A DNA stretch of 64,000 nt from Loktanella sp. 5RATIMAR09. Lineage in GTDB: Bacteria; Pseudomonadota; Alphaproteobacteria; Rhodobacterales; Rhodobacteraceae. The DNA lies in contig NZ_LJAL01000004.1 of assembly GCF_001419985.1 (NCBI RefSeq), positions 62,001-126,000 on the forward strand, given 5' to 3'. The notes beneath the pieces were generated by a model that did not search any database, was not told where the DNA came from, and saw only the letters and a list, made by a program, of their open reading frames with translations. Below, piece after piece: positions 1-64,000 of this stretch (position 1 is the stretch's first letter; each line of letters opens with the position of its first letter). Both the position numbers and the translations under genes were made by a program.

Positions 1-73
1 CGGCAGGCCCATCGGGAAACACTGTGCCGTTGAGTTGGTCGACCATGATGATCAGGATATTGGGGTGTGTCAT
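1..73 (-). CDS. betC: Choline-sulfatase, N-terminal fragment (cut by window edge)
   Basis: Only the first 24 codons are inside the window. They read MTHPNILIIMVDQLNGT and then FPDGPA, the characteristic amino terminus of choline-sulfatase, a sulfatase-family hydrolase that releases choline from choline-O-sulfate. The start codon overlaps the betI stop as ATGA, so the two genes are translationally coupled in a bet operon on the minus strand. The catalytic Cys/Ser sulfatase motif lies outside the window. The call rests on the N-terminal match plus the betI/choXWV context. Confidence 0.85.
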   Translation of the reverse strand, partial: MTHPNILIIMVDQLNGTVFPDGPA

Positions 74-654
74 TGGATCCGTCCCGCCAGTTCAATATGT
101 AAAAGGGCCAGCGCCTGCTGCGTTGCGTCGGACTGCTCGGATGACATGCGCGACAGCCCCTGTCGCAGGTAAAGCCCGTCGATCAGTGCAGCGATTCGCG
201 TTGCGGCACCTTCGGCGCGATCACCGATAAGCGGGCGCAGGTCGCACAGCAGATTGCTGTGCAGCCGCCGCTGATAAATGCGCAGCAACGCATGCGCATT
301 GGTGGAAGTCTGGGCCAGCACATAGAAATTCAGCCATGCGGCAATCACTTCCGGCTGAAAGTTGGTTGCCGTAAATCCTGCGCGAATGATCGCTTCCAGC
401 CGCTCTTTATGGCCTTTGGCCTGCTTCAGCGCGCTGCTTGCTTCGTGTCTGTACTCTGAAAGCGTATGGCGCATGGCCGCCAGAAATATCTGCTCTTTGC
501 CGCCAAAATAGTGATGCGCCAGTGCTGACGACATGCCCGCACGCTTGGCAATATTGCTGACCGTCACGTCAAGATTTCCGACAGCACCGATTTCGTCAAT
601 CGTGGCTTTCACTAAGGCTGCGCGGCGGATAGGCTCCATTCCAAGCTTGGGCAT
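70..654 (-). CDS. betI: BetI, TetR-family choline-responsive repressor
   Basis: This 194-residue protein has the usual BetI length. The N-terminal TetR helix-turn-helix is around residues 31-50 (TVSNIAKRAGMSSALAHHYF), followed by the ligand-binding helical domain. BetI represses choline-to-glycine-betaine genes and is relieved by choline. It is divergent from choXWV, with an 80-bp gap that holds a long imperfect palindrome, and coupled to betC downstream through an ATGA overlap. The arrangement suggests that one regulator controls both the catabolic and the uptake genes. Family assignment is strong; the ligand is inferred from family and context. Confidence 0.92.
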   Translation of the reverse strand: MPKLGMEPIRRAALVKATIDEIGAVGNLDVTVSNIAKRAGMSSALAHHYFGGKEQIFLAAMRHTLSEYRHEASSALKQAKGHKERLEAIIRAGFTATNFQPEVIAAWLNFYVLAQTSTNAHALLRIYQRRLHSNLLCDLRPLIGDRAEGAATRIAALIDGLYLRQGLSRMSSEQSDATQQALALLHIELAGRIQ

Positions 655-692
655 CTTTTCCTCGTTACAGGTGTGTCCGGGCAGATAATTGG

Positions 693-718
693 TTCTTTAT
701 TGACTCGTCAATCAAGAA
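693..718. promoter_or_regulatory. Probable BetI operator in the betI-choX intergenic region
   Basis: A 26-bp imperfect palindrome with arms TTCTTTATTGAC and GTCAATCAAGAA around a TC centre has one mismatched pair (98/713 in local numbering). TetR-family BetI proteins bind AT-rich inverted repeats centred on an ATTGA/TCAAT core. The site ends 16 bp before the choX start and 38 bp from the betI start, so occupancy could silence both directions. Binding itself is inferred. Confidence 0.7.
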
Positions 719-734
719 AAACTGGGAGAACGAT

Positions 735-1658
735 ATGAAACTGAAATCAACCCTTTCTGTGCTGGCGATCTGCGCGGCCGTGCCGGCCTTTGCGGACTGC
801 GACACCGTCACCTTCTCTGATGTGGGCTGGACCGATATTACCGCAACAACAGCCGCGACAACTGTCGTGCTGGAAGCACTTGGATATGACACTGATATCA
901 AGGTACTTTCCGTTCCAGTGACCTACATCTCGCTGGCCGAAGGCGATGTGGATGTGTTTCTGGGCAACTGGATGCCGACTATGGAAGCCGATATCGCACC
1001 CTACCGCGAAGCAGGCACTGTCGATACGGTCCGCGCGAACCTTGAAGGAGCCAAATATACGCTTGCTGTGAACCGCGCGGCTGCGGATATGGGGATCGCG
1101 ACTTTTGCCGATATTGCGGCAAATGCAGATGCGCTGGACGGCAAAATCTACGGCATCGAACCCGGCAACGATGGCAACCGTCTGATCATGGATATGATCG
1201 CGGCCGATGCATTCGGCCTGAGTGACTTTGAAGTCGTCGAAAGTTCCGAGCAAGGCATGCTGGCGCAGGTTGACCGTGCCTCTGGCCGTGATGAGCCGAT
1301 TGTTTTCCTGGGCTGGGAACCCCACCCGATGAACGCCAATTTCGATATGTCCTATCTGGAAGGTGGCGATGACTGGTTCGGGCCGAACCTGGGTGGAGCC
1401 ACTGTCTATACAAATACCTCTGCCGGTTATGTGAACAGCTGCCCGAATGTCGGCACGCTTCTCAACAATCTGGAATTCTCGCTTTCCATGGAGAACGAGA
1501 TCATGGGTGCGATCCTGAATGACGGCGCAGACCCCGCGGATGCCGCGACTGCATGGCTGAAAGCCAATCCAGATGCCTACGTTTCATGGCTGAACGGCGT
1601 GACCACCAAAGACGGTGGTGACGCGGTCACAGCCGTGAACGCCGCCTTGGGCATGTAA
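735..1658 (+). CDS. choX: Choline ABC transporter periplasmic substrate-binding protein
   Basis: The 307-residue protein has a signal peptide cut after AFA at about residue 20. Its aromatic residues W32, W79, Y108 and W194 have exactly the spacing of the choline-binding box of Sinorhizobium meliloti ChoX (W43, W90, Y119, W205), which cages the quaternary ammonium group. It is the first gene of choXWV and captures choline in the periplasm for the ChoW/ChoV importer. A GGGAGAAC ribosome-binding site sits just upstream of the ATG. A hairpin after the stop probably lets choX be expressed above the membrane components. Confidence 0.95.
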   Translation: MKLKSTLSVLAICAAVPAFADCDTVTFSDVGWTDITATTAATTVVLEALGYDTDIKVLSVPVTYISLAEGDVDVFLGNWMPTMEADIAPYREAGTVDTVRANLEGAKYTLAVNRAAADMGIATFADIAANADALDGKIYGIEPGNDGNRLIMDMIAADAFGLSDFEVVESSEQGMLAQVDRASGRDEPIVFLGWEPHPMNANFDMSYLEGGDDWFGPNLGGATVYTNTSAGYVNSCPNVGTLLNNLEFSLSMENEIMGAILNDGADPADAATAWLKANPDAYVSWLNGVTTKDGGDAVTAVNAALGM

Positions 1659-1667
1659 GACAACATT

Positions 1668-1698
1668 GACAGGCCCCCACGCGGGGCCTGTCTTTTTT
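1668..1698 (+). terminator. Intercistronic hairpin with T-run between choX and choW
   Basis: Arms GACAGGCCCC and GGGGCCTGTC flank a short loop and are followed directly by TTTTTT, a textbook intrinsic terminator shape. It lies inside an operon, so it probably terminates only part of the transcripts and/or protects the choX mRNA 3' end. That would give the usual excess of binding protein over permease. Confidence 0.85.
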
Positions 1699-1717
1699 CT
1701 AAAGAAGAAGGTGCAGC

Positions 1718-2551
1718 ATGGATTGGCTGACGGAAAATAAAATTCCGATTGGAGCATGGGCGAAATCCATCTTTGACTGGATGAACAACAACCTCAGCTT
1801 TTTCTTCGACTGGCTGTCCGACACGATGGAGGCGCTGATCGACGCGATCCTCTGGGTGCTTGAGACACCGCATCCGTTTTTTATTATCGCCGCTTTCGCA
1901 GCCCTCACTTGGTTGTTGCAACGCAACTGGAAAACACCACTCTTCATCGTTGCGGGGTTTTTGTTCATCCTGAATCAGGACTACTGGGAAGAGACGATGC
2001 AATCGCTGACGCTTGTCTTGTCGGCCTGTGTGGTCTGCATGGGCATCGGCGTGCCTGTCGGCATCGCCGCAGCACACCGTCCACGCCTGTACCGCGCAAT
2101 GGTGCCGGTGCTGGACCTGATGCAGACACTGCCCACCTTTGTCTATCTGATCCCCGCGATTGTGTTTTTCGGCATCGGCATGGTGCCGGGATTGATCGCT
2201 ACGGTGATCTTCGTTTTGCCCGCGCCCATTCGTCTGACCTACCTCGGCATTGCCTCAACGCCGACACCTTTGCTGGAGGCCGCTCAGGCCTTTGGTGCAA
2301 CAAAACGCCAGGTGCTCTTCAAGGTCGAACTGCCCTCGGCCATGCCGCAAATCATGGCGGGGCTGAACCAGACAATCATGCTCTCGCTATCGATGGTGGT
2401 CATCGCGGCCCTTGTCGGGGCCAGCGGGCTTGGTGTGCCGGTGATCCGCGCGCTGAACACGGTGAACACGTCACTGGGGTTTGAAAGCGGCTTTGTGATC
2501 GTTGTTGTCGCCATCATGCTGGACCGGATGCTGCGGGTGAAGTCGAAATGA
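1718..2551 (+). CDS. choW: Choline ABC transporter permease
   Basis: This 277-residue inner-membrane protein of the ProW/Binding-protein-dependent transport family has about six hydrophobic spans. The EAA-type loop that contacts the ATPase is visible at EAAQAFGATKRQVLFKVELP, near residues 188-207. It carries choline across the membrane with ChoX and ChoV. An AAGAAGG ribosome-binding site precedes the ATG. The last codons overlap the choV start as ATGA, indicating coupled translation. Confidence 0.94.
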   Translation: MDWLTENKIPIGAWAKSIFDWMNNNLSFFFDWLSDTMEALIDAILWVLETPHPFFIIAAFAALTWLLQRNWKTPLFIVAGFLFILNQDYWEETMQSLTLVLSACVVCMGIGVPVGIAAAHRPRLYRAMVPVLDLMQTLPTFVYLIPAIVFFGIGMVPGLIATVIFVLPAPIRLTYLGIASTPTPLLEAAQAFGATKRQVLFKVELPSAMPQIMAGLNQTIMLSLSMVVIAALVGASGLGVPVIRALNTVNTSLGFESGFVIVVVAIMLDRMLRVKSK

Positions 2552-3561
2552 ATGCTGTAGAATTCGATAACGTCTCGATCGTCTTCGGCGCCCGTCCTGA
2601 AACCGCTCTACCGTTGATGGATCAGGGACTGGAGCGCCCTGAAATTCGTGAAAAAACCGACCAGATCCTGGGCGTGCATAACTGCTCGCTGAATGTTGAA
2701 GCAGGCGAAATCCTTGTGCTGATGGGGCTTTCCGGCTCTGGCAAGTCCACGCTGCTGCGCGCGGTTAATGGCCTGAACCCCGTGATCCGGGGCGAGGTGC
2801 GAATTTTCGACGGTGACTGGACCTGCAGTGTCGGCAACAGTTCCGAGGCGGACCTGCGCCGCGTGCGCCGTGAAAGTGTATCAATGGTGTTCCAGCAATT
2901 CGGCCTTTTGCCGTGGCGGACCGTGCGCGACAACGTGGGTCTCGGGCTTGAACTTGCGGGCATGGACCCTGCCGCACGACGCAGCCGCGTCGATCAGGAA
3001 CTCGAAATGGTGGGCCTTGCAGACCGCGCCGATGCGCTGGTGGGCGAGCTTTCGGGTGGGATGCAACAGCGCGTGGGCCTTGCGCGCGCTTTTGCGACCG
3101 ACGCGCCGATCCTGTTGATGGATGAACCGTTCTCGGCACTTGATCCGTTGATCCGGACCCGCCTGCAGGACGAGTTGCTAGAGCTTCAAAAGCAACGTGG
3201 GCGCACGATTATCTTCGTCAGCCACGATCTGGACGAGGCGTTCAAGATCGGCAACCGCATCGCGATTATGGAAGGCGGACGGATTGTCCAATGTGGCACC
3301 CCGCGTGATATTTTCACCAATCCCGCCAACGGCTATGTCGCGGAGTTTGTGGCCCATATGAACCCGCTCGGTGTGCTGACAGCGCGCGATGTGATGACCG
3401 ATGGCACCGCAGACGGGCCCGTGATTGATGTGGAAACACCCGTGCAGGACATTATCGACCGGATTGACGCGTCAGGTCTGCAAGTCACGGAAAACGGCGC
3501 ACCGATTGGCGTAGTGACACAAAGCTCGCTCATCGCAAGGCTCAGTCCACAGGCGGACTGA
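2548..3561 (+). CDS. choV: Choline ABC transporter ATP-binding protein
   Basis: The 337-residue ATPase of the glycine-betaine/choline (ProV) type shows a Walker A motif at residues 60-68 (GLSGSGKST), the ABC signature LSGGMQQR, Walker B ILLMDEPF and the switch histidine in VSHDLDEA. About 60 residues at the C-terminus resemble a partial CBS-type regulatory domain, as in osmoregulated ProV proteins. It energises choline import with ChoX and ChoW and is the last gene of the operon. Transcription then meets the convergent DMT gene after about 40 bp. Confidence 0.94.
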   Translation: MNAVEFDNVSIVFGARPETALPLMDQGLERPEIREKTDQILGVHNCSLNVEAGEILVLMGLSGSGKSTLLRAVNGLNPVIRGEVRIFDGDWTCSVGNSSEADLRRVRRESVSMVFQQFGLLPWRTVRDNVGLGLELAGMDPAARRSRVDQELEMVGLADRADALVGELSGGMQQRVGLARAFATDAPILLMDEPFSALDPLIRTRLQDELLELQKQRGRTIIFVSHDLDEAFKIGNRIAIMEGGRIVQCGTPRDIFTNPANGYVAEFVAHMNPLGVLTARDVMTDGTADGPVIDVETPVQDIIDRIDASGLQVTENGAPIGVVTQSSLIARLSPQAD

Positions 3562-3602
3562 TCCGATATTTTCCATGTCCCTTCAAACTTCCGCCGGAGG
3601 CA

Positions 3603-4505
3603 TCACACTTTTGTCGCGGGCGCGGCGGGTGTTATATTGCGCCGCGCCACAGCCTCGCGCCATGTGATAAAACTGACCGAGGCCATGATCACCGCACCGC
3701 CGAAGATCACCCAGCCATCCACGGCCTCGCCAAACACAACCGCGCCCAGCAAAACCGCCCAGACCAGTTGCAAAAACGTCACCGGCTGGGTGACAGTCAG
3801 GGGGGCTGCGGCGAAAGCCAGCGTCATGGAATAATGTCCTGCGGTCGCAAAGCAGGCCACCAGAAACAACCACCCCAGTTGCGGTAAGGTGGGTGTAACC
3901 CACACCGCAAAGGCAAAGGGTGCCAGACCCACAGTCACCGTGATCGACAACATGCCCACAATCACCGGGGCCGAAACCTCGCCCGAAAGCTGCTTGGCAA
4001 TCAGATAGCCGATCGCGAAAAACACGGCCGTTGCCAGCATCGCGATATGGCCGATCTCCACCTCTTTGACGCCAGGGCGCAAGATAATGATGGCCCCGAT
4101 CAGTGCCATGATGACCGCCGCCAAGCGGCGTGGTGGCAGACGTTCACCCAGAAACAGCGCCGCCCCCAGTGATACATAAACAGGTGATAGATAATTCATC
4201 GCCGTGACTTCCGCGATGGGGATCCGCGCCATGGCAAAAAACCACAAGATCACCGCCAGTGTGTGAACAGCGCCCCGCGCCCAAAAGAGCCTTTTCTGAC
4301 GTCCTGTCAGGTGGGCCGCCAGAATGGGCCGGATCATCGGCAGCAGAAACACCAGCCCCAGAACATAGCGCAGAAACGCGGCCTGGGCGGCGGGTACATC
4401 ATCACCCACATGTTTGACCACGGCTGTGACGGCCACAAACATCAGGCCAGTAAAGACCATCCAGAAGATGCCCACAACGGGGCGCGATTGTGCTTGTGAT
4501 GCCAT
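3603..4505 (-). CDS. DMT-superfamily (EamA) transporter
   Basis: This 300-residue protein has about ten hydrophobic segments arranged as two EamA repeats, typical of drug/metabolite exporters of the inner membrane. I placed the start at MASQAQSRPVV because a longer upstream reading would run over the start of the divergent phosphoesterase gene, and the membrane domain begins just after this methionine. The substrate cannot be read from sequence. It converges with choV and is divergent from the gene at 4591. Confidence 0.85.
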   Translation of the reverse strand: MASQAQSRPVVGIFWMVFTGLMFVAVTAVVKHVGDDVPAAQAAFLRYVLGLVFLLPMIRPILAAHLTGRQKRLFWARGAVHTLAVILWFFAMARIPIAEVTAMNYLSPVYVSLGAALFLGERLPPRRLAAVIMALIGAIIILRPGVKEVEIGHIAMLATAVFFAIGYLIAKQLSGEVSAPVIVGMLSITVTVGLAPFAFAVWVTPTLPQLGWLFLVACFATAGHYSMTLAFAAAPLTVTQPVTFLQLVWAVLLGAVVFGEAVDGWVIFGGAVIMASVSFITWREAVARRNITPAAPATKV

Positions 4506-4590
4506 GCCTATCCGTCGCACCAGAGCGCACCAAAGGCAAGCGCGCAAAAACCACTGGATGAAGACGCGGAAGGCCCGTAACAACGGGTCT

Positions 4591-5406
4591 ATGAAGATAC
4601 TCTTTCTTGGCGATGTCATGGGCCGTGCGGGCCGTGCTGCGATTACCACCCACCTGCCCCGCTTGCGGGCCGCGTGGAAGCTGGATTTCGTCGTGGTGAA
4701 CGGTGAAAACGCAACCTCTGGCATGGGGCTTTCGGGCGACCATGCCAATCTGCTGCTGGATGCGGGTGCGGATGTTGTGACTTTGGGCGATCACGCGTTC
4801 GACCAGAAAGACATGCTGGCCTTTATCGAAAAGGAACAGCGCATAATCAGACCCATCAACTTTTCCAAAGCCGCCCCCGGTGTCGGCGCGCGGGTGTTCA
4901 ATGCACCCGGCGGGCGCAAGGTTCTGGTCGCGCAAGTCTTGGGGCAGGTCTTTATGAAACGCCCCTTTGATGATCCGTTTTCAGCGCTGGACGCGGTCTT
5001 GCGCCAGTATCCGATGGGCGGTCAGGTGGCAGCCAGTCTGATTGACATCCACTGCGAGGCCACGTCAGAGAAAATGGCCGTTGGCCATTTCTGCGACGGA
5101 CGCGCGAGCATTGTTGTCGGGACCCACACCCATGTCCCCACAGGCGACGCGATGATTCTGTCCGGTGGCACCGCCTATATGACCGACGCGGGTATGTGCG
5201 GTGACTACAATTCCGTCATCGGCATGGACAAAACCGAACCCCTGCGCCGCTTCATCACCGGCATGCCGAAATCACGCTTCACCCCTGCGGCGGAAGAGGC
5301 GACACTCTCCGGCCTTTATGTCGAGACAGACAATATGACGGGCAAGGCGACCAGAGTGGAAATGGTGCGCCAAGGCGGGCGACTGTCACAGGCGGGCCCT
5401 GCATGA
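4591..5406 (+). CDS. YmdB-family (TIGR00282-type) metallophosphoesterase
   Basis: The 271-residue calcineurin-like phosphoesterase has recognisable metal-site motifs: FLGDVMGRAGR at the N-terminus, VVNGENATSG, TLGDHAFDQKD and GTHTHVPTGD. Bacillus YmdB, the best studied member, is a cyclic-nucleotide phosphodiesterase that affects RNA turnover and biofilms; whether that role holds here is unknown. The start is at MKILFLGDVMG, since the in-frame extension upstream overlaps the divergent transporter and lacks family similarity. The usual GNH metal motif reads GDH here. It overlaps the following DMT gene by ATGA. Confidence 0.85.
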   Translation: MKILFLGDVMGRAGRAAITTHLPRLRAAWKLDFVVVNGENATSGMGLSGDHANLLLDAGADVVTLGDHAFDQKDMLAFIEKEQRIIRPINFSKAAPGVGARVFNAPGGRKVLVAQVLGQVFMKRPFDDPFSALDAVLRQYPMGGQVAASLIDIHCEATSEKMAVGHFCDGRASIVVGTHTHVPTGDAMILSGGTAYMTDAGMCGDYNSVIGMDKTEPLRRFITGMPKSRFTPAAEEATLSGLYVETDNMTGKATRVEMVRQGGRLSQAGPA

Positions 5407-6323
5407 TGTCCGAACGCGCGCAGCTGACAGGGTTTCTGTTGCTGCTGGGGTGTGGATGGGGACTGACGACGCCGTTGATCAAGATCACAGTGACGGCAGG
5501 GTATCAGCCATTTGGCATCATCTTCTGGCAGATGCTGATTGGTGCGGTCCTGTTGGGGGCTCTCCGCTGGCGGCAGATGGGGCGCATGCCGGTCACGGTC
5601 AAGACACTGGCTGTCTGGCTGATGATCGCAACGATCGGCACGCTTATTCCCGGCACGGCGAGCTTTCGGGCGGCCTTTCATCTGCCTTCCGGCATTATGT
5701 CGATTGTCATTGCCACGATCCCGATGATCGCCTTTCCGATTGCTTTGGCATTGGGCAACGACCGTTTCTCGTTTCGTCGTTTGGGCGGGCTGTGCCTTGG
5801 CCTGATCGGTGTCGGCCTGATCGCCCTGCCCGAGGCAAGTTTGCCGGAACGCGCCATGATTGCCTTTCTGCCCTTGGCCCTGATCGCACCATTTTGCTAC
5901 GCCTGCGAAGGCAACATCGTGGCCCGCTGGGGAACAGCGGGTCTTGATCCGTTTCAGGCCCTGTTCGGGGCGTCGGCCATCGGCACAGTGATCGCACTGC
6001 CCTTGGCGGTTGGGTCGGGACAGTTCTTTGTGCCGGCTGCCCCCTTCATCTTGGCGGATTTCACGCTTTTGGTCGGTTCAATTGTGCATGTGCTGGTTTA
6101 TGCGGGCTATGTCTGGCTCATTGCGCGCGCGGGATCGGTGTTTGCAGGCCAAGTCAGCTATGTTGTCACCGGATCCGGCGTTTTTTGGGCGATGCTGCTC
6201 TTGGGCGAAACCTATAGCATCTGGGTCTGGCTGGCGCTCCTGTGCATGGGCATCGGGCTAAGCCTTGTACAACCACGGCTTGCCGAACCAAAGCCACTGG
6301 GCGAAACTGAAGTTCATGGATAA
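5403..6323 (+). CDS. DMT-superfamily (EamA) transporter
   Basis: This 306-residue protein has about ten predicted membrane spans in two EamA-like halves, with short loops and no extra domain. It is coupled to the phosphoesterase gene upstream (ATGA at 5403) and overlaps the SLC13 gene downstream, so the three form one transcription unit. A second ATG follows at 5406, so the exact start is uncertain by one codon. The substrate is unknown. Confidence 0.83.
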   Translation: MMSERAQLTGFLLLLGCGWGLTTPLIKITVTAGYQPFGIIFWQMLIGAVLLGALRWRQMGRMPVTVKTLAVWLMIATIGTLIPGTASFRAAFHLPSGIMSIVIATIPMIAFPIALALGNDRFSFRRLGGLCLGLIGVGLIALPEASLPERAMIAFLPLALIAPFCYACEGNIVARWGTAGLDPFQALFGASAIGTVIALPLAVGSGQFFVPAAPFILADFTLLVGSIVHVLVYAGYVWLIARAGSVFAGQVSYVVTGSGVFWAMLLLGETYSIWVWLALLCMGIGLSLVQPRLAEPKPLGETEVHG

Positions 6324-8097
6324 TTTTCTGTCACTCACACAAACGCAGAGCGCCATGCTGACGATGGCCGTCGTGCTGGGCATGTTTGTGATGTTCCTGC
6401 GCGAAGCCTACCCGACCGAGGTTGTTGCCATGATCGGGGTGTCGATCCTGCTGGCCACGGGTGTCCTGCCATATGAGGCGGCGGTGGCCGCCCTTGCCAA
6501 CCCAGCCCCGTGGACGATTGCGGCCATGTTCATCATTGTCGGCGCTTTGGTGCGCACCGGGGCGTTGAACGCGCTCACGCAACTTGCCGAACGGCAGGCC
6601 AAGGTGAGCCCTGCGCGCGCAATCGGCGGGGGGCTGATCTTTGTTGCCTTTGCAAGTGCGATCATGAACAACACACCGCTGGTCGTTGTGATGATCCCGG
6701 TCTTTGTCCAACTGGCGCGGTCGCTGGGCACCTCTGCATCCAAACTGCTGATCCCGCTCAGCTACGCCGCGATTGTGGGCGGCACAATGACGCTTTTGGG
6801 GACATCGACCAACCTTTTGGTGGATGGGGTCGCGCGGGCGTCAGGACTTGCGCCCTTCGGTATCCTTGAGATATTTCCCATCGGTGTCGTGGTGGTGCTT
6901 TGGACATTCACGTATCTGTATTTCATGGCGCCCCGCCTGCTGCCGGACCGGCAAAGCATGGCGACGATGCTATCGGACCGGTCAAAAAAGAAATTCTTTT
7001 CCGAGGCCGTTATTCCGCCGGACAGCAACCTGATCGGACGCGAAGTATCGGGTGTGCAGCTTTTTAAACGCGATGGCGTGCGCCTGATTGATGTGGTGCG
7101 CGGAGACAAATCGCTGCGACGCAACCTAAAGAATGTTACATTGCAGGTCGGCGACCGCGTAGTCCTGCGCACCGAGATGACCGAGCTTTTGTCGTTGCAG
7201 AACAACAAGGAATTGCGGCGTGTCGATCAACTCTCCGCGGTTGAGACAAAAACAGTCGAGGTCCTGATCACACCGAACTGCAAGATGGCAAGCCGCCGCC
7301 TTGGGTCAATGCGCCTGCGGCGGCGTTACGCGGTTTATCCGCTGGCCTTGCACCGGCGGAACGCCAACATCAGCGCGCAGATCGACGATATTGTCATTCG
7401 CGTCGGTGATACGATCCTGTTGGAAGGTGCGCCTGAAGATATCCAGCGACTGGCCGAGGACATGAACCTTGGCGATGTATCAGAGGCCTCACAGCGCGCC
7501 TATCGCCGTGGTCACGCGCCCGTGGCGATTGGCGTCCTGTTGACCGTTGTCACACTGGCAGCCCTTGGCGTGGCACCCATTCTGATGTTGGCGATGCTGG
7601 GGGTCACGGTGGTGCTGATGACCGGCTGCATTGACGCGGATGAGGCGTTTTCCCATGTTGATGGCCGCCTGCTCGCGCTGATCTTCGCGATGTTGGGGGT
7701 CGGATCCGCCCTGCAATCCTCTGGCGCTGTGGGCATAATCGCAGACACCCTGTCACCTGTCATGCTTGTCATGCCGCCTTTCCTCGTCGTCCTTTGCGTC
7801 TACTTGCTGTCCAGCATCCTGACCGAGCTTGTCTCGAATAATGCCGTGGCCGTCGTCATGACCCCGATTGCCATCGGCCTTGCCAGCGCCCTAGGCGTTG
7901 ATCCGCGCCCCTTGGTCGTGGCCGTGATGATTGCCGCAAGTGCGAGCTTTGCCACACCTATCGGGTATCAGACCAACACGCTGGTCTACGGCCCCGGTGG
8001 TTACAAGTTTTCGGATTTTCTGAAATTCGGCATCCCACTGAACCTGTCGCTGGCGCCGATTGTTTCCTTTGTGATCCCCTTTATCTGGCCGCTTTAG
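6316..8097 (+). CDS. SLC13-family permease with two TrkA-C (RCK_C) domains
   Basis: The 593-residue inner-membrane transporter belongs to the divalent anion/sodium symporter group. Hydrophobic N- and C-terminal halves flank a hydrophilic insert at about residues 215-400 that looks like two RCK_C domains (for example LIGREVSGVQLFKRDGVRLI and the later RVGDTILLEGAPEDIQRLAEDM). Relatives carry sulfate, dicarboxylates or other anions; which one applies here cannot be told. The start chosen is MDNFLSLTQTQ at 6316, 8 nt inside the preceding DMT gene. Confidence 0.88.
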   Translation: MDNFLSLTQTQSAMLTMAVVLGMFVMFLREAYPTEVVAMIGVSILLATGVLPYEAAVAALANPAPWTIAAMFIIVGALVRTGALNALTQLAERQAKVSPARAIGGGLIFVAFASAIMNNTPLVVVMIPVFVQLARSLGTSASKLLIPLSYAAIVGGTMTLLGTSTNLLVDGVARASGLAPFGILEIFPIGVVVVLWTFTYLYFMAPRLLPDRQSMATMLSDRSKKKFFSEAVIPPDSNLIGREVSGVQLFKRDGVRLIDVVRGDKSLRRNLKNVTLQVGDRVVLRTEMTELLSLQNNKELRRVDQLSAVETKTVEVLITPNCKMASRRLGSMRLRRRYAVYPLALHRRNANISAQIDDIVIRVGDTILLEGAPEDIQRLAEDMNLGDVSEASQRAYRRGHAPVAIGVLLTVVTLAALGVAPILMLAMLGVTVVLMTGCIDADEAFSHVDGRLLALIFAMLGVGSALQSSGAVGIIADTLSPVMLVMPPFLVVLCVYLLSSILTELVSNNAVAVVMTPIAIGLASALGVDPRPLVVAVMIAASASFATPIGYQTNTLVYGPGGYKFSDFLKFGIPLNLSLAPIVSFVIPFIWPL

Positions 8098-8169
8098 ACG
8101 GGGTTGCGGCGGCCGCGGTGCTTGCCGTATAGAGGCGCAGATCAAGGCTTTATCACATGAGGTTTTCCG

Positions 8170-8919
8170 ATGGCTGGCCACTCCAAATGGGCAAATATTC
8201 AGCACCGTAAAGGACGGCAGGATAAACTGCGTTCCAAGCTGTTTTCCAAGCTTGCCAAGGAAATCACCGTGGCCGCCAAAATGGGCGATCCGGACCCGGA
8301 TAAGAACCCGCGTCTGCGTCTGGCCGTCAAAGAGGCCAAATCAAGCTCTGTTCCCAAGGACGTGATCGACCGCGCGATCAAAAAATCGCAAGGCGGCGAC
8401 GCCGAAAATTACGACGAAATCCGCTATGAGGGCTATGGCCCCAACGGTGTGGCCGTGATCGTCGAGGCGATGACCGACAACCGCAACCGGACGGCATCGA
8501 CCGTACGGTCCACCTTTTCCAAAAACGGCGGCAACCTTGGTGAAACCGGGTCTGTGGGTTTCATGTTCGACCGCAAGGGTCAGGTCGTTTACCCTGCTTC
8601 TGTGGGAGACGCCGACACCGTCATGATGGCTGCAATCGAGGCCGGGGCCGAGGACGTGCAAAGCGATGACGAAAACCATGTCATCATCTGCGCCGACACC
8701 GACCTGAACGATGTCGCGAACGCACTGGAAGCTGAGCTTGGCGAAAGCGAGAGCACCAAACTGATCTGGCAGCCCAACATCACGACCGAGGTTGATCTTG
8801 AAGGCCTGACCAAGCTGATGAAGCTTCTTGATACGCTGGAAGAAGATGACGACGTGCAGCGCGTGACGGCCAATTTCGAAGCCTCGGACGAGGTGATGGC
8901 GGCGTTCTCGGAAAGCTGA
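8170..8919 (+). CDS. YebC/PmpR-family protein
   Basis: The protein is 249 residues, the normal length, and opens with [18 protein letters not shown], the diagnostic start of this family. It is acidic and has the three-domain YebC fold. Family members have long been annotated as DNA-binding transcriptional regulators; more recent work on some members supports a role in translation through difficult sequences. It is a single gene with its own 70-bp upstream region and converges with the cyclo-ligase gene 3 bp beyond its stop. Confidence 0.95.
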
Positions 8920-8922
8920 CTG

Positions 8923-9462
8923 CTAGGGCGTTATCACGCCCCTTTCGGTCACAATCAAATCGAGCGGTTGGTCGGTCGGTTCCAGTGGCAAACCATCATC
9001 TTCCTGCGCGCTGTAAGCAAAGCCGATCGCCATGGTCGGCTGCACCCCGCGCAGTTTTTCAAGCGTCCGGTCATAGAACCCGCCGCCATAGCCCAACCGC
9101 CCGCCCCTGCGGTCAAAGGCAACCAGCGGCACAATCAGGATTTGCGGGATCATCCAGTCACCCGCCTCGGGGATCATCGCGCCGAATGCGCCTTTGATCA
9201 TCGCGCAGTCAGGCTCCCACAGACGAAACTGTAGCGGCTGCCCTGCCCCGATAATGACAGGCACACCGACGGGCCCATGGGCTGCAGCCTCTTGCATGGC
9301 GGGGGTCGGATCAATTTCGGTCCGCATTGCCATATAGCCCGCCAGCGGCACGCCGCGATAACCGGCAAGCACTTCGCTCAGATATCCGGCTGCAGCACTA
9401 TGTGGCTTATGCGCCGCTTGGCGCCGTGCAAAAGCGGCTGTGCGCGCGGCGGATTTGTCCAT
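8923..9462 (-). CDS. 5-formyltetrahydrofolate cyclo-ligase
   Basis: This 179-residue protein converts 5-formyl-THF to 5,10-methenyl-THF with ATP. The family C-terminal loop motif is clear at RGGRLGYGGGFYDRTL, followed by GFAYSAQE. The start is MDKSAARTAAFARRQAA, whose ATG shares its A with the mgtE stop (TGATG). The gene is therefore coupled to mgtE, although the two functions are not obviously linked. The family symbol differs between organisms (ygfA, fau, MTHFS), so none is given. Confidence 0.93.
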   Translation of the reverse strand: MDKSAARTAAFARRQAAHKPHSAAAGYLSEVLAGYRGVPLAGYMAMRTEIDPTPAMQEAAAHGPVGVPVIIGAGQPLQFRLWEPDCAMIKGAFGAMIPEAGDWMIPQILIVPLVAFDRRGGRLGYGGGFYDRTLEKLRGVQPTMAIGFAYSAQEDDGLPLEPTDQPLDLIVTERGVITP

Positions 9463-10835
9463 CAAAGCAACCACATCGCCGCGAGGCCGAGGAAGGCGAA
9501 AAAGCCCACAACATCGGTCACGGTGGTCACGAAAGCGCCCGAGGCAAGGGCGGGGTCGATGCCCATCTTTTCCAACAGCACAGGGATCACGGTGCCCGCC
9601 AATCCCGCCACAACCATATTGATAACCATCGCGACAGCGATAACAACGCCCAGCATCGGCGAGCCGAACCAGACGACACCAACGACACCCATGACGACCG
9701 CAAAGATCAGGCCATTGATCAGCCCCACCAGAACCTCGCGCTTGATCACGCGCCAGACGTTTGCGGTGGTCAGATCGCGTGTGGCCAGCGCGCGTACCGC
9801 CACAGTCAGCGACTGGGTGCCAGCATTGCCGCCCATTGATGCGACGATGGGCATCAGGACCGCAAGCGCCACAAGGCCCGCGATGGTTTCTTCGAAGAGC
9901 GAAATCACCAGCGACGCAAAGATCGCGGTCAACAGGTTCACCGCCAACCACGGAAAACGCGATTTGGTGGTGGCGATTACCCGGTCCGACAGGCTGCCTT
10001 CACCGACACCGGCCAGACGCAGGATGTCTTCCTCGGCTTCTTCCTCAAGAAACATCATCGCATCATCAATGGTGATGACGCCAACGATCCGGTCGTCATC
10101 ATCAACCACGGGGGCCGTGATCATGTGATAGTGGTTAATCGCCTGCGCCACTTCTTCCACGTCCTGTTCAACGTGGAATGTGCGGAAGGTGTCTTCCTTG
10201 AGATCGCGCAGCAACGTGTCGCGCGGGTGGCTCAGCACACGGCCCAAAGTGACATAGCCCAACGCCTTGAGGCGCGGATCGACCAGGATCACATGATAAA
10301 ACTGGTCGGGCAGCACCACATCCGAGCGCAGATAATCAATCATCTCGCCCACGGTCCAATGTTCCGGCGCGCGCACCAGTTCGGACTGCATGTGACGACC
10401 GGCGGATTCCTCGGGGTAGGACAGCGCCTGTTCGACAACCACACGGTCGCTGGCGTCAAGCGCATCCAGAACCGCCTCTGTCTGTGTATCATCAAGGTAT
10501 TCGACAAGGTCGACAACATCGTCGCTTTCCAGATCACGCACCGCATCGGCCAGTTCACCGGGATCAAGCTGGCCGATCACTTCTTCGCGCAGCTCTTCGT
10601 CAAGCTCGGAAAGAACCTCACCCTCAAGGTTACCGGGCCATGCGGTCAGCAGCGCGCGCCGGTCTTTGGTGTCGATCTGCTCCAGCAAATGCGCCACGTC
10701 GGCGGGGTGCATGTTGTCAAGCGTTTCGGTGAGGAACGCCCCGTCATCGCGCTCCACAGCCTCCATGACCTCACTGACCAGACGGTCGGTGATGCCAAAT
10801 GCTTCTTCGTCGTCGATGGGGTCAGCTTCGGCCAT
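9462..10835 (-). CDS. mgtE: MgtE magnesium transporter
   Basis: The 457-residue protein has the full MgtE layout. An N-terminal acidic superhelical domain (about 1-125) is followed by tandem CBS domains (about 135-255, including HMITAPVVDDDDRIVGVITIDD) and five membrane spans from about 280 onward with the conserved MPIVASMGGNAGTQSL pore motif. It is a magnesium channel of the inner membrane gated by cytosolic Mg2+ through the N and CBS domains. The start MAEADPIDDEE is preferred over an upstream ATG because the extra residues look non-coding. It is divergent from guaD. Confidence 0.95.
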   Translation of the reverse strand: MAEADPIDDEEAFGITDRLVSEVMEAVERDDGAFLTETLDNMHPADVAHLLEQIDTKDRRALLTAWPGNLEGEVLSELDEELREEVIGQLDPGELADAVRDLESDDVVDLVEYLDDTQTEAVLDALDASDRVVVEQALSYPEESAGRHMQSELVRAPEHWTVGEMIDYLRSDVVLPDQFYHVILVDPRLKALGYVTLGRVLSHPRDTLLRDLKEDTFRTFHVEQDVEEVAQAINHYHMITAPVVDDDDRIVGVITIDDAMMFLEEEAEEDILRLAGVGEGSLSDRVIATTKSRFPWLAVNLLTAIFASLVISLFEETIAGLVALAVLMPIVASMGGNAGTQSLTVAVRALATRDLTTANVWRVIKREVLVGLINGLIFAVVMGVVGVVWFGSPMLGVVIAVAMVINMVVAGLAGTVIPVLLEKMGIDPALASGAFVTTVTDVVGFFAFLGLAAMWLL

Positions 10836-10935
10836 GATGCATCCTTTGTTGAATTGCGAACATAATCGTTCGCGGCGGCGGCACAACGCGGTTTTCGCGA
10901 TTTACCCCGTTCTTAGGGACTCATATGGTCGCGAT

Positions 10936-12228
10936 ATGATAAAGCACTTACTTTTGGGGCAGACCCTCGGTTTTGCGGGCAATCCGTTGACGGGCGACTG
11001 GCAGGATACTGTCCTGTTCGACAGCGCGGGTGGCGTGCTGATCGAACACGGGCGGATCATTGCCACAGGAAATGGCGCCGCTCTGCAGAGCGCCCACCCC
11101 GATGCGATGGTGACTGACTATGGCAACGATGTGATCAGCGCCGGCTTTGTCGATGCGCATATGCATTATCCCCAGACGGGAATCATCGCCAGTTGGGGCA
11201 AGCAGCTAATTGACTGGCTGAACACCTATACCTTTCCCGAGGAATCGCGGTTCGTTAATCGCGCCTATGCCGATCAGGTGGCGGGCGAAACGCTTGATCT
11301 GGCGATTGCCCATGGCACGACCACGCTGACGAGTTTTTGCACCATTCACCCCGAAAGCGTGGACGCGTTTTTTGAAGCCGCAGCAGCGCGCAATATGGCC
11401 GTGATCGCAGGCAAGACCTGCATGGACCGCAACGCCCCCGACTCCCTGCGCGACACCGCCCAGAGCGCCTATGACGACAGCAAGAAGCTTTTGGAAAAGT
11501 GGCATGGCAAAGGACGCGCGCACTACGCGATCACACCGCGTTTCTCGCCCACATCCACGCCTGCGCAACTTCATGCGTTGGGTGGCCTTTGGGCCGAACA
11601 CCCCACATGCCTGATGCAAACACATCTCAGCGAACAACGGCCCGAGATTGCCTGGGTCCGTGATCTCTTCCCCGATGCGCGCGATTATCTGGATACCTAT
11701 GAAGCCCACGGACTATTGGGCGCAAACGGGCTTTACGGCCATGCGATCCACCTTGAGGCGCGCGAGATCGACCGCCTGAGAGAGGTTGGCGCGGCAGTTG
11801 TGCATTGCCCGACCTCGAACACCTTCATCGGTTCGGGTCTTTTTGAACTGATGGAGCTTGCCAAAGCATCGCTGCCTATTGGCCTTGCCACGGATACAGG
11901 TGGCGGGTCGTCTTTCTCGATGCTGCGCACCATGGCCGCAGCCTATGAGATCGGGCAGTTGCGCGGCACGGCCCTGCATCCGGCGCAATTGATGTGGTTA
12001 GCAACAGAAGGATCGGCAGCTGCGCTGAAAATGGCGGGCGAGATCGGGCATCTTGGGGCGGGTGCTGCCGCCGATCTGACCATCCTCAACCTGCAATCAA
12101 CCCCGGCTATTGCCCAACGCGCCAATCGTGCGGATGATATATGGGATGCGCTTTTTCCGACGATCATGATGGGCGATGACCGTGCTGTGCGGGACGTCTG
12201 GATCGCAGGGGTCAAACAGCCGCGTTAG
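10936..12228 (+). CDS. guaD: Guanine deaminase
   Basis: This 430-residue amidohydrolase converts guanine to xanthine. Family signatures are GFVDAHMHYPQTGIIASWG (first metal-binding HxH plus the guanine-deaminase Gln), TCLMQTHLSEQ, HAIHLEAREID and ATDTGGGSSFSML with the metal-ligand Asp. The start is MIKHLLLGQTL at 10936; an upstream in-frame extension would run into mgtE on the other strand. A second purine deaminase lies 0.55 kb downstream on the opposite strand, so the region looks like a purine salvage or catabolism patch. Confidence 0.93.
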   Translation: MIKHLLLGQTLGFAGNPLTGDWQDTVLFDSAGGVLIEHGRIIATGNGAALQSAHPDAMVTDYGNDVISAGFVDAHMHYPQTGIIASWGKQLIDWLNTYTFPEESRFVNRAYADQVAGETLDLAIAHGTTTLTSFCTIHPESVDAFFEAAAARNMAVIAGKTCMDRNAPDSLRDTAQSAYDDSKKLLEKWHGKGRAHYAITPRFSPTSTPAQLHALGGLWAEHPTCLMQTHLSEQRPEIAWVRDLFPDARDYLDTYEAHGLLGANGLYGHAIHLEAREIDRLREVGAAVVHCPTSNTFIGSGLFELMELAKASLPIGLATDTGGGSSFSMLRTMAAAYEIGQLRGTALHPAQLMWLATEGSAAALKMAGEIGHLGAGAAADLTILNLQSTPAIAQRANRADDIWDALFPTIMMGDDRAVRDVWIAGVKQPR

Positions 12229-12704
12229 CAGCTTGCGGCCAGTTTCAGCACCCAGATGTTTCCCGCGCGACCCAGCCCGTATTGCGTATAGTTGCGCCCC
12301 AGCATGTTGCGCCGATGACCACGCGAATTTTGCCAAGTGGTCAGGACCTCTGCCTGTGACCGCTGTCCACTGGCGATATTCTCGGCGCCACTGCGCATCG
12401 CACAGCCACCCGCACGGGCCCGCTGCACAAAAGTGCGCCCGTGAGGGCCGTTCGGGGCCTGATGCGAGAAATACCCCCGCCGCGCCATATCTCGGGCATG
12501 CGCTTGGGCGGCGCGCGTCAATGCCGGATTTGCCTGCAAAGGGCCAAGCCCCTGCCGCGCACGAAAGGCGTTCAAGTCTGCGGTAAACCCCGCCCCAAAA
12601 CCCGAGGATGAGGAAGAGACCTGAAGCGTCGCCGGTTCGGATAGGGTGGTGGTGTTGCACGCAGCCATAAAGGCGAACGCGCAACACAGGAGTCTAATCT
12701 TCAT
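12225..12704 (-). CDS. CAP-domain (SCP/PR-1) lipoprotein
   Basis: This is a protein of about 159 residues with a short signal peptide ending in a lipobox (FMAAC, Cys near residue 15), a Ser-rich linker and a CAP domain. The CAP motifs are LNAFRARQGLGPLQANPALTRAA, GYFSHQAPNG, SGAENIASG and the HRRNMLGRNYTQYGLG signature. It is probably anchored in the envelope; the molecular role of bacterial CAP domains is mostly unknown. An alternative ATG two codons upstream (12710) is possible. It sits between the two purine deaminase genes and overlaps the guaD stop by 4 bp. A second CAP protein is at 34046-34522. Confidence 0.85.
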   Translation of the reverse strand: MKIRLLCCAFAFMAACNTTTLSEPATLQVSSSSSGFGAGFTADLNAFRARQGLGPLQANPALTRAAQAHARDMARRGYFSHQAPNGPHGRTFVQRARAGGCAMRSGAENIASGQRSQAEVLTTWQNSRGHRRNMLGRNYTQYGLGRAGNIWVLKLAASC

Positions 12705-12777
12705 GACCATCCAGAGTGAGAGTGGAAACCGGAGACCTGATTGGTCGCGTTGCAATATGGCCAAATTGGGGCGCTGT

Positions 12778-14118
12778 TCAGAAATCGGCGAGTTTTCGCG
12801 CGAGCGCGTTTTGCCGCGCGATGATCTTTGGCAGATCAACGGACGTCATCCGGCCCTCTGACACGATCTGCCGTCCTTCTACAAACAGCGCATCAACCTT
12901 CATCGGCCCTGCCAACATCAACGCGACCGGATCCCATGATCCGGCATTCTCAATCACGCTGGCATCCCAAATCGCAAGATCGGCGCGTTTCCCGACGGCA
13001 ATCTGGCCGCAATCGTCGCGCCCAAGGACCTGTGCGCCGCCACGGGTGGCAATCTCAAGCGCCTCGCGTGCAGACATGGCATCGGCCCCGTTCTGCACCC
13101 GCTGCAACAGCATGGCTTGTCGCGCTTCCGCGACAAGATTGCCAATATCGTTGCTTGCCGAGCCATCGACGCCTAAACCAACGCGCACCCCTGCGTCGCG
13201 CATTTGGCGCACAGGGGCGATGCCCGATCCAAGGCGGCAGTTTGAGCAGGGGCAATGGGCGACCCCTGTGCGGCTGCGCGCAAAAAGATCAATTTCGCGC
13301 CCGTCCAGTTTCACGCAATGCGCGTGCCAGACATCGTCACCCGTCCAGCCGAGGTCTTCGGCATATTGCCCCGGACGGCAGCCGAATTTTTCCAGCGAAT
13401 AGGCGATGTCTTCATCGTTTTCAGCCAAATGGGTGTGCATCATCACGCCCTTGTCGCGCGCGAGAATGGCAGCGTTGCGCATCAAATCACGCGTTACCGA
13501 AAACGGGCTGCAAGGGGCCACGCCGACGCGGACCATGGCACCGGCGCTTGCATCGTGGAACGCGTCAATCACGCGGATACTATCCTCAAGGATGTGGTCC
13601 TCGTTCTCAACCAGAACATCAGGGGGCAGCCCACCGTCGCTTTCGCCAATGCTCATTGCGCCGCGTGTGGCGTGAAAGCGCAGGCCGATATCCTGGGCGG
13701 CAGCGATTGTATCATCCAGGCGCGCCCCGTTGGGGTAGAGGTAAAGATGATCCGAGGTCAGCGTACAGCCCGACAAGGCAAGCTCGGTCAGGCCCACTTG
13801 GGCCGAAACGAACATCTCTTCAGGGCCAAATCGCGCCCAGATCGGGTACAGCCGCTGGAGCCAGCCAAAGAGCAACGCATCCTGTGCGCCGGGCACGGCA
13901 CGTGTCAGGGTTTGGTAAAGGTGATGATGGGTATTCACCAGACCGGGGGTGATGATTTTACCCTTGGCGTGGAAAACCGTCGCACCGTCAGCGATGAGGT
14001 TCTGGCCAATCGCAGCCACGGCGCCACCACGCAAAAGAATATCGGCACCCTGCAACTCCTGCCTTTGATCATCCATCGTGATGATGTGATCGGCATCTTT
14101 GATCAGGGTCTCAACCAC
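12778..14118 (-). CDS. 8-oxoguanine deaminase-type amidohydrolase
   Basis: The 446-residue amidohydrolase of the TrzN/AtzA/8-oxoguanine deaminase group shows the metal site as VNTHHHLYQTLTRAVPGAQD, then MMHTHLAENDED, HCVKLD and GVDGSASND. The sequence through LFGWLQRLYPIW matches characterised 8-oxoguanine deaminases more than chlorohydrolases. These remove damaged guanine bases by deamination to urate. I prefer a GTG start at 14118 (VVETLIKDADHIITMD), which overlaps hisN by 8 bp. An ATG at 14154 would add 12 residues with no family match. Substrate confidence is moderate. Confidence 0.8.
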   Translation of the reverse strand: MVETLIKDADHIITMDDQRQELQGADILLRGGAVAAIGQNLIADGATVFHAKGKIITPGLVNTHHHLYQTLTRAVPGAQDALLFGWLQRLYPIWARFGPEEMFVSAQVGLTELALSGCTLTSDHLYLYPNGARLDDTIAAAQDIGLRFHATRGAMSIGESDGGLPPDVLVENEDHILEDSIRVIDAFHDASAGAMVRVGVAPCSPFSVTRDLMRNAAILARDKGVMMHTHLAENDEDIAYSLEKFGCRPGQYAEDLGWTGDDVWHAHCVKLDGREIDLFARSRTGVAHCPCSNCRLGSGIAPVRQMRDAGVRVGLGVDGSASNDIGNLVAEARQAMLLQRVQNGADAMSAREALEIATRGGAQVLGRDDCGQIAVGKRADLAIWDASVIENAGSWDPVALMLAGPMKVDALFVEGRQIVSEGRMTSVDLPKIIARQNALARKLADF

Positions 14119-14920
14119 GCAAACTTTGCCCCAGTATCGCCAAAGCCTCGGCATGGATCGCGGCGTTTGCGGCGGCGATCACCCGTCCGCCCTCATGCGC
14201 GGGCGCGCCGGACCAGTCTGTGACGATCCCGCCTGCGGCCTCTATCACAGCAATCGGTGCCTGTATGTCATAGGCGTTCAAACCCGCCTCGATAACCAGA
14301 TCAACCTGACCCGCCGCCAAAAGCGCATAGGCATAGCAATCCATACCATAACGGGTTAGCTGCGCATGGCGGGCAACAGCATGAAAGGCGGCCCCTTCTT
14401 CGGGCGTGCCGACTTCGGGAAATGTCGTCAGCACGGTGGCCTGTGCCAGCGGCCGCGGCGCGCGGCATTGCAGAATGACCTTGCCTTGCGGACCATGCGC
14501 CTCGGCCACGCCAAACCCACCCGCAAAACGCTCACCAATATAGGGCTGGTCGATCACGCCAAATAGCGGTCCGCTGTCGTCCCTGACCGAGATCAGCACA
14601 CCCCAAGTCGGTGTCCCGCTGATATACCCGCGTGTGCCGTCAATGGGATCAAGGACCCACGTCAATCCTGAGGTGCCCGCCTGAAAGCCGTGTTCTTCAC
14701 CCAAAATCGCATCATCTGGGCGCGACTTGGCAAGCACTGCCCGCATCGCCTCTTCCGCGCCGCGATCGGCGATTGTGACCGGATCAAAACCGGCATCGGC
14801 TTTGTTCTCCGCCGCCAGACCCGTTGCGCGGAAATATGCCAACGTCACCGGCCTTGCGGCATCAGCAAGCGCATGGGCCACACGGATCAGTTCCGTTTGG
14901 GTTATTTTTGAGACTGTCAT
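14111..14920 (-). CDS. hisN: Histidinol-phosphatase, inositol-monophosphatase family
   Basis: This 269-residue protein has the IMPase-fold metal motifs: DPVTIADRGAEEAMR, GEEHGF, WVLDPIDGTRGYISG and the C-terminal NAYDIQAPIAVIEAAGGIVTDW. Alphaproteobacteria use this fold (HisN) rather than the HAD-type HisB-N phosphatase for the histidinol-phosphate step of histidine synthesis. The RGYISG loop after DPIDGT is typical of HisN-type members. It is cotranscribed with the deaminase downstream (8-bp overlap). Other IMPase activities cannot be excluded. Confidence 0.85.
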   Translation of the reverse strand: MTVSKITQTELIRVAHALADAARPVTLAYFRATGLAAENKADAGFDPVTIADRGAEEAMRAVLAKSRPDDAILGEEHGFQAGTSGLTWVLDPIDGTRGYISGTPTWGVLISVRDDSGPLFGVIDQPYIGERFAGGFGVAEAHGPQGKVILQCRAPRPLAQATVLTTFPEVGTPEEGAAFHAVARHAQLTRYGMDCYAYALLAAGQVDLVIEAGLNAYDIQAPIAVIEAAGGIVTDWSGAPAHEGGRVIAAANAAIHAEALAILGQSLRG

Positions 14921-14995
14921 CAGGATGACCCCTTTATCTGCGCCGCTGTCACATGAGCGGTATCGCGGCGCAGTATTGCCAGGTCAAGTCGTGGT

Positions 14996-15367
14996 CTAAG
15001 CCGCTTCACTCAACACGCGGGCGAGATCAAACAAGCGACGGCGCTGGTTTTCGGGGATCGCGTAGTAAGAGCGCAGCAATTCGAGCGCTTCTTTATCGGT
15101 CAGGATGTCAGCAGGCATATCCGACGTATTTTGTACTGCATCCTGATCAACTTCGAGACCCTCGAAGAAGAAAGACACATTGACGCCCAATACCTTGGAA
15201 ATATCCCAAAGACGGGATGCGCTGACGCGGTTCATGCCTGTTTCATACTTCTGGATTTGTTGGAACTTGATACCAACCGCCTCTGCGAGCTGTTGTTGTG
15301 TTGTGCCATTCATCCAACGCCGATGACGGATTCGTTTCCCGACATGAACGTCAACCGGGTGCTTCAT
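14996..15367 (-). CDS. XRE-family transcriptional regulator, PraR-like
   Basis: The 123-residue protein has a Cro/C1 helix-turn-helix at about residues 22-45 (TTQQQLAEAVGIKFQQIQKYETGMNRVSASRLW) and a short C-terminal tail rich in acidic and hydrophobic residues. The HTH and length resemble PraR/SinR-like regulators of rhizobia and roseobacters, which control attachment and surface traits. It is monocistronic, with a 275-bp divergent region up to the quinone oxidoreductase gene that would hold both promoters. I saw no strong operator in that region. Confidence 0.82.
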   Translation of the reverse strand: MKHPVDVHVGKRIRHRRWMNGTTQQQLAEAVGIKFQQIQKYETGMNRVSASRLWDISKVLGVNVSFFFEGLEVDQDAVQNTSDMPADILTDKEALELLRSYYAIPENQRRRLFDLARVLSEAA

Positions 15368-15642
15368 GCTATCTACCTCTTTTGCAAAGGATCATGGCAA
15401 TCGTATACCACACTCCTTGGTTGTGCGCTGCAGTCTTATTTTTCACACCGCAGGCAATCTATAAGCAACGGCAAAATAGCATTCCCCAAGAACACGCAAC
15501 GGTTGCATGACCTGTCCTGACCTTAAAGACAGGTTCGCAGGATTACTTTTAGACATTCGGCCCGGTTTCTGAGCGATTTTACAAATGCGGCTGCGGCACC
15601 GATAAGTGGCGTCAGACCCGTATCAAGAAGGAATCGCATGCC

Positions 15643-16602
15643 ATGCGCGCATTTCAAGTAACCTCATTCGATGCCCCGCCTGCGTTGCAGGATGTCGATG
15701 TCCCCGCACCCGGACCAGGCGAGGTTTTGCTCGAGATCGCCGCTTGCGGTCTGAACTTCGCCGATCTGCTGATGGCGAAAGGCACCTATCAGGACACGCC
15801 ACCCCTTCCTTTCACGCTGGGTATGGAAGTCTGCGGCACCGTCATTGCAACTGGTGAGAACGTGACATCACCACGCATCGGCACACGGGTCGCTGTCTTT
15901 GGCGGTCAGGGGGGATTGGCCGAGAAGGGTATTTTTCCAGCTGCCCTCTGCCGACCGGTGCCTGACACGATGCCGGATGTGATCGCCGCAGGCTTTATGG
16001 TGGCCTATGGCACATCGCATCTGGCGCTCTCGCGCCGCGCGCGCCTGCAGGAAGGTGAAACACTCTTGGTCTTGGGCGCAGCGGGCGGTGTGGGGCTGAC
16101 CGCGGTCGAGATCGGCAAAGCCATGGGGGCCACTGTGATCGCTGTTGCCCGCGGTGCGGACAAACTGGCGGTCGCCAAGGCCGCCGGTGCCGATCACCTG
16201 ATTGACAGCGAAACCGACGACATCAAGGCGGCGGTAAAAGCACTCGGCGGTGCAGATGTCGTCTACGATCCGGTCGGCGGGGCTGCGTTCAACGCCGCCC
16301 TCGGGGCCTGTAATCGCGAAGCGCGCGTGATCGTGATTGGTTTTGCCAGCGGTGAGGTGCCCCAAATCCCCGCCAATATCATTCTGGTCAAGAATATCTC
16401 GGTCATCGGATTCTACTGGGGCGGCTATCTTGCCTTCAACCCGGTGGCCCTGACCGAGAGCCTCTCAGAACTGATGGACTGGCACGCGGCTGGCAAACTC
16501 AAACCGCATATCAGCCATACCCTGCCCCTCGATCAGGCGGCGGACGCATTGGAGTTGATGCGCAGCCGCAAATCCACCGGTAAAGTCGTCGTTACGCCGT
16601 AA
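15643..16602 (+). CDS. NADPH:quinone oxidoreductase-family MDR protein
   Basis: This 319-residue medium-chain dehydrogenase/reductase has a GroES-like N-terminal half with ECGLNFADLLMAKGTY-type sequence (ACGLNFADLLMAKGTY) and a Rossmann half with the nucleotide-binding motif LVLGAAGGVGLTAVEIGKAMG at about residues 142-162. It lacks structural and catalytic zinc ligands, as expected for zeta-crystallin/Qor-like members that reduce quinones or enoyl substrates with NADPH. An AAGAAGGAA site lies upstream of the ATG at 15643. It converges with the LysR gene, with an 11-bp overlap of the ends. Confidence 0.86.
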   Translation: MRAFQVTSFDAPPALQDVDVPAPGPGEVLLEIAACGLNFADLLMAKGTYQDTPPLPFTLGMEVCGTVIATGENVTSPRIGTRVAVFGGQGGLAEKGIFPAALCRPVPDTMPDVIAAGFMVAYGTSHLALSRRARLQEGETLLVLGAAGGVGLTAVEIGKAMGATVIAVARGADKLAVAKAAGADHLIDSETDDIKAAVKALGGADVVYDPVGGAAFNAALGACNREARVIVIGFASGEVPQIPANIILVKNISVIGFYWGGYLAFNPVALTESLSELMDWHAAGKLKPHISHTLPLDQAADALELMRSRKSTGKVVVTP

Positions 16603-17470
16603 GCAATTGCGGCGCGAGACGCGGCGCATCATAGCAGTGCTGGATGATCCGGGCCATCGCCTGACTGGGCTGATCCTCGGGCTTGAGAACATACAGATTA
16701 ATATTTTGCGGCTTCAGCTTGGGCAATAGACCACCGTGTTCGACCGGCACGGTATGCGGTGGCAAACACCCCTTCAGCGACACATGCACGGCCAGATCGG
16801 CACTGACTGCGGCCTCGATGGCGCTGTCGTGGTCGGAATCAACGGCCATCATCCAATCAATTCCACCTGCATTCAGCGCCTGCAAAACGCCGCTACGGAA
16901 GATGCAGTTCTTGCAAAATGCCACAGGCAAAGGGCGTCTGCGCCACGCCACACCATCCTCTGCACCGATCCAGATCAGGGGAAGTTCGATCAGAACCTGA
17001 CCGTCCGGTCCACAGGTTTCCTCAGTCGTGAGAATCAGATCAACCTCGCCGCGTCCGTGCATGGGCAAGAGTTTGCGGGTCGGCGCGGATATCAGGCGCA
17101 CCTGCATACGGGGGAATTCAGCGGCAAAGCGTTTCAGCACGGCAGGAATTACGGGGTAGATGATGTCATGCGGCACCCCCAGTTTGAGTTCCCCCTCGAA
17201 TTCAGTCGCTGTGAGGCGGTTCAAAATCTCGTCATTGGTTGCAAGCATCGACCGCGCATAACTTAAAAGCTGCTCACCGGCGGGCGTCAGCGCGATCGTC
17301 CGTGCAGTGCGATCAAGCAATGCAACATCAAGCGAATCCTCGAGGCGTTTGAGCTGCATCGACACAGCAGATTGCGTCAGGTTCAACATCCCCGCCGCGC
17401 GGGTCACACCGCCCGCGTCCGAGACCGCCACAAAAGAGCGCAGCGCAGTCAGATCAAGATTTCGGACCAT
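16592..17470 (-). CDS. LysR-family transcriptional regulator
   Basis: The protein is 292 residues, with an N-terminal winged helix at about 5-65 (LRSFVAVSDAGGVTRAAGMLNLTQSAVSMQLKRLE) and a C-terminal effector-binding domain of periplasmic-binding-protein type. LysR proteins usually control a divergent neighbour. Here the divergent gene is the small DUF1127 protein, 114 bp away, so that gene or the regulator itself are the first targets to consider. The effector is unknown. Confidence 0.9.
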   Translation of the reverse strand: MVRNLDLTALRSFVAVSDAGGVTRAAGMLNLTQSAVSMQLKRLEDSLDVALLDRTARTIALTPAGEQLLSYARSMLATNDEILNRLTATEFEGELKLGVPHDIIYPVIPAVLKRFAAEFPRMQVRLISAPTRKLLPMHGRGEVDLILTTEETCGPDGQVLIELPLIWIGAEDGVAWRRRPLPVAFCKNCIFRSGVLQALNAGGIDWMMAVDSDHDSAIEAAVSADLAVHVSLKGCLPPHTVPVEHGGLLPKLKPQNINLYVLKPEDQPSQAMARIIQHCYDAPRLAPQLLTA

Positions 17471-17584
17471 ATCACAATCCTTGATGGTTCACTTCAAAAC
17501 TATTCATTTTCATTATGGACGCAACACCCCCATATATCAAGCAATCAGATATGAACGAGACAAAACATCACGAGAGAGAATGCT

Positions 17585-17806
17585 ATGACACTTTCCATTC
17601 GCACCACCGCCCTGCACCCAAACTGCCAGCCCAAACCACGCTCTGTTGTCGATAGCCTGCGCACCATGATCGCCGTGTCACACCAGCGCCGCCAGCTGCG
17701 CGCACTCGACGATCATATGCTTGCAGATATCGGCATTTCACGCACCCAAGCCGTTGCCGAGGCCCAAAAATCCGTCTGGAATGCACCGCAGCACTGGCGT
17801 CAGTAG
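17585..17806 (+). CDS. DUF1127 small protein
   Basis: This 73-residue basic protein carries the DUF1127 core at about residues 30-60: an Arg-rich helix followed by LRALDDHMLADIGISRTQA. DUF1127 proteins are abundant in alphaproteobacteria. Some bind RNA or influence phosphate and carbon responses, but most are uncharacterised. A GAGAG ribosome-binding site precedes the ATG. It is divergent from the LysR gene and followed by about 150 bp without a further gene before the Bax-inhibitor gene. Confidence 0.85.
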   Translation: MTLSIRTTALHPNCQPKPRSVVDSLRTMIAVSHQRRQLRALDDHMLADIGISRTQAVAEAQKSVWNAPQHWRQ

Positions 17807-17958
17807 AAGGCGCGCCATCCGGACCTGCGACATTCTCGCCCAAATTGGTCAGAAATACGCAAAAGCCCCCTGTGAAGCCTTGAAAATGCAGGGGCACCTG
17901 CCAATATCCAAGGCAAGGATGCCGTTTTGCGGCGCCGCTGTTTAATTTGGAGGTCCAA

Positions 17959-18696
17959 ATGGCTCAATATGATACAATTAGAACGGCCGGCGGAGTACGC
18001 ACGGCTGCTATCGACGAGGGCCTACGCGCCCACATGAACAAAGTCTACGGCACAATGTCCGTAGGTATGCTGATCACATTTGCAGTTGCTTGGGCTGTAG
18101 GCACGTCGCCTGCCCTGCTCGGCATCTTCCGTGACCCGGTCACACTGGCGCCAAATATTCTTGGCTGGATCGTGATGTTCGCGCCACTTGCGATGGTCTT
18201 TGGCTTTGGCGCCATGATCAACCGCTTTTCTGCGGCTGCCGCGCAAACGTTCTTTTACGCGTTTGCGGCCGTCATGGGCCTGTCGATGGCATGGATCTTT
18301 GTGGCCTTCACCGGCCTGTCGATCGCCAACGTCTTCTTGATCACCTCGATCGCTTTCGCAGGTCTGAGCCTTTATGGTTACACCACGAAGAAAGACATCT
18401 CTGGCTGGGGCGCATTCCTGATTATGGGTGTGATCGGTCTGGTCGTGGCGATGATCGTCAACATCTTTCTGCAGTCTCCTGCGATCATGTTTGCGATTTC
18501 GATCCTTGGTGTGCTGATCTTTGCAGGCCTCACCGCCTATGACACACAGAAGATCAAGAACGACTATATCGCGCATGCTGCACATGGCGATCAGGAGTGG
18601 CTGGCGAAGTCCGCGATCATGGGTGCTTTGAACCTGTATCTCGACTTCATCAACATGTTCATGTTCCTGCTGCAACTGTTTGGCAACCGCGAATAA
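17959..18696 (+). CDS. Bax inhibitor-1/YccA-family membrane protein
   Basis: The 245-residue protein has seven hydrophobic spans and a typical BI-1 C-terminus (TAYDTQKIKNDY followed by NLYLDFINMFMFLLQLF). Characterised bacterial members such as BsYetJ behave as pH-sensitive calcium leak channels, and YccA modulates the FtsH protease. The start at MAQYDTIRTAGG is set by a strong GGAGG at 17949-17953, 5 nt upstream; an in-frame TTG at 17947 is less likely. A clear terminator follows. Confidence 0.92.
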   Translation: MAQYDTIRTAGGVRTAAIDEGLRAHMNKVYGTMSVGMLITFAVAWAVGTSPALLGIFRDPVTLAPNILGWIVMFAPLAMVFGFGAMINRFSAAAAQTFFYAFAAVMGLSMAWIFVAFTGLSIANVFLITSIAFAGLSLYGYTTKKDISGWGAFLIMGVIGLVVAMIVNIFLQSPAIMFAISILGVLIFAGLTAYDTQKIKNDYIAHAAHGDQEWLAKSAIMGALNLYLDFINMFMFLLQLFGNRE

Positions 18697-18720
18697 GCAT
18701 TGCACTACGGAATGATTTGA

Positions 18721-18747
18721 GGGCTGATGGCAACATCAGCCCTTTTT
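18721..18747 (+). terminator. Intrinsic terminator after the Bax-inhibitor gene
   Basis: A perfect 9-bp stem (GGGCTGATG / CATCAGCCC) with a GCAA loop is followed directly by TTTTT. It lies 24 bp after the 18696 stop and 19 bp before the next start, so it insulates the MAPEG gene. Confidence 0.92.
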
Positions 18748-18766
18748 CTTTGCGCGAAGGTCACCC

Positions 18767-19162
18767 ATGATTTCCTTGCCAGTCACATCGTTTACCGCCC
18801 TCTTGGCGGCGCTTTTGATCCTCTTGCTGACACTCAAGGTGATCCAGTTACGTAGACGCGGTGGTGTGGTTTTGGGGGACAATGATGACCGCATCTTGGC
18901 AAAGGCCATCCGGGGCCATGCGAATGCGGTCGAGCAGTTGCCTATTGCACTTATTCTGATGGGATTGGCCGAGGCGCAGGGCGCGTCGCAGGCCGTTTTG
19001 ATCGCAACAGCTTGTGGCCTGGGTCTTGGGCGGGCCATGCATGGCATCTACTTTGCTGTCCACGGCACACACTGGCGGTTTCGCTTCTTCGGCATGTGGC
19101 TGACACTGGCCGCACAGGTCGCGTTGGTCCTGATCCTTGCCCTGACGCTTCTGGGGCTTTGA
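18767..19162 (+). CDS. MAPEG-family membrane protein
   Basis: This 131-residue protein has four hydrophobic segments and the MAPEG pattern: RGHANAVEQLPIALILMGLAEAQG in the second helix and the later LGLGRAMHGIYF segment. Bacterial MAPEG proteins are mostly uncharacterised relatives of microsomal glutathione transferases. The start at 18767 is preceded by an AAGG site. The stop is followed by the terminator of the opposing rpmG gene. Confidence 0.85.
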   Translation: MISLPVTSFTALLAALLILLLTLKVIQLRRRGGVVLGDNDDRILAKAIRGHANAVEQLPIALILMGLAEAQGASQAVLIATACGLGLGRAMHGIYFAVHGTHWRFRFFGMWLTLAAQVALVLILALTLLGL

Positions 19163-19163
19163 C

Positions 19164-19193
19164 AAACAAAAAGGCCGCGCAAGCTGCGCGGCC
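19164..19193 (-). terminator. Intrinsic terminator of rpmG (minus strand)
   Basis: An 8-bp GC stem (GGCCGCGC / GCGCGGCC) with a 5-nt loop lies at 19173-19193. On the minus strand it is followed by TTTTTGTTTG, so it terminates rpmG transcripts. The plus-strand side lacks a T-run, so any effect on MAPEG transcripts would be weaker. Confidence 0.88.
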
Positions 19194-19219
19194 AGATCAT
19201 TCACAGGTCAGGCGATCAA

Positions 19220-19387
19220 TTACTTGATCTTGCCTTCCTTATACTCGACGTGCTTGCGCACAACGGGATCGTACTTTTTGATGACCATTTTCTCGGTCAT
19301 GGTACGTGCGTTCTTTTTCGTAACGTAGAAGTGCCCGGTCCCCGCAGTGGAGTTCAGGCGGATTTTGATTGTGGTAGGCTTCGCCAT
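19220..19387 (-). CDS. rpmG: 50S ribosomal protein L33
   Basis: The 55-codon gene begins [20 protein letters not shown] and ends VEYKEGKIK, the standard alphaproteobacterial L33. It lacks the zinc-binding CxxC pairs, so it is the C-minus (zinc-independent) form: the TKKNARTM segment has Lys and Asn where C-plus paralogues have cysteines. It is encoded alone with its own terminator. This gene is short but certain. Confidence 0.97.
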
Positions 19388-19508
19388 ATCTCATATCCTC
19401 TGATTGCGGGCCGACGCGCGGCACATCGCGTGTATCTCATAGAAGGTGCCTTTTACCCGCGCCTTGAGCCGAGTCAACAGCAAACAGGTGTTCTTGTGGT
19501 TTGTTTAT

Positions 19509-19894
19509 GCGCGGATGGCCTATAAGCCGGATTCTGTCCCCCGCGGTTGCCCGCGGATGGATGACCATTCATCTGGAGTGCCTGTTACCAGACACCCTCT
19601 AGCTGCCAACCCGGACCGTCTGGGGCTCAAGCATCCCCGCCTTTCGGCGCGAGGTCCCTATTTGGCATTGCTCCCGGTGGGGCTTGCCGTGCCGCTTCTG
19701 TTGCCAGTCGCGCGGTGGGCTCTTACCCCACCGTTTCACTTTGACCTGAACACGCCAGGCCACCTGTTCTCTGTGGCGCTTTCCCTGGGGTTACCCCCGC
19801 CGGGCGTTACCCGGCACCGTGCTTTTTGGAGTCCGGACTTTCCTCCCGGATGAAACCCAAGGCTTCACCCAAGCAGCCATCCAGCCATCCGCGC
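19509..19894 (-). ncRNA. rnpB: RNase P RNA (class A)
   Basis: Read on the minus strand, this RNA of about 386 nt begins and ends with complementary GCGCGGATGGC / GCCATCCGCGC (helix P1). It contains the universal GAGGAAAGTCCGGACTCC block near the 5' end, a GGTAACGCC segment, an AGAGTAA-like core region and the 3' signature ACAGAATCCGGCTTAT. It is the catalytic subunit that trims tRNA 5' leaders. Ends were set by the P1 pairing and may be off by a few bases. Confidence 0.96.
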
Positions 19895-19904
19895 AAAATG
19901 GCAG

Positions 19905-20642
19905 TTAGGCGACAGCCGCGTTCACGTCAACGGGAAAGCGGCTTGCAAGGTCTGTGATGATGGCAAGATCACGGACATCAAGGGGGCCGTCAAAACGCGG
20001 ACGAAAGCGCATACGCAAGCTTTGGAGCAGCAAATCTACATCTGCTGACGCCGTATATCCGAAAGCAGCCATCATCGCGGCAAACCGTGCGTCATCGGGC
20101 CCTTCTGAAGAAGGCGCATCAGCACTAGGCAAGGGCCACACAGAAAGCCCTTCAAGCGCCAATCTGCGCCAGTCAAACCGCGCACCGGGATCAATCTTGC
20201 GCCCGGGCGCCATGTCCGAATGTCCGATCACCCGCTCGGGGCGGATATCCCACCGCGCCTTGATCCCTTTCAGCAGATCCGTCAGTGCATCCATTTGTGC
20301 GGCCGCGAATGGCGTGAAACCACTATTGGCAAGCTCGATCCCGATGGACCGGCTATTCACATCCGTCACGCCCCCCCAAGCACCGGCACCCGCATGCCAC
20401 GCCCGCAGCGCCTCTGGCACAAGCGACAACACCTCGCCATTCTCTGCAATCAGGTAATGCGCCGATACTTCCGTCTCGGGGTTGCACAATGTCTCCGCGG
20501 CATCCCGCGCCGAAGTCATCGCCGTATAGTGGATCACCACGATATCAGGTGTCGCGCCATCACGTCGCGGCCCGCAATTGGGCGATTGCCGATGTGTCAG
20601 CCTCAGTTCCGCACCGACTGAATAAAGGGGGCCGGATCCCAA
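19905..20642 (-). CDS. N-acetylmuramoyl-L-alanine amidase (AmpD-like amidase_2)
   Basis: This is a zinc amidase of the AmpD/amidase_2 type with DIVVIHYTAM, RSIGIELAN and VIGHSDMAPGRKIDPG carrying the His/His/Asp metal ligands. It probably cleaves peptide from anhydromuropeptides in recycling. A C-terminal extension (about 60 residues) resembles a small helical peptidoglycan-binding domain. There is no signal peptide, which suggests cytoplasmic action. The start is uncertain. The TTG at 20642 given here overlaps the upstream gene by 40 bp, but family similarity starts at LRLTHRQSPNCGPRRDG, whose first codon is a CTG at 20606 overlapping the upstream stop. Confidence 0.8.
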   Translation of the reverse strand: MGSGPLYSVGAELRLTHRQSPNCGPRRDGATPDIVVIHYTAMTSARDAAETLCNPETEVSAHYLIAENGEVLSLVPEALRAWHAGAGAWGGVTDVNSRSIGIELANSGFTPFAAAQMDALTDLLKGIKARWDIRPERVIGHSDMAPGRKIDPGARFDWRRLALEGLSVWPLPSADAPSSEGPDDARFAAMMAAFGYTASADVDLLLQSLRMRFRPRFDGPLDVRDLAIITDLASRFPVDVNAAVA

Positions 20643-21400
20643 CCGCAGGCAAAACCGTCACCATCGGGGTCAATGCCGCGCCGGTCCCGCTCGGGCCCGC
20701 CGCGCGCCAGAAAATCGCGCTGCGCATCATCAGGTGTCGCATAGGTCGCACAGTTGCGGCGGAAGCGGCCTTCACCCGACAGCAACGACCGGCTGTACCA
20801 TTCCTGCCCCTTCACGTTCGGCGCATTCAGTGCGTATTCCACGATATTCGGGCCTGTATTCGCCGGGCGATCGGGCACCGCTGTCGGTGCAATCTGTTCA
20901 CGCGCCGCAGCCTGCGCCGCCCGCCGCTGCGCATCGCTTTCTATCGTTTCGCGCCCTGCCACCGCGTCAAAGCTTTGTTCGTCGGACAAGCCCACATTGC
21001 CCGTCACCAAGGAAGGGGCAGGATTGCTGGGCGATGCCTGCACGCCCTGTGTGCGCAATGGGTCCGCGCCAAGGCTCGGGGCCCGCACAGGTGCGACGGG
21101 CGCGGGGCTAGCAGCCGCAGGTGCCGGTGTTGCGGCAGTACCGATACCAGCCTGCGCAAGCGCGCTGGACGGTATCGCCTGGGTCTGATTGACAGGTTGC
21201 TGCGATGGGATGGTGTTTACCTGTGCGGGGGGCGCAATCGTCCCGCGCGGTGCGCTGAGCTGTGCTTCGCGCCGCGCGCGCTCCAGCTCGAACTCGGTAA
21301 AATCGCCGAAACCCACGCCACGTTCGGTCGGAACAACCCGCGGCGAACATGCCGCAAGCCCGATCAAAGTCAGTGCAATAAAAATGCCCGGTTTCATCAT
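20603..21400 (-). CDS. Excalibur calcium-binding domain lipoprotein
   Basis: The 265-residue protein has a lipoprotein signal ending LAAC (Cys near residue 18), then about 170 residues of Ala/Pro/Gln-rich low-complexity linker. The C-terminal Excalibur domain reads NCATYATPDDAQRDFLARGG and then GIDPDGDGFACGWDP, with the DxDxDG calcium loop and two conserved Cys. It probably sits in the outer membrane or periplasm. It is coupled to the amidase gene downstream, which hints at a cell-wall role, but the function is unknown. Confidence 0.85.
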   Translation of the reverse strand: MMKPGIFIALTLIGLAACSPRVVPTERGVGFGDFTEFELERARREAQLSAPRGTIAPPAQVNTIPSQQPVNQTQAIPSSALAQAGIGTAATPAPAAASPAPVAPVRAPSLGADPLRTQGVQASPSNPAPSLVTGNVGLSDEQSFDAVAGRETIESDAQRRAAQAAAREQIAPTAVPDRPANTGPNIVEYALNAPNVKGQEWYSRSLLSGEGRFRRNCATYATPDDAQRDFLARGGPERDRRGIDPDGDGFACGWDPAPFIQSVRN

Positions 21401-21437
21401 GTTTTACCTGTCAGACTGCGCTCTGTTTTGCAAAAGC

Positions 21438-22925
21438 TTACCACCACTTGGCAGGCTTTGCTACAAAGCCTGCAGATTGCTCAAGGCTGTAAGCCACATT
21501 CAGCAAATCACCCTCTTCCCAAGGCCGCCCGATCAATTGCAGGCCCATCGGCAAACCCTGTGCGTTCTGTCCGGTGGGCACCGCAATGCCCGGCAGACCC
21601 GCAAGGTTCACGGTCACGGTAAAGACGTCGTTGAGGTACATCTGGATCGGGTCGGCATTGGTCATCTCGCCCAGCCCGAAAGCAGCCGAAGGTGTCGCGG
21701 GTGTCAGGATTGCATCAACACCATCTGCAAAAACCTTGTCAAAGTCCTGCTTGATCAACGCACGCACACGGCGCGCACGGTTATAGTAAGCATCATAGAA
21801 ACCCGCCGACAGCACATAGGTGCCGACCATAACGCGGCGCTGCACTTCGGGGCCAAAGCCCTCGGCGCGGGTCTTTTCGTACATCTCGGTGATGCCATCA
21901 CCATGCGCGAGCTTGGCGCGGTGGCCAAAGCGCACCCCGTCATAGCGCGCAAGGTTGGATGACGCCTCGGCAGGCGCAATCACATAGTACGCAGGCAGCG
22001 CGTATTTCGTATGCGGCAGTGTGATGTCCACGATCTTTGCGCCTGCGTCTTTCAGCATCGCGGTGCCATCTTCCCACAGCTTTTCGATCTCTGCGGGCAT
22101 ACCGTCCATCCGGTATTCCTTGGGGATGCCAATGGTTTTGCCGCGAATATCGCCTGTCAGGGCGGCCTCAAAGTCAGGCACAGCGATATCGGCGCTGGTG
22201 CTATCAAGCGGATCATGGCCGGACATGGCCGTCAGCATGATCGCTGCATCCCGCACGTCCTTGGTCATGGGGCCAGCCTGATCTAGCGACGACGCAAAAG
22301 CCACGATACCCCAGCGCGACACACGCCCGTAAGTGGGTTTGAGGCCTGTGATGCCGGTAAAGGCAGCAGGCTGGCGGATGGAACCGCCTGTATCGGTCCC
22401 CGTAGCGGCAAGACACAGATCAGCGGCAACAGCACTCGCCGACCCGCCTGATGAGCCGCCGGGGGTCAAGGCAGCATTGTCACCCGCGCGCTTCCAAGGG
22501 TTGACTGCATTGCCATAAACCGAGGTCTCGTTCGAAGACCCCATCGCGAATTCATCCATGTTGAGCTTGCCCAACATCACCGCCCCTGCATCGAAAAGCT
22601 GGCTTGTGATCGTGCTCTCATACTCGGGCTTGAACCCTTCCAGAATGCGCGAAGCAGCCTGCGACGGCACGCCTTTGGTGCAAAACAGGTCTTTGATCCC
22701 CAGCGGGATACCGCACATATCGGGCGCATCACCTGCCTTAATGCGGGTATCAGCGGAAGCGGCCTGTGTCTGCGCGATCTCGGGTGTATGGTGCACGAAA
22801 GCGCCCAGCGCGTCTGCACCTTCAATGGCACTCAGGCAGGCGGATGTGATCTCTGCGCTGGTGGTGTCACCCTTGCGCATGGCGTCGCGGGCCTGCGCGA
22901 TGGTCAGTTTGGTCAGATCAGACAT
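21438..22925 (-). CDS. gatA: Asp-tRNA(Asn)/Glu-tRNA(Gln) amidotransferase subunit A
   Basis: The 495-residue amidase-signature protein has [10 protein letters not shown] (catalytic Lys), the [15 protein letters not shown] serine loop and the distal Ser in [13 protein letters not shown], which form the Ser-cisSer-Lys triad. It supplies ammonia from glutamine to GatB for making Gln-tRNA and/or Asn-tRNA by transamidation. It starts in a TAATG overlap with gatC. gatB is not in this window, as is common when gatB lies elsewhere in the genome. Confidence 0.96.
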
Positions 22926-23212
22926 TATTCCACCACCTTTGGCACGGCAAAAAATCCTTCACGGGCGTCCGGCGCATTCTTCAACACTGCCGCTTGCTGG
23001 TTTCCGTCAGTCACCACATCCGCGCGGCGTTTCAGCCGTTGAGGCGTGACAGATGTCATCGGCTCAACGCCCTCAACATCCACTTCGTTGAGTTGCTCGA
23101 TAAACCCAAGGATCGCGCTGAATTCGGATGCCAGCGCTGGCAGGGCGTCGTCTTCCACCTTGATGCGGGCCAATTTGGCCACGCGGCGGGCGGTCTCGGT
23201 GTCAATCGACAT
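22925..23212 (-). CDS. gatC: Asp-tRNA(Asn)/Glu-tRNA(Gln) amidotransferase subunit C
   Basis: This 95-residue protein has the usual GatC pattern: [17 protein letters not shown] at the N-terminus, [22 protein letters not shown] in the middle and a C-terminal arm with [12 protein letters not shown]. It stabilises the GatA-GatB complex. It is translationally coupled to gatA by TAATG. Confidence 0.96.
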
Positions 23213-23245
23213 GGGGAAACTCTCCGGTAAAGCTATCCGCTGCGT

Positions 23246-23899
23246 TTACCGCCCTGTGCTGCCAGTCGCAAGCATATGGCGCGTGTAAACATGGATCATC
23301 CAGCCCAACATGATGCCATTGAGCACATGCCACATGAAATGCGTGCCAATCGGGATCACATCGCACAGGATTTCATCAAGCGACCGGATGGTGATGGACA
23401 AACACAAAAGCGCAGCCCCCTGCAAAAACCCCCGGGCGATTCCCGGTTTGTGTCGCAGGATCAGGGCGTAGACGGCCAAGAGGATCGGCACGGTCCAGTA
23501 AAAGTTGGAAATGCGGATAAAGGGAAACTGGTTCAGGACAGGCACCAGCACAGCGGCGTAAGGGATAAACAGCGCAGTCGCGAAGACCGCGTACCAATGG
23601 CCCATCGGCACCATGTCGCGGTTCACCACGAAGAGATAGATAAAGATGAAAACGCCAATCGGCAGCACATCCAACACCATAGCCCAGATCGTGGCGTGGG
23701 TGTGAAACAAGAAACTGCCCACGCCGATCGCAAAGAGGATACCGCAGAGAACACGCGCCATTGGCACGCCCGCGCTGCGCTGCCACAGGATCAGTGCCGC
23801 CACGATAAACGCCAGATTGGTCAGCGCATTCAGCGGCTCAGACCAATAGGTGAAATCCGTGCGCTCACAGTAGCCGTCGATCTGTTCGAACCAATTCAC
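23246..23899 (-). CDS. Ceramidase-family (alkaline ceramidase-like) membrane protein
   Basis: This 217-residue protein has seven hydrophobic spans and the ceramidase/CREST-superfamily residues: an N-terminal GYCERTDFTYWSEPLNALTN, SFLFHTHAT with the metal His, and the C-terminal HFMWHVLNGIMLGW with further His. Eukaryotic relatives are zinc amidohydrolases that cut ceramide; bacterial substrates are not known. I chose a GTG start (23899) with AGGGGG 6 nt upstream. The in-frame ATG at 23977 would extend over the divergent hydrolase gene. Confidence 0.85.
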   Translation of the reverse strand: MNWFEQIDGYCERTDFTYWSEPLNALTNLAFIVAALILWQRSAGVPMARVLCGILFAIGVGSFLFHTHATIWAMVLDVLPIGVFIFIYLFVVNRDMVPMGHWYAVFATALFIPYAAVLVPVLNQFPFIRISNFYWTVPILLAVYALILRHKPGIARGFLQGAALLCLSITIRSLDEILCDVIPIGTHFMWHVLNGIMLGWMIHVYTRHMLATGSTGR

Positions 23900-23953
23900 C
23901 TTGGCCCCCTTCTGCTTTGCTCTTATCCTGACAACAAAGCGAAGGAGAGCAAT

Positions 23954-24625
23954 ATGAAAATCACTTGGCTGGGACACGCAAGTTTCCGCATTGAAATTGA
24001 AGGTGCTGTGCTGCTGGTCGACCCGTGGCTTGAGGGCAATCCCTCATTTCCTAATGAACACCGCGCCGCCGCCCTTGCAGGTGCCACCCATATCCTGCTG
24101 ACCCACGGCCATTTCGATCACACCTCCGAGGTGGATGCGATTGCCAAGGAAACCGGTGCTTTCGTCGTCGGCATCCCAGAACTTTGCGCGATCTTTGACG
24201 CCCATGAGACAGTCGAATTCAACAAAGGCGGCACAGTTGATCTGGGTGGCGCGCTGGTGTCGATGGTGCAGGCAACACATTCGTCCTCTGTCGGGGCGGC
24301 CTATGCGGGCACCGAGGCCGGCTATATGATCAAGGGCGAAGGCCACACGATCTATGTCTCGGGCGACACCGATATCATGGCCGATATGGACTGGATGGGT
24401 GATTTTTATAATCCCGATATCGGCATCCTGTGCTGTGGCGGCCATTACACGATGGGGATGGAGGGCGCGGCCTATGCCGCCAAACGGTACTTCAAATTCA
24501 AGACCGTGATCCCCGCCCACTACGCGACTTTCCCTTTGCTCGCGCAAAGCGCCCAGCCACTGGTCGACGCATTGCCTGATGTCGATGTGCGCACGCCTGC
24601 GGTCATGGAAGCAGTGGAAATCTAG
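23954..24625 (+). CDS. UPF0173 metal-dependent hydrolase (metallo-beta-lactamase fold)
   Basis: The 223-residue MBL-fold protein of the UPF0173/YtkL type has the first metal motif as LTHGHFDHTSE, with further ligands in QATHSSS, YVSGDTDI and IPAHYATFP. Its substrate is unknown. The start MKITWLGHASFRIEIEG is set by GAAGGAG at 23941-23947. It converges with tadA with a 4-bp overlap and is divergent from the ceramidase-like gene. Confidence 0.9.
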   Translation: MKITWLGHASFRIEIEGAVLLVDPWLEGNPSFPNEHRAAALAGATHILLTHGHFDHTSEVDAIAKETGAFVVGIPELCAIFDAHETVEFNKGGTVDLGGALVSMVQATHSSSVGAAYAGTEAGYMIKGEGHTIYVSGDTDIMADMDWMGDFYNPDIGILCCGGHYTMGMEGAAYAAKRYFKFKTVIPAHYATFPLLAQSAQPLVDALPDVDVRTPAVMEAVEI

Positions 24626-25068
24626 CGTTTTGCTGCGAAAAAGTCCTTAAGCAGCCTCTCCGAGGCTTGCGCGGCAATGCCATCATAAACCTCTGGTGCA
24701 TGATGGCATTGCGCGTGGCTAAACACACGCGGGCCTTGGGCCACGCCGCCGGACTTCGGGTCAGCCGCACCATAGTATAGCCGCGCAATCCTTGCGTTGC
24801 TGATCGCAGCCGCGCACATCGGGCAAGGTTCCAGCGTCACGTAAAGGTCATATCCCGTCAGCCGTTCCTGCCCCAGCGCGGCACAGGCGGCACGGATCGC
24901 CAGCACCTCGGCATGGGCCGTGGGATCGTTCAATTCGCGGGTCCGGTTGCCCGCCTGCGCAAGCACACCGGCAGGCCCCACGATAGCTGCGCCCACAGGC
25001 ACCTCGCCACGGGCGGCGGCGGCGCGGGCCTCTGTCAGCGCGACATCCATATAAGAGCGAAAATCCAT
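24622..25068 (-). CDS. tadA: tRNA adenosine(34) deaminase
   Basis: The 148-residue cytidine-deaminase-fold enzyme shows its zinc site as HAE (residues 52-54, TAHAEVLAIRAA) and PCPMC (81-85). It converts A34 to inosine in the wobble position of tRNA-Arg(ACG), which is essential in most bacteria. It is divergent from rluB, with 64 bp between starts. Confidence 0.95.
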   Translation of the reverse strand: MDFRSYMDVALTEARAAAARGEVPVGAAIVGPAGVLAQAGNRTRELNDPTAHAEVLAIRAACAALGQERLTGYDLYVTLEPCPMCAAAISNARIARLYYGAADPKSGGVAQGPRVFSHAQCHHAPEVYDGIAAQASERLLKDFFAAKR

Positions 25069-25132
25069 GTCTTGTGATGCACTGGCGCGGCTATCTCTGG
25101 CAAGGGGCGATCAAAGCGGCTAAGGGATTGTC

Positions 25133-25936
25133 ATGAGCACAGATACCCCTCCCCCCGGCGACCGGATCGCCAAAGTCCTGTCCCGCGCAGGTGTCGCCAG
25201 CCGCCGTGAAGCCGAGCGCATGATCGAAGACGGCCGCGTCAGCGTGAACGGCAAGACAATCACCAGCCCGGCATTGAACGTGACCCCTGCGGACCGCGTT
25301 GTCGTGGACGGCAAACAAGTGGGCGCACCCGAGGCTGCGCGCCTTTGGCTCTATCACAAACCGGCAGGCCTTGTGACAACCGAACGCGACGAGAAAGACC
25401 GCCCGACGGTTTTTGGATCGCTACCCGAAACCATGCCGCGTGTAATGTCGGTGGGGCGGCTTGACCTGAACTCCGAAGGCCTCTTGCTGCTGACCAACGA
25501 CGGCGAGATCAAGCGCAAGCTTGAATTGCCCTCGACGGGCTGGCTGCGGCGCTACCGCGTACGGATCAACGGATCGGTCTCTGAGGCGAAGCTGGACGAA
25601 TTGCGCGCAGGCATCACTGTGGAAGGCGTCAACTATCAGCCCATGGTCGTAACCTTTGACCGCCAGCAAGGGGCCAACGCATGGCTGACCGTCAGCCTGC
25701 GTGAGGGCAAGAACCGCGAAATCCGCCGCGCGATGGGCGAAATCGGCGTGACCGTGAACCGCCTGATCCGTGTAAGTTACGGGCCGTTCCAGCTGGGCGT
25801 GCTCAAGCAAGGGGACGTTGAAGAGGTCAAACAGCGCGTCTTGCGGGATCAGCTTGGGCTGGAGGCAGCACCGGCGCAAAAACCTGTGCGCCGAACCGTC
25901 AATCGCCCCACAAGGGGGAAAAAGCGGTCAAGTTGA
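25133..25936 (+). CDS. rluB: 23S rRNA pseudouridine synthase (RluB-type)
   Basis: This 267-residue protein has an S4 RNA-binding domain at about 10-60 (RIAKVLSRAGVASRREAERMI) and an RsuA/RluB catalytic domain with catalytic Asp111 in SVGRLDLNSEGLLLLTND. A basic C-terminal tail ends in KPVRRTVNRPTRGKKRSS. RluB forms pseudouridine near position 2605 of 23S rRNA; the family also includes RluE/RluF/RsuA, so site specificity is inferred. The following 252 bp (25937-26188) contain no gene I can support. Confidence 0.9.
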   Translation: MSTDTPPPGDRIAKVLSRAGVASRREAERMIEDGRVSVNGKTITSPALNVTPADRVVVDGKQVGAPEAARLWLYHKPAGLVTTERDEKDRPTVFGSLPETMPRVMSVGRLDLNSEGLLLLTNDGEIKRKLELPSTGWLRRYRVRINGSVSEAKLDELRAGITVEGVNYQPMVVTFDRQQGANAWLTVSLREGKNREIRRAMGEIGVTVNRLIRVSYGPFQLGVLKQGDVEEVKQRVLRDQLGLEAAPAQKPVRRTVNRPTRGKKRSS

Positions 25937-26188
25937 ACCTTGTCGCGATGAACGCCCTTATGCATTCTGGGTCGCAAGACTATTTTTAGGAACGATTGCT
26001 TTGGCTGATTTGTTTGCGACCGGACGCATGGCCACGTGTTTTCTTGCGGGCGGCCGTGGCTGCTTGCGTGCTGCAAGCAGGCAGTCTCATCGAACCGGAT
26101 GGCAGATGCGGAGCTTTTCCGAAACACTCGTAAACCCATTGCATGCACCCTATCTGGAAGATGAATAAACCGGCGGAGTTAAGCGAAA

Positions 26189-26392
26189 ATGTTGCGATTG
26201 ATCTTCATTGTTGCCTTTGTGGCGGTGGTTGCGATTGCAATCACGGCACTAATAGGAACAATGGCGGCCGTCGCACGTCCGCGCGCTGATAAGGAAACTG
26301 ACAACATGCCCGCGAAATTCCGACGCGTCACCTATGCATTGCTGGTTGTTCTGCTGTTTGGGGTCACAACCGGTTGGCTGGGGGCGGGCTGA
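26189..26392 (+). CDS. Small two-span membrane protein, first gene of the XpaC-TelA cassette
   Basis: The 67-residue protein has two hydrophobic segments (about 3-27 and 47-65) and a charged middle (RPRADKETDNMPAKFRR). I do not recognise a named family. A CGGAG ribosome-binding site precedes the ATG. Its stop and the xpaC-like start share bases (TGATG at 26390-26394), so it is translationally coupled to the cassette. It could be a small subunit of the membrane complex, or a sensor. Confidence 0.8.
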   Translation: MLRLIFIVAFVAVVAIAITALIGTMAAVARPRADKETDNMPAKFRRVTYALLVVLLFGVTTGWLGAG

Positions 26393-27288
26393 TGGCGAAA
26401 CGTTTTGGTGGCAAATTCAGCCCCGACGGGCAGCAAGGCGCAGGCAAGCGCACGGATACACATCGCGCACCTGTGGCATATCGTGCCGACAGGCGGGTTA
26501 AACTGCTTTATGTGCCCGCCATTGTTCTGGCGGCGACCTCGCTGAATGACGGTCCGGTCACGCTGGTGACGGCGCTTGTCGGGGCGGCAGTTCTGACGCT
26601 CGCGGCGTGGCTCTTGCAAGAAGGGCTTGCGGCCGAAGCGGCCTACAATGCCCGCAAAGTGGCGCGTCGTCCGGCCATGCCACGCAAAATGCTCGCCACA
26701 GCACTGACAGGCGTGGGCGTGGCAATTGCGGCTTATACAGGTGAAAGCGGCGCGATTGGCGCCGTCCTCTACGGGATCGCTGCGGCTGGTTTGCATACTG
26801 CCACCTTCGGGATCGACCCGTTAACGGACAAGCGCATGGAAGGGATCGACAGCTTTCAGCAAGACCGTGTTGCCCGCGTCGTCGATCAGGCCGAGGCGCA
26901 TCTGGACGTCATGAAACGCCAGATCGAGACTGTGTCGGACCGCCGCCTGACCGAACGTGTCGAAGATTTTCAGGTGATCGCCCGCCGCATGATCCGCACC
27001 GTCGAGGAAGACCCGCGCGACCTGACCGGCGCGCGCAAATTTCTGGGCGTCTACCTGATGGGTGCGCGCGATGCGACGCTCAAATTTGTCGATCTTTACA
27101 ATCGCAACAAAGATGCTGGCGCGCGCGGCGCCTATGAGGCGCTGCTTGACGACCTTGAACAGAATTTTGCTGCACGCACCGACAAGATGATGCTCGATGA
27201 CCGCAGCGATATGGATATTGAAATTAATGTACTGCGTGACCGCCTCCAGCGCGAGGGCGTCAATTTGAAAACGAAAGGGAACGACTAA
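26392..27288 (+). CDS. XpaC-like (5-bromo-4-chloroindolyl phosphate hydrolysis) family protein
   Basis: This 298-residue protein has a basic N-terminal cytoplasmic tail, two pairs of hydrophobic helices (about 40-80 and 100-140) and a C-terminal helical domain with long amphipathic segments, matching the XpaC family. XpaC is paired with TelA/YaaN in Bacillus and with Ter stress systems more widely; the enzymatic name is historical and no catalytic activity is established. The start is MAKRFGGKFSPDG. It is TAATG-coupled to telA. Confidence 0.85.
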   Translation: MAKRFGGKFSPDGQQGAGKRTDTHRAPVAYRADRRVKLLYVPAIVLAATSLNDGPVTLVTALVGAAVLTLAAWLLQEGLAAEAAYNARKVARRPAMPRKMLATALTGVGVAIAAYTGESGAIGAVLYGIAAAGLHTATFGIDPLTDKRMEGIDSFQQDRVARVVDQAEAHLDVMKRQIETVSDRRLTERVEDFQVIARRMIRTVEEDPRDLTGARKFLGVYLMGARDATLKFVDLYNRNKDAGARGAYEALLDDLEQNFAARTDKMMLDDRSDMDIEINVLRDRLQREGVNLKTKGND

Positions 27289-28478
27289 TGTCTGAAACGA
27301 TCCGCAAGAAGGCCGAAGCGACGCTTGCCGAAGTTGAAAAGATTACAGCCGTGGTTCTGCCCGAACCCAAGAACGAATTGATCACGCTCGAGGCCGCAGA
27401 CGCGCCCACCAGCGCTGAAATCCAGAAACGCGTGGCCGAGATCAATATCACGGACACCAATTCCATCGTGTCTTTCGGCTCATCCGCGCAGGCCGAATTG
27501 CAGGTCATCAGCCAATCCATGCTGGCAGGTGTGCGCAACAAGGACGTGGGTCCAGCAGGTGACAGCCTGCGCAACATCGTGACCACGATCCGCGGCTTCT
27601 CAATCTCGGAACTTGATGTGCGCCGAGAGCGTAGTTGGTGGGAAAAGCTCTTGGGGCGTGCCGCACCAATGGCGAAATTCGCCGCCCGTTTTGAAGAAGT
27701 CCAAGGCCAGATCGACCACATCACTGATGACCTTCTCAAGCATGAGCATGTGCTTCTGAAAGATATCGAAAGCCTTGATGTGCTCTATGACAAGACGCTG
27801 CAATTCTATGACGAATTGGGGCTTTATATCGCTGCAGGCGAAGCAAAGATCGCTGATCTTGACGCCACAACGATCCCCGCCAAAGAGGCCGAGGTGCAAG
27901 CAGCCCCCGAAGAGCAGGCAGTGATGAAGGCGCAGGAATTGCGCGATATCCGTTCTGCCCGCGATGATCTGGAACGTCGGGTGCACGATCTGAAACTGAC
28001 GCGTCAGGTGACGATGCAATCTTTGCCATCCATCCGCTTGGTGCAGGAAAACGACAAGTCGCTGGTGACCAAGATCAACTCGACCTTGGTGAACACAGTG
28101 CCGCTGTGGGAAACGCAACTGGCGCAGGCGGTGACGATCCAGCGGTCCTCGGAAGCGGCCGAGGCCGTGCGCGATGCCAATGATCTGACCAACGAATTGC
28201 TGAAAGCCAACGCCGCGAACCTGCGTCAGGCCAACCGCACCATCCGCGAGGAAATGGAACGCGGTGTATTCGACATCAACGCGGTGAAAGAGGCGAATGC
28301 CAACCTGATCGCGACGATCAACGAAAGCCTCGAGATTGCCGACGAAGGCAAGCGCAAGCGCGCCGAGGCCGAGGTGGAATTGCAGAAGATGGAGCAGGAG
28401 TTGAAGGACACCCTTGCTTCTGCCAAGGCGCGCAAGACCGGCACGGGCGACACCATCGGCACAGCGACAGGCAGTTAA
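27288..28478 (+). CDS. TelA-family toxic anion resistance protein
   Basis: The 396-residue, almost entirely helical, charged protein of the TelA (KlaA/YaaN) family has coiled-coil-like stretches at about 150-230 and 290-380. TelA proteins were named for tellurite resistance on plasmid RK2, and homologues affect resistance to cell-envelope agents. It is cytoplasmic, presumably membrane-associated through XpaC. It shares a base with the xpaC stop and is followed after 6 bp by the DUF2927 lipoprotein gene. Confidence 0.92.
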   Translation: MSETIRKKAEATLAEVEKITAVVLPEPKNELITLEAADAPTSAEIQKRVAEINITDTNSIVSFGSSAQAELQVISQSMLAGVRNKDVGPAGDSLRNIVTTIRGFSISELDVRRERSWWEKLLGRAAPMAKFAARFEEVQGQIDHITDDLLKHEHVLLKDIESLDVLYDKTLQFYDELGLYIAAGEAKIADLDATTIPAKEAEVQAAPEEQAVMKAQELRDIRSARDDLERRVHDLKLTRQVTMQSLPSIRLVQENDKSLVTKINSTLVNTVPLWETQLAQAVTIQRSSEAAEAVRDANDLTNELLKANAANLRQANRTIREEMERGVFDINAVKEANANLIATINESLEIADEGKRKRAEAEVELQKMEQELKDTLASAKARKTGTGDTIGTATGS

Positions 28479-28484
28479 AGAAGC

Positions 28485-29450
28485 ATGATGATCGGGGGTA
28501 TCACACGGCGTGTTGCGATGCTCGTCCTTGCGACGGGTGTCATGGGGTGCCAGTTGATGACACCTCCGGTCACATCGCCGGCAGCCCCGCCAGTTGTGAC
28601 AGCCCCTGCGCCGGAACCAACCCCCGTTGTCATACCCCCCAGTCAGGCCAGCAGAGATCTGGCGGTCTATTACGGTCGTTTGCAGAACGACCTTCTGGCC
28701 CAGGGCCTGATGCGGGGCGATGGGGGCGGGCGGGACACGCCGTTTACAGATACGCAACTCGCGCGCAATTTCGTGCGCATCGCGCTGTTCAACGAATACC
28801 GCGATGACAGCGATTTTCAGACACCACAGGCCACGATTTCCAAATTGCGCCGCTGGACGACCCCGATCCGCATGTCGGTGGAATTCGGAGATACCGTCCC
28901 TCTTGCCCAGCGTGATACCGATATGGCCAGCGTCAGCGCCTATGCCGCGCGCCTGTCACGCGTAACCGGCGTGCCGATCGAGATTACAGACAGGAACCCC
29001 AATTTCCGCGTGCTGTTCTTGGGCGAGGACGACCGTCGCGCCTACGGCCCGCGCCTACGCGCGCTGATCCCTACAATTTCCGAGGCAACTGTCCGCACCT
29101 TCGTGAACCTGCCGCGCGACCAGCTTTGCGTCGTGATCGGCACTTTTGCGCCCGGCAAGTCCAACTATACCAAGGCCGTGGCCATGATCCGTGCCGAACA
29201 CCCCAGCCTGATGCGCAGCGCGTGCATCCACGAAGAGCTGGCCCAAGGCATGGGCCTTGCAAATGACAGCCCACAGGCGCGCCCCTCGATTTTTAATGAT
29301 GACGAAGAATTCGCGCTGCTGACAGCACATGACGAGCTTTTGCTGCGGATGCTCTACGACCCGCGCCTGCAAACCGGCATGGACCCTGCGACAGCCGCCC
29401 CACTTGCGCGCATGATTGCGCGTGAATACCTCGCACCTGGACAAAGCTGA
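28485..29450 (+). CDS. DUF2927 lipoprotein
   Basis: The 321-residue protein has a lipoprotein-type signal (MLVLATGVMGC, Cys near residue 22) and a Pro/Ala/Thr-rich tether. A globular DUF2927 domain then ends in CIHEELAQGMGLAND and SIFNDDEEFALLTAHDELLLRMLYDP. The HEEL-x-QGMGL pattern with downstream Asp/His resembles a metallopeptidase-like site, but this is only a visual likeness and no activity is known for the family. In this cassette it would be the periplasmic component facing the cytoplasmic TelA and SPFH proteins. Confidence 0.83.
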   Translation: MMIGGITRRVAMLVLATGVMGCQLMTPPVTSPAAPPVVTAPAPEPTPVVIPPSQASRDLAVYYGRLQNDLLAQGLMRGDGGGRDTPFTDTQLARNFVRIALFNEYRDDSDFQTPQATISKLRRWTTPIRMSVEFGDTVPLAQRDTDMASVSAYAARLSRVTGVPIEITDRNPNFRVLFLGEDDRRAYGPRLRALIPTISEATVRTFVNLPRDQLCVVIGTFAPGKSNYTKAVAMIRAEHPSLMRSACIHEELAQGMGLANDSPQARPSIFNDDEEFALLTAHDELLLRMLYDPRLQTGMDPATAAPLARMIAREYLAPGQS

Positions 29451-29494
29451 CCGGATGCGCCGCGTCCCAACCACCTAACGACGGAGACCATATC

Positions 29495-30598
29495 ATGGGC
29501 ATTTTCGATTTTCTGACCGGTGAATTCATCGACGTCATCCATTGGACCGACAACACCCGCGACACCATGGTCTGGCGGTTCGAGCGTGAAGGCCATGAGA
29601 TCAAATACGGCGCGAAACTGACAGTGCGCGAAGGTCAGGCGGCGGTCTTTGTCCATGAAGGGCAGCTGGCCGATGTGTTCACCCCCGGCCTTTACATGTT
29701 GGAAACCAACAACATGCCGATCATGACGACCCTGCAACATTGGGATCACGGTTTCAAAAGCCCCTTCAAGTCCGAGATTTACTACGTCAACACCACACGG
29801 TTCTCGAACCTCAAATGGGGCACGAAAAACCCGATCATGGTGCGTGATCCTGAATTCGGCCCCACCCGCCTGCGCGCCTTTGGTACATACACTGTCAAGG
29901 TCGCTGATCCTGCCGTGTTCCTGCGTGAAATCGTGGGCACCGATGGCGAGTTCACAATGGACGAGATCAGCTACCAGATCCGCAACATTATCGTGCAGGA
30001 ATTTTCCCGCGTGATCGCGCAATCGGGCATTCCCGTGCTTGATATGGCCGCCAATACCGCCGATCTGGGCAAGCTGATTGCCTCGGCCATTGATCCCACG
30101 ATGAAACAATACGGCCTGACGATCCCCGAACTCTACATCGAAAACATCAGCCTGCCTGCCGCTGTCGAAGAAGCGCTGGATAAGCGCACGTCGATGGGGC
30201 TGGCGGGTGATCTGGGCAAATTCACGCAATATTCCGCCGCCGAAGCCATGACATCCGCCGCCAGCAACCCTGCGGGGGGCGGCATGGCCGCAGGGCTTGG
30301 CGCGGGCATGGGCATGGCGATGGCAGGTCAAATGGCACAAGGCGGCCCTTGGGGGGCCAGCCCCGCTGCGGCACCGCCACCACCGCCGCCCGTTGAACAT
30401 GTCTGGCACATTGCGAACGCTGGCGAAGTGACCGGTCCTTTCTCAAAGGCCGCAATGGGCCGCATGGTGACTGATGGTAAACTCAGCCGCGACAGCATGG
30501 TTTGGACCCAAGGCCAAGACGGCTGGATGCAGGCGGGCGAAGTTATGGAACTGGCCCAGCTGTTCACCATTATGCCGCCACCACCGCCGGGGGCGTAA
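29495..30598 (+). CDS. SPFH-domain protein with C-terminal GYF_2 domain (YdjI-like)
   Basis: The 367-residue protein has a short N-terminal segment, an SPFH/band-7 domain at about 30-250 of the YdjI/virion-core-like type, and a Gly/Ala/Met-rich hinge with a Pro run. A GYF_2 domain follows at about 303-360 (VWHIANAGEVTGPFSKAAMGRMV then SMVWTQGQDGWMQAGEV). It has no membrane span and probably assembles as a ring on the membrane. GYF domains bind Pro-rich peptides, and the protein itself carries such a run. In Bacillus, YdjI is recruited by the zinc-ribbon protein YdjG, a parallel to the zinc-ribbon gene here. Confidence 0.88.
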   Translation: MGIFDFLTGEFIDVIHWTDNTRDTMVWRFEREGHEIKYGAKLTVREGQAAVFVHEGQLADVFTPGLYMLETNNMPIMTTLQHWDHGFKSPFKSEIYYVNTTRFSNLKWGTKNPIMVRDPEFGPTRLRAFGTYTVKVADPAVFLREIVGTDGEFTMDEISYQIRNIIVQEFSRVIAQSGIPVLDMAANTADLGKLIASAIDPTMKQYGLTIPELYIENISLPAAVEEALDKRTSMGLAGDLGKFTQYSAAEAMTSAASNPAGGGMAAGLGAGMGMAMAGQMAQGGPWGASPAAAPPPPPPVEHVWHIANAGEVTGPFSKAAMGRMVTDGKLSRDSMVWTQGQDGWMQAGEVMELAQLFTIMPPPPPGA

Positions 30599-30632
30599 GG
30601 CCATCACTGCGCTAGCCACCATAAAGGCCAAA

Positions 30633-31163
30633 CTGCCGCATCGGCGCGTCTACCTGAAGTGGATGCACTGGCTAATGGTGCCATTGTTCGTCTGGTTCGT
30701 GGTCGTGCAACCCATCGACGTACAGCGGATCGGCCCTGCTGCTGTGCAGTTTCATTCGGTGATGGGGCTGTTGTTTGTCAGCTTGGCCTTGTTCTGGACG
30801 GTGGATTATATGCGCAAAGGTCTGGCAAGCAGGCCCGGCCCAAAATTGCCGGGCAAGGCGCGCGCAGTGCACCAAATGCTGCACAAAGTATTGATCTGGG
30901 GGATCTTCTGCGTCGCCCTCACTGGCTTTGGTCTGGGGCTGACTTCGGCGGTACTGCTTTGGGCGGGTGGCATTGTGCCCATTGCGCCGCCCCTGAATAT
31001 GCCGCAAGCGAATGATTTCATTGGCAAGGTGCATGAGGTTCAGTTTTACACACTCGCGGTCATCGCAGGGTTTCACGTGCTCTTCCACCTCTGGCGCCAC
31101 TATGGATTGCGCGACAACGCGCTCCGGATCATGGCCCCCAAAGCGATACATCGGTTCCTATGA
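30633..31163 (+). CDS. Cytochrome b561-type membrane protein (start codon uncertain)
   Basis: This protein of about 176 residues has four hydrophobic spans and His residues placed as heme-b ligands: LKWMHWLMVP in helix 1, VQFHSVMG in helix 2 and IAGFHVLFHLWRHYG in the last helix. No ATG, GTG or TTG start lies upstream of the first helix. A CTG at 30633 has AAAGG 5 nt upstream and gives a plausible N-terminus. The first ATG (30663) would begin inside helix 1. It probably moves electrons within the membrane and is coupled by ATGA to a second similar gene. Confidence 0.75.
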   Translation: MPHRRVYLKWMHWLMVPLFVWFVVVQPIDVQRIGPAAVQFHSVMGLLFVSLALFWTVDYMRKGLASRPGPKLPGKARAVHQMLHKVLIWGIFCVALTGFGLGLTSAVLLWAGGIVPIAPPLNMPQANDFIGKVHEVQFYTLAVIAGFHVLFHLWRHYGLRDNALRIMAPKAIHRFL

Positions 31164-31582
31164 CACAGCGCAGGCTCACAATTATTCTGCATTGGAGCAC
31201 TTTGATGCTGGTGCTCGTCATGGTTAAAGGCGGCACGTCGGAACCTTGGGTCCGCTGGACCTTTGTGGTCGGCGGGGCCATCTGGCTGGGTATGACACTG
31301 ATCAAGGGGATGATGTGCAAACCGGGACCCAAGCTGCAAGGCCCGCTGCGCACCGCCTACCCGTGGATGCATCGCGGCATGTATGCGGTGCTGGCGGTGA
31401 CTGTGGCCCTGAACGCAGCTGCCCTGCTGGGGTGGATGCCGCATGATACGGGCTGGGTCGCGCTTCTCGTTTTACTCGGCGCGGGTGCGCTGCATGGGCT
31501 GTTCCACTTTTGGCGGCACAATGTGCTCTATGATGGTGCGCTGCGCGTGATGACGCCGCGCTTTATGCATAAGATACTCTAG
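31160..31582 (+). CDS. Second cytochrome b561-like membrane protein
   Basis: The 140-residue protein has four hydrophobic spans and is clearly related to its upstream neighbour. It shares the MCKPGPKLQGPLR loop (compare ASRPGPKLPGKAR) and the C-terminal HGLFHFWRHNVLYDGALRVMTP (compare HVLFHLWRHYGLRDNALRIMAP). Candidate heme ligands are in IILHWSTL, WMHRGMYA and the final HxxxH. The pair looks like a tandem duplication, perhaps forming a heterodimer. ATGA overlap at its start, and it ends one base before the next ATG. Confidence 0.8.
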   Translation: MTQRRLTIILHWSTLMLVLVMVKGGTSEPWVRWTFVVGGAIWLGMTLIKGMMCKPGPKLQGPLRTAYPWMHRGMYAVLAVTVALNAAALLGWMPHDTGWVALLVLLGAGALHGLFHFWRHNVLYDGALRVMTPRFMHKIL

Positions 31583-32686
31583 ATGGCTGACGGACAGGCA
31601 CCAGTAGACGAACACCGCTTCCCTTGCGAAAGCTGCGGGTCGGACCTGCGGTTTGATCCCGCCGACCATCAACTTAAATGCGATCATTGCGGCAATGTGC
31701 AAGCGATCGAAAGCGCGGGGCCTTGGGCGGGCGCGATTGTCGAGCTGGATTTCCAACGGGCCGTTCAAAAACGGCTGGATGCGGCGGATATTGAAGAAAC
31801 GCGTGTGAACACCTGCCCCAACTGCGGGGCGCAGACCGAATTTGACCCCGATATACACGCCGCTGAATGCCCGTTCTGTGCCACGCCTGTGGTCACTGAC
31901 ACAGGGATGCACCGGCATATCAAACCGCGTGGCTTGCTGCCTTTCGCGCTTGATGAGGGAGAAGCGCGCAAAGCCCTCATCGCATGGCTCGGCAGCCTTT
32001 GGTTTGCGCCAAATGGTCTGACGGATTATGCGCGAAAAGGGCGCAAGATGAACGGCATCTATGTCCCCTACTGGACCTTCGATGCCGACACCAAAAGCCA
32101 ATACACCGGCCAGCGCGGCACTCATTATTATGAAACCAAAACCGTGATGCGCGACGGCAAGCGCCGTCAGGTCCGTGTGCGCAAAACACGCTGGCGGCCT
32201 GCATCGGGGCGCGTGGCGCGGTTCTTTGATGATGTGTTGGTGCTTGCCTCCAAATCCCTGCCCAAGAAATACACCGACGGGTTAGAGCCTTGGGATCTCT
32301 CGGCGCTGGAACCCTACAACCCCGAATATCTGGCCGGTTTCCGTGCCGAAGGCTATCAGGTGGAACTGACCGACGGGTTCACCGAAGCCCGCGCCTTCAT
32401 GGACCGGATGATCCACCGCGATGTGAAATACGATATCGGCGGCGATGCCCAGCGTGTCAGCAGCGTGAACACAACCGTCAGTGATGTGACCTTCAAACAC
32501 ATCCTGCTTCCCGTCTGGCTGGCGGCGTATAAATACCGCGGGCAAACCTACCGTTTTGTCGTGAACGGGCGCACAGGGCGGGTACAGGGCGAACGCCCCT
32601 ATTCCGCATGGAAGATCGGTTTTGCTGTTGTCATAGGACTTATCCTTGCGCTTATCGCAGGATTTGTTATCGCTAACAGCCAGTAA
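31583..32686 (+). CDS. Zinc-ribbon membrane protein (YdjG-like; misnamed primosomal protein N')
   Basis: This 367-residue protein has two N-terminal zinc ribbons: CESCGSDLRFDPADHQLKCDHCG at about 15-37 and CPNCGAQTEFDPDIHAAECPFC at about 78-99. A beta-rich middle region and a single C-terminal membrane span at about 343-364 follow. Homologues are often labelled primosomal protein N' or helicase, but there is no helicase motif. Bacillus YdjG has the same build and works with an SPFH protein (YdjI) at stressed membranes. It directly follows the cytochrome gene and closes the cassette. Confidence 0.83.
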   Translation: MADGQAPVDEHRFPCESCGSDLRFDPADHQLKCDHCGNVQAIESAGPWAGAIVELDFQRAVQKRLDAADIEETRVNTCPNCGAQTEFDPDIHAAECPFCATPVVTDTGMHRHIKPRGLLPFALDEGEARKALIAWLGSLWFAPNGLTDYARKGRKMNGIYVPYWTFDADTKSQYTGQRGTHYYETKTVMRDGKRRQVRVRKTRWRPASGRVARFFDDVLVLASKSLPKKYTDGLEPWDLSALEPYNPEYLAGFRAEGYQVELTDGFTEARAFMDRMIHRDVKYDIGGDAQRVSSVNTTVSDVTFKHILLPVWLAAYKYRGQTYRFVVNGRTGRVQGERPYSAWKIGFAVVIGLILALIAGFVIANSQ

Positions 32687-32704
32687 AAAGAGGGAGCCTC
32701 CGTG

Positions 32705-33610
32705 ATGATCCTGTGCTGTGGAGAAGCGCTTATTGACATGCTGCCGCGTGAGACGGCGGAAGGCGAGAGCACCTTCTCCCCCCATGCGGGCGGTTCGGTC
32801 TTTAATACCGCAATTGCACTCGGGCGATTGGATGCACCTGTGCAGTTCTTCTCGGGGCTCTCGTCTGACCTCTTTGGCGATGTGCTGTGCTCCGGACTTG
32901 CCGCCTCAAAGGTTGATGCAAGCCCCGCCGCTGTATCAAGCCGCCCCACGACGCTGGCTTTCGTGAAGCTGACGGATGGCCATGCCACTTACGCATTTTA
33001 TGACGAAAACACCGCAGGGCGCATGTTGACCGAACCCGATCTGCCCGATGTGGCGGCGGATGCTTTGTTCTTTGGCGGGATCAGCCTTATGGTAGAGCCC
33101 TGTGGCGCCACTTATGAAGCACTGATGTTGCGCGAGGCTCCCACAAAACTCACCATGATTGACCCGAACATCCGCCCCTCATTCATTGCCGATGAGCCGC
33201 ACTATCGCGCGCGCCTGACCCGCATGATGGGCGCTGCCGACATCATCAAGACCTCGGACGAGGATCTGGCCTGGATCACGGGATCGGCTGACGCGGATGG
33301 TTTGCTGGAGCAAACAGGCGCGCAGGTCATCCTGCTGACCCGGGGCGGCGAAGGCGTGAGCATTGTGACCAAGAACGGGACATTCGAAGTACCCGCCGAG
33401 AAGGCAACAGTCGTCGACACCGTGGGTGCGGGCGATACATTCAGTGCAGGTTTTATGGCGCAGTTGCACAAAAGCGGCCACCTGACCAAAGCCGGCATCA
33501 AAGCCGCAGACCAAGACGATCTACGCGCGGCCGCCAGCTTTGGCGCCAAAGTCGCCGCCATCACCGTCAGCCGCGCGGGTGCCAATCCGCCTTGGGCGTC
33601 GGAACTGTGA
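32705..33610 (+). CDS. PfkB-family carbohydrate kinase (fructokinase-like)
   Basis: The protein is about 301 residues with the two ribokinase-family signatures: [16 protein letters not shown] near the N-terminus and [17 protein letters not shown] near residue 240, containing the catalytic Asp. It phosphorylates a sugar, and fructose is the most likely by similarity ([13 protein letters not shown] start). An ATG at 32705 is used; a GTG one codon earlier is equally well placed after GGGAG. It overlaps dtd by GTGA. Confidence 0.86.
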
Positions 33611-34044
33611 GGGCACTGATCCAGCGCGTCACCAAGGCAGCCGTTCACGTGGACGGCGCAGAGATTGGCGCGATTGGGCAGGGTCTGCTGATCCTGATCT
33701 GCGCGATGGAGGGTGATGACGCTGCCAAATCCAAGGCGCTGGCCGCCAAAATCAGCAAATTGCGCATCTTTACCGACGACGCAGGCAAGATGAACAAGTC
33801 TTTGGTCGATATCGGCGGGGCTGCTTTGGTCGTCAGCCAATTTACACTCGCCGCAGATACATCACGCGGAAACCGCCCCGGATTTTCCGCGGCGGCAAAG
33901 CCCGACATCGGGCGCGCGCTCTATGAGCATTTTATCGAAGATATGTCTGCGCTAGGCGTCCCGACCGCCACCGGATCATTCGGGGCTGACATGGCTGTCA
34001 GCCTCACCAATGACGGACCTGTGACGATCTGGCTTGACGTCTAG
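33607..34044 (+). CDS. dtd: D-aminoacyl-tRNA deacylase
   Basis: The 145-residue protein has the Dtd motifs [17 protein letters not shown] in the middle and a C-terminal [14 protein letters not shown], which form the active-site cross-subunit pocket. It removes D-amino acids (and glycine from tRNA-Ala) from mischarged tRNA. It starts at GTG 33607, overlapping the kinase stop; the in-frame TTG at 33592 would add residues without family match (MGVGT). It ends 1 bp before the convergent CAP gene stop. Confidence 0.95.
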
Positions 34045-34045
34045 C

Positions 34046-34522
34046 CTAGCACTGTTTGCCGACGACCAGCACCCAATAAGGACCGCGTGGGCCTTGGGTA
34101 ATACCAACGCCGAATTCCTCGATACGCGGGTGCAGCATGTTGCGGCGGTGACCGGGCGAGTTCAGCCAGCCATTGACGATCTGCTCGGAACGCGGATAGC
34201 CCCAAGCAATATTCTCTGCGACGATGCAGTCATTGTAACCTGCCTGCTTGACCCGCGCCTGCGAGTTGGTGCCGTCAGAACCGCGGTGATCGAAGAAATC
34301 GTTGACGAGCATATCACAGGCATGAACCATCGCGGCCTGTCCCAGCTGGCGGTTGAAACGCAGTGGTGCCTCACCGTTGGCGCGGCGGCTCTGGTTCAGG
34401 CCCGCCGCGATCTGGGTGGCCAGTTCGTTGACGTTCGGGGGGGCAACACAATCGGCGGCTGCCGCTGAAGTACCAACAAAAGAAAGCGCCACCACGGCCA
34501 TCATGCGAGCAATGCGAGTCAT
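34046..34522 (-). CDS. Secreted CAP-domain (SCP/PR-1) protein
   Basis: This 158-residue protein has a Sec signal peptide cleaved near ADC (about residue 23) and a compact CAP domain: AAGLNQSRRANGEAPLRFN, FFDHRGSDGTNS, AENIAWG and HRRNMLHPRIEEFGVG. It is periplasmic or secreted and has several cysteines that could form disulfides. It shares the HRRNML signature with the CAP lipoprotein at 12225-12704 but lacks a lipobox. Function unknown. Its 91-bp upstream gap leads to znuB on the same strand. Confidence 0.88.
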   Translation of the reverse strand: MTRIARMMAVVALSFVGTSAAAADCVAPPNVNELATQIAAGLNQSRRANGEAPLRFNRQLGQAAMVHACDMLVNDFFDHRGSDGTNSQARVKQAGYNDCIVAENIAWGYPRSEQIVNGWLNSPGHRRNMLHPRIEEFGVGITQGPRGPYWVLVVGKQC

Positions 34523-34613
34523 AATTTGGATCCCGTCGGTTGAATAAAATCAACGTAAGGGTCACAGCCCAACGCGGCAACGCAAAGGCGACTCTAAGGC
34601 ACAGAAGCGGCGA

Positions 34614-35411
34614 TTACGTGCCAACTCTGCGCAATTGGAAACTAATTGCGCTAATTGCAAAGATTGTCGCCGCGACGCAAATAATCATTGGGCCGACCGA
34701 CGTATCGAAGATCACGGCAAGCCGCAATCCGGCAACGGCCGAGAGCACGCCGATTCCCATCGACAGAAACGCCATGCGCTCTGGTGTGCTGGCATAGTTG
34801 CGCGCAGCGGCTGCCGGAATGATCAAGAGCGCCGTAATCAGCAAAGCACCCACAACCTTGATCGCCACGGCCACAACCGCCGCCAGCAAGAGTGTCAGCA
34901 CCAATTGCTCACGGCGCGGATTGACGCCGGCCGCATAGGCGAGATCAGGGCTGAGCGTTGCCGTCAGCATCGCGGACCAATGCCACCAGAGCGCGGCGAC
35001 AACCAGCGCACCGCCGCCCCAGATCACCGCCAGATCGCCGCGTGTTACGCTCAGGACATCACCAAAGAGATAGGCATCCAGATCAACCCTTTGGCCGGGG
35101 ATCAGCGTAACAGCCACCAAACCTATGGCCAAAGCGGCATGCGCAAGGACACCCAGCATCGTGTCAACGGCGGCCCCCTGACTGCTCAGCCCGTGGATCA
35201 GGAGGGCCATCGCCAAGGCAACAGCCCCGACCCCCAAGGTAATCGAGGTGCCGAAAAGCAGCGCCAGCGCGACGCCCAGAACGGCTGCATGGGCTGTTGC
35301 ATCACCGAAATAGGCCATACGCCGCCAGACAACAAAACAGCCCAACAGGCCAGCCGCAATCGCTGTTCCGACACCGGCAAGTGCCGCGCGCACCAGAAAA
35401 TCATCCAGCAT
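34614..35411 (-). CDS. znuB: Zinc ABC transporter permease
   Basis: The 265-residue ABC-3-family permease has about eight hydrophobic spans and the conserved VVGALLITALLIIPAAAA segment near residue 180 that contacts the ATPase. It moves zinc inward with ZnuA and ZnuC. It starts directly after the znuC stop (TAA then ATG with no gap). The end of the transcript faces the CAP gene. Confidence 0.94.
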   Translation of the reverse strand: MLDDFLVRAALAGVGTAIAAGLLGCFVVWRRMAYFGDATAHAAVLGVALALLFGTSITLGVGAVALAMALLIHGLSSQGAAVDTMLGVLAHAALAIGLVAVTLIPGQRVDLDAYLFGDVLSVTRGDLAVIWGGGALVVAALWWHWSAMLTATLSPDLAYAAGVNPRREQLVLTLLLAAVVAVAIKVVGALLITALLIIPAAAARNYASTPERMAFLSMGIGVLSAVAGLRLAVIFDTSVGPMIICVAATIFAISAISFQLRRVGT

Positions 35412-36155
35412 TTATTCCGCCGCCTCATGGTGATGGTGGTGATCATGGTCGTGCCCGTGATCATGGTCATGGCGATAAAGCGCAAGCGCGCCGCCCGTGC
35501 CTGTCCCGAACAATTCGCGATATGCGGGCGCGGCCGAGACGACCTCGGGCGTGCCTTCACAGCAGATATGCCCGTTCAGACAGATCACCCTGTCGGACGC
35601 GCTCATCACGACGTGCAATTCATGGCTGACCATCAAAACGGCACACCCGATATCGCGGCGCACCGCTTCGATCTGTCGGTAAAATGCCGCCGACCCCGGC
35701 TGATCAAGGCCCTGTGTCGCCTCATCCAGCATCAGTATATCCGGCCTGCCGAGGATCGCGCGCGCCAGTAGCACCCGCTGGAACTGCCCACCCGACAGTT
35801 GCGACATCTGCTGCGCACCAAGACCCGCGACACCCGCCGTGCGCAGCGCCTCTTTCGCAGCGTCAGGGTCTACCGGATGCGGCAGGTTCAGGAACCGGTT
35901 CACAGTGATCGGCAGGGTCGGATCAATATGCAGCTTTTGTGGCACATAGCCGATGCGCAAACCCTCTTGGCGTGTCACAGCGCCTTTCTGCGGGGTCAGT
36001 GCGCCGATCAGAACGCGCAGCAGCGTTGATTTGCCCGATCCGTTTGGTCCGACGATGGTGACGATCTCGCCGGGATCCAGCTGGAGGCTCACACCTTGCA
36101 ATACCTTCTGGCCACCGTGCGAGAATTCAATGTGGCGCGCATCAATCAGGCTCAT
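35412..36155 (-). CDS. znuC: Zinc ABC transporter ATP-binding protein
   Basis: The 247-residue ATPase has Walker A GPNGSGKST (about residues 35-43), signature LSGGQFQRV and Walker B ILMLDEAT. A His-rich C-terminal tail (HDHDHGHDHDHHHHHEA) probably buffers zinc near the pore. The start MSLIDARHIEFSHG is coupled to zur by ATGA at 36155-36152; a longer in-frame version would lie inside zur. Confidence 0.95.
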   Translation of the reverse strand: MSLIDARHIEFSHGGQKVLQGVSLQLDPGEIVTIVGPNGSGKSTLLRVLIGALTPQKGAVTRQEGLRIGYVPQKLHIDPTLPITVNRFLNLPHPVDPDAAKEALRTAGVAGLGAQQMSQLSGGQFQRVLLARAILGRPDILMLDEATQGLDQPGSAAFYRQIEAVRRDIGCAVLMVSHELHVVMSASDRVICLNGHICCEGTPEVVSAAPAYRELFGTGTGGALALYRHDHDHGHDHDHHHHHEAAE

Positions 36156-36631
36156 GCCGCATCCTTTGTCTGGCAAGTCGGGCACAGCCCCTCGGCCTCG
36201 AAAACAGTCTGTTCAATCTGAAATCCGCTCAGCGCCGCAGTCTGGTCCATCGCGGCATTGGCCTGCGCCTCGGCAACCTTGCCGCAACTGCGGCAAATCA
36301 TAAACGCCGGATCATGGGCCGCCCCGGGATAGGTGCAGGCGATAAAGGCATTCAGCCGTTCGACGCGGTGCACAAACCCCTGCTCGACCAGAAACGCCAG
36401 CGCGCGATAGGCGACCGGCGGCTTGGACCCGAGCCCTTCGGCATCCAGTCGCGCCAACACATCATAGGCCCCCATTGCGGCATGGCTCTCCAACAAGATC
36501 TCCAGCACCCGCCGGCGCACCGGCGTCAGTTGCACGGCACGCTCCTTGCACGCCGCCTCGGCAGCAGACATTGCAGATCTGACGCAAGTGCTATGATCGT
36601 GACTGGCAAAGCCCAGCGTATCTTGTGGCAT
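36152..36631 (-). CDS. zur: Zinc uptake regulator, Fur family
   Basis: The 159-residue Fur-family repressor has a winged helix at about 30-90 (LTPVRRRVLEILLES, then KPPVAYRALAFLVEQGFVHRVE) and two CxxC pairs (CRSC and CPTC) for the structural zinc. It senses zinc and shuts off the uptake genes. It is the first gene of a zur-znuC-znuB operon and divergent from znuA; the shared 69-bp gap has a perfect palindromic operator. Confidence 0.94.
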   Translation of the reverse strand: MPQDTLGFASHDHSTCVRSAMSAAEAACKERAVQLTPVRRRVLEILLESHAAMGAYDVLARLDAEGLGSKPPVAYRALAFLVEQGFVHRVERLNAFIACTYPGAAHDPAFMICRSCGKVAEAQANAAMDQTAALSGFQIEQTVFEAEGLCPTCQTKDAA

Positions 36632-36644
36632 GATCGCCCCTTGT

Positions 36645-36658
36645 TATGTTATAACATA
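36645..36658. promoter_or_regulatory. Zur box between zur and znuA
   Basis: The perfect 14-bp palindrome TATGTTATAACATA matches the alphaproteobacterial Zur-box style (GTTATAAC core). It lies 13 bp from the zur start and 42 bp from the znuA start, so one Zur dimer could repress both directions. This gives autoregulation of zur together with control of the transporter. Confidence 0.88.
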
Positions 36659-36700
36659 CGCATTATAGCGATGGCGATTTCAAAGAACAAGGACCGCACC

Positions 36701-37672
36701 ATGATTCGTTTTCTCGCTGCACTAAGTGTTTTTCCTTCCGTCGCTCTGGCCGACGTGCCACGCGTGATGACGGATATCGCGCCCGTCCATAGCCTGACGG
36801 CACAGGTGATGGGTGACCTTGGCCAGCCCGATGTGCTTTTGCCACCCGGTGCGGACCCGCACGACTATGCGCTCCGCCCAAGCGATGCAGAGCGGTTGGG
36901 CACCGCCGATCTGGTGATCTGGGTTGGGGAAAGCCTGACACCGTGGCTGGAAGAGCCGCTTGAAACACTTGCCCCGCAAGCCCCCCGTTTTGAATTGCTC
37001 GAGGTGGACGGTTGGACAAAGCTGGAAACGCGCGGGATAGATGATCACGGACATGAGGATCATGGGCACGACGATCACGGCCACGATGACCACGGACATG
37101 ACGATCACGGGCACGACGATCATGGCGACGAGCACGCCCATGACCACGGCGACTACGACCCGCACGCCTGGCTTGATCCGGTTGTTGCACAAACATGGGT
37201 TTCCGCAATTGCCGGCGAACTCAGCGCGCTCGACCCTGACAATGCCGCAACCTATTCCGCAAATGCCAAAGCGACGATTGCAGCCCTCGCTGCGCTTGAG
37301 GCGGACCTCGCCGCGCAATTGGCAGGCCTTTCAGAGCGCGCGTATATCCTGCCACATGATGGCTATCAGTATTTCGAGACGCGCTTCGGACTGACGGCAC
37401 AGGCCGCCATTTCAGGCATTGACGCACGCACACCCGGGCCTGCACAGATCGCATCCTTGCGCGAGGAGATGACAGAGCAGAATGTCGTCTGCGTCTTTAG
37501 CGATGCGGAAATCGGCGACCGTTGGGCGACAGTTGTCATCGAAGGAACCGCCGCCAAGACGGCAGAGATCGACGGGGTCGGGGTCGGCCTTGCGGCGGGA
37601 CCTGCGCTTTACGGGCAAATGCTGGAACGGCTTGCCGCGCAATTTGCAGACTGCCTTTCGCCCAACACGTAA
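36701..37672 (+). CDS. znuA: Zinc ABC transporter periplasmic binding protein
   Basis: This 323-residue protein has a signal peptide of about 17 residues (cut after ALA), the zinc-site motifs TDIAPVHSL, GADPHDYALRPSDA, DYDPHAWLDP and HDGYQYFETRFGL, and a long His/Asp-rich loop at about 114-150. The loop is the zinc-scavenging arm typical of ZnuA. It captures zinc for ZnuBC. An AAGGA site lies upstream of the ATG. Translation ends inside a 26-bp palindrome that recurs elsewhere in the window. Confidence 0.95.
   Translation: MIRFLAALSVFPSVALADVPRVMTDIAPVHSLTAQVMGDLGQPDVLLPPGADPHDYALRPSDAERLGTADLVIWVGESLTPWLEEPLETLAPQAPRFELLEVDGWTKLETRGIDDHGHEDHGHDDHGHDDHGHDDHGHDDHGDEHAHDHGDYDPHAWLDPVVAQTWVSAIAGELSALDPDNAATYSANAKATIAALAALEADLAAQLAGLSERAYILPHDGYQYFETRFGLTAQAAISGIDARTPGPAQIASLREEMTEQNVVCVFSDAEIGDRWATVVIEGTAAKTAEIDGVGVGLAAGPALYGQMLERLAAQFADCLSPNT
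37040..37129 (+). repeat. 15-nt tandem repeat encoding the His-rich loop of ZnuA
   Basis: Six in-frame 15-nt units encode DDHGH or close variants (EDHGH in unit 2, DDHGD in unit 6). Synonymous third-position differences show the units are not freshly copied. Such arrays can change copy number by slippage while staying in frame, tuning loop length. Confidence 0.9.
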
Positions 37673-37694
37673 GGTGGATCAAGATCCACCTTAC
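37669..37694. repeat. 26-bp intergenic palindrome, copy 1
   Basis: The arms GTAAGGTGGATC and GATCCACCTTAC surround an AA centre. It overlaps the znuA stop codon and lies between convergent znuA and the HAD gene. A near-identical element is at 50791-50816. No T-run follows on either strand, so it is not a standard intrinsic terminator, though the stem could stop or stabilise transcripts. Confidence 0.88.
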
Positions 37695-37706
37695 CTCAAC
37701 GCAACC

Positions 37707-38429
37707 TCACTCTGCCAAGAGCCTTTCAGATCGCAGCCAAGCCGGAATGTCACCGATGGACGATAAAACCACGTCGGCCAGCGGTGACAATTCTTCCCGT
37801 GGCGCAGGGCCGGTCAGGACACCAACGGTACGCATTCCCGCAGCACGGCCCGCGTGCAGATCATGGGTGCTGTCGCCCACCATCACGCATTGCTCGGCAC
37901 CCAATCCTGTCTCGGCGCAAAAAGCCAGTAACTGCCCCGGTGCCGGTTTGCCGCCATGGCCGCTGTCGTAGCCCGCGATGAAATCGAAATGCTGCGTGAC
38001 ACCTGCGCGTGCCAGATGCGCCCGCGCGGGGGCCTCGGCATCATTGGTGGCAATGCCCAGACGCAAACCTGCGGCACGCAACCCTGCGAAATAGCCTTGC
38101 AATGGCACCGCCTCGACTTGCGTCACAGCCGCCGCTGCCGCGTTCATGCGTGACAAAAGCGCGTCGGCATCCAGATCAGGCAAGACCGATCTGATTGTCT
38201 CGGCCACCTCGCCAGCCGTGGACGCGATGACGATGCTCTGGGGACGAAACGTCGCTGCGGGCACATCATATCCCAGCACATCCGCCAAACGCGCAAAGAG
38301 CGCCGGATCATGCCCTGCCTCCGACTCCAACATGCCACGGGTCCACGCGCCCCACGTGGCGTTGAAGTCAAACAAGGTCCCGTCCTTGTCGAAGATGATA
38401 CCTTTGATCACAGCGCGCCCTTTCATCAT
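37707..38429 (-). CDS. HAD-superfamily phosphatase (phosphoglycolate phosphatase-like)
   Basis: The 240-residue HAD hydrolase has motif I FDKDGTLFDFN with both Asp residues, motif II LGIATND, a motif III Lys in GHGGKPAPGQ and motif IV VMVGDSTHDLHAG, with a helical cap of Gph type between. The double-Asp motif I marks a phosphatase, not a haloacid dehalogenase. It is divergent from the fused reductive dehalogenase with only 40 bp between starts, but no functional link is implied by its sequence. A second ATG lies one codon downstream of the one used. Confidence 0.85.
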   Translation of the reverse strand: MMKGRAVIKGIIFDKDGTLFDFNATWGAWTRGMLESEAGHDPALFARLADVLGYDVPAATFRPQSIVIASTAGEVAETIRSVLPDLDADALLSRMNAAAAAVTQVEAVPLQGYFAGLRAAGLRLGIATNDAEAPARAHLARAGVTQHFDFIAGYDSGHGGKPAPGQLLAFCAETGLGAEQCVMVGDSTHDLHAGRAAGMRTVGVLTGPAPREELSPLADVVLSSIGDIPAWLRSERLLAE

Positions 38430-38432
38430 GCA

Positions 38433-38466
38433 TTGACACCGGACCCCGCCCGTTCGACGGTGTCAA
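38433..38466. promoter_or_regulatory. Inverted repeat filling the HAD-dehalogenase divergent promoter
   Basis: Perfect 9-bp arms TTGACACCG and CGGTGTCAA are separated by 16 bp inside a 40-bp gap between two divergent starts. Each arm contains TTGACA in the outward-to-inward sense, so they could be operator half-sites or overlapping -35 elements. I see no matching -10 box and no clear Shine-Dalgarno for the dehalogenase. Function is inferred only from position and symmetry. Confidence 0.6.
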
Positions 38467-38469
38467 CCT

Positions 38470-41400
38470 ATGTTGAAACTTCGTTCTTACCGCGCACGTC
38501 CAATGCATCTGGGGGGCTTCCCGCTGGAAAGCTTGCAGCACGTGGACCACATCGACATCTCGGATCTTCCACCGATGGAGCCGGTCTCTTTTCGCAGGCC
38601 GGAAGATCGCAAGAGCATCATCGGCGCGATGCAGGATTATCAGGCGATGCTGGACGCCACCCGCGACGGCATGGTCAAGCGCGAGACGGCAGAAATCCCC
38701 GCCGACCTGACGGAAAGGGCCAATCATCTCAAGGCCTTCGGATACTATTGCGACGCCAGCATGGTGGGCATCTGCGAAGTGCCTGAGGCCGCATGGCTGG
38801 ACACACCGATGACCAATCCGGACGTGGGCAGGCTCGCAGATAAACTGCGCACGATGCAGCCTAGATCGCTTGCCGCGGGCATTGACGTGATCATGGCGGG
38901 CCTGCGCGAAAGCATGGCGCTCCCGCCCGCCGATTGCCGCCATCATACCCATGCGCTGGTGTTTCTTTACGATCACCCCCGCGCGCCGAAGGAGGGTGAA
39001 ACGGGGGCCGGCTGGATCCAGGACGCGCTGCCGCAGCGCGCCTGCCTGCGTGGGATGGAAACCGCCGTCACGCTGGCCAGCTACATCCGCACGCTGGGAC
39101 ATGACGCGCGTGCGCATTCGATGGCCGCCACGGATGTGCATCTGGGCGCTCTTGCGGCCCTTGCGGGCCTTGTCGCGCTGGAGGATGGCGCGCTCATCAA
39201 CCCGTTTACAGGCGACCGCTACGGGCTGGCGGCGGTCACGACGACGCTGGCCATGACAGTGGACAGGCCCATTGCCCCCGCTCAAAAGGCACCGCGCAGC
39301 TATCACACGGGTCTTGGCACCCACGCCAAGACCGCCCGTACCCGCGATCCCTTTGCCAGGCGTGATTTTGCCCTTGGCCCACATCCTTTCGAGACGCTGA
39401 AACGGGTGGATGACCCCACCACCTATATCGACCGCGCAAATGTCGCCCGCGTGCCGAAACGCGCGAATATGTTCGTACGCGGCCTTTTCGGCGACATGGG
39501 CAAGCAGGTCCAAGAGGCCACCAAGAACGGCAACTACGTGCGCAAATCAGCGGCGGCCTTTGCCTTCCGACCATCGCTGGGGGCGTTTGTGTTGCTGCAA
39601 GACGGTGAGGCCGTGGGCGATCCCGTGCAGGATACGCCCGAAAACAACGCCGCCAACATCAAGGCCGCGCTCTATTTCCTGGGCGTTGATGCCGTGGGGC
39701 TGTCAGCCTGCCCCGACTGGACCTACTACAGCCACGATACCACCGGCGCGCCCATCACGCCCTATCACGACAACGCCATTTCGATGATCATTGATCAGGG
39801 CCATGAAACGATGGAAGGTGCATCCGGCGACGACTGGATCGCCTGTGCGCAATCCATGCGGGCCTATTTGCGGTTCTCGCTTTTGGGCGGCGTGCTGGCC
39901 CAGCATTTGCGCAATCTGGGCTATACGGCCCGCGTCCATTCGGTGATGGACGAAGAGGTGCTGCATCCGCCGCTTTTACTGTTGTCCGGCTTGGGTGAGG
40001 TCAGCCGCATCGGCGAGGTGATCCTGAACCCCTTTCTCGGGCCGCGCCTGAAATCCGGCGTTGTCACCACCAACATGCCGATGAGCCACGACAAACCCAT
40101 CGACTTTGGTCTGCAAAAATTTTGCGATGCCTGCAACAAATGCGCCCGCGAATGCCCCTCGGGGGCGATCACCGCCGGGCCGAAACTGATGTTCAACGGC
40201 TATGAAATCTGGAAATCCGACAGCCAGAAATGCACAACATATCGCGTCAGCCAGAAGAACGGGGCGATGTGCGGGCGGTGCATGAAAACCTGCCCGTGGA
40301 ACCTTGAAGGGCTGTTTGCCGAAGCCCCCTTTCGCAAGCTGGCGATGACCGTGCCGCAGGCAGCCAGGACACTTGCCGCACTTGATGATCGCCTCGGGAG
40401 AGGCGCAATCAACCCCGTCAAGAAATGGTGGTGGGATCTTGAGATGGAGGACGACGGCGCCTACCGCCCTGCGCGTCATCCGGTCAACGCCCGTGACATT
40501 CAGCCGAAACTGGACCTGAAATTCAGCGACCAGACGCTCGCCGTTTATCCCGCCCCGCTTGCACCACCCCCCTACCCTTGGCCAGCCCCCATGGACCGCG
40601 AGGCAGGCATTGCCGCTTATGAGGCCATGATTACCGCGGATGAACACCGCGCACGTCGCGCCGCAGGTCTGCCGCCCGAGCATGTCTACACACCCGTTCA
40701 GGGCGAGACACCTGTCATCGCTGCGGTCGTTAGCAAAGCCGAGCGGATGACGGACAAGGTGACAAAATATGAATTCACCCGCGCCGACGGAGGCCCTTTA
40801 CCACCCGCGACCGCGGGGGCGCATATTGATGTGGTCGTGGCGCCTGAATTCTTCCGGCAGTACTCGCTGAGCGGTGATCCGGCCGACAGCGGCAAGTACC
40901 AGATTGCCGTGCTGCGTGAAGATACGGGTCGTGGCGGTTCGAAACTGATGCACCGGATTTTTGCAGAAGGGCGACGCGTTTTCATCTCGCCGCCAATGAA
41001 CCATTTCCCTCTGGTCGAGGACGCCCCTGAAACTCTCCTGATGGGCGGCGGGATCGGTGTGACGCCGATGATCGCGATGGCCCACAGGCTCCATGCCATC
41101 GGTGCAGGGTTCAGGCTGCACTACAGCATTCCCACCCGTGCAGAAGCCGGATTTCTACAGGATCTGGCAACAGTACCTTGGGCGGACAAGGTGGCATTGC
41201 ACGTATCGGATGAAGGCACACGCGCCGATCTTGTGGCGCTCACCCGCTATGTTGCCGGAGCGCATATCTACACCTGCGGACCTGATGCCTATATGGCCGC
41301 CGTCATGGAGGCCGCCGGGCAGAACGGCTTTCCTGAAGACGCGCGCCATCTGGAATATTTCGCCGTGCCTGAACAGCCGGACTATGAAAACCACCCCTTT

Positions 41401-41655
41401 ACGCTGCTCCTGAACGACGGACGCAGCGTGGACGTCGCGGCGGATCAGTCTGCGTCAGATGCGTTGATCGCGGCAGGCGTGCATGTGGATGTGAAATGTG
41501 CGGATGGCCTCTGCGGTGTGTGCAAATGCCACGTGCTTGACGGCGCGGTTGAGCATCGCGATTTCGTGCTTTCAAAATCACAGCGTACATCCCAGATGAT
41601 CCTGTGCCAGAGCCGGGCGGCAGAACCGGGCGGAACGCTCAAAATCGACCTTTAG
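38470..41655 (+). CDS. Self-sufficient reductive dehalogenase fused to flavin/NAD/2Fe-2S reductase
   Basis: This 1061-residue cytoplasmic protein has no TAT signal. Residues about 1-280 form a degenerate copy of the cobalamin-binding domain, and about 350-550 are the reductive dehalogenase core. Two 4Fe-4S motifs follow (C552, C555, C558, C562 and C588, C601, C604, C608). From about 720 it is a phthalate-dioxygenase-reductase-like module: RQYSL at 796-800 for flavin, GGGIGVTPM from 859 for NAD, and a plant-type 2Fe-2S at C1010, C1015, C1018, C1046. The domain order matches catabolic dehalogenases such as BhbA, which remove aryl halides with NAD(P)H and B12. No maturation or regulator gene lies nearby. 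Confidence 0.9.
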   Translation: MLKLRSYRARPMHLGGFPLESLQHVDHIDISDLPPMEPVSFRRPEDRKSIIGAMQDYQAMLDATRDGMVKRETAEIPADLTERANHLKAFGYYCDASMVGICEVPEAAWLDTPMTNPDVGRLADKLRTMQPRSLAAGIDVIMAGLRESMALPPADCRHHTHALVFLYDHPRAPKEGETGAGWIQDALPQRACLRGMETAVTLASYIRTLGHDARAHSMAATDVHLGALAALAGLVALEDGALINPFTGDRYGLAAVTTTLAMTVDRPIAPAQKAPRSYHTGLGTHAKTARTRDPFARRDFALGPHPFETLKRVDDPTTYIDRANVARVPKRANMFVRGLFGDMGKQVQEATKNGNYVRKSAAAFAFRPSLGAFVLLQDGEAVGDPVQDTPENNAANIKAALYFLGVDAVGLSACPDWTYYSHDTTGAPITPYHDNAISMIIDQGHETMEGASGDDWIACAQSMRAYLRFSLLGGVLAQHLRNLGYTARVHSVMDEEVLHPPLLLLSGLGEVSRIGEVILNPFLGPRLKSGVVTTNMPMSHDKPIDFGLQKFCDACNKCARECPSGAITAGPKLMFNGYEIWKSDSQKCTTYRVSQKNGAMCGRCMKTCPWNLEGLFAEAPFRKLAMTVPQAARTLAALDDRLGRGAINPVKKWWWDLEMEDDGAYRPARHPVNARDIQPKLDLKFSDQTLAVYPAPLAPPPYPWPAPMDREAGIAAYEAMITADEHRARRAAGLPPEHVYTPVQGETPVIAAVVSKAERMTDKVTKYEFTRADGGPLPPATAGAHIDVVVAPEFFRQYSLSGDPADSGKYQIAVLREDTGRGGSKLMHRIFAEGRRVFISPPMNHFPLVEDAPETLLMGGGIGVTPMIAMAHRLHAIGAGFRLHYSIPTRAEAGFLQDLATVPWADKVALHVSDEGTRADLVALTRYVAGAHIYTCGPDAYMAAVMEAAGQNGFPEDARHLEYFAVPEQPDYENHPFTLLLNDGRSVDVAADQSASDALIAAGVHVDVKCADGLCGVCKCHVLDGAVEHRDFVLSKSQRTSQMILCQSRAAEPGGTLKIDL

Positions 41656-41930
41656 GTCCAATGCACAGTTTCAGCGCCGGGAAGCGCGTAGCGCGCGCGC
41701 AATGGCTGGTCATATCCCAATCCGGTGCTGTCACAAAAATCGATGACCCACGTGTCGTCCATGGTGATGAACTCCAGCACAGCTGCCAGAAAAGCAGGGT
41801 CTGTCGCACGGTCGCGCAGATCATCGACCGAGCCACCCGACGCGCCCAGAAACACCCCGCATAATTCATCGTTTCCAGCCAGCCATGCCAGCCCTTTCAA
41901 GGCGATCACTTCGGCTTGTTCGTGTTGCAT
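41652..41930 (-). CDS. DUF3572 family protein
   Basis: The 92-residue protein begins MQHEQAEVIALKGLAWLAGND and has the DUF3572 pattern LGASGGSVDDLRDRATDPAFLAAVLEFI. It is a small helical cytoplasmic protein of unknown function, common in alphaproteobacteria and often next to a PleD-type diguanylate cyclase, as here (divergent, 96 bp between starts). Its stop overlaps that of the dehalogenase gene. Confidence 0.85.
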   Translation of the reverse strand: MQHEQAEVIALKGLAWLAGNDELCGVFLGASGGSVDDLRDRATDPAFLAAVLEFITMDDTWVIDFCDSTGLGYDQPLRARYALPGAETVHWT

Positions 41931-42026
41931 CCCGTTTCCTTCGTTTCACAGAAACAATTTCTTAACCATTCGCGCCCAATCTGCCCGCACGAAACTGAGC
42001 AGAATGCTCTTGATAGGTGCAGGAAA

Positions 42027-43418
42027 ATGCCCGGACGCATATTGATCATTGATACTGTAGCAACGAATAGAATCGTGTTGAAAGTCAAGATGCTGGCAGC
42101 ACAATTCGCGGTTGACACCTGCGAGAGCAAGACCGAGGCGATCATGCTGATCGAAAGGAACCGCCCCGATCTGATCTTGCTCAACCTGTCTGATGCCGCC
42201 CATGATCAGCATAGTCTCTGCCGCGATCTGCGCCGCTCGACCGTGACCAAATCAATTGCTATTATTGCGGTCGGTGTCGCCGATACCTCAAGGGCACGGT
42301 TTGCCGCACTTGATGCGGGCGCCGATGACGTGCTGCCCCACCCCGTCAATGATGCGCTCCTGCTGGCGCGCATCCGTAGTTTGCTACGGGTCCGCAGCAC
42401 CAGTCAGGAACTGATGCTGCGCGAAACCACCAGCCGTGCTTTGGGTTTTGAGGAGAACAAGGCGGTCTTTGACGGTGCGGCGCGTCTTGCACTCCTGAGC
42501 CAGGATGCGCGGGCCGCGTCCCTTCTCAAGTCCAGCATGAGCACGGGACTGCGGAACGCAATTCAGGTGCTGCATCCCAATGATGCCCTGCTTGGCGATG
42601 ACGGCAGTGCGGCGTATGATCTTTTCGTGATCAATGCCGTGACAAACGGGGCTGACGCGAGCGGGCTTTTCGGGTTGGTGTCCGATCTGCGCGCGCGCAA
42701 CCAGACGCGCCTTGCCATGCAACTTGTCGTGGTGCCACCTGACGCGCCGGAAGTGGCGGCGATGTTTCTTGACCTTGGCGCGGATGATGTGGTGCCCGCA
42801 ACCTGCAGTGCAGATGAAATCAGCATGCGTGCGACCCGTTTGATCGCGCGCAAACGCCAGCATGACAAGCTGCGCGATACGGTGCGCAACGGATTGAATG
42901 CCGCCGTCACTGATCCGCTGACCGGTTTGTTCAACCGCCGCTATGTCGAACCGCATCTGGCGCGCCTTGCCGAAGATTCGCGCAAATCCGGTCGGGAACT
43001 GGCCGTGATGATGATCGATATCGACCACTTCAAATCCGTGAATGACACCCACGGGCATGCAGCGGGCGACAACGTGCTGATCGCGCTTGCCAACCGCCTG
43101 CGTGAAAACCTGCGCGCCATTGATCTGGTCGCGCGGATGGGGGGCGAAGAATTTCTGGTCGCCATGCCCGGCACATCGGTCGCGGATGCACGCATGGCCG
43201 CGGCCAGACTTTGCGAACTGGTCAATGCCACGCCGTTCAATCTGGGCGAAGGCCTGCCGATGCTGAAAGTGACCGTGTCGGTCGGTGTCGCAGTGAGCGG
43301 CAAGCTGAACGCCGGAAGCAGTGCGATTACGAAAATCTGCGACTGCGCAGACAAGGCGCTTTATGCAGCAAAGTCTGCTGGCCGTGATCAGGTCGCTTTC
43401 AGCAAATCAGCCGCCTGA
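42027..43418 (+). CDS. PleD-like response regulator diguanylate cyclase with degenerate receivers
   Basis: The 463-residue protein has two receiver-like domains (about 1-125 and 150-280) and a C-terminal GGDEF domain. The catalytic motif is GGEEF, preceded by the RAID inhibitory I-site five residues upstream, so it should make cyclic-di-GMP with product inhibition. In receiver 1 the usual DD is IDT, the phospho-acceptor Asp is Asn in LILLNLSD, and the Lys is His. Receiver 2 also has VIN instead of the Asp motif. The start follows AGGAAA at 42021. Phosphorylation control like Caulobacter PleD therefore looks unlikely. Confidence 0.9.
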   Translation: MPGRILIIDTVATNRIVLKVKMLAAQFAVDTCESKTEAIMLIERNRPDLILLNLSDAAHDQHSLCRDLRRSTVTKSIAIIAVGVADTSRARFAALDAGADDVLPHPVNDALLLARIRSLLRVRSTSQELMLRETTSRALGFEENKAVFDGAARLALLSQDARAASLLKSSMSTGLRNAIQVLHPNDALLGDDGSAAYDLFVINAVTNGADASGLFGLVSDLRARNQTRLAMQLVVVPPDAPEVAAMFLDLGADDVVPATCSADEISMRATRLIARKRQHDKLRDTVRNGLNAAVTDPLTGLFNRRYVEPHLARLAEDSRKSGRELAVMMIDIDHFKSVNDTHGHAAGDNVLIALANRLRENLRAIDLVARMGGEEFLVAMPGTSVADARMAAARLCELVNATPFNLGEGLPMLKVTVSVGVAVSGKLNAGSSAITKICDCADKALYAAKSAGRDQVAFSKSAA

Positions 43419-43898
43419 GCTACGCTCGCGCAGGCTGCGGGCGCGCGACATCTCTTCCAGCACCCGCTCTGCAAAGGCGCGGCGACGCTCGGGCGTCATG
43501 GCAACGATCTCTTCCACCACCACCTCTTGTGCTGTGGCCTGAACAGCCGTCATCCGTGCGTTTTGTTCGGCAAGCAATGCCCGCAAGACATCAGGATCAA
43601 AAGGATCGGCCTGCAAGGCGGCAACCACACGATTGACGCGATCACGCAGATCGAAATCACGCAAAGACCGGTCTTCGCGCAACTGGCGACCGATGGCGCG
43701 GCGCTCCTGCGGTTCAAGCGCGCGCGCAATTGGCCCAAGCCCAAGATCGAAACTGCGCGGTGGCCCATCGCCCCATCGTCCAGAGGCCGCAGAACCGACA
43801 ACAACCCCGATGACCGCCAGGTTCAACGCCAGCGAGAGTACAAGCACGACACGCCAAAGACGGCCAGGACGGGCTTGGGGTGTTTTATCTTCAGCCAT
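43407..43898 (-). CDS. CpxP-like/periplasmic heavy-metal sensor (Metal_resist) protein
   Basis: This protein of about 163 residues has one N-terminal membrane span (about 15-37) and a helical periplasmic domain rich in Arg and Glu (LEPQERRAIGRQLREDRSLRD, then MTPERRRAFAERVLEEM), the LTxxQ-poor form of the CpxP/ZraP superfamily. It probably works as a membrane-anchored chaperone or sensor for envelope or metal stress. The start MAEDKTPQARPG overlaps the upstream gene by 8 bp. It is the third gene of the ECF sigma operon. Confidence 0.83.
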   Translation of the reverse strand: MAEDKTPQARPGRLWRVVLVLSLALNLAVIGVVVGSAASGRWGDGPPRSFDLGLGPIARALEPQERRAIGRQLREDRSLRDFDLRDRVNRVVAALQADPFDPDVLRALLAEQNARMTAVQATAQEVVVEEIVAMTPERRRAFAERVLEEMSRARSLRERSSGG

Positions 43899-44247
43899 CA
43901 CCGAATGCTCCTGCGTCAATCATCAGATCTGTTGCGAAGAGGTTGATACTCACCTCATCTCCGATCATCGCGGCGGTTACATCCTGCACAGATGCAGGCG
44001 GGGCCACCCCGACCCAAATGCCGGCAACCGTCGCCATGGCAAGCCCGCTTACAGCAGGCCAGCCGCCGATTGTGTCCAGCATGCGCGCGATGACACCGGG
44101 CCGCGCCACAGGCATGGCAGACGCGCGCGGTTGCGCGGCGTCGGCATCGGCGATGACACGCGCCATCAGGGCGTCGCTGGGCAACGGGGAGGCGCCGCGC
44201 GCCTGCGCAAGAAGGTCGTCCAGCATGTCGTCATTCGGGTTCGTCAT
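43891..44247 (-). CDS. Single-span membrane protein, candidate anti-sigma factor
   Basis: This 118-residue protein has an N-terminal cytoplasmic part with a short helix (MLDDLLAQARGAS, then DALMARVIADADAA), one membrane span at about 62-82 and a short periplasmic tail. It overlaps the ECF sigma gene by 17 bp, the usual position for an anti-sigma partner, but no zinc-binding HxxxCxxC motif is present. The start at 44247 (MTNPNDDMLDD) has GGGG 7 nt upstream; another ATG is at 44253. The function is inferred from position and topology. Confidence 0.7.
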   Translation of the reverse strand: MTNPNDDMLDDLLAQARGASPLPSDALMARVIADADAAQPRASAMPVARPGVIARMLDTIGGWPAVSGLAMATVAGIWVGVAPPASVQDVTAAMIGDEVSINLFATDLMIDAGAFGDG

Positions 44248-44827
44248 CGTCATACCCCAGTTCTGCCTTTCGCCCCGCCATGATATCGGCAAGAGCCCGT
44301 TTCCCGCGTGCTGTCAGACTTTCCACGGACCGCACGCTGATGTCCATGATCTGTGCAATTTCGGGGTTCGCAAGCCCCTCGAGGTGGCGCAGCGAGACCG
44401 CCTGCGCCTGTCGTTCCGGCAATTGCGCCAGCGCGTCAGACAGGGCCATCATGCGCGCCTGCGTCTGCATTTGCGCGACCGCACTCGGGCTTGGATCGGG
44501 CGGTTCGGCCACCTGATCAAGCGGCACGGCACCGCGCCTTTTGCGCAACCGATCAGTGCAAAGGTTCGCCACGACACGGTAGAGCCACGTACTCACCTGC
44601 GCCTCGCCCTGTCGCCAGTCCGGCGCGATCTTCCATAACCGCATCATCGCATCCTGCGCCACGTCTTCGGCCTCGGACCCATTGCCCAACATGCGCGTGG
44701 CCTGCGCCAGCACGCGTGGCAACAACCGCGCCATCAGATACCGTGCAGCCTGCCCGTCGCCGTTGGCGTAGGCTACCAAGAGCGCCGCGTCCTCGGCGCC
44801 CGCAAAGGGATCTTGCGATGCGTTCAT
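44231..44827 (-). CDS. ECF-type sigma-70 family RNA polymerase sigma factor
   Basis: The 198-residue sigma factor has region 2 (YLMARLLPRVLAQATRMLGNGSEAEDVAQDAMMRLW) and region 4 (LAQLPERQAQAVSLRHLEGLANPEIAQIMDISVRSVESLTARGKRAL) separated by a short linker. It directs transcription of a small regulon, probably including its own operon and the EF-hand gene upstream. It is cotranscribed with the candidate anti-sigma and CpxP-like genes. Confidence 0.9.
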   Translation of the reverse strand: MNASQDPFAGAEDAALLVAYANGDGQAARYLMARLLPRVLAQATRMLGNGSEAEDVAQDAMMRLWKIAPDWRQGEAQVSTWLYRVVANLCTDRLRKRRGAVPLDQVAEPPDPSPSAVAQMQTQARMMALSDALAQLPERQAQAVSLRHLEGLANPEIAQIMDISVRSVESLTARGKRALADIMAGRKAELGYDDDEPE

Positions 44828-44863
44828 CTGTTCGTTTGCTAGCCAAGTTCATGCTCGGTGGCA

Positions 44864-44895
44864 ATTGGCAGGGGGAAAGGCATCCCCCTGCCAAT
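44864..44895 (-). terminator. Strong hairpin between the EF-hand and sigma-factor genes
   Basis: A perfect 12-bp stem (ATTGGCAGGGGG / CCCCCTGCCAAT) with an 8-nt loop lies immediately after the EF-hand stop on the minus strand. There is no T-run after it. It may be a factor-assisted terminator, an mRNA-stabilising end, or an attenuator that separates EF-hand expression from the sigma operon. Confidence 0.65.
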
Positions 44896-44901
44896 CCGGT
44901 C

Positions 44902-45381
44902 TTAGCCGCGGTCGCCACGACCGTCGCTGCGGTGGTCGCCACGGCCTTCACCGCGGCGGCCATCCATGCGGGCCTTGGCAGTCTCGAATTCCTCGGCGGA
45001 AATCACACCGTCGCTGTCGGCATCGACGCGGTCAAACATCTGTGCCGCGCGACGTTCACCACGCGAGGGCATTTCGTCCTGCTGCAGCAGACCATCACCA
45101 TTGTCGTCAAAACGCGCAATCATGCGGGTTGCGCGCTCTGTGGCCCGTTCCGTATCAGACGCAGCCAGTTCGGCAGCCGACAAAGCCCCGTCGCCATCGG
45201 TGTCGATCCCGGCAAAGCGTGCTTCACCGCGCGCCTGCATCTCCTCCAGGGTCAAAGCACCGTCGCCATTGATATCAAGTGCCGCAAAATCCGGCCGTTC
45301 GCGCGGGTTCTCTGCCTGTGCTGCACCCGCTGTCAAAACCAGACCCGAGAGAAGCGCTGCTGTCAAAATCTTCGTTTTCAT
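44902..45381 (-). CDS. Periplasmic EF-hand protein
   Basis: The 159-residue protein has a signal peptide cut after AQA (about residue 22) and four canonical EF-hand loops: DINGDGALTLEE, DTDGDGALSAAE, DDNGDGLLQQDE and DADSDGVISAEE. All keep the 1, 3, 5 and 12 ligands. A Gly/Arg/Asp-rich tail follows. It should bind calcium in the periplasm. An AAAAAGGACAA site lies upstream of the ATG. It lies directly upstream of the ECF sigma operon on the same strand, which makes it a candidate part of a calcium- or metal-linked envelope response. Confidence 0.9.
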   Translation of the reverse strand: MKTKILTAALLSGLVLTAGAAQAENPRERPDFAALDINGDGALTLEEMQARGEARFAGIDTDGDGALSAAELAASDTERATERATRMIARFDDNGDGLLQQDEMPSRGERRAAQMFDRVDADSDGVISAEEFETAKARMDGRRGEGRGDHRSDGRGDRG

Positions 45382-45560
45382 TGTATTGTCCTTTTTACAT
45401 CCTTGCAGCCTGTCTGTGCTGCTGATGCTCCTTCAACGCAGGGCCGCGATCCTTCCGTCGCAGTTTATTGAAGATTTTTCCGGCCCGTCACAAATGGGCG
45501 CACCCCCTTTTCAAACCAATCCCAATAGTCCATGTGGAAAGGGCAAGACGGAGTTTTCTT

Positions 45561-45950
45561 ATGTCGAACGCAGAAACGATCCTTGAGGATCGCCCAACCA
45601 AACCTGCCATTCTCAACGGACTGCGGTGCAAATGCCCGAACTGCGGCGAAGGCAAGCTGTTCGCGCGCTACCTGAAGGTGGCCGATACCTGCCCTGTCTG
45701 CCACGAAGAGCTCTCGCACCACCGTGCCGATGACGGCCCCGCCTATCTGACGATTTTGCTGGTGGCACATATCATCGGTTTTGTGATCCATTTCTGGTGG
45801 GTCTATTACAGGCCTGAACCCTGGATCATGGCAACCGGGCTGACGATTGGCTCTGTCGCGCTGTCGCTGGCGCTTTTGCCGCGCATGAAGGGCATGATTG
45901 TTGCCATTCAGTGGTCGCGCCGGATGCACGGGTTTGGCCACAACGGATAA
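45561..45950 (+). CDS. DUF983 zinc-ribbon membrane protein
   Basis: This 129-residue protein has two CxxC pairs (CPNCGEGKLF and CPVCHEELSHH) and the family motif HHRADDGPAYLTI, followed by two membrane spans. DUF983 proteins are widespread in alphaproteobacteria and uncharacterised. The ATG at 45561 has GGAG 8 nt upstream. It is followed 10 bp later by the NUDIX gene, so the two are probably cotranscribed. Confidence 0.88.
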   Translation: MSNAETILEDRPTKPAILNGLRCKCPNCGEGKLFARYLKVADTCPVCHEELSHHRADDGPAYLTILLVAHIIGFVIHFWWVYYRPEPWIMATGLTIGSVALSLALLPRMKGMIVAIQWSRRMHGFGHNG

Positions 45951-45960
45951 GAGGCACCCC

Positions 45961-46644
45961 ATCGACAAATCCGCGATCAGAGATGCTGCCACCATCATTG
46001 TTCTTCGGGATACCAACGCCCGACCATCCGTTCTGATGGGGCAACGTGGCGCCGGTGCCGCCTTTATGCCCGGCAAATTTGTCTTTCCCGGCGGTGCCGT
46101 TGACGCCAATGATGCAACCGTTCCCGCCACACCGCTGACCCCGCTGGACGCAGCGCGCCTTGCACGTGAAAGCACCCCTGCGCCGGCGGCCCTTGCCGCA
46201 GCCGCTATACGCGAGCTCTGGGAAGAAACCGGTCAGGTTCTGGGCCACCCGGGCCATTGGTCCGATCCGCCGCAGGGCTGGCGCGGTTTTGCCGCAACAG
46301 GGCATGTCCCCCATGCATCAGCCCTGCAATTCTTTTTCCGTGCGGTCACACCCGCGGGACGCCCACGCCGGTTTGATGCGCGGTTCTTTTTGACGGATGC
46401 GGACCATTTGCAAACAGACCCCGACGATTTTTCAAATGCCGAGGATGAATTGGCCCACCTGCAATGGGTGCCTCTGGCTGACGCGCGCAAGTTCGATCTG
46501 CCATTCATCACACAGGTTGTCCTGGCCGAATTGACCCGCCACATCACACGTGGCGAAGCACCTGCCAGCGTTCCATTTTTTCGCAACGATGATGAGGCCC
46601 ATCTGGTTAGTCGCCTTGCCGGCCAAAGCCCGCTAGAGCAATAA
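45961..46644 (+). CDS. NUDIX hydrolase (start codon uncertain)
   Basis: The protein is about 227 residues with a NUDIX box in RELWEETGQVLG and an upstream PGKFVFPGGAVDAND, the NUDT19-like layout with a longer insert between. It hydrolyses a nucleoside-diphosphate-linked compound, possibly a CoA or NADH derivative. No canonical start exists between the DUF983 stop and the conserved region. An ATC at 45961 has AAGAGG 6 nt upstream and fits family length. The alternative is a TTG at 45934 inside DUF983. The end overlaps the convergent DMT gene by 12 bp. Confidence 0.78.
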   Translation: MDKSAIRDAATIIVLRDTNARPSVLMGQRGAGAAFMPGKFVFPGGAVDANDATVPATPLTPLDAARLARESTPAPAALAAAAIRELWEETGQVLGHPGHWSDPPQGWRGFAATGHVPHASALQFFFRAVTPAGRPRRFDARFFLTDADHLQTDPDDFSNAEDELAHLQWVPLADARKFDLPFITQVVLAELTRHITRGEAPASVPFFRNDDEAHLVSRLAGQSPLEQ

Positions 46645-47535
46645 CACCAGCATGATGATGCTCAGCGTGAGTAGCGCCAGACCTTGCCATTCACGCAAGC
46701 TCACCCTTTCACCAAAGACAAACGCGCCGATCATCAGCGAGAACAAAAGCTCGATCTGCCCAACCGCATTCACATAGGCTGCGTTTTGCAAGGTGAAGGC
46801 CGTGAACCAGCAGATTGACCCGATCATGCTGGTAAGCCCAACAAGCCCCGCGACCCGCCACGCGGCCAGCACACGCCCGATCTCGCCCCGTTCCCGCCAT
46901 GCAAGCCAAAGCGCCATGGCAAACGTTTGAAAGGCGGTCACCAGCGCAAGCGTGACAATTGCCCGGTAAAAGACATCGCCCCCGGCCAAGGAAAGTGACG
47001 CGCCGCGATAGCCATTGCCGGAAATGCCAAACAACACACCGGCCCCAAGTCCCAAGGCCGTCGCGCGGTTGAAAATACGTTTGCGCCAAGGGCCCGCACC
47101 ACCGGGCGGATCAGAGAGCAAAAGCACACCGCCAAGGCCAATCAACATGGCGGTGATGGTCAGTGGCGTGAATGTATCGCCCAGAATGAGAAACCCGAAA
47201 AGCGCACTCAGCAGGACTTCGGTCTTTTTGAACGTAATGCCGACGGCAAAGTTGCGGTGACTGAAAAGCGCGACCACACACATCGTCGCCAAGATCTGCG
47301 AGGTGCCACCCGCCAGGGCATAGGGCCAGAACGCGGGTGGTATTTGCGGGGTGCCTTGACCCGAAGCCGTCGCATAGACGAAGGCGATCACCGCAACGAG
47401 GGGCGCAGAATAGATGAACCGCGCAAAGGTCGCGCCCGCGGTCGACAGTGCCATGCCTTTGAGCCGCTTTTGCAGCATAAACCGCAGGGTCTGTGCTGTG
47501 GCGGCACCAATGGTGATCGGGATCCAGAGTTCCAT
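46633..47535 (-). CDS. DMT-superfamily (EamA) transporter at the end of the carnitine operon
   Basis: The 300-residue protein has about ten hydrophobic spans in two EamA-like halves. It starts at MELWIPITIGAATAQ, 10 bp after the carnitine dehydrogenase stop; the upstream in-frame extension is inside that gene. As the last gene of the operon it may move a carnitine-pathway compound such as betaine, but no sequence feature shows the substrate. Confidence 0.83.
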   Translation of the reverse strand: MELWIPITIGAATAQTLRFMLQKRLKGMALSTAGATFARFIYSAPLVAVIAFVYATASGQGTPQIPPAFWPYALAGGTSQILATMCVVALFSHRNFAVGITFKKTEVLLSALFGFLILGDTFTPLTITAMLIGLGGVLLLSDPPGGAGPWRKRIFNRATALGLGAGVLFGISGNGYRGASLSLAGGDVFYRAIVTLALVTAFQTFAMALWLAWRERGEIGRVLAAWRVAGLVGLTSMIGSICWFTAFTLQNAAYVNAVGQIELLFSLMIGAFVFGERVSLREWQGLALLTLSIIMLVLLL

Positions 47536-47545
47536 CCAGAGGCAG

Positions 47546-49006
47546 TTAGCCTTTGACCCCCACCGCTTTGCCCGCACCCTCGGGCAAGGGCAGTCCAGCG
47601 TGCGCAGCAGCAACTTTCGCCAAAGTCGCGGCCAGCGCAGGCGCAGGATCACAGGCGCGGCGGGTCTCAAGGCTGACATGGATCAGCATATGTTCGCCCG
47701 TGGCCAGTTCACGCGCGCCTTCATACATGCGGTGAAAGACATGCATCTTTTTGCCTGCCCCGTTCAGGACCTGCGTCTCGATCCGGATCACAGCACCTGC
47801 ATGCACCTCATCCAGATGCCGGATATGGGTTTCAGCCGTGAAATAGCTCCCGCCTGTTGCGATATAGGCGGCGTCACAGCCCACAAGCGCCATCATCCGG
47901 TCGGTCGCATCGCCAAAGGCCTGCAAATAACGCGCCTCGTTCATGTGGCCGTTATAATCGGTCCAATCAAGCGGCACCGCACGTTCCAGCGTAATGATAG
48001 GCCGGCCCAGATCATCGGGCAGACCTATGGCACCTTCCACGCGGCGATCCTGCGCGTTCAAGAGCTTGCCCGCACCCCAATTCTGCGCCTTCAGCCCACG
48101 CAGGATCGTAACAAGGTTATTGTCGCGCGCGCGCTCAAGTTCGCGGATCGTGTGCATGCCTGATTGCGCGTCGGATTGATCGGCCACGGCATCAATCAAC
48201 TCATCCGTCAGTTCAGGCACATCCATCAATTTGGTCCACGGCCATTCAAGGCAGGGCCCGAATTGTTCGATGAAGTGGCGCATGCCTGCTTCACCACCGG
48301 CGATGCGGTAGGTCTCGAACAGGCCCATCTGCGCCCAGCGCAGGCCGAAGCCATAGCGGATCGCATTGTCGATTTCTTCGGTCGTGGCGATGCCGTCCTT
48401 GATCAACCAAAGCGCTTCGCGCCAGACCGCCTCAAGAAAGCGGTCGGCAATATGCGCGTCAATCTCGGCGCGGACATGCAAGGGGTACATGCCGATGCTG
48501 GTCAGAATCTCCTTGGCGCGTTCCACGATTTCGGGGGCGGTTTGCGCGCTTGGGACCAGTTCGATCAGCGGCAAGAGATAGACCGGATTGAACGGATGCG
48601 TGACAACGATCTGTTCAGGGCGGGTGGCACAGCCTTGTAATTCAGAGGGTTTGAACCCGCTGGTTGACGATCCGATGACCGCATCATGCGGGCAGTGTTC
48701 TTGCAGGGTCTGATAGACCTTGCGCTTTAACTCCAGCCGCTCTGGCACGCTTTCCTGTATCCACGCCACATCGGTCACTGCAGCCGACATCGTGTCGTGA
48801 AAGCTCAAATGACCCTCAGTCGGCAAGGCCACATCCGACAGCCCCGGCAAGGACCGGCGCGCATTCTCCAGCACCTCGTTGATCTTGCGTTCGGCCTGCG
48901 GGTCGGGATCGAACACGCGGACATTCCAGCCCATCAGCAGGAAACGCGCGGCCCAACCGCCACCAATGACGCCACCGCCGATAACCGCTGCTGTCTTTTG
49001 TGTCAT
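47546..49006 (-). CDS. L-carnitine dehydrogenase fused to betainyl-CoA thioesterase
   Basis: This 486-residue bifunctional enzyme has an N-terminal 3-hydroxyacyl-CoA-dehydrogenase-like module (about 1-320) with NAD motif GGGVIGGGWAARFLLMGW and THPFNPVYLLPLIELV, which oxidises L-carnitine to 3-dehydrocarnitine. The C-terminal hot-dog thioesterase (about 335-465, VPLDWTDYNGHMNEARYLQAF) would hydrolyse betainyl-CoA to glycine betaine. The same fusion is known in rhizobial carnitine catabolism. The BKACE gene encoding the middle step is in the same operon, which makes the pathway call strong. Confidence 0.93.
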   Translation of the reverse strand: MTQKTAAVIGGGVIGGGWAARFLLMGWNVRVFDPDPQAERKINEVLENARRSLPGLSDVALPTEGHLSFHDTMSAAVTDVAWIQESVPERLELKRKVYQTLQEHCPHDAVIGSSTSGFKPSELQGCATRPEQIVVTHPFNPVYLLPLIELVPSAQTAPEIVERAKEILTSIGMYPLHVRAEIDAHIADRFLEAVWREALWLIKDGIATTEEIDNAIRYGFGLRWAQMGLFETYRIAGGEAGMRHFIEQFGPCLEWPWTKLMDVPELTDELIDAVADQSDAQSGMHTIRELERARDNNLVTILRGLKAQNWGAGKLLNAQDRRVEGAIGLPDDLGRPIITLERAVPLDWTDYNGHMNEARYLQAFGDATDRMMALVGCDAAYIATGGSYFTAETHIRHLDEVHAGAVIRIETQVLNGAGKKMHVFHRMYEGARELATGEHMLIHVSLETRRACDPAPALAATLAKVAAAHAGLPLPEGAGKAVGVKG

Positions 49007-49009
49007 GCT

Positions 49010-49267
49010 CTAACCCGCTGGCTTGTCGTCAGGGTGGTCGAATTCATCCGCCGGCACCGGCTCGCCCCGGATCGTCGGGTCACAAGCCACCATGGCGGTA
49101 TTGCTGTCGCGGATGATCAACCCACCCCGCGCGCGGCAGTCCTCAAAGGACATGCGGCCACCGATGACCAAGAATTCACGCATACCAGCGCCACCGCCGC
49201 CGCTGGTCATGCCGCCGCCCTCGCAGGCGGCCAAGGCAAGGACACTGCCCAAAATCAAACGTCTCAT
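49010..49267 (-). CDS. Small lipoprotein in the carnitine operon
   Basis: The 85-residue protein has a lipoprotein signal ending LAAC (Cys near 15), a Gly-rich stretch (GGGMTSGGGGAG) and a small domain with two further Cys (FEDCRARGG and MVACDP). I do not recognise a named family. It is 2 bp after the lipocalin stop and 3 bp before the dehydrogenase start, so it is firmly within the operon. Confidence 0.82.
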   Translation of the reverse strand: MRRLILGSVLALAACEGGGMTSGGGGAGMREFLVIGGRMSFEDCRARGGLIIRDSNTAMVACDPTIRGEPVPADEFDHPDDKPAG

Positions 49268-49269
49268 CG

Positions 49270-49797
49270 TTAAAACTCCTCCAGTCGGCTCAAATCATAA
49301 CCGTTGAATTGCAAAACATCACGCGCCGCCTGCAGCCGATCCGCGCGAATGTCGGGCGTGCGGTTCAAAATCCAGCCCGAACGCCCGTTGGGGGCACCAA
49401 CAACGGCGGTGCGGTAATCCTCGTCGGTCCAAAGCACCCAGTAATCGGCAGCGACAAAAGGCATCGAGGGGAAGCGCACTTTCAACCGGCCCGGACCGAC
49501 TATTTCTGCTGTGCCTTCTATGCGCGCCGTCTCTTGGCCCGCCTCATCACGACAGATGTTGAGGACAGAGAGCAACCCGTCGTCGCGCAAACCGTATTCA
49601 GCGGTCACACCCACACAGCCCGCCTGAAACGGTACCGGATAGCGCGACACCTCATGCCAGACGCCCAGATAGCGGTCTGGCTCGAACACCGCCTTGGAGG
49701 CGATCGGCACATCCGTATCGCGGTAAACCGAGAACAGTCCACCACTGCCCTGCGTTGAACAACCTGCCAAGAGCAGGATCAGCGCCAAAGCCCTCAT
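49270..49797 (-). CDS. Bacterial lipocalin (Blc-like) lipoprotein
   Basis: The 175-residue protein has a lipobox LAGC at about residue 13 and the lipocalin pattern: DRYLGVWHEVSRYPVPFQAGC at the start of the barrel, ADYWVLWTDEDYRTAVVG in the middle, and a GYDLSRLEEF end like Blc. Lipocalins carry small hydrophobic ligands; Blc binds lysophospholipids and fatty acids and sits in the outer membrane. It is coupled by ATGA to the BKACE gene. The reason for its place in a carnitine operon is unclear; acylcarnitines or choline/carnitine-linked lipids are an idea only. Confidence 0.87.
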   Translation of the reverse strand: MRALALILLLAGCSTQGSGGLFSVYRDTDVPIASKAVFEPDRYLGVWHEVSRYPVPFQAGCVGVTAEYGLRDDGLLSVLNICRDEAGQETARIEGTAEIVGPGRLKVRFPSMPFVAADYWVLWTDEDYRTAVVGAPNGRSGWILNRTPDIRADRLQAARDVLQFNGYDLSRLEEF

Positions 49798-50708
49798 TTA
49801 GCCACCGGCGCGCGCTTTGTCAGACCCAGTTTGGCGCGGACCTCGGCAGGGCCGATCACCTTTGCGCCGAGGTTTTCAATGATCCCCACGGCGCGCTCGA
49901 CCAGTTGCGCGTTGGTCGCCAAAACGCCACGGTCCAGCATCAGGTTATCTTCCAGCCCGACACGCACGTTGCCCCCCGCCAGCACAGAGGCCGCCACATA
50001 GGGCATCTGGCTGCGTCCCAGACCAAAGGCCGAGAACGTCCAGTCATCCGGCACATTATTGACCATCGCCATAAAGGTATTGAGATCATCCGGCGCACCC
50101 CATGGCACCCCCATGCAAAGCTGCACCAATGCAGGGCTGTCGAGCACACCGTCTTTGACCAGTTGTTTGGCATACCACAGGTGGCCGGTATCAAAGGCCT
50201 CAATCTCTGGCTTGACGCCCAGATCGGTCATCATCCGCCCCATCGCAATCAACATGCCGGGGGTGTTGGTCATGACGTAATCGGCCTCGGCAAAATTCAT
50301 GGTACCGCAATCAAGCGTGCAAATCTCGGGCAGACATTCGGCGACATGGGCGACCCGTTCGGTCGCCCCCACCATATCGGTGCCTGCGATCGTTGGCAGC
50401 GGTGCCTCAACCCCGCCAAAGACCATATCACCGCCCATGCCGGCGGTCAGGTTCAGGACAACATCGACCTCTGCATCGCGGATCCGGTCAGTCACTTCGC
50501 GGTAAAGTGCGAGATCGCGCGACGGCGTGCCGGTGTCGGGATCACGCACATGGCAATGCACGACGGCAGCACCCGCCTTGGCCGCGTCAATCGCGCTTTC
50601 GGCGATCTGCTGGGGTGAGCGCGGCACATGCGGGCTCCGGTCCTGTGTCGCGCCGGATCCTGTGACAGCACAGGTGATAAACACCTCTTTGTTCATTTGC
50701 AGGGGCAT
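49794..50708 (-). CDS. BKACE-family 3-dehydrocarnitine cleavage enzyme
   Basis: This 304-residue TIM-barrel enzyme of the beta-keto-acid cleavage (formerly DUF849) family has the metal and catalytic segments VVHCHVRDPDTG and DCGTMNF, plus the C-terminal GLEDNLMLDRGVLATN typical of the family. In this operon it should react 3-dehydrocarnitine with acetyl-CoA to give acetoacetate and betainyl-CoA. AAAGGAG lies 7 nt before the ATG at 50708, fixing the start. It is the first gene of a five-gene operon (BKACE, lipocalin, lipoprotein, dehydrogenase/thioesterase, DMT). Confidence 0.93.
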   Translation of the reverse strand: MPLQMNKEVFITCAVTGSGATQDRSPHVPRSPQQIAESAIDAAKAGAAVVHCHVRDPDTGTPSRDLALYREVTDRIRDAEVDVVLNLTAGMGGDMVFGGVEAPLPTIAGTDMVGATERVAHVAECLPEICTLDCGTMNFAEADYVMTNTPGMLIAMGRMMTDLGVKPEIEAFDTGHLWYAKQLVKDGVLDSPALVQLCMGVPWGAPDDLNTFMAMVNNVPDDWTFSAFGLGRSQMPYVAASVLAGGNVRVGLEDNLMLDRGVLATNAQLVERAVGIIENLGAKVIGPAEVRAKLGLTKRAPVAK

Positions 50709-50790
50709 GTGCGGTCTCCTTTGGGTATTTTCGCGACACTTGCCCATATCAGAGCACCGCACAAGGCAGAATTCTTGACCGATGCACCCT

Positions 50791-50816
50791 GTAAGGTGGA
50801 TTTAAATCCACCTTAC
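50791..50816. repeat. 26-bp intergenic palindrome, copy 2
   Basis: This is a perfect palindrome with arms GTAAGGTGGATTT and AAATCCACCTTAC. It differs from the copy at 37669-37694 only in the centre and is followed by CT in both places. It lies right after the stop of the minus-strand aldo/keto reductase gene and upstream of the carnitine operon. No T-run is present. Confidence 0.88.
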
Positions 50817-51860
50817 CTAGTAGGGCATTGGATGCTGCTTATGCACGGCGTCAATCTCGGCGATCACCTCATCGGACAGGACAACATCCTTGCCATCAAG
50901 GATTTGCGTCAACTGCGCCGAAGTGGTCGCCCCAAAAATGGCAGACACCGCAAAAGGCCGTGTGCGCTGCCACGCCATTGCCATATGCACCGGATCAAGC
51001 CCGTGCTTGGCCGCAAGATCAAGATAGGCCTGTACCGCAGGCCACAACCGGTCCGTCACACGGCCACCCAGATCACCGTTGAGCGACAAACGGCTTCCAT
51101 CCGGCACGGCGCCGTTCTGGTACTTGCCGGTCAGCAGACCGCAGGCGAGCGGCGAAAACGACAACAAGGTCACATCTTCATTGACCGCCATTTCGGCCAT
51201 GTCGGTGTCGTACAAACGGCAGAGCAGCGAATATTCATTCTGCACTGATGCCATGCGGGGCAGCCCCGCCGCCTCGGCCTGATCGATCCACTTGGTCATC
51301 CCCCAAGCGCTTTCGTTCGACATGCCGATGGCGCGAATTTTGCCCGCTTTGACCATATCGCCCAGCGCCTCAAGCACATCCATCATATGGTCCATGGTCT
51401 GCTGGCGGTTCTGACCGGACGGATCATAGGTCCAGTTCTGGCGGAACATATAGGAGCCGCGCACAGGCCAATGCATCTGGTATAGGTCAATCACACCCGT
51501 CTGCAGCCGCTTGAGTGACGTATCGACCGCCTCGCGGATCACAGCACCGTCATAACCGCGCCCCTCGCGTACCCAGCCGGGGTTATTGCCGGACACTTTG
51601 GTCGCAACCACAACCTCATCGCGGCGACCCGTTTTGGCGATCCAGTTGCCAATGATCTGCTCTGACAGGCCTACGGTTTCGGCGCGGATCGGATTGACCG
51701 GATACATCTCGGCGGTGTCGAGAAAGTTGATACCGGCATCCAGCGCCATGTCGATCTGATTGTGCGCGTCATCTTCCGGCGTTTGGTTGCCAAATGTCAT
51801 GGTGCCGAGGCACCATTCGCTAACCATAATATCGGTGCGGCCAAGGGGGAGTTGTTTCAT
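50817..51860 (-). CDS. tas: NADP(H)-dependent aldo/keto reductase, Tas-like
   Basis: The 347-residue TIM-barrel reductase is close to E. coli Tas in length and N-terminal sequence (LGTMTFGNQTPEDDAHNQIDMAL). The catalytic Asp and Tyr are in NFLDTAEMYPV, Lys in VVATKVSG and His in YQMHWPVRGSY. It reduces aldehydes or ketones with NADPH; the natural substrate is not known. It is monocistronic, ends at the palindromic repeat and is divergent from the MFS gene. Confidence 0.88.
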   Translation of the reverse strand: MKQLPLGRTDIMVSEWCLGTMTFGNQTPEDDAHNQIDMALDAGINFLDTAEMYPVNPIRAETVGLSEQIIGNWIAKTGRRDEVVVATKVSGNNPGWVREGRGYDGAVIREAVDTSLKRLQTGVIDLYQMHWPVRGSYMFRQNWTYDPSGQNRQQTMDHMMDVLEALGDMVKAGKIRAIGMSNESAWGMTKWIDQAEAAGLPRMASVQNEYSLLCRLYDTDMAEMAVNEDVTLLSFSPLACGLLTGKYQNGAVPDGSRLSLNGDLGGRVTDRLWPAVQAYLDLAAKHGLDPVHMAMAWQRTRPFAVSAIFGATTSAQLTQILDGKDVVLSDEVIAEIDAVHKQHPMPY

Positions 51861-51988
51861 AGGTTCGCCTTACGCTGATTTCGCGGCAGACCCTAAAGCG
51901 CGCACCGGCAAGGGCAAGGGTGCAAAGACGACATTGACTGTCGATTATGGCCATGCCTGCCGGGAGCCGTGGGGTCATAGCTGACGAC

Positions 51989-53212
51989 ATGCGGATGTTT
52001 ATCTCTTTTGCGGCTTTGTTTTTCTCGGTGGTGCTTTTGCAGCTCTCTTCAGGTGGCGTGGGGCCACTTGATGCGCTGACGGGGATCGCGCTGGGGTTTT
52101 CGCAGGCCGAGGTCGGCTTTCTCGGGTCAGCGCATTTTGTCGGGTTTTTCATCGGGTGCTGGTGGGCACCGCGATTGATGGGGAGCGTGGGGCACAGCCG
52201 CGCCTTTGCCACCTTCACCGCGATGGGTGCGATCGGGCTGGCCGCCCATGTGATCGTGGCCGACCCGTATTTCTGGGCGCTCTTCCGCATCGGATCAGGC
52301 ATCTGCGTCGCGGGCTGCTATACGATCATCGAGGCGTGGCTGCAGGCCAAGGTCAACAATGAAACACGCGGACGCGCGATTGCGAGCTACCGTGTGGCCG
52401 ATACGGGTGCGTCGTTTGTGGCACAGTTCATGATCGGGGCGCTGGCCGATGTTGAAACCTATATCGCCTACAACATCCTGACAATTCTGTGCTGTGCATC
52501 CTTGCTGCCCTTGGCGCTCACCCGTCTCGAACAGCCTGAAACACCCAGAGCCACGCGCCTGCGCCCGGCCCTTGCCTGGGCCTGTTCCCCACTGGGCGTG
52601 GCCGCCGTCTTGGTTGCGGCCCTGTCCAGTGCCTCCTTCCGGATGGTCGGGCCTTTGTACGGGCAGGAAGTGGGTCTCAACCCCAACCAGATCGGTTCAT
52701 TTCTGGCCGCTTTCGTCGCAGGCGGGGCGATTGCGCAATATCCGGTGGGCTGGATGGCCGATAAGTTTGACCGCCGCTGGGTGATGATCTGGCTCTCGGT
52801 GGCCGCCGTGATTGCCTGCGCTTTCACCGTCACCACCTCGGGCCAAGGCACCACCATCATCATGACCGCTGCCTTCCTCTTTGGTCTGACGACGTTTCCA
52901 ATCTATTCGGTTGCGACCGCCCACGCGCACGACTTTGCCACATCGGATCAACGGGTCGAGCTTTCGGCAGCGCTGATGTTCTTTTATGCTGTGGGCGCAA
53001 TTGCCGCCCCCTATACCACGTCCGTCTTGATTGGCCTCTACGGGCCGGGGGCGCTATTCTACTTTATCTCTGCCGGACATATCCTGTTGATCATCTTTGG
53101 CCTGACACGCATGCGCGTCCGCCGCATACCAAAGCAACGCACACCTTACATTTACGCGCCGCGCACCACTTTCAGCATCGGGCGGCTTTTGGGCCGTAAC
53201 CGCGACCGCTAG
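51989..53212 (+). CDS. MFS transporter, YcaD-like
   Basis: The 407-residue protein has twelve hydrophobic spans and the MFS loop motif GWMADKFDRRWVM between helices 8 and 9 side, plus ETRGRAIASYRVADTGASF in the central region, as in the YcaD/YdhP-like subgroup. The substrate is unknown. The start at 51989 (MRMFISFAALFF) puts the first helix at the N-terminus; an ATG at 51947 would add 14 residues. It is followed by 67 bp to metG on the same strand. Confidence 0.87.
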   Translation: MRMFISFAALFFSVVLLQLSSGGVGPLDALTGIALGFSQAEVGFLGSAHFVGFFIGCWWAPRLMGSVGHSRAFATFTAMGAIGLAAHVIVADPYFWALFRIGSGICVAGCYTIIEAWLQAKVNNETRGRAIASYRVADTGASFVAQFMIGALADVETYIAYNILTILCCASLLPLALTRLEQPETPRATRLRPALAWACSPLGVAAVLVAALSSASFRMVGPLYGQEVGLNPNQIGSFLAAFVAGGAIAQYPVGWMADKFDRRWVMIWLSVAAVIACAFTVTTSGQGTTIIMTAAFLFGLTTFPIYSVATAHAHDFATSDQRVELSAALMFFYAVGAIAAPYTTSVLIGLYGPGALFYFISAGHILLIIFGLTRMRVRRIPKQRTPYIYAPRTTFSIGRLLGRNRDR

Positions 53213-53279
53213 GCGCAGAACGTCTGGCACTCGGGCGCATGGCCCGCTACATAGGCGCAAACGCTGAAGGACACATCGC

Positions 53280-55001
53280 ATGGCCCGCCATCTGATCACA
53301 TCTGCCATCCCCTATATCAACGGGATCAAACACCTCGGAAACCTTGTCGGCAGCCAACTGCCCGCCGACCTTTATGCCCGCTACCTGCGCCAGCGCGGAC
53401 ATGAGGTGCTGTTTCTCTGTGCCACCGATGAGCATGGCACGCCAGCAGAGTTGGCAGCCGCGAAAGCAGGCAAACCAGTAGCCGATTACTGTGCCGAAAT
53501 GCATGGCGTGCAGGCACGCATCGCCGAAGGCTTCGGTTTGTCATTCGACCACTTTGGCCGGTCCTCCAGCCCGCAGAACCACAAGCTGACGCAGGCCTTT
53601 GCTACACGGCTGGCCGAGGTGGGGCTGATTAAAGAAGTGACCGAAGAACAGGTCTATTCCGTCGCCGACGGGCGTTTCCTGCCCGATCGCTACATTGAGG
53701 GTACCTGTCCCAACTGCGGCTTTGAAAGCGCACGGGGCGATCAATGCGACAACTGCACCAAGCAGTTGGACCCGACCGATCTGATCGACGCCCATTCCAC
53801 GATTTCGGGCTCAACCGAGTTGGAAGTGCGCGAAACAAAGCACCTTTATCTGCGCCAATCTGAATTGAAGGGCGATCTGGCCGCATGGATCGAAAGCAAG
53901 AAAGACTGGCCGATCCTGACCACATCCATCGCCAAAAAGTGGCTCAACGACGGTGACGGCCTGCAAGACCGCGGCATCACCCGCGACCTTGATTGGGGTA
54001 TTCCGGTCATGAAAGGCGACGCTGTCTGGCCCGGCATGGAAGGCAAGGTTTTTTACGTCTGGTTCGATGCCCCCATCGAATACATCGCCTGCGCGCAGGA
54101 ATGGGAAGATGCGGGTAAGGGTTCAGATTGGGCAAGCTGGTGGCGCACCGATCAAGGCGCGGATAACGTCACCTACACCCAGTTCATGGGCAAGGATAAC
54201 GTGCCGTTCCACACCCTGTCCTTCCCCGCCACGATCATGGGCACGCAGGAGCCTTGGAAGCTGGTCGATTACATCAAGTCGTTCAACTACCTGAACTATG
54301 ACGGCGGCCAGTTCAGCACCTCGCGCGGGCGTGGTGTGTTTATGGACCAAGCGCTTGAGCTTTTGCCGTCAGACTATTGGCGTTGGTGGCTTTTAAGCCA
54401 TGCACCTGAATCCTCGGACGCGGAATTTACGTGGGAAAACTTCCAGACGGACGTGAACAAAGACCTCGCGGACGTTCTGGGCAACTTTGTAAGCCGGATC
54501 ACTAAGTTTTGCCGTTCAAAGTTTTCCGAAGCCGTCCCCGAAGGCGGCACCTATGGGCCCGCAGAAGAGCAGTTGATTGCCGATCTGACCACGCGCCTGC
54601 GCGCCTACGAGGGCCACATGGACGCAATGGAAGTCCGCAAATCCGCAGCCGAGTTGCGCGCGATCTGGGTGCTGGGCAACGAATACCTGCAAGCCAACGC
54701 GCCTTGGACAACGTTTAAAACCGACCCCGAAACAGCCGCGATGCAGGTCCGCCTCGCGCTGAACCTGATCCGGATTTACGCAGTGCTGTCAGCGGCCTTT
54801 ATTCCGGATGCATCCAAGACCATGATCGACGCGATGCAAACCGACGACGACGCATGGCCCACAGACGTTGCCGCCGCCTTGAACGCGCTGCCTGCGGGGC
54901 ATGCCTTTACTGTCCCCGAAAACCTCTTCCGCAAGATCACGGATGAGGAACGCGAGGAGTGGGCGGCCCGTTTTGCAGGCACACGCGACGCAGGAGAGTA
55001 A
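53280..55001 (+). CDS. metG: Methionine-tRNA ligase
   Basis: This 573-residue class I synthetase has the HIGH-like motif in [11 protein letters not shown], a zinc knuckle [17 protein letters not shown] at about 142-158, and a KMSKS-equivalent FSTSR (about residue 343), as in the archaeal-type or KFSTS subgroup found in related alphaproteobacteria. The length equals that subgroup and there is no C-terminal EMAP domain. It is the likely housekeeping MetRS. The CMP-nonulosonate synthetase gene starts only 3 bp after its stop, so surface-sugar genes are read through from metG. Confidence 0.96.
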
Positions 55002-55004
55002 GCC

Positions 55005-55712
55005 ATGATCATCGGCCACATTGGCGCACGTGCGGGCAGCAAGGGCGTTCCGAACAAGAACTTCCGGATGCTGCATGGCAAACCCCTGCTCGATTGGTCG
55101 CTCGATCAATTGCTGAACAGTGACCGCGTCGATCATGTGGTCGTCTCGACGGATTCAGTTGAGATGTACGAACACAGTCTAAAACGCGGCTGTCTTGATA
55201 TCGGGCTGCGCCCCGCTGCCCTTGCCACCGACACGGCAGGAAAATGGGATGTCTGGAAACACGCGTTGGGCGAGGTCGAGAAGCAAACCGGACCTGCGTC
55301 GGCCTTCCTTGACCTTGACTGCACCTCACCCCTGCGGCCCGAAAACGCGATTCCGGAGGCGCTTGACCTGTTCTTTGCGCAGACGCCCGATATGGTCATG
55401 TCCTGCTGCGAGGCGCGCAAGAACCCCTATTTCAATCTGGTTGAGCCAGATGAAACCGGCGCGCTGCACGTCAGCAAACCCCTGCCTGGCGGCGTTGTAG
55501 CCCGCCAGCAGGCGCCGGCAGTTTATGAACATGCAGCGTCAACTTACGTCGTCGCCCCCGACTATCTGCGCCGCGCCGCCAGCCTCTTTGAAGGCCGCGT
55601 GATCCCCTACATGATGGCCCCCGAAACCTGTGTCGACATCGACAGCCCCTTTGATTTCCGACTGGTGGATTTCCTGATGGGCGAACAATTGAAGGACCGA
55701 AACGATGCATGA
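55005..55712 (+). CDS. CMP-nonulosonate (acylneuraminate-type) cytidylyltransferase
   Basis: The 235-residue NeuA/PtmB/PseF-family enzyme has the nucleotide loop IGARAGSKGVPNKNFRML at the N-terminus, VVVSTDS, FLDLDCTSPLRP and the late metal residues in ETCVDIDSPFDF. It activates a nine-carbon keto acid with CTP. The exact sugar (Neu5Ac, legionaminic or pseudaminic type) cannot be read with certainty; the PtmA-like and Gfo/Idh neighbours favour a legionaminate-like or modified nonulosonate. Overlaps the next gene by 8 bp. Confidence 0.88.
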   Translation: MIIGHIGARAGSKGVPNKNFRMLHGKPLLDWSLDQLLNSDRVDHVVVSTDSVEMYEHSLKRGCLDIGLRPAALATDTAGKWDVWKHALGEVEKQTGPASAFLDLDCTSPLRPENAIPEALDLFFAQTPDMVMSCCEARKNPYFNLVEPDETGALHVSKPLPGGVVARQQAPAVYEHAASTYVVAPDYLRRAASLFEGRVIPYMMAPETCVDIDSPFDFRLVDFLMGEQLKDRNDA

Positions 55713-56496
55713 TCAATTGAAAGACAAGACCATCTTTATCACTGGTTCCGGCGGTGTTCTCGGCAGCACCTATGTGCGCCGCATGCTGGCCGCAGGTGCG
55801 CGGGTTGTCGCATCGGACCTGAAAGGCCACCGCGCCGATGCTCTGGTGGAAAGCCATGGTGAGAACCCGAATTTCCGTTTCTACGATCTGGATGTGGGCC
55901 AAGAAGACGAAGTCGTCGAAATCTTCAACCGCATCATGGCCGATGGCTGGGAACCCAATGTCGTGCTGAACAATGCCGCCATCACAGGTGAGCTGTTGAT
56001 GGGCGCAGGCAAGGCCTTTCCCGATTTCGCCGACACCAGCGTCGAGGATTGGGACAAGACCCTGCGCACCAATATGACAGGTGCCTTCATGATCGCCCGC
56101 CAGATGGACCGTGATATTGTGGGGCGCTATCCCGCGACGCTGATCAACGTGGCGTCGATGTATGCGCTGAACGGCCCGCACCACCAGATTTATGAGGATA
56201 TGCCGTTCAAATCCTTCTCGGCCTACTCGGCCACGAAGGCGGGCATTCATGGCCTCACGCTCTGGCTTGCGGGGTATTGGGCCAAGCGCAATGCGACCGT
56301 AAACACCATCGCGCCAGGTGCGGTATTCAACGGCCATTCCGACGAATTCCAGCGCCGCGTGGGTGAGCTGATCATGGCGGGCCGTATGGCGGCACCCGAT
56401 GAGATCGCGGATGCGATGCTGTTCCTGTGTTCCTCGCAGTCGGGCTATATGACCGGCCAATTGGTCAATGTGGATGGCGGCTTCAGCGGATGGTAG
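55705..56496 (+). CDS. SDR-family oxidoreductase, PtmA-like
   Basis: This 263-residue short-chain dehydrogenase has the NAD motif ITGSGGVLGSTYVRRM, NNAAITG, active-site Tyr/Lys in YSATKAGIHGL and a C-terminal GQLVNVDGGFSGW. PtmA homologues accompany nonulosonate gene clusters of flagellar glycosylation loci, and this gene follows the CMP-sugar synthetase with an 8-bp overlap. GAAGGACC lies upstream of the ATG. The substrate is unproven. Confidence 0.85.
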   Translation: MHDQLKDKTIFITGSGGVLGSTYVRRMLAAGARVVASDLKGHRADALVESHGENPNFRFYDLDVGQEDEVVEIFNRIMADGWEPNVVLNNAAITGELLMGAGKAFPDFADTSVEDWDKTLRTNMTGAFMIARQMDRDIVGRYPATLINVASMYALNGPHHQIYEDMPFKSFSAYSATKAGIHGLTLWLAGYWAKRNATVNTIAPGAVFNGHSDEFQRRVGELIMAGRMAAPDEIADAMLFLCSSQSGYMTGQLVNVDGGFSGW

Positions 56497-57422
56497 CAGA
56501 CGTCTTTCTGGTCATCGGCGCAGGATCAATCGGGCAGCGCCACGCCCGTAATCTGGCCGCATTGGGCCAGAAGGTTGACTTGGTCCCGTACCGTGAATTT
56601 GATGCAGACAAAGTCGCGCAACGGACGGATGTCGCGGGCGTCATCATCGCGACGGCAACCCCGATCCGGCTGTCGCTAGTCCAACTATGTGCTTCCAAAG
56701 ATTGGCCTTTCTACGTCGAAAAACCCCTCGGCTGGACCAAAGAGCAGATCGCCGACATCTATGCCGCTGCCGCACCCGTCTCAGACCGCTCCATGGTCGG
56801 TTTTATGATGCGCTATCACCCTGCAGTGCGCGCGCTCGCCCAACTCGATTTGTCCGATATCTACAGTTTCGCCTTCGAGATCGGCCATGACGTCCGGCAA
56901 TGGCGCGAGAACTGGTCGTTCGCGCAAAGCTATGCATCCGGTCCGGCAGGTGGCGGTGTACTGCTGGACCTGTGCCATGAGTTGGACATTGCACACTGCC
57001 TGTTTCCGCAGGCCGCAGTCACCAGTGCCGCAAGTCTGGATCACCCTGATTTCACAGGCGTCGATTTCGCCACCCGCATCAGCCTTGCCGCACCTTTGGG
57101 TACGGTCGCGATGGACTACCTGTCACCGGTCAGCCTGCGTAAAGGGCAGTTGCGCGGCACCGGGCAAGTCATTGATCTGGACCTGCTGGCGCCTGCATAC
57201 GCGCGCGATACAGGTGCCGGTCCGCAAATCACGACTTTCGATTTCGACCGCAACGATATGTTTCTGGACCTGATGGCCGATTTCATCGCCATCGCCACGC
57301 GAAAGCCCCCGTCAGGTAATCCGCTGATGCCGCGCTTGGGCGATGTACGGGAAAGTTGCGACCTGATCGCTGACGCATGGCAGGCACGAAGGTTTACCGG
57401 ACAGGTGGAGGTCGCGTTCTAG
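56490..57422 (+). CDS. Gfo/Idh/MocA-family oxidoreductase
   Basis: The 310-residue NAD-dependent sugar dehydrogenase-type protein has GAGSIGQRHARNLAALG at the N-terminus, the family Lys in VEKPLGWT and the active-site segment CHELDIAHCLF. It starts within the last codons of the SDR gene (ATG at 56490), so the three upstream genes are tightly coupled. It probably modifies a UDP- or CMP-linked sugar, or a nonulosonate precursor. It converges with the phosphatase gene with a 4-bp overlap. Confidence 0.85.
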   Translation: MVADVFLVIGAGSIGQRHARNLAALGQKVDLVPYREFDADKVAQRTDVAGVIIATATPIRLSLVQLCASKDWPFYVEKPLGWTKEQIADIYAAAAPVSDRSMVGFMMRYHPAVRALAQLDLSDIYSFAFEIGHDVRQWRENWSFAQSYASGPAGGGVLLDLCHELDIAHCLFPQAAVTSAASLDHPDFTGVDFATRISLAAPLGTVAMDYLSPVSLRKGQLRGTGQVIDLDLLAPAYARDTGAGPQITTFDFDRNDMFLDLMADFIAIATRKPPSGNPLMPRLGDVRESCDLIADAWQARRFTGQVEVAF

Positions 57423-58126
57423 CGCCAGCCTTGCCAGAATTTCAGGCCCGCCTGCTTTTGCGCGAAACTCTCGGTCAAGGCAGCGGCGTCATATTCGGTT
57501 CTGATCCAGTCTTCGATCGCGATCGGCGCTTGCCCGTTGCGCGCCTCATAGACATCAAGAAAATGATCCAGAATACCGGTCGAAGTCTTGCGGATATGCA
57601 AATACCGAAAGCTGAGTTGTCTGCGCGCTTGGGCGACAGATTGGCCATCATGGACCATCAGATAAAGCGCCGCGACAAGGCCGGTCCGATCGGCACCTGA
57701 TTTACAGTGCATCAGGAACGGACGCTCCATCTCGTCAAAAGCGGCAATGATATCCAGCAAACGCTCGCGATGCGGGGCAGCCCGCGCCGACATATGCATC
57801 GTCACCAGTGCGAGCCCAAGGCGTTCACAGCTCTCGACCTCGAACAGATAATGCGGCTGTCTGGCGACACCCCGCAGGTTCAGGATCGTTTTGATCCCCA
57901 TTGCGGCATAAGCCTCGAACCGTTTGTGATCGGGATGGTTTGAACGGTACACGCCGTCGCTGACCTGATCGAAGTTATGCCAAAAGGTGCGCAAAATGCC
58001 ATGATCCAGCCAGCGGACGTGCCAGTAGGATTTTTTGCGCTCATTCGGATCGGTGATGTCATGGCCGAATGACTTGCGCAAATCGCGCTCTTTTTGGTCC
58101 AAGGCTTTGAATATCTTGCGGATCAT
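57419..58126 (-). CDS. Dual-specificity/tyrosine-phosphatase-like protein
   Basis: The 235-residue protein has a CX5R phosphatase signature in MHCKSGADRTGLVAALYLM at about residue 139-157 and the general-acid region upstream (ALVTMHMSARAAPHRE). It resembles small bacterial DSP/PTP proteins such as those near surface polysaccharide genes. It is on the opposite strand inside the nonulosonate cluster, between Gfo/Idh and NeuB-like genes. It could dephosphorylate a tyrosine kinase or a sugar-phosphate. No signal peptide. Confidence 0.82.
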   Translation of the reverse strand: MIRKIFKALDQKERDLRKSFGHDITDPNERKKSYWHVRWLDHGILRTFWHNFDQVSDGVYRSNHPDHKRFEAYAAMGIKTILNLRGVARQPHYLFEVESCERLGLALVTMHMSARAAPHRERLLDIIAAFDEMERPFLMHCKSGADRTGLVAALYLMVHDGQSVAQARRQLSFRYLHIRKTSTGILDHFLDVYEARNGQAPIAIEDWIRTEYDAAALTESFAQKQAGLKFWQGWR

Positions 58127-58257
58127 AGGCGGCCCAGTTGCGGTTCTGCGGTGTCACTTGGACCATGACCAGCCATATTGCAATGGGCACGCACCAATTG
58201 CCCCGCAAGGTGAAACCCCATAAACACGCTTCAACAACTCAGGCAGGAGACCACACC

Positions 58258-59289
58258 ATGGATATCGCAGGCCGCAAAATCGGACCCGAACACCCCCCCC
58301 TTGTGATTGCCGAGATCGGCATCAACCACGGTGGTGATCTTGCCGTCGCCAAGGAAATGGTGCGCCTTGCCGCCGGAGCGGGCTGTGAAATGGTCAAGCA
58401 CCAGACCCACATTATCGAAGATGAAATGACCGAAGAGGCCAAGCAGATTTTCCCGCCCAACGCGGATGTGTCGATCTGGGAGGTGATGGAGGCCTGCGCG
58501 CTTTCGCTTGAGGATGAGACCGAACTCAAGCGCTATACCGAGAGCCTTGGCATGATCTGGGTTTCCACCCCCTTTTCGCGGGCAGCGGCAGATTTCCTCA
58601 ACGACCTTGATGTGCCTGCTTTCAAGATCGGATCGGGCGAGGCGGATAACCTGCCGCTGATCCGCCATATCGCGCGCATGGGCAAACCGGTGATCATGTC
58701 GACGGGCATGCAAAGCATCGAGAGCATCCGCGCTTCTGTCGCGATTCTGGATAATGCAGGGATTGAATATGCGCTCTTGGAGTGCACGAACCTTTACCCC
58801 TCACCGCCAGAAATTGTTTCGCTGCAAGGTGTGACCGACCTGCGCCAGGCCTTTCCAAACGCTGTCGTCGGTTTCTCGGATCATTCCATCGGCCCCGATA
58901 TGGCTTTGGCCTCTGTGGCACTGGGCGCGTGTATTCTGGAACGGCACTATACCGATACGCGCTATCGCAAGGGGCCTGATATCATCAATTCAATGGACCC
59001 TGCCGAACTGCGCTATCTGATCGACCGGTCCCGCGAAATCCACACCGCCCTGCATAACCCCAAACAGCGCACCAGCGCCGAGGAAGATGTTTACCGCTTT
59101 GCGCGCGCATCCGTGGTCGCAGACCGCGATCTGCCCGCGGGTCATGTGATCACCGAGGCCGACATCTGGGCGCGCCGCCCCGGTTCGGGCGAAATTGCGG
59201 GATATGATTTTGACAAGGTCGTGGGCAAAACAGTGACCCGCGCTGTGGTGCGCAACACGCAACTGAAGTGGGCCGATCTGGATGGCTGA
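58258..59289 (+). CDS. Nonulosonate synthase, NeuB/LegI/PseI family
   Basis: This 343-residue protein has a TIM-barrel synthase domain (about 1-270) starting IGPEHPPLVIAEIGINHGGD and including KIGSGEADNLPLIRHIA, MSTGMQSIESI, ECTNLYPSPPE, GFSDHSIG and ERHYTDTRYRKGPD. The C-terminal SAF/antifreeze-like domain follows (VVADRDLPAGHVITEADIWARRPGSGE). It condenses phosphoenolpyruvate with a hexosamine to form a nine-carbon acid. The start at 58258 has AGGAGA about 8 nt upstream. The GT gene that follows overlaps its stop by 8 bp. Confidence 0.92.
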   Translation: MDIAGRKIGPEHPPLVIAEIGINHGGDLAVAKEMVRLAAGAGCEMVKHQTHIIEDEMTEEAKQIFPPNADVSIWEVMEACALSLEDETELKRYTESLGMIWVSTPFSRAAADFLNDLDVPAFKIGSGEADNLPLIRHIARMGKPVIMSTGMQSIESIRASVAILDNAGIEYALLECTNLYPSPPEIVSLQGVTDLRQAFPNAVVGFSDHSIGPDMALASVALGACILERHYTDTRYRKGPDIINSMDPAELRYLIDRSREIHTALHNPKQRTSAEEDVYRFARASVVADRDLPAGHVITEADIWARRPGSGEIAGYDFDKVVGKTVTRAVVRNTQLKWADLDG

Positions 59290-60397
59290 GGCGCGGGGGC
59301 AGGTTTTTGAGCTGTCGTCGATCAAAATTCCGGAAAGCTTTCCAGAACGGCGCGGACTGCCGCGCGGCGTGGAAGTTGCGGATGAAACGCAACTGACACG
59401 TTATGATGATACCACGCTGATTTATGACTGTTTTTACAGTCCTGACCGAAAGCAAATCATTGCCTACCTGCCCAAAATGCTGGATTTTGCGCCGATGCTG
59501 CGGCGTGCCACGTTCCGTGTCGATGACCGGCGCGCAAAGCCCAAGATTTCCACAACACGGCTTTTTGACCGTCTGATATTTCCTGCGGCGACGGCTCCGC
59601 GGCACCTTGAAATACACTTGCGTGATATAACGCTTACCTTGCCTGTTCAGCTGGAAATCTCAGAGCTTTTCGCCGGACAGAACTGTCTTTATTCGATCCA
59701 GAAGGACCAGGATCTGGCATGGATACGCGATTGGGCCGCATTCCATGTCCAAGAGCAAGGTGCGACTGCCGTCCTGCTTTGTGACAACGCAAGCACGCGC
59801 TACCGGTCCATGGATGTCTTCAATACGCTCAAAACGGTCTCTGGGCTGCGGTCTGTTGCCGTCGTACAAGTCCCGTTCTCGTGGGGCCCGACCAGAGGGA
59901 TAACAAAAAGACACGGGCGCACGAAATTCCTGCAAACCGCGATGATGAATGCGATGCGTGATCGTTTCTTGCGCAAAGCCCGCGCCGTTCTGAACTGTGA
60001 TATCGACGAACTCTTCTTGCGGAAAGGACCCGCCAGCTGTTTTGATCAGGCTGCCGGTCCCATCGGTTTTGTGGCCATGAACGGGGAATGGCGGTTTGCC
60101 GCATCAACCGGCCAGCCGGTGCGCCACGTTGACCACTGGATGAAATCCCAAGATCCACCGCCATGCGCGCCAAAATATTGCGCGGCACCGGCGCATGGCT
60201 TGGGTCGGCTGACGTGGGGGATCCATGGATTGGAACGGGTCAGTCGGCGGCTTTTGCCCGTTTCAAAGGAGTTTCAGATGATCCATTGCCGTAATATTTC
60301 AAATTCATGGAAGCTCGACCGGACGAACAGCGACGAAACCGGTTTGATCGCCGATGATGATCTGCGCCGGAAACTTCAGACGGTTTTCACGGCATAA
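59282..60397 (+). CDS. Glycosyltransferase, GT92/DUF23-like
   Basis: The 371-residue protein has no membrane span. A central DAWIR-like segment (DLAWIRDWAAFHVQEQGATAVLLCDN) and RAVLNCDIDELFL give a DxD-type metal site in the style of the GT92/DUF23 family. It probably adds a sugar in surface polysaccharide or glycoprotein assembly. Overlapping neuB by 8 bp links it to nonulosonate supply. Third codon positions look less GC-biased by eye than in the housekeeping genes, which would fit transferred surface-polysaccharide DNA. Confidence 0.75.
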   Translation: MAEARGQVFELSSIKIPESFPERRGLPRGVEVADETQLTRYDDTTLIYDCFYSPDRKQIIAYLPKMLDFAPMLRRATFRVDDRRAKPKISTTRLFDRLIFPAATAPRHLEIHLRDITLTLPVQLEISELFAGQNCLYSIQKDQDLAWIRDWAAFHVQEQGATAVLLCDNASTRYRSMDVFNTLKTVSGLRSVAVVQVPFSWGPTRGITKRHGRTKFLQTAMMNAMRDRFLRKARAVLNCDIDELFLRKGPASCFDQAAGPIGFVAMNGEWRFAASTGQPVRHVDHWMKSQDPPPCAPKYCAAPAHGLGRLTWGIHGLERVSRRLLPVSKEFQMIHCRNISNSWKLDRTNSDETGLIADDDLRRKLQTVFTA

Positions 60398-61019
60398 TCG
60401 TGATCCGGCCCTCTTCCGCCCAGCGGCGCACAATCACTGCCTCTCCGGGGTAGTTGTGCGGCGTCTTATAGCCTTCGGGGTTATAGTAGGTGGCTGTTGC
60501 CCCGAAATCGAAGCCGTAAAGAGTGACCTGATCAGCCGCGTTCAGTCTGACCAGCCAACTGATTGCCATAAATCCCGATGATGGCCGCCGCCCGATCATT
60601 TGCCGGTCTGCGATCCAATAACGAAACGGATAAAAGAGCGTCCTGCGCACGTTCTGCGCCTGCCAGAAATGATAGTGGCGCATCTTGGGGATCAGCATCA
60701 AAAGCACATCCGGTGAAAACCGCGCGATAGTTTCTTCCTCACTCAATTCAGGCGTGAGCCCCACCATGTCGGTGCGACTGCCTTGGGCGCCGGCATTCAC
60801 CACGAACCCTTTGTTCAGGCGCAGCACCAGATCATTGCGATCAATCTCACCGCCATAGGTCTTGGCAAGCAGGCTTTGTGCATTGCCCACAATGGCCACT
60901 TTCCTGCCGACAATCCTGTCGTGCATCCGGGTGTTGTTGGCGCGGGTCAGTTTCAGGGCCCAGCCACGCGGCGCCTGCACAAGGTATCTGCGCATAAAGC
61001 GGCTGTGTCTCGGCTCCAT
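60387..61019 (-). CDS. GT29-like (sialyltransferase-type) glycosyltransferase
   Basis: This 210-residue protein has all four sialyltransferase motifs in order. The L motif is at about 40-72 (KVAIVGNAQSLLAKTYGGEI, then DLVLRLNKG) and the S motif at 146-172 (PSSGFMAISWLV, then VTLYGFDF). Motif III is TYYN at 177-180, and the VS motif is His188-x4-Glu193. This set defines GT29, a family best known from animal Golgi enzymes. It has no membrane anchor. Next to CMP-nonulosonate genes, it is the likely transferase of that sugar. It converges with the GT92-like gene. Confidence 0.85.
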   Translation of the reverse strand: MEPRHSRFMRRYLVQAPRGWALKLTRANNTRMHDRIVGRKVAIVGNAQSLLAKTYGGEIDRNDLVLRLNKGFVVNAGAQGSRTDMVGLTPELSEEETIARFSPDVLLMLIPKMRHYHFWQAQNVRRTLFYPFRYWIADRQMIGRRPSSGFMAISWLVRLNAADQVTLYGFDFGATATYYNPEGYKTPHNYPGEAVIVRRWAEEGRITIMP

Positions 61020-61093
61020 CTTTTACCTTTCAGCGGCTTTTGGGATCATCTAGGGTCCACATTAACAGACCGGTAAGGCAAGTCACGACACCT

Positions 61094-61894
61094 ATGGAAC
61101 CCACATCGACATTACGTTCCTGCATTTGCATAAAGTGGGGTCAGGGCGCATACACCGCAGACGATGTGAACCGGCTTTATACCGGCCTGAAACACCACAG
61201 TCGATTTCCGGTCAGACTGTATTGCGTGACAGATGATCCAAGCGGCATCTTGTCAGACATTATCTGCATCCCCCTGAAGCCCGAGCCGTTTGACGCCGCC
61301 ATGCAAGAGGCCGCGAGGACTGCGACCAAAAAGAACGGCGCTCTGAAGAAAATCGGTATCTTCCGGCCCGGCCTTATACCCGAACTCGTAGGACCGCTTT
61401 TGTTCGTTGACCTTGATATTGTCATAACCAACGATATCGGTCCGCTCTTTGATTTCGCACCCGGGATGGTCTGCATGGCCCCACCATTCGGGAAACGCAC
61501 ATCCCCGCCAACCTTCGGCGAGGGGTCGGTCATCCGTTTCGATCCGTCCAAACACGGTTTTCTTTATCACGAGATGGCGGATGATCCTGCCGGTATGGTC
61601 ACGTTTTGCGGCGGATCAGAGCAGAGCTACACGTCTGGTCTAGCGCGCAAATACAACATGCTTGCCAATTATCCCAAATCACTGGTGGTCAGCTTCAAAA
61701 GACAGTGCTGCTGGCCCGGATCGCTGACAAAATGGTTCGCTCCCCGCTTGCCGCGCGGGGCCACGGTGGTGTGTTTCCACGGGCACCCGAAAGCCGCCGA
61801 AGCCTTATCGGGCCATCACGAACACGGCCGTGTCGTCACGCTGCCGGCAGACTGGTTGACGAAAGCCTGGGACCAAAGCACCCCTGCGGAATGA
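61094..61894 (+). CDS. Probable glycosyltransferase (GT8-like fold)
   Basis: The 266-residue cytoplasmic protein has RSCICIKWGQGAYTADDVNRLYTGLKRH-like opening residues (shown here as IKWGQGAYTADDVNRLYTGL), a LLFVDLDIVITNDIGPLF segment with a DxD metal site, and a late VVCFHGHPKAAEA with candidate His ligands. This matches glycogenin/GT8-like or capsular transferases by pattern only. The start is MEPTSTLRSCI at 61094; an upstream ATG at 61040 is less likely. It is divergent from the GT29 gene (74 bp). Confidence 0.75.
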   Translation: MEPTSTLRSCICIKWGQGAYTADDVNRLYTGLKHHSRFPVRLYCVTDDPSGILSDIICIPLKPEPFDAAMQEAARTATKKNGALKKIGIFRPGLIPELVGPLLFVDLDIVITNDIGPLFDFAPGMVCMAPPFGKRTSPPTFGEGSVIRFDPSKHGFLYHEMADDPAGMVTFCGGSEQSYTSGLARKYNMLANYPKSLVVSFKRQCCWPGSLTKWFAPRLPRGATVVCFHGHPKAAEALSGHHEHGRVVTLPADWLTKAWDQSTPAE

Positions 61895-61990
61895 ACTTGC
61901 GTTCGGCTGAACAGCGCACCTCCTGTCTCGTTTGCCGGAATGCGGCCAAGCCATCTTGCATCCCCCAATATGAGAACATAACATGAACAT

Positions 61991-63226
61991 ATGTCTCGTC
62001 TTGATCTCTCACAAAAGCTCGCGATTCTCAGTGATGCGGCCCGCTATGACGCCTCTTGCGCGTCCAGCGGGACCACGCGCCGTGACAGCCGCGATGGTAA
62101 AGGGCTCGGGTCAACCGAAGGGTCCGGCATCTGCCATGCCTATGCCCCTGACGGGCGCTGCATCAGCCTGCTGAAAATCCTGATGACGAATTTTTGCATC
62201 TACGATTGCGCCTATTGCGTCAATCGGGTGTCTTCGAATGTCCAACGCGCACGGTTTTCGCCGGATGAGGTGGTGCAGCTGACCATCGAGTTTTATCGCC
62301 GCAATTATATCGAGGGGCTTTTCTTGTCCTCGGGCATTATCCAATCCCCCGACAAAACGATGGAAGACATGCTGCGGATTGCCAAGCGCCTGCGTGAGGT
62401 CGAGAATTTTCGCGGTTACATCCACCTGAAAACGATCCCCGATGCCGCCCCCGAACTGATCGAAGAGGCGGGGCTTTATGCCGACCGTCTGTCAATTAAC
62501 GTCGAACTGCCCACCGACCAAAGCGTGCAAGCCTATGCGCCCGAGAAAAACCCCGCCACGATCCGCAAGGCGATGGGCGACGTCAAGGCGCGCAAGGATG
62601 TGGCAGGCGAGCGCAGCTATACCGGCAAGCGCGGCAAGCGCTTTGTACCAGCGGGGCAATCGACCCAGATGATCGTGGGCGCGGATGGGTCCACCGATGC
62701 CACGATCCTGGGGCAATCGACGATGCTTTATGGCGATTACAAGCTGAAGCGCGTGTACTATTCCGCCTTTTCGCCGATCCCTGATGCCACTGCCAAACTT
62801 CCCTTGATCAAACCGCCGCTTGCGCGTGAACACCGGCTTTATCAGGCCGATTGGCTCTTGCGGTTTTACGGGTTTGGGGTGGATGAAATCACCGCTGCCC
62901 GCCCTGATGGCAATCTTGATCTGGATATTGATCCCAAGCTGGCATGGGCCTTGCAGAACCGCGCGCTGTTTCCGGTGAATGTGAACCGCGCCAGCAAGGA
63001 AATGCTGTTGCGTGTGCCGGGTTTTGGCACCCGCACCGTGGGCCGGATACTCTCGACGCGGCGGTACCGCAGCCTGCGCTATGATGATCTGTTGCGCATG
63101 GGGGCGTCATTGAAGAAAGCACAGGCCTTTATCACGGCCCATGATTGGACGCCCGGCGGTCTGACCGACAGTGTCAATTTACGCGCCCGTTTCGCCCCAC
63201 CCCCTGAACAGTTGAGCCTTTTTTGA
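61991..63226 (+). CDS. Radical SAM DNA modification/repair protein (TIGR03916-type)
   Basis: The 411-residue radical SAM protein has the CxxxCxxC cluster in FCIYDCAYCVNRV at about residues 69-81, an opening LAILSDAARYDASCASSG typical of this family, and a C-terminal helix-hairpin-helix region (NVNRASKEMLLRVPGFGTRTVGRILSTRR) that suggests DNA binding. It is always found with a UdgX/DUF4130 partner, which here follows with a TGATG overlap. The reaction is unknown. Confidence 0.9.
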   Translation: MSRLDLSQKLAILSDAARYDASCASSGTTRRDSRDGKGLGSTEGSGICHAYAPDGRCISLLKILMTNFCIYDCAYCVNRVSSNVQRARFSPDEVVQLTIEFYRRNYIEGLFLSSGIIQSPDKTMEDMLRIAKRLREVENFRGYIHLKTIPDAAPELIEEAGLYADRLSINVELPTDQSVQAYAPEKNPATIRKAMGDVKARKDVAGERSYTGKRGKRFVPAGQSTQMIVGADGSTDATILGQSTMLYGDYKLKRVYYSAFSPIPDATAKLPLIKPPLAREHRLYQADWLLRFYGFGVDEITAARPDGNLDLDIDPKLAWALQNRALFPVNVNRASKEMLLRVPGFGTRTVGRILSTRRYRSLRYDDLLRMGASLKKAQAFITAHDWTPGGLTDSVNLRARFAPPPEQLSLF

Positions 63227-64000
63227 TGTACACCGTTCCCCTTCCCCGCATCGGCACCGATCTTGCATGGCGCGACGCCGCCAAACGCCTGATTGGCGCA
63301 GGCGTGTCGCCCGAGGATATCCTGTGGGATTTCGACAATGAAATGGGCGAGCTGTTTGCCATCGACACGCCCCTGCCCCCTGTGACACGGCGGATCAAGG
63401 CGCCGCAAAGCTTTGTGGAAATGGCCGATTGGGTGGTCTGGCACAAAGATCCGCAGCGGTTCGCGCGGCTCTATGCACTACTGTGGAGGCTGCGTCATCA
63501 ACCCGGTTTGATGCAGGATCGCGCCGATGCGGATCTTGCCAAGTTGCGCCAGATGGAAAAGGGCGTGCATCGGTGCAAGCACAAGATGAAAGCCTTTGTA
63601 CGTTTCCGTGATCTGCGTCAGGGCGGCGCGCGGCGCAGCTTTGCTGCGTGGTTTGAACCCACCCACCACACCGTGGAACCGACAGCCCCGTTCTTTGCAC
63701 GCCGCTTTGCCGACATGGACTGGATGATCGCAACACCCGATGTGACCGCTCAGTTCATCGACGGTAACCTGACCTTCCACCCCGGCCAACCCAAACCCGA
63801 CCTGCCCGAGGATGCGACTGAGGCGCTGTGGGGGACCTATTTTTGCAATATCTTCAATCCGGCGCGCCTGAAGGTGAGCGCAATGACATCCGAGATGCCC
63901 AAGAAATACTGGAAAAACCTGCCCGAGGCGCGGCATATCCACGATCTGATTGCAGGGGCGGAAGCGAAAGTGCAGGAAATGCGCGACGCCGCACCCACCT
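63226..64000 (+). CDS. DUF4130 (TIGR03915)/UdgX-type DNA repair protein, 5' part (cut by window edge)
   Basis: The visible 258 codons form the DUF4130 domain: MYTVPLPRIGTDLAWRDAAKR at the start, a central CKHKMKAFVRFRDL and a helical TGTYFCNIFNPARLKVSAM-like region (here WGTYFCNIFNPARLKVSAM), then MPKKYWKNLPEA before the edge. In Rhodobacteraceae this domain is commonly fused to a C-terminal UdgX uracil-DNA-binding domain, which would lie beyond 64000. It is coupled to the radical SAM gene. The frame is open to the edge, so the gene is incomplete only because of the window. Confidence 0.87.
   Translation, partial: MYTVPLPRIGTDLAWRDAAKRLIGAGVSPEDILWDFDNEMGELFAIDTPLPPVTRRIKAPQSFVEMADWVVWHKDPQRFARLYALLWRLRHQPGLMQDRADADLAKLRQMEKGVHRCKHKMKAFVRFRDLRQGGARRSFAAWFEPTHHTVEPTAPFFARRFADMDWMIATPDVTAQFIDGNLTFHPGQPKPDLPEDATEALWGTYFCNIFNPARLKVSAMTSEMPKKYWKNLPEARHIHDLIAGAEAKVQEMRDAAPT

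Follow-up and report, generated by a model that had tools for sequence, protein, structure and literature searches.

The closest described systems are two operons of Bacillus subtilis, xpaC-yaaN and pspA-ydjGHI, which are kept separate and are both listed under the envelope-stress sigma factor sigma-W (PMC3498285). In a B. subtilis plasmid record yaaN directly follows xpaC, with csfB and yaaO as flanking genes. For the second operon, the SPFH protein YdjI is described as needing YdjG/H for membrane recruitment and as bringing PspA to the membrane, and loss of YdjI as lowering membrane fluidity (PMC8581546); the layout given for YdjG is a zinc ribbon, a TM and an NTF2-like domain (PMC11237479). 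In Listeria, an XpaC/TelA-like operon was reported to rise mildly (log2 ~0.6) under a bacteriocin, together with a PspC-type gene, and nisin sensitivity to be 4-fold higher in a TelA-like gene mutant (PMC12791056).

The window, by which the whole analysed stretch of 64,000 nucleotides is meant, carries a cassette of eight ORFs at 26189-32686, all on the + strand (ORF list, Pfam search), as the first-pass annotation had it. The first, g1 (26189..26392), encodes a 67-aa small membrane protein with two predicted TM helices and falls just under the DUF2973 cut-off (21.5 vs 22.2 bits). It is followed by an XpaC-like gene whose product has an N-terminal TM region (26392..27288; PF10112, Pfam 4.2e-26), a TelA/YaaN-like gene (27288..28478; PF05816, 1.8e-106), a DUF2927 lipoprotein gene (28485..29450; 1.1e-62), a YdjI-type SPFH gene (29495..30598; Band_7_1, 1.2e-100), a 'long' cytochrome b561-type gene (gene 6, 30600..31163; PF01292, 2.6e-10), a short cytochrome b561-like gene (gene 7, 31160..31582, 140 aa) and a YdjG-type double zinc-ribbon gene (31583..32686). 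An NCBIfam search of the cassette proteins gave only matches far under its cut-offs. Spacing was close: g1 and XpaC overlap by TGATG and XpaC and TelA by TAATG, 6 bp separate TelA from DUF2927 and 44 bp DUF2927 from SPFH, genes 6 and 7 join at ATGA, and gene 7 and the zinc-ribbon gene at TAGATG. The 34 bp proposed earlier beside SPFH would fit a gene 6 start at CTG 30633. As no in-frame ATG, GTG or TTG for gene 6 was present in 30477-30662, its start was left with several candidates (ATC 30603, ATA 30621, CTG 30633 or 30654, ATG 30474/30663).

Gene order was compared within the window's family across 120 loci that were unique and complete, every one picked via its SPFH gene. XpaC, TelA, DUF2927, SPFH and zinc-ribbon genes followed in the same order in 111/120 of these, and the order is therefore more than chance; at least one core gene was absent in 9/120. 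Taken singly, XpaC was found in 113/120 loci, TelA in 115/120 and the zinc-ribbon gene in 120/120, the DUF2927 gene being core to the family version. The g1 profile matched in 47/120 and b-type cytochromes in 28/120. The locus is thus a five-gene core with optional parts: joint conservation, which the first-pass annotation had set as the refutation test for the eight genes, held for the core and failed for the full set, and the pairing of a long with a short cytochrome recurred in only 2/131 slots besides the window. A cruder ORF search for g1 (38/110) was rejected, as it picked up wrong ORFs, including TerC pieces. SPFH matches were present in 137/149 family genomes and absent from 12/149. 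At the corresponding locus of Paracoccus denitrificans no XpaC match was found. Among loci of the same class outside the family that had a full SPFH domain, 5/8 showed XpaC-TelA-SPFH-zinc-ribbon without DUF2927. Of the TelA loci examined outside the family, 10/11 were without SPFH, so the TelA-SPFH link is bound to a clade.

The preferred reading, to which we give an even chance, is that this conserved, operon-like row builds an inner-membrane-anchored SPFH/TelA scaffold that protects the envelope under stress. The other explanations weighed here overlap with it and with each other, and their chances are not meant to sum to one. One of them, doubtful but deserving some weight, is that XpaC-TelA-DUF2927 and SPFH-zinc-ribbon are independent modules that share a promoter and belong to the same stress regulon, with no joint complex. 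The XpaC-TelA and SPFH-zinc-ribbon modules are each found alone elsewhere, the SPFH/zinc-ribbon dyad in Vibrio, Comamonas and Tsukamurella and, with a TPM gene, in Enterococcus; the two separate Bacillus operons under one sigma factor are a precedent. Against it, the order was kept in the great majority of family loci despite insertions at several junctions of the row. That TelA and XpaC share a conserved gene row with a YdjI/YdjG-type SPFH module makes the idea of their joint action testable. In the literature searched (light on subscription papers), no mention was found of TelA/XpaC together with SPFH, of a toxic anion resistance and SPFH operon, or of TelA with SPFH and tellurite.

As in the Bacillus and Listeria dyad, the PF10112 gene of the window leads directly into the PF05816 gene; the window pair then runs into DUF2927-SPFH-zinc-ribbon, unlike the B. 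subtilis pair between its own flanking genes. TelA, for which a single match was found in its own genome, is 34.8% identical to B. subtilis YaaN over 94% of its length. This likeness, the adjacency of yaaN and xpaC, the zinc-ribbon match described below and the listing of both B. subtilis operons under sigma-W bear out the first-pass view that two pairs normally separate in Bacillus, both tied to envelope stress, lie in one cassette; one cassette here stands against two operons there. TelA has no TM by hydropathy, and its model is all-helical and weak (pLDDT 75, pTM 0.55). No solved relative was found by sequence, and Foldseek returned coiled-coil, ClyA-type and BAR proteins side by side, none specific and none at E <=0.001; a likeness of TelA to ESCRT-III/PspA is not claimed.

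The TelA family domain also raises a tellurite, toxic-oxyanion or metal-stress operon, in which TelA and XpaC (with TerC in relatives) would deal with oxyanion or metal damage, SPFH, zinc-ribbon and heme proteins being accessory. A review lists Rhodobacter sphaeroides telA as a chromosomal tellurite determinant (PMC6955997), and terC immediately precedes the row, on the same strand, in 29/140 loci of relatives. This explanation is judged unlikely, since 111/140 fetched stretches gave no terC match, no protein of the own genome passed the Pfam cut-off for TerC and no terC lies beside the window cassette, and no TerB/TerD-type domain occurs among the eight proteins; Ter systems (TerC, TelA) and the cassette have TelA in common. 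The tellurite phenotype of the Listeria TelA-like mutant was also the weaker one, at 2-fold vs 4-fold with nisin (cited in PMC12791056).

The SPFH protein carries a C-terminal GYF_2 domain (Pfam 9.6e-19) and a polyproline tail in addition to Band_7_1; prolines P361-363 and P365 were invariant in 20/20, and the PPP tail was kept in 128/129. Against solved structures only the GYF part matched below 0.001 (7z3c, 2.5e-4). Classical flotillins (FloA/FloT) have a TM or hairpin anchor of their own; in the SPFH protein a simple hydropathy scan, which would not reveal every hairpin, showed no TM. The zinc-ribbon protein has a single C-terminal TM (345-363) by hydropathy, in agreement with the zinc-ribbon/TM layout of YdjG, and at least 4 CxxC pairs were found in 127/128 homologues. 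Its Pfam zinc-ribbon matches were all sub-threshold and its profile met mostly generic zinc ribbons among solved structures (best E 0.0024). A protein-database search with its alignment scored 7997 candidates, 6493 at E <=0.001; the best 120 of these were all close relatives, annotated for instance as TFIIB-type zinc finger protein, and the search is therefore uninformative on distant kin. Likeness to YdjG was judged via an Enterococcus protein encoded between SPFH and TPM genes in a ydjGHI-like locus, to which the zinc-ribbon protein aligns along almost its full length (26% identity, E 3e-43). A Band_7_1-type SPFH beside a double zinc ribbon with a C-terminal TM is shared with pspA-ydjGHI, but the window row is fused with XpaC-TelA-DUF2927 and has optional cytochromes, and its eight proteins lack both PspA and TPM/YdjH (Pfam), the absence of PspA having been noted in the first-pass annotation. 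The Enterococcus SPFH ends in a zinc ribbon (sub-threshold), in contrast to the GYF_2 and polyproline ending of the window protein.

By analogy with YdjI and YdjG/YdjH, the zinc-ribbon protein with its tail anchor could keep the SPFH protein at the membrane. The GYF_2 domain of the SPFH protein may bind the polyproline tails of adjacent protomers (or proline-rich partners), which would cross-link the scaffold. XpaC at the membrane and TelA with its long helices would dock onto the scaffold as a second layer. PspA might be a client of the scaffold, as in Bacillus; the one PspA-family match of the own genome (G000:C4:176063) lies ~50 kb past the window end. A bolder version, judged unlikely, is that Alphaproteobacteria fused the two sigma-W modules of Bacillus into one machine, an SPFH/zinc-ribbon cage with GYF-polyproline cross-links that is docked to XpaC-TelA and senses the outside via an inactive matrixin fold. 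If true, membrane repair would, in some lineages, be tuned by respiratory redox state (quinone or superoxide) via interchangeable b-type cytochromes between cage and anchor.

Gene 6 passed the Pfam cut-off for Ni_hydr_CYTB (PF01292; 40.8 vs 30.1 bits) and keeps the TM1 and TM4 histidine motifs of prokaryotic cytochrome b561; no solved relative was found by sequence. Gene 7, assigned by similarity to the slot cytochromes and without a Pfam match, has four predicted TM helices; this 140-aa form lacks the histidine that the long class has in TM2 and is expected to carry at most one heme. All 31/31 cytochrome matches fell between the SPFH and zinc-ribbon genes, a slot that makes up 31.6 kb of the 2.44 Mb scanned, with a profile seeded with slot members and so favouring matches there. 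The slot was without a cytochrome in 92/120 loci, and redox input therefore cannot be essential; among wide slot gaps without a cytochrome, other genes were present in 17/46. E. coli CybB is a superoxide oxidase, and the b561-type cytochromes of the slot could pass the redox state of quinone or superoxide on to the scaffold. The redox link proposed in the first-pass annotation is conjectural, helped only by b-type cytochromes turning up repeatedly in the one slot. One slot taking different b561-type cytochromes is also a natural experiment on SPFH scaffolds meeting heme proteins. The recurrence of these cytochromes exactly at this position, together with the chaperone-like band-7 role in complex assembly discussed in PMC11237479, would suit a platform for assembly or quality control of membrane proteins or respiratory complexes, with SPFH as a chaperone-like ring. 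We consider this distinctly unlikely, given that the majority of slots lack a cytochrome and given the envelope-stress sigma factor under which the Bacillus counterparts are listed (PMC3498285).

The DUF2927 protein has a lipoprotein signal with Cys22 (lipobox by eye) and is predicted to adopt a matrixin fold, a link drawn from the predicted fold and two HExxH relatives. It would share that fold with matrixin metzincins (MMP-1, -7, -8, -9) but departs from their HExxHxxGxxH zinc motif: in E250-E251-Q254-G257-N260, with the register fixed by the invariant glycine, E250 (30/30), Q254 (29/30) and N260 (30/30) stand where the three zinc histidines would be. With the zinc triad replaced by E/Q/N, it is predicted to lack zinc-protease activity, and a pseudo-protease role is likely. 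Pfam at a loose limit gave no peptidase link in 30 members, and the name DUF2927 was not found in the literature searched, which was light on subscription papers. Within the scaffold reading, the lipoprotein would lie across the membrane from the scaffold and serve as a sensor that binds peptides or the wall without catalysis.

Phage stress is a frequent context for discussion of Psp-like and Ter-like parts, and an anti-phage defence island was weighed on this general ground. PADLOC gave just two weak matches, E 0.0081 (TelA, 41 residues) and 0.001 (zinc-ribbon region), on which the explanation was rejected as highly improbable; the neighbourhood shared with RluB and TadA (31 and 30 of 40 spread loci) and the wide occurrence of SPFH in family genomes are also unlike defence islands.

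Upstream of g1, 32 bases on the + strand (26102..26133) align with the closing codons of terC, stop included, from a relative (L075), with a score of 35 against 26 for the best of 500 mononucleotide shuffles. In a genome of the same genus (G472, L235) g1 is preceded by this 3' end of terC (score 132). No such alignment is present in the nearest named relative (L073; score 14), and none is clear in L074 (17) or L086 (19); because of L073, the bases are taken as a possible remnant of a lost terC 3' end. A promoter scan of 12 upstream sequences for RpoE-, RpoH-, EcfG- and SOS-like patterns gave none in the window and two RpoH-like matches (L077, L078) at differing places. A CCTATCTGG-like block upstream is common to several close relatives.

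Downstream, a pfkB sugar kinase gene (32702..33610, + strand; Pfam 3e-44) starts 15 bp past the zinc-ribbon stop, and the transcript may therefore run past 32686 and read through it. It is among the points that go beyond the first-pass annotation, as are terC in relatives, GYF_2 with polyproline, the DUF2927 fold and PspA elsewhere. The kinase probably lies outside the function of the cassette; pfkB was found at most 100 bp from the zinc-ribbon ORF in 38/129 loci.

On the + strand at 26189-32686, eight ORFs run in one direction, with overlaps at several junctions. In order, they encode a 67-aa protein with two TM segments (g1), XpaC (PF10112), TelA (PF05816), a lipoprotein of the DUF2927 family (PF11150), an SPFH protein whose Band_7_1 domain is followed by a C-terminal GYF_2, a cytochrome b561-type protein (gene 6; 40.8 bits to PF01292, whose cut-off is 30.1), a short protein that is cytochrome-like but has no Pfam match (gene 7) and a zinc-ribbon protein bearing a TM segment at its C-terminus. 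For gene 6, no ordinary start codon was found within 30477-30662, and no methionine precedes the shared N-terminus in the translated frame of the close relative L073; the conserved N-terminus (30599-30663) would imply that translation begins at a rare codon (ATC, ATA or CTG) or inside the SPFH gene. pfkB starts 15 bp past the zinc-ribbon stop; it was present at 56/129 loci, and lay ≤100 bp from the zinc-ribbon ORF at 38/129.

The first-pass annotation treated these eight genes as one cassette. The ORFs are real, but the conserved unit is a five-gene core, XpaC-TelA-DUF2927-SPFH-zinc-ribbon, with a swap slot between the last two genes, which is more interesting than the eight-gene reading. An SPFH match, in a few cases partial, was obtained in 137 of 149 sampled Rhodobacteraceae genomes (one per genus), and no SPFH match in the other 12. 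Loci were taken as ~20 kb stretches around SPFH from 40 family genomes spanning the identity range, 12 further family loci, and the 80 named loci nearest by SPFH out of 586 (the nearest being Loktanella sp. PT4BL, 98%). The 132 loci were reduced to 129 unique by SPFH DNA and to 120 after 9 with too short a stretch around SPFH were dropped. The full core order was found at 111/120 unique complete loci, all of them selected via the SPFH gene; the remainder had SPFH-zinc-ribbon (4), XpaC-TelA-SPFH-zinc-ribbon (2), TelA-DUF2927-SPFH-zinc-ribbon (2) or DUF2927-SPFH-zinc-ribbon (1). All five core genes were present at 41/48 loci of the spread sample and 70/72 of the nearest-named sample. XpaC was not detectable beside TelA-DUF2927-SPFH-zinc-ribbon in a Paracoccus denitrificans plasmid record (L278) and P. 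ferrooxidans (L241). No description of the composite cassette, nor the name DUF2927, was found in the literature searched.

A b-type cytochrome was present in 33/131 slots (duplicate loci counted). Single genes belonged to the short class (15), the long class (8), canonical b561 (4) or a second long class (3). A pair of genes filled another three slots: long+short (L073), short+long (L058) and canonical+long (L066). Among unique complete loci the count was 28/120 (9/48 spread, 19/72 nearest). A cytochrome profile run over 2.44 Mb (120 loci) gave 31 matches, all within the slot (31.6 kb in total), a ratio that is an upper estimate since slot members served as seeds for the profile. The window's genome (3.7 Mb) has three PF01292 genes, cassette gene included. 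Parsimony on a 132-leaf FastTree tree, which contained the window and three duplicate loci, needed 20 changes in cytochrome presence; 300 shuffles averaged 30.3 changes and never fell below 25. By this measure, slot cytochromes are partly inherited and often gained or lost. Other genes insert in the slot too, as 17 of the 46 slot gaps >250 bases had no cytochrome, and insertions were also tolerated at other cassette junctions. The short class kept the TM1 histidine in 16/16 unique sequences and is without the TM2 histidine found in the long class; its TM4 pattern was seen in 12/16 (two misses being truncated frames), and the TM3 histidine was lost in some members. A role in complex assembly is a live rival to the scaffold mechanism considered below. 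By eye, the slots of L033, L057 and L070 carry on the minus strand an ORF whose start resembles a signal peptide and whose sequence is alike in all three; it is another recurring slot guest.

The proposal that the row combines two Bacillus gene sets was supported: xpaC-yaaN has a counterpart here, as do the SPFH and zinc-ribbon genes of pspA-ydjGHI. The window TelA is 34.8% identical to B. subtilis YaaN over 94%, and xpaC adjoins yaaN in a B. subtilis plasmid record. The zinc-ribbon protein has the domain layout published for YdjG, in which two zinc ribbons are combined with another domain and a TM segment (PMC11237479), and aligned over nearly its full length with the neighbour of an Enterococcus SPFH/TPM pair (26%, E 3e-43). 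In B. subtilis, xpaC-yaaN is placed in the core and pspA-ydjGHI in the secondary sigma-W regulon (PMC3498285), and YdjI requires YdjG and YdjH for membrane localization, recruits PspA and influences membrane fluidity (PMC8581546). What speaks most strongly for a shared function is that two co-regulated Bacillus operons form one row here, an argument from context. Joint regulation of the modules with no joint complex is a live rival; a scaffold mechanism is the likeliest reading, held with about even confidence. Polyproline is a ligand of GYF domains. In the window SPFH protein, GYF_2 (residues 304-353) is followed by a C-terminal polyproline stretch, of which P361, P362, P363 and P365 were invariant (20/20); a PPP run lay within the final 16 residues in 128/129 SPFH proteins, and ahead of the first CxxC in 23/128 zinc-ribbon proteins (frame starts not fixed). 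SPFH protomers of such a scaffold would touch each other via a GYF-polyproline contact. The genome's sole PspA-family match (G000:C4:176063-176737, L001) lies ~50 kb beyond the window end and is possibly a client of the scaffold; two ORFs follow it that by eye resemble a membrane protein (92 aa) and an acyltransferase.

SPFH alignment matches were found in 22/240 genomes of the class, named Alphaproteobacteria on the basis of named loci, 3 of them in the family. The 19 others covered the SPFH domain itself (8) or only or mainly the GYF part (11); the 8 SPFH loci had XpaC-TelA-SPFH-zinc-ribbon without DUF2927 (5), SPFH-zinc-ribbon (2) or SPFH alone (1). TelA occurred in 24/299 phylum genomes, 14 of them in the family, and among the 11 TelA loci from outside the family (10 genomes) XpaC-TelA adjoins a GYF_2 protein whose Band_7_1 match is weak and sub-threshold at only one, which comes from another class. 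Plasmids of Vibrio, Comamonas and Tsukamurella carry SPFH-zinc-ribbon without TelA alongside, as does Enterococcus with TPM added. The gene sets inside vs. outside the family suggest a layered history, in which an old SPFH-zinc-ribbon pair would have gained XpaC-TelA in Alphaproteobacteria, DUF2927 in Rhodobacteraceae, and then optional extras. GYF_2 is no marker of fusion, since the TelA-less SPFH proteins of Vibrio and Tsukamurella also carry it; that of Comamonas has an HTH in its place, and in one SPFH protein of the class the end is SHOCT-like, scoring slightly below cut-off. YdjI-type SPFH proteins with GYF_2 swapped for a helix-turn-helix or SHOCT-like domain lie at L239:6591-7688 and L186:9208-10206.

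Metal stress is a further live rival, and a TerC gene immediately precedes the cassette, in the same orientation, at 29 of 140 loci (the 140 including three duplicates), as in the relative L075 (PF03741, 1.8e-37). The window's genome had no TerC match above cut-off. At 26102-26133, 32 bases aligned with the 3' end of terC, its final codons and stop included (score 35 vs. a best of 26 in 500 mononucleotide shuffles), and may be a scar of that end, terC possibly having been lost in this lineage. A terC 3' end lies upstream of g1 in a genome of the same genus (G472), and the stretch was not seen in L073, the closest of the named relatives. A CCTATCTGG block upstream of g1 (~26148-26160), between the terC stop, or where terC would be, and g1, recurs in L073, L075 and L076 and is possibly a promoter element.

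A second DUF2927 protein in the window's genome (G000:C3:246203-246802, L246; 462 aa in the translated stretch) shares EExxQ with the cassette copy and has AAA ATPase-like and VWA/CoxE-type ORFs as neighbours by eye. The distant members L277 and L274 have HExxH and, on that motif, may be active matrixin-like proteins. One divergent member of the family has two DUF2927 matches in tandem within its cassette (L051:7333-9185).
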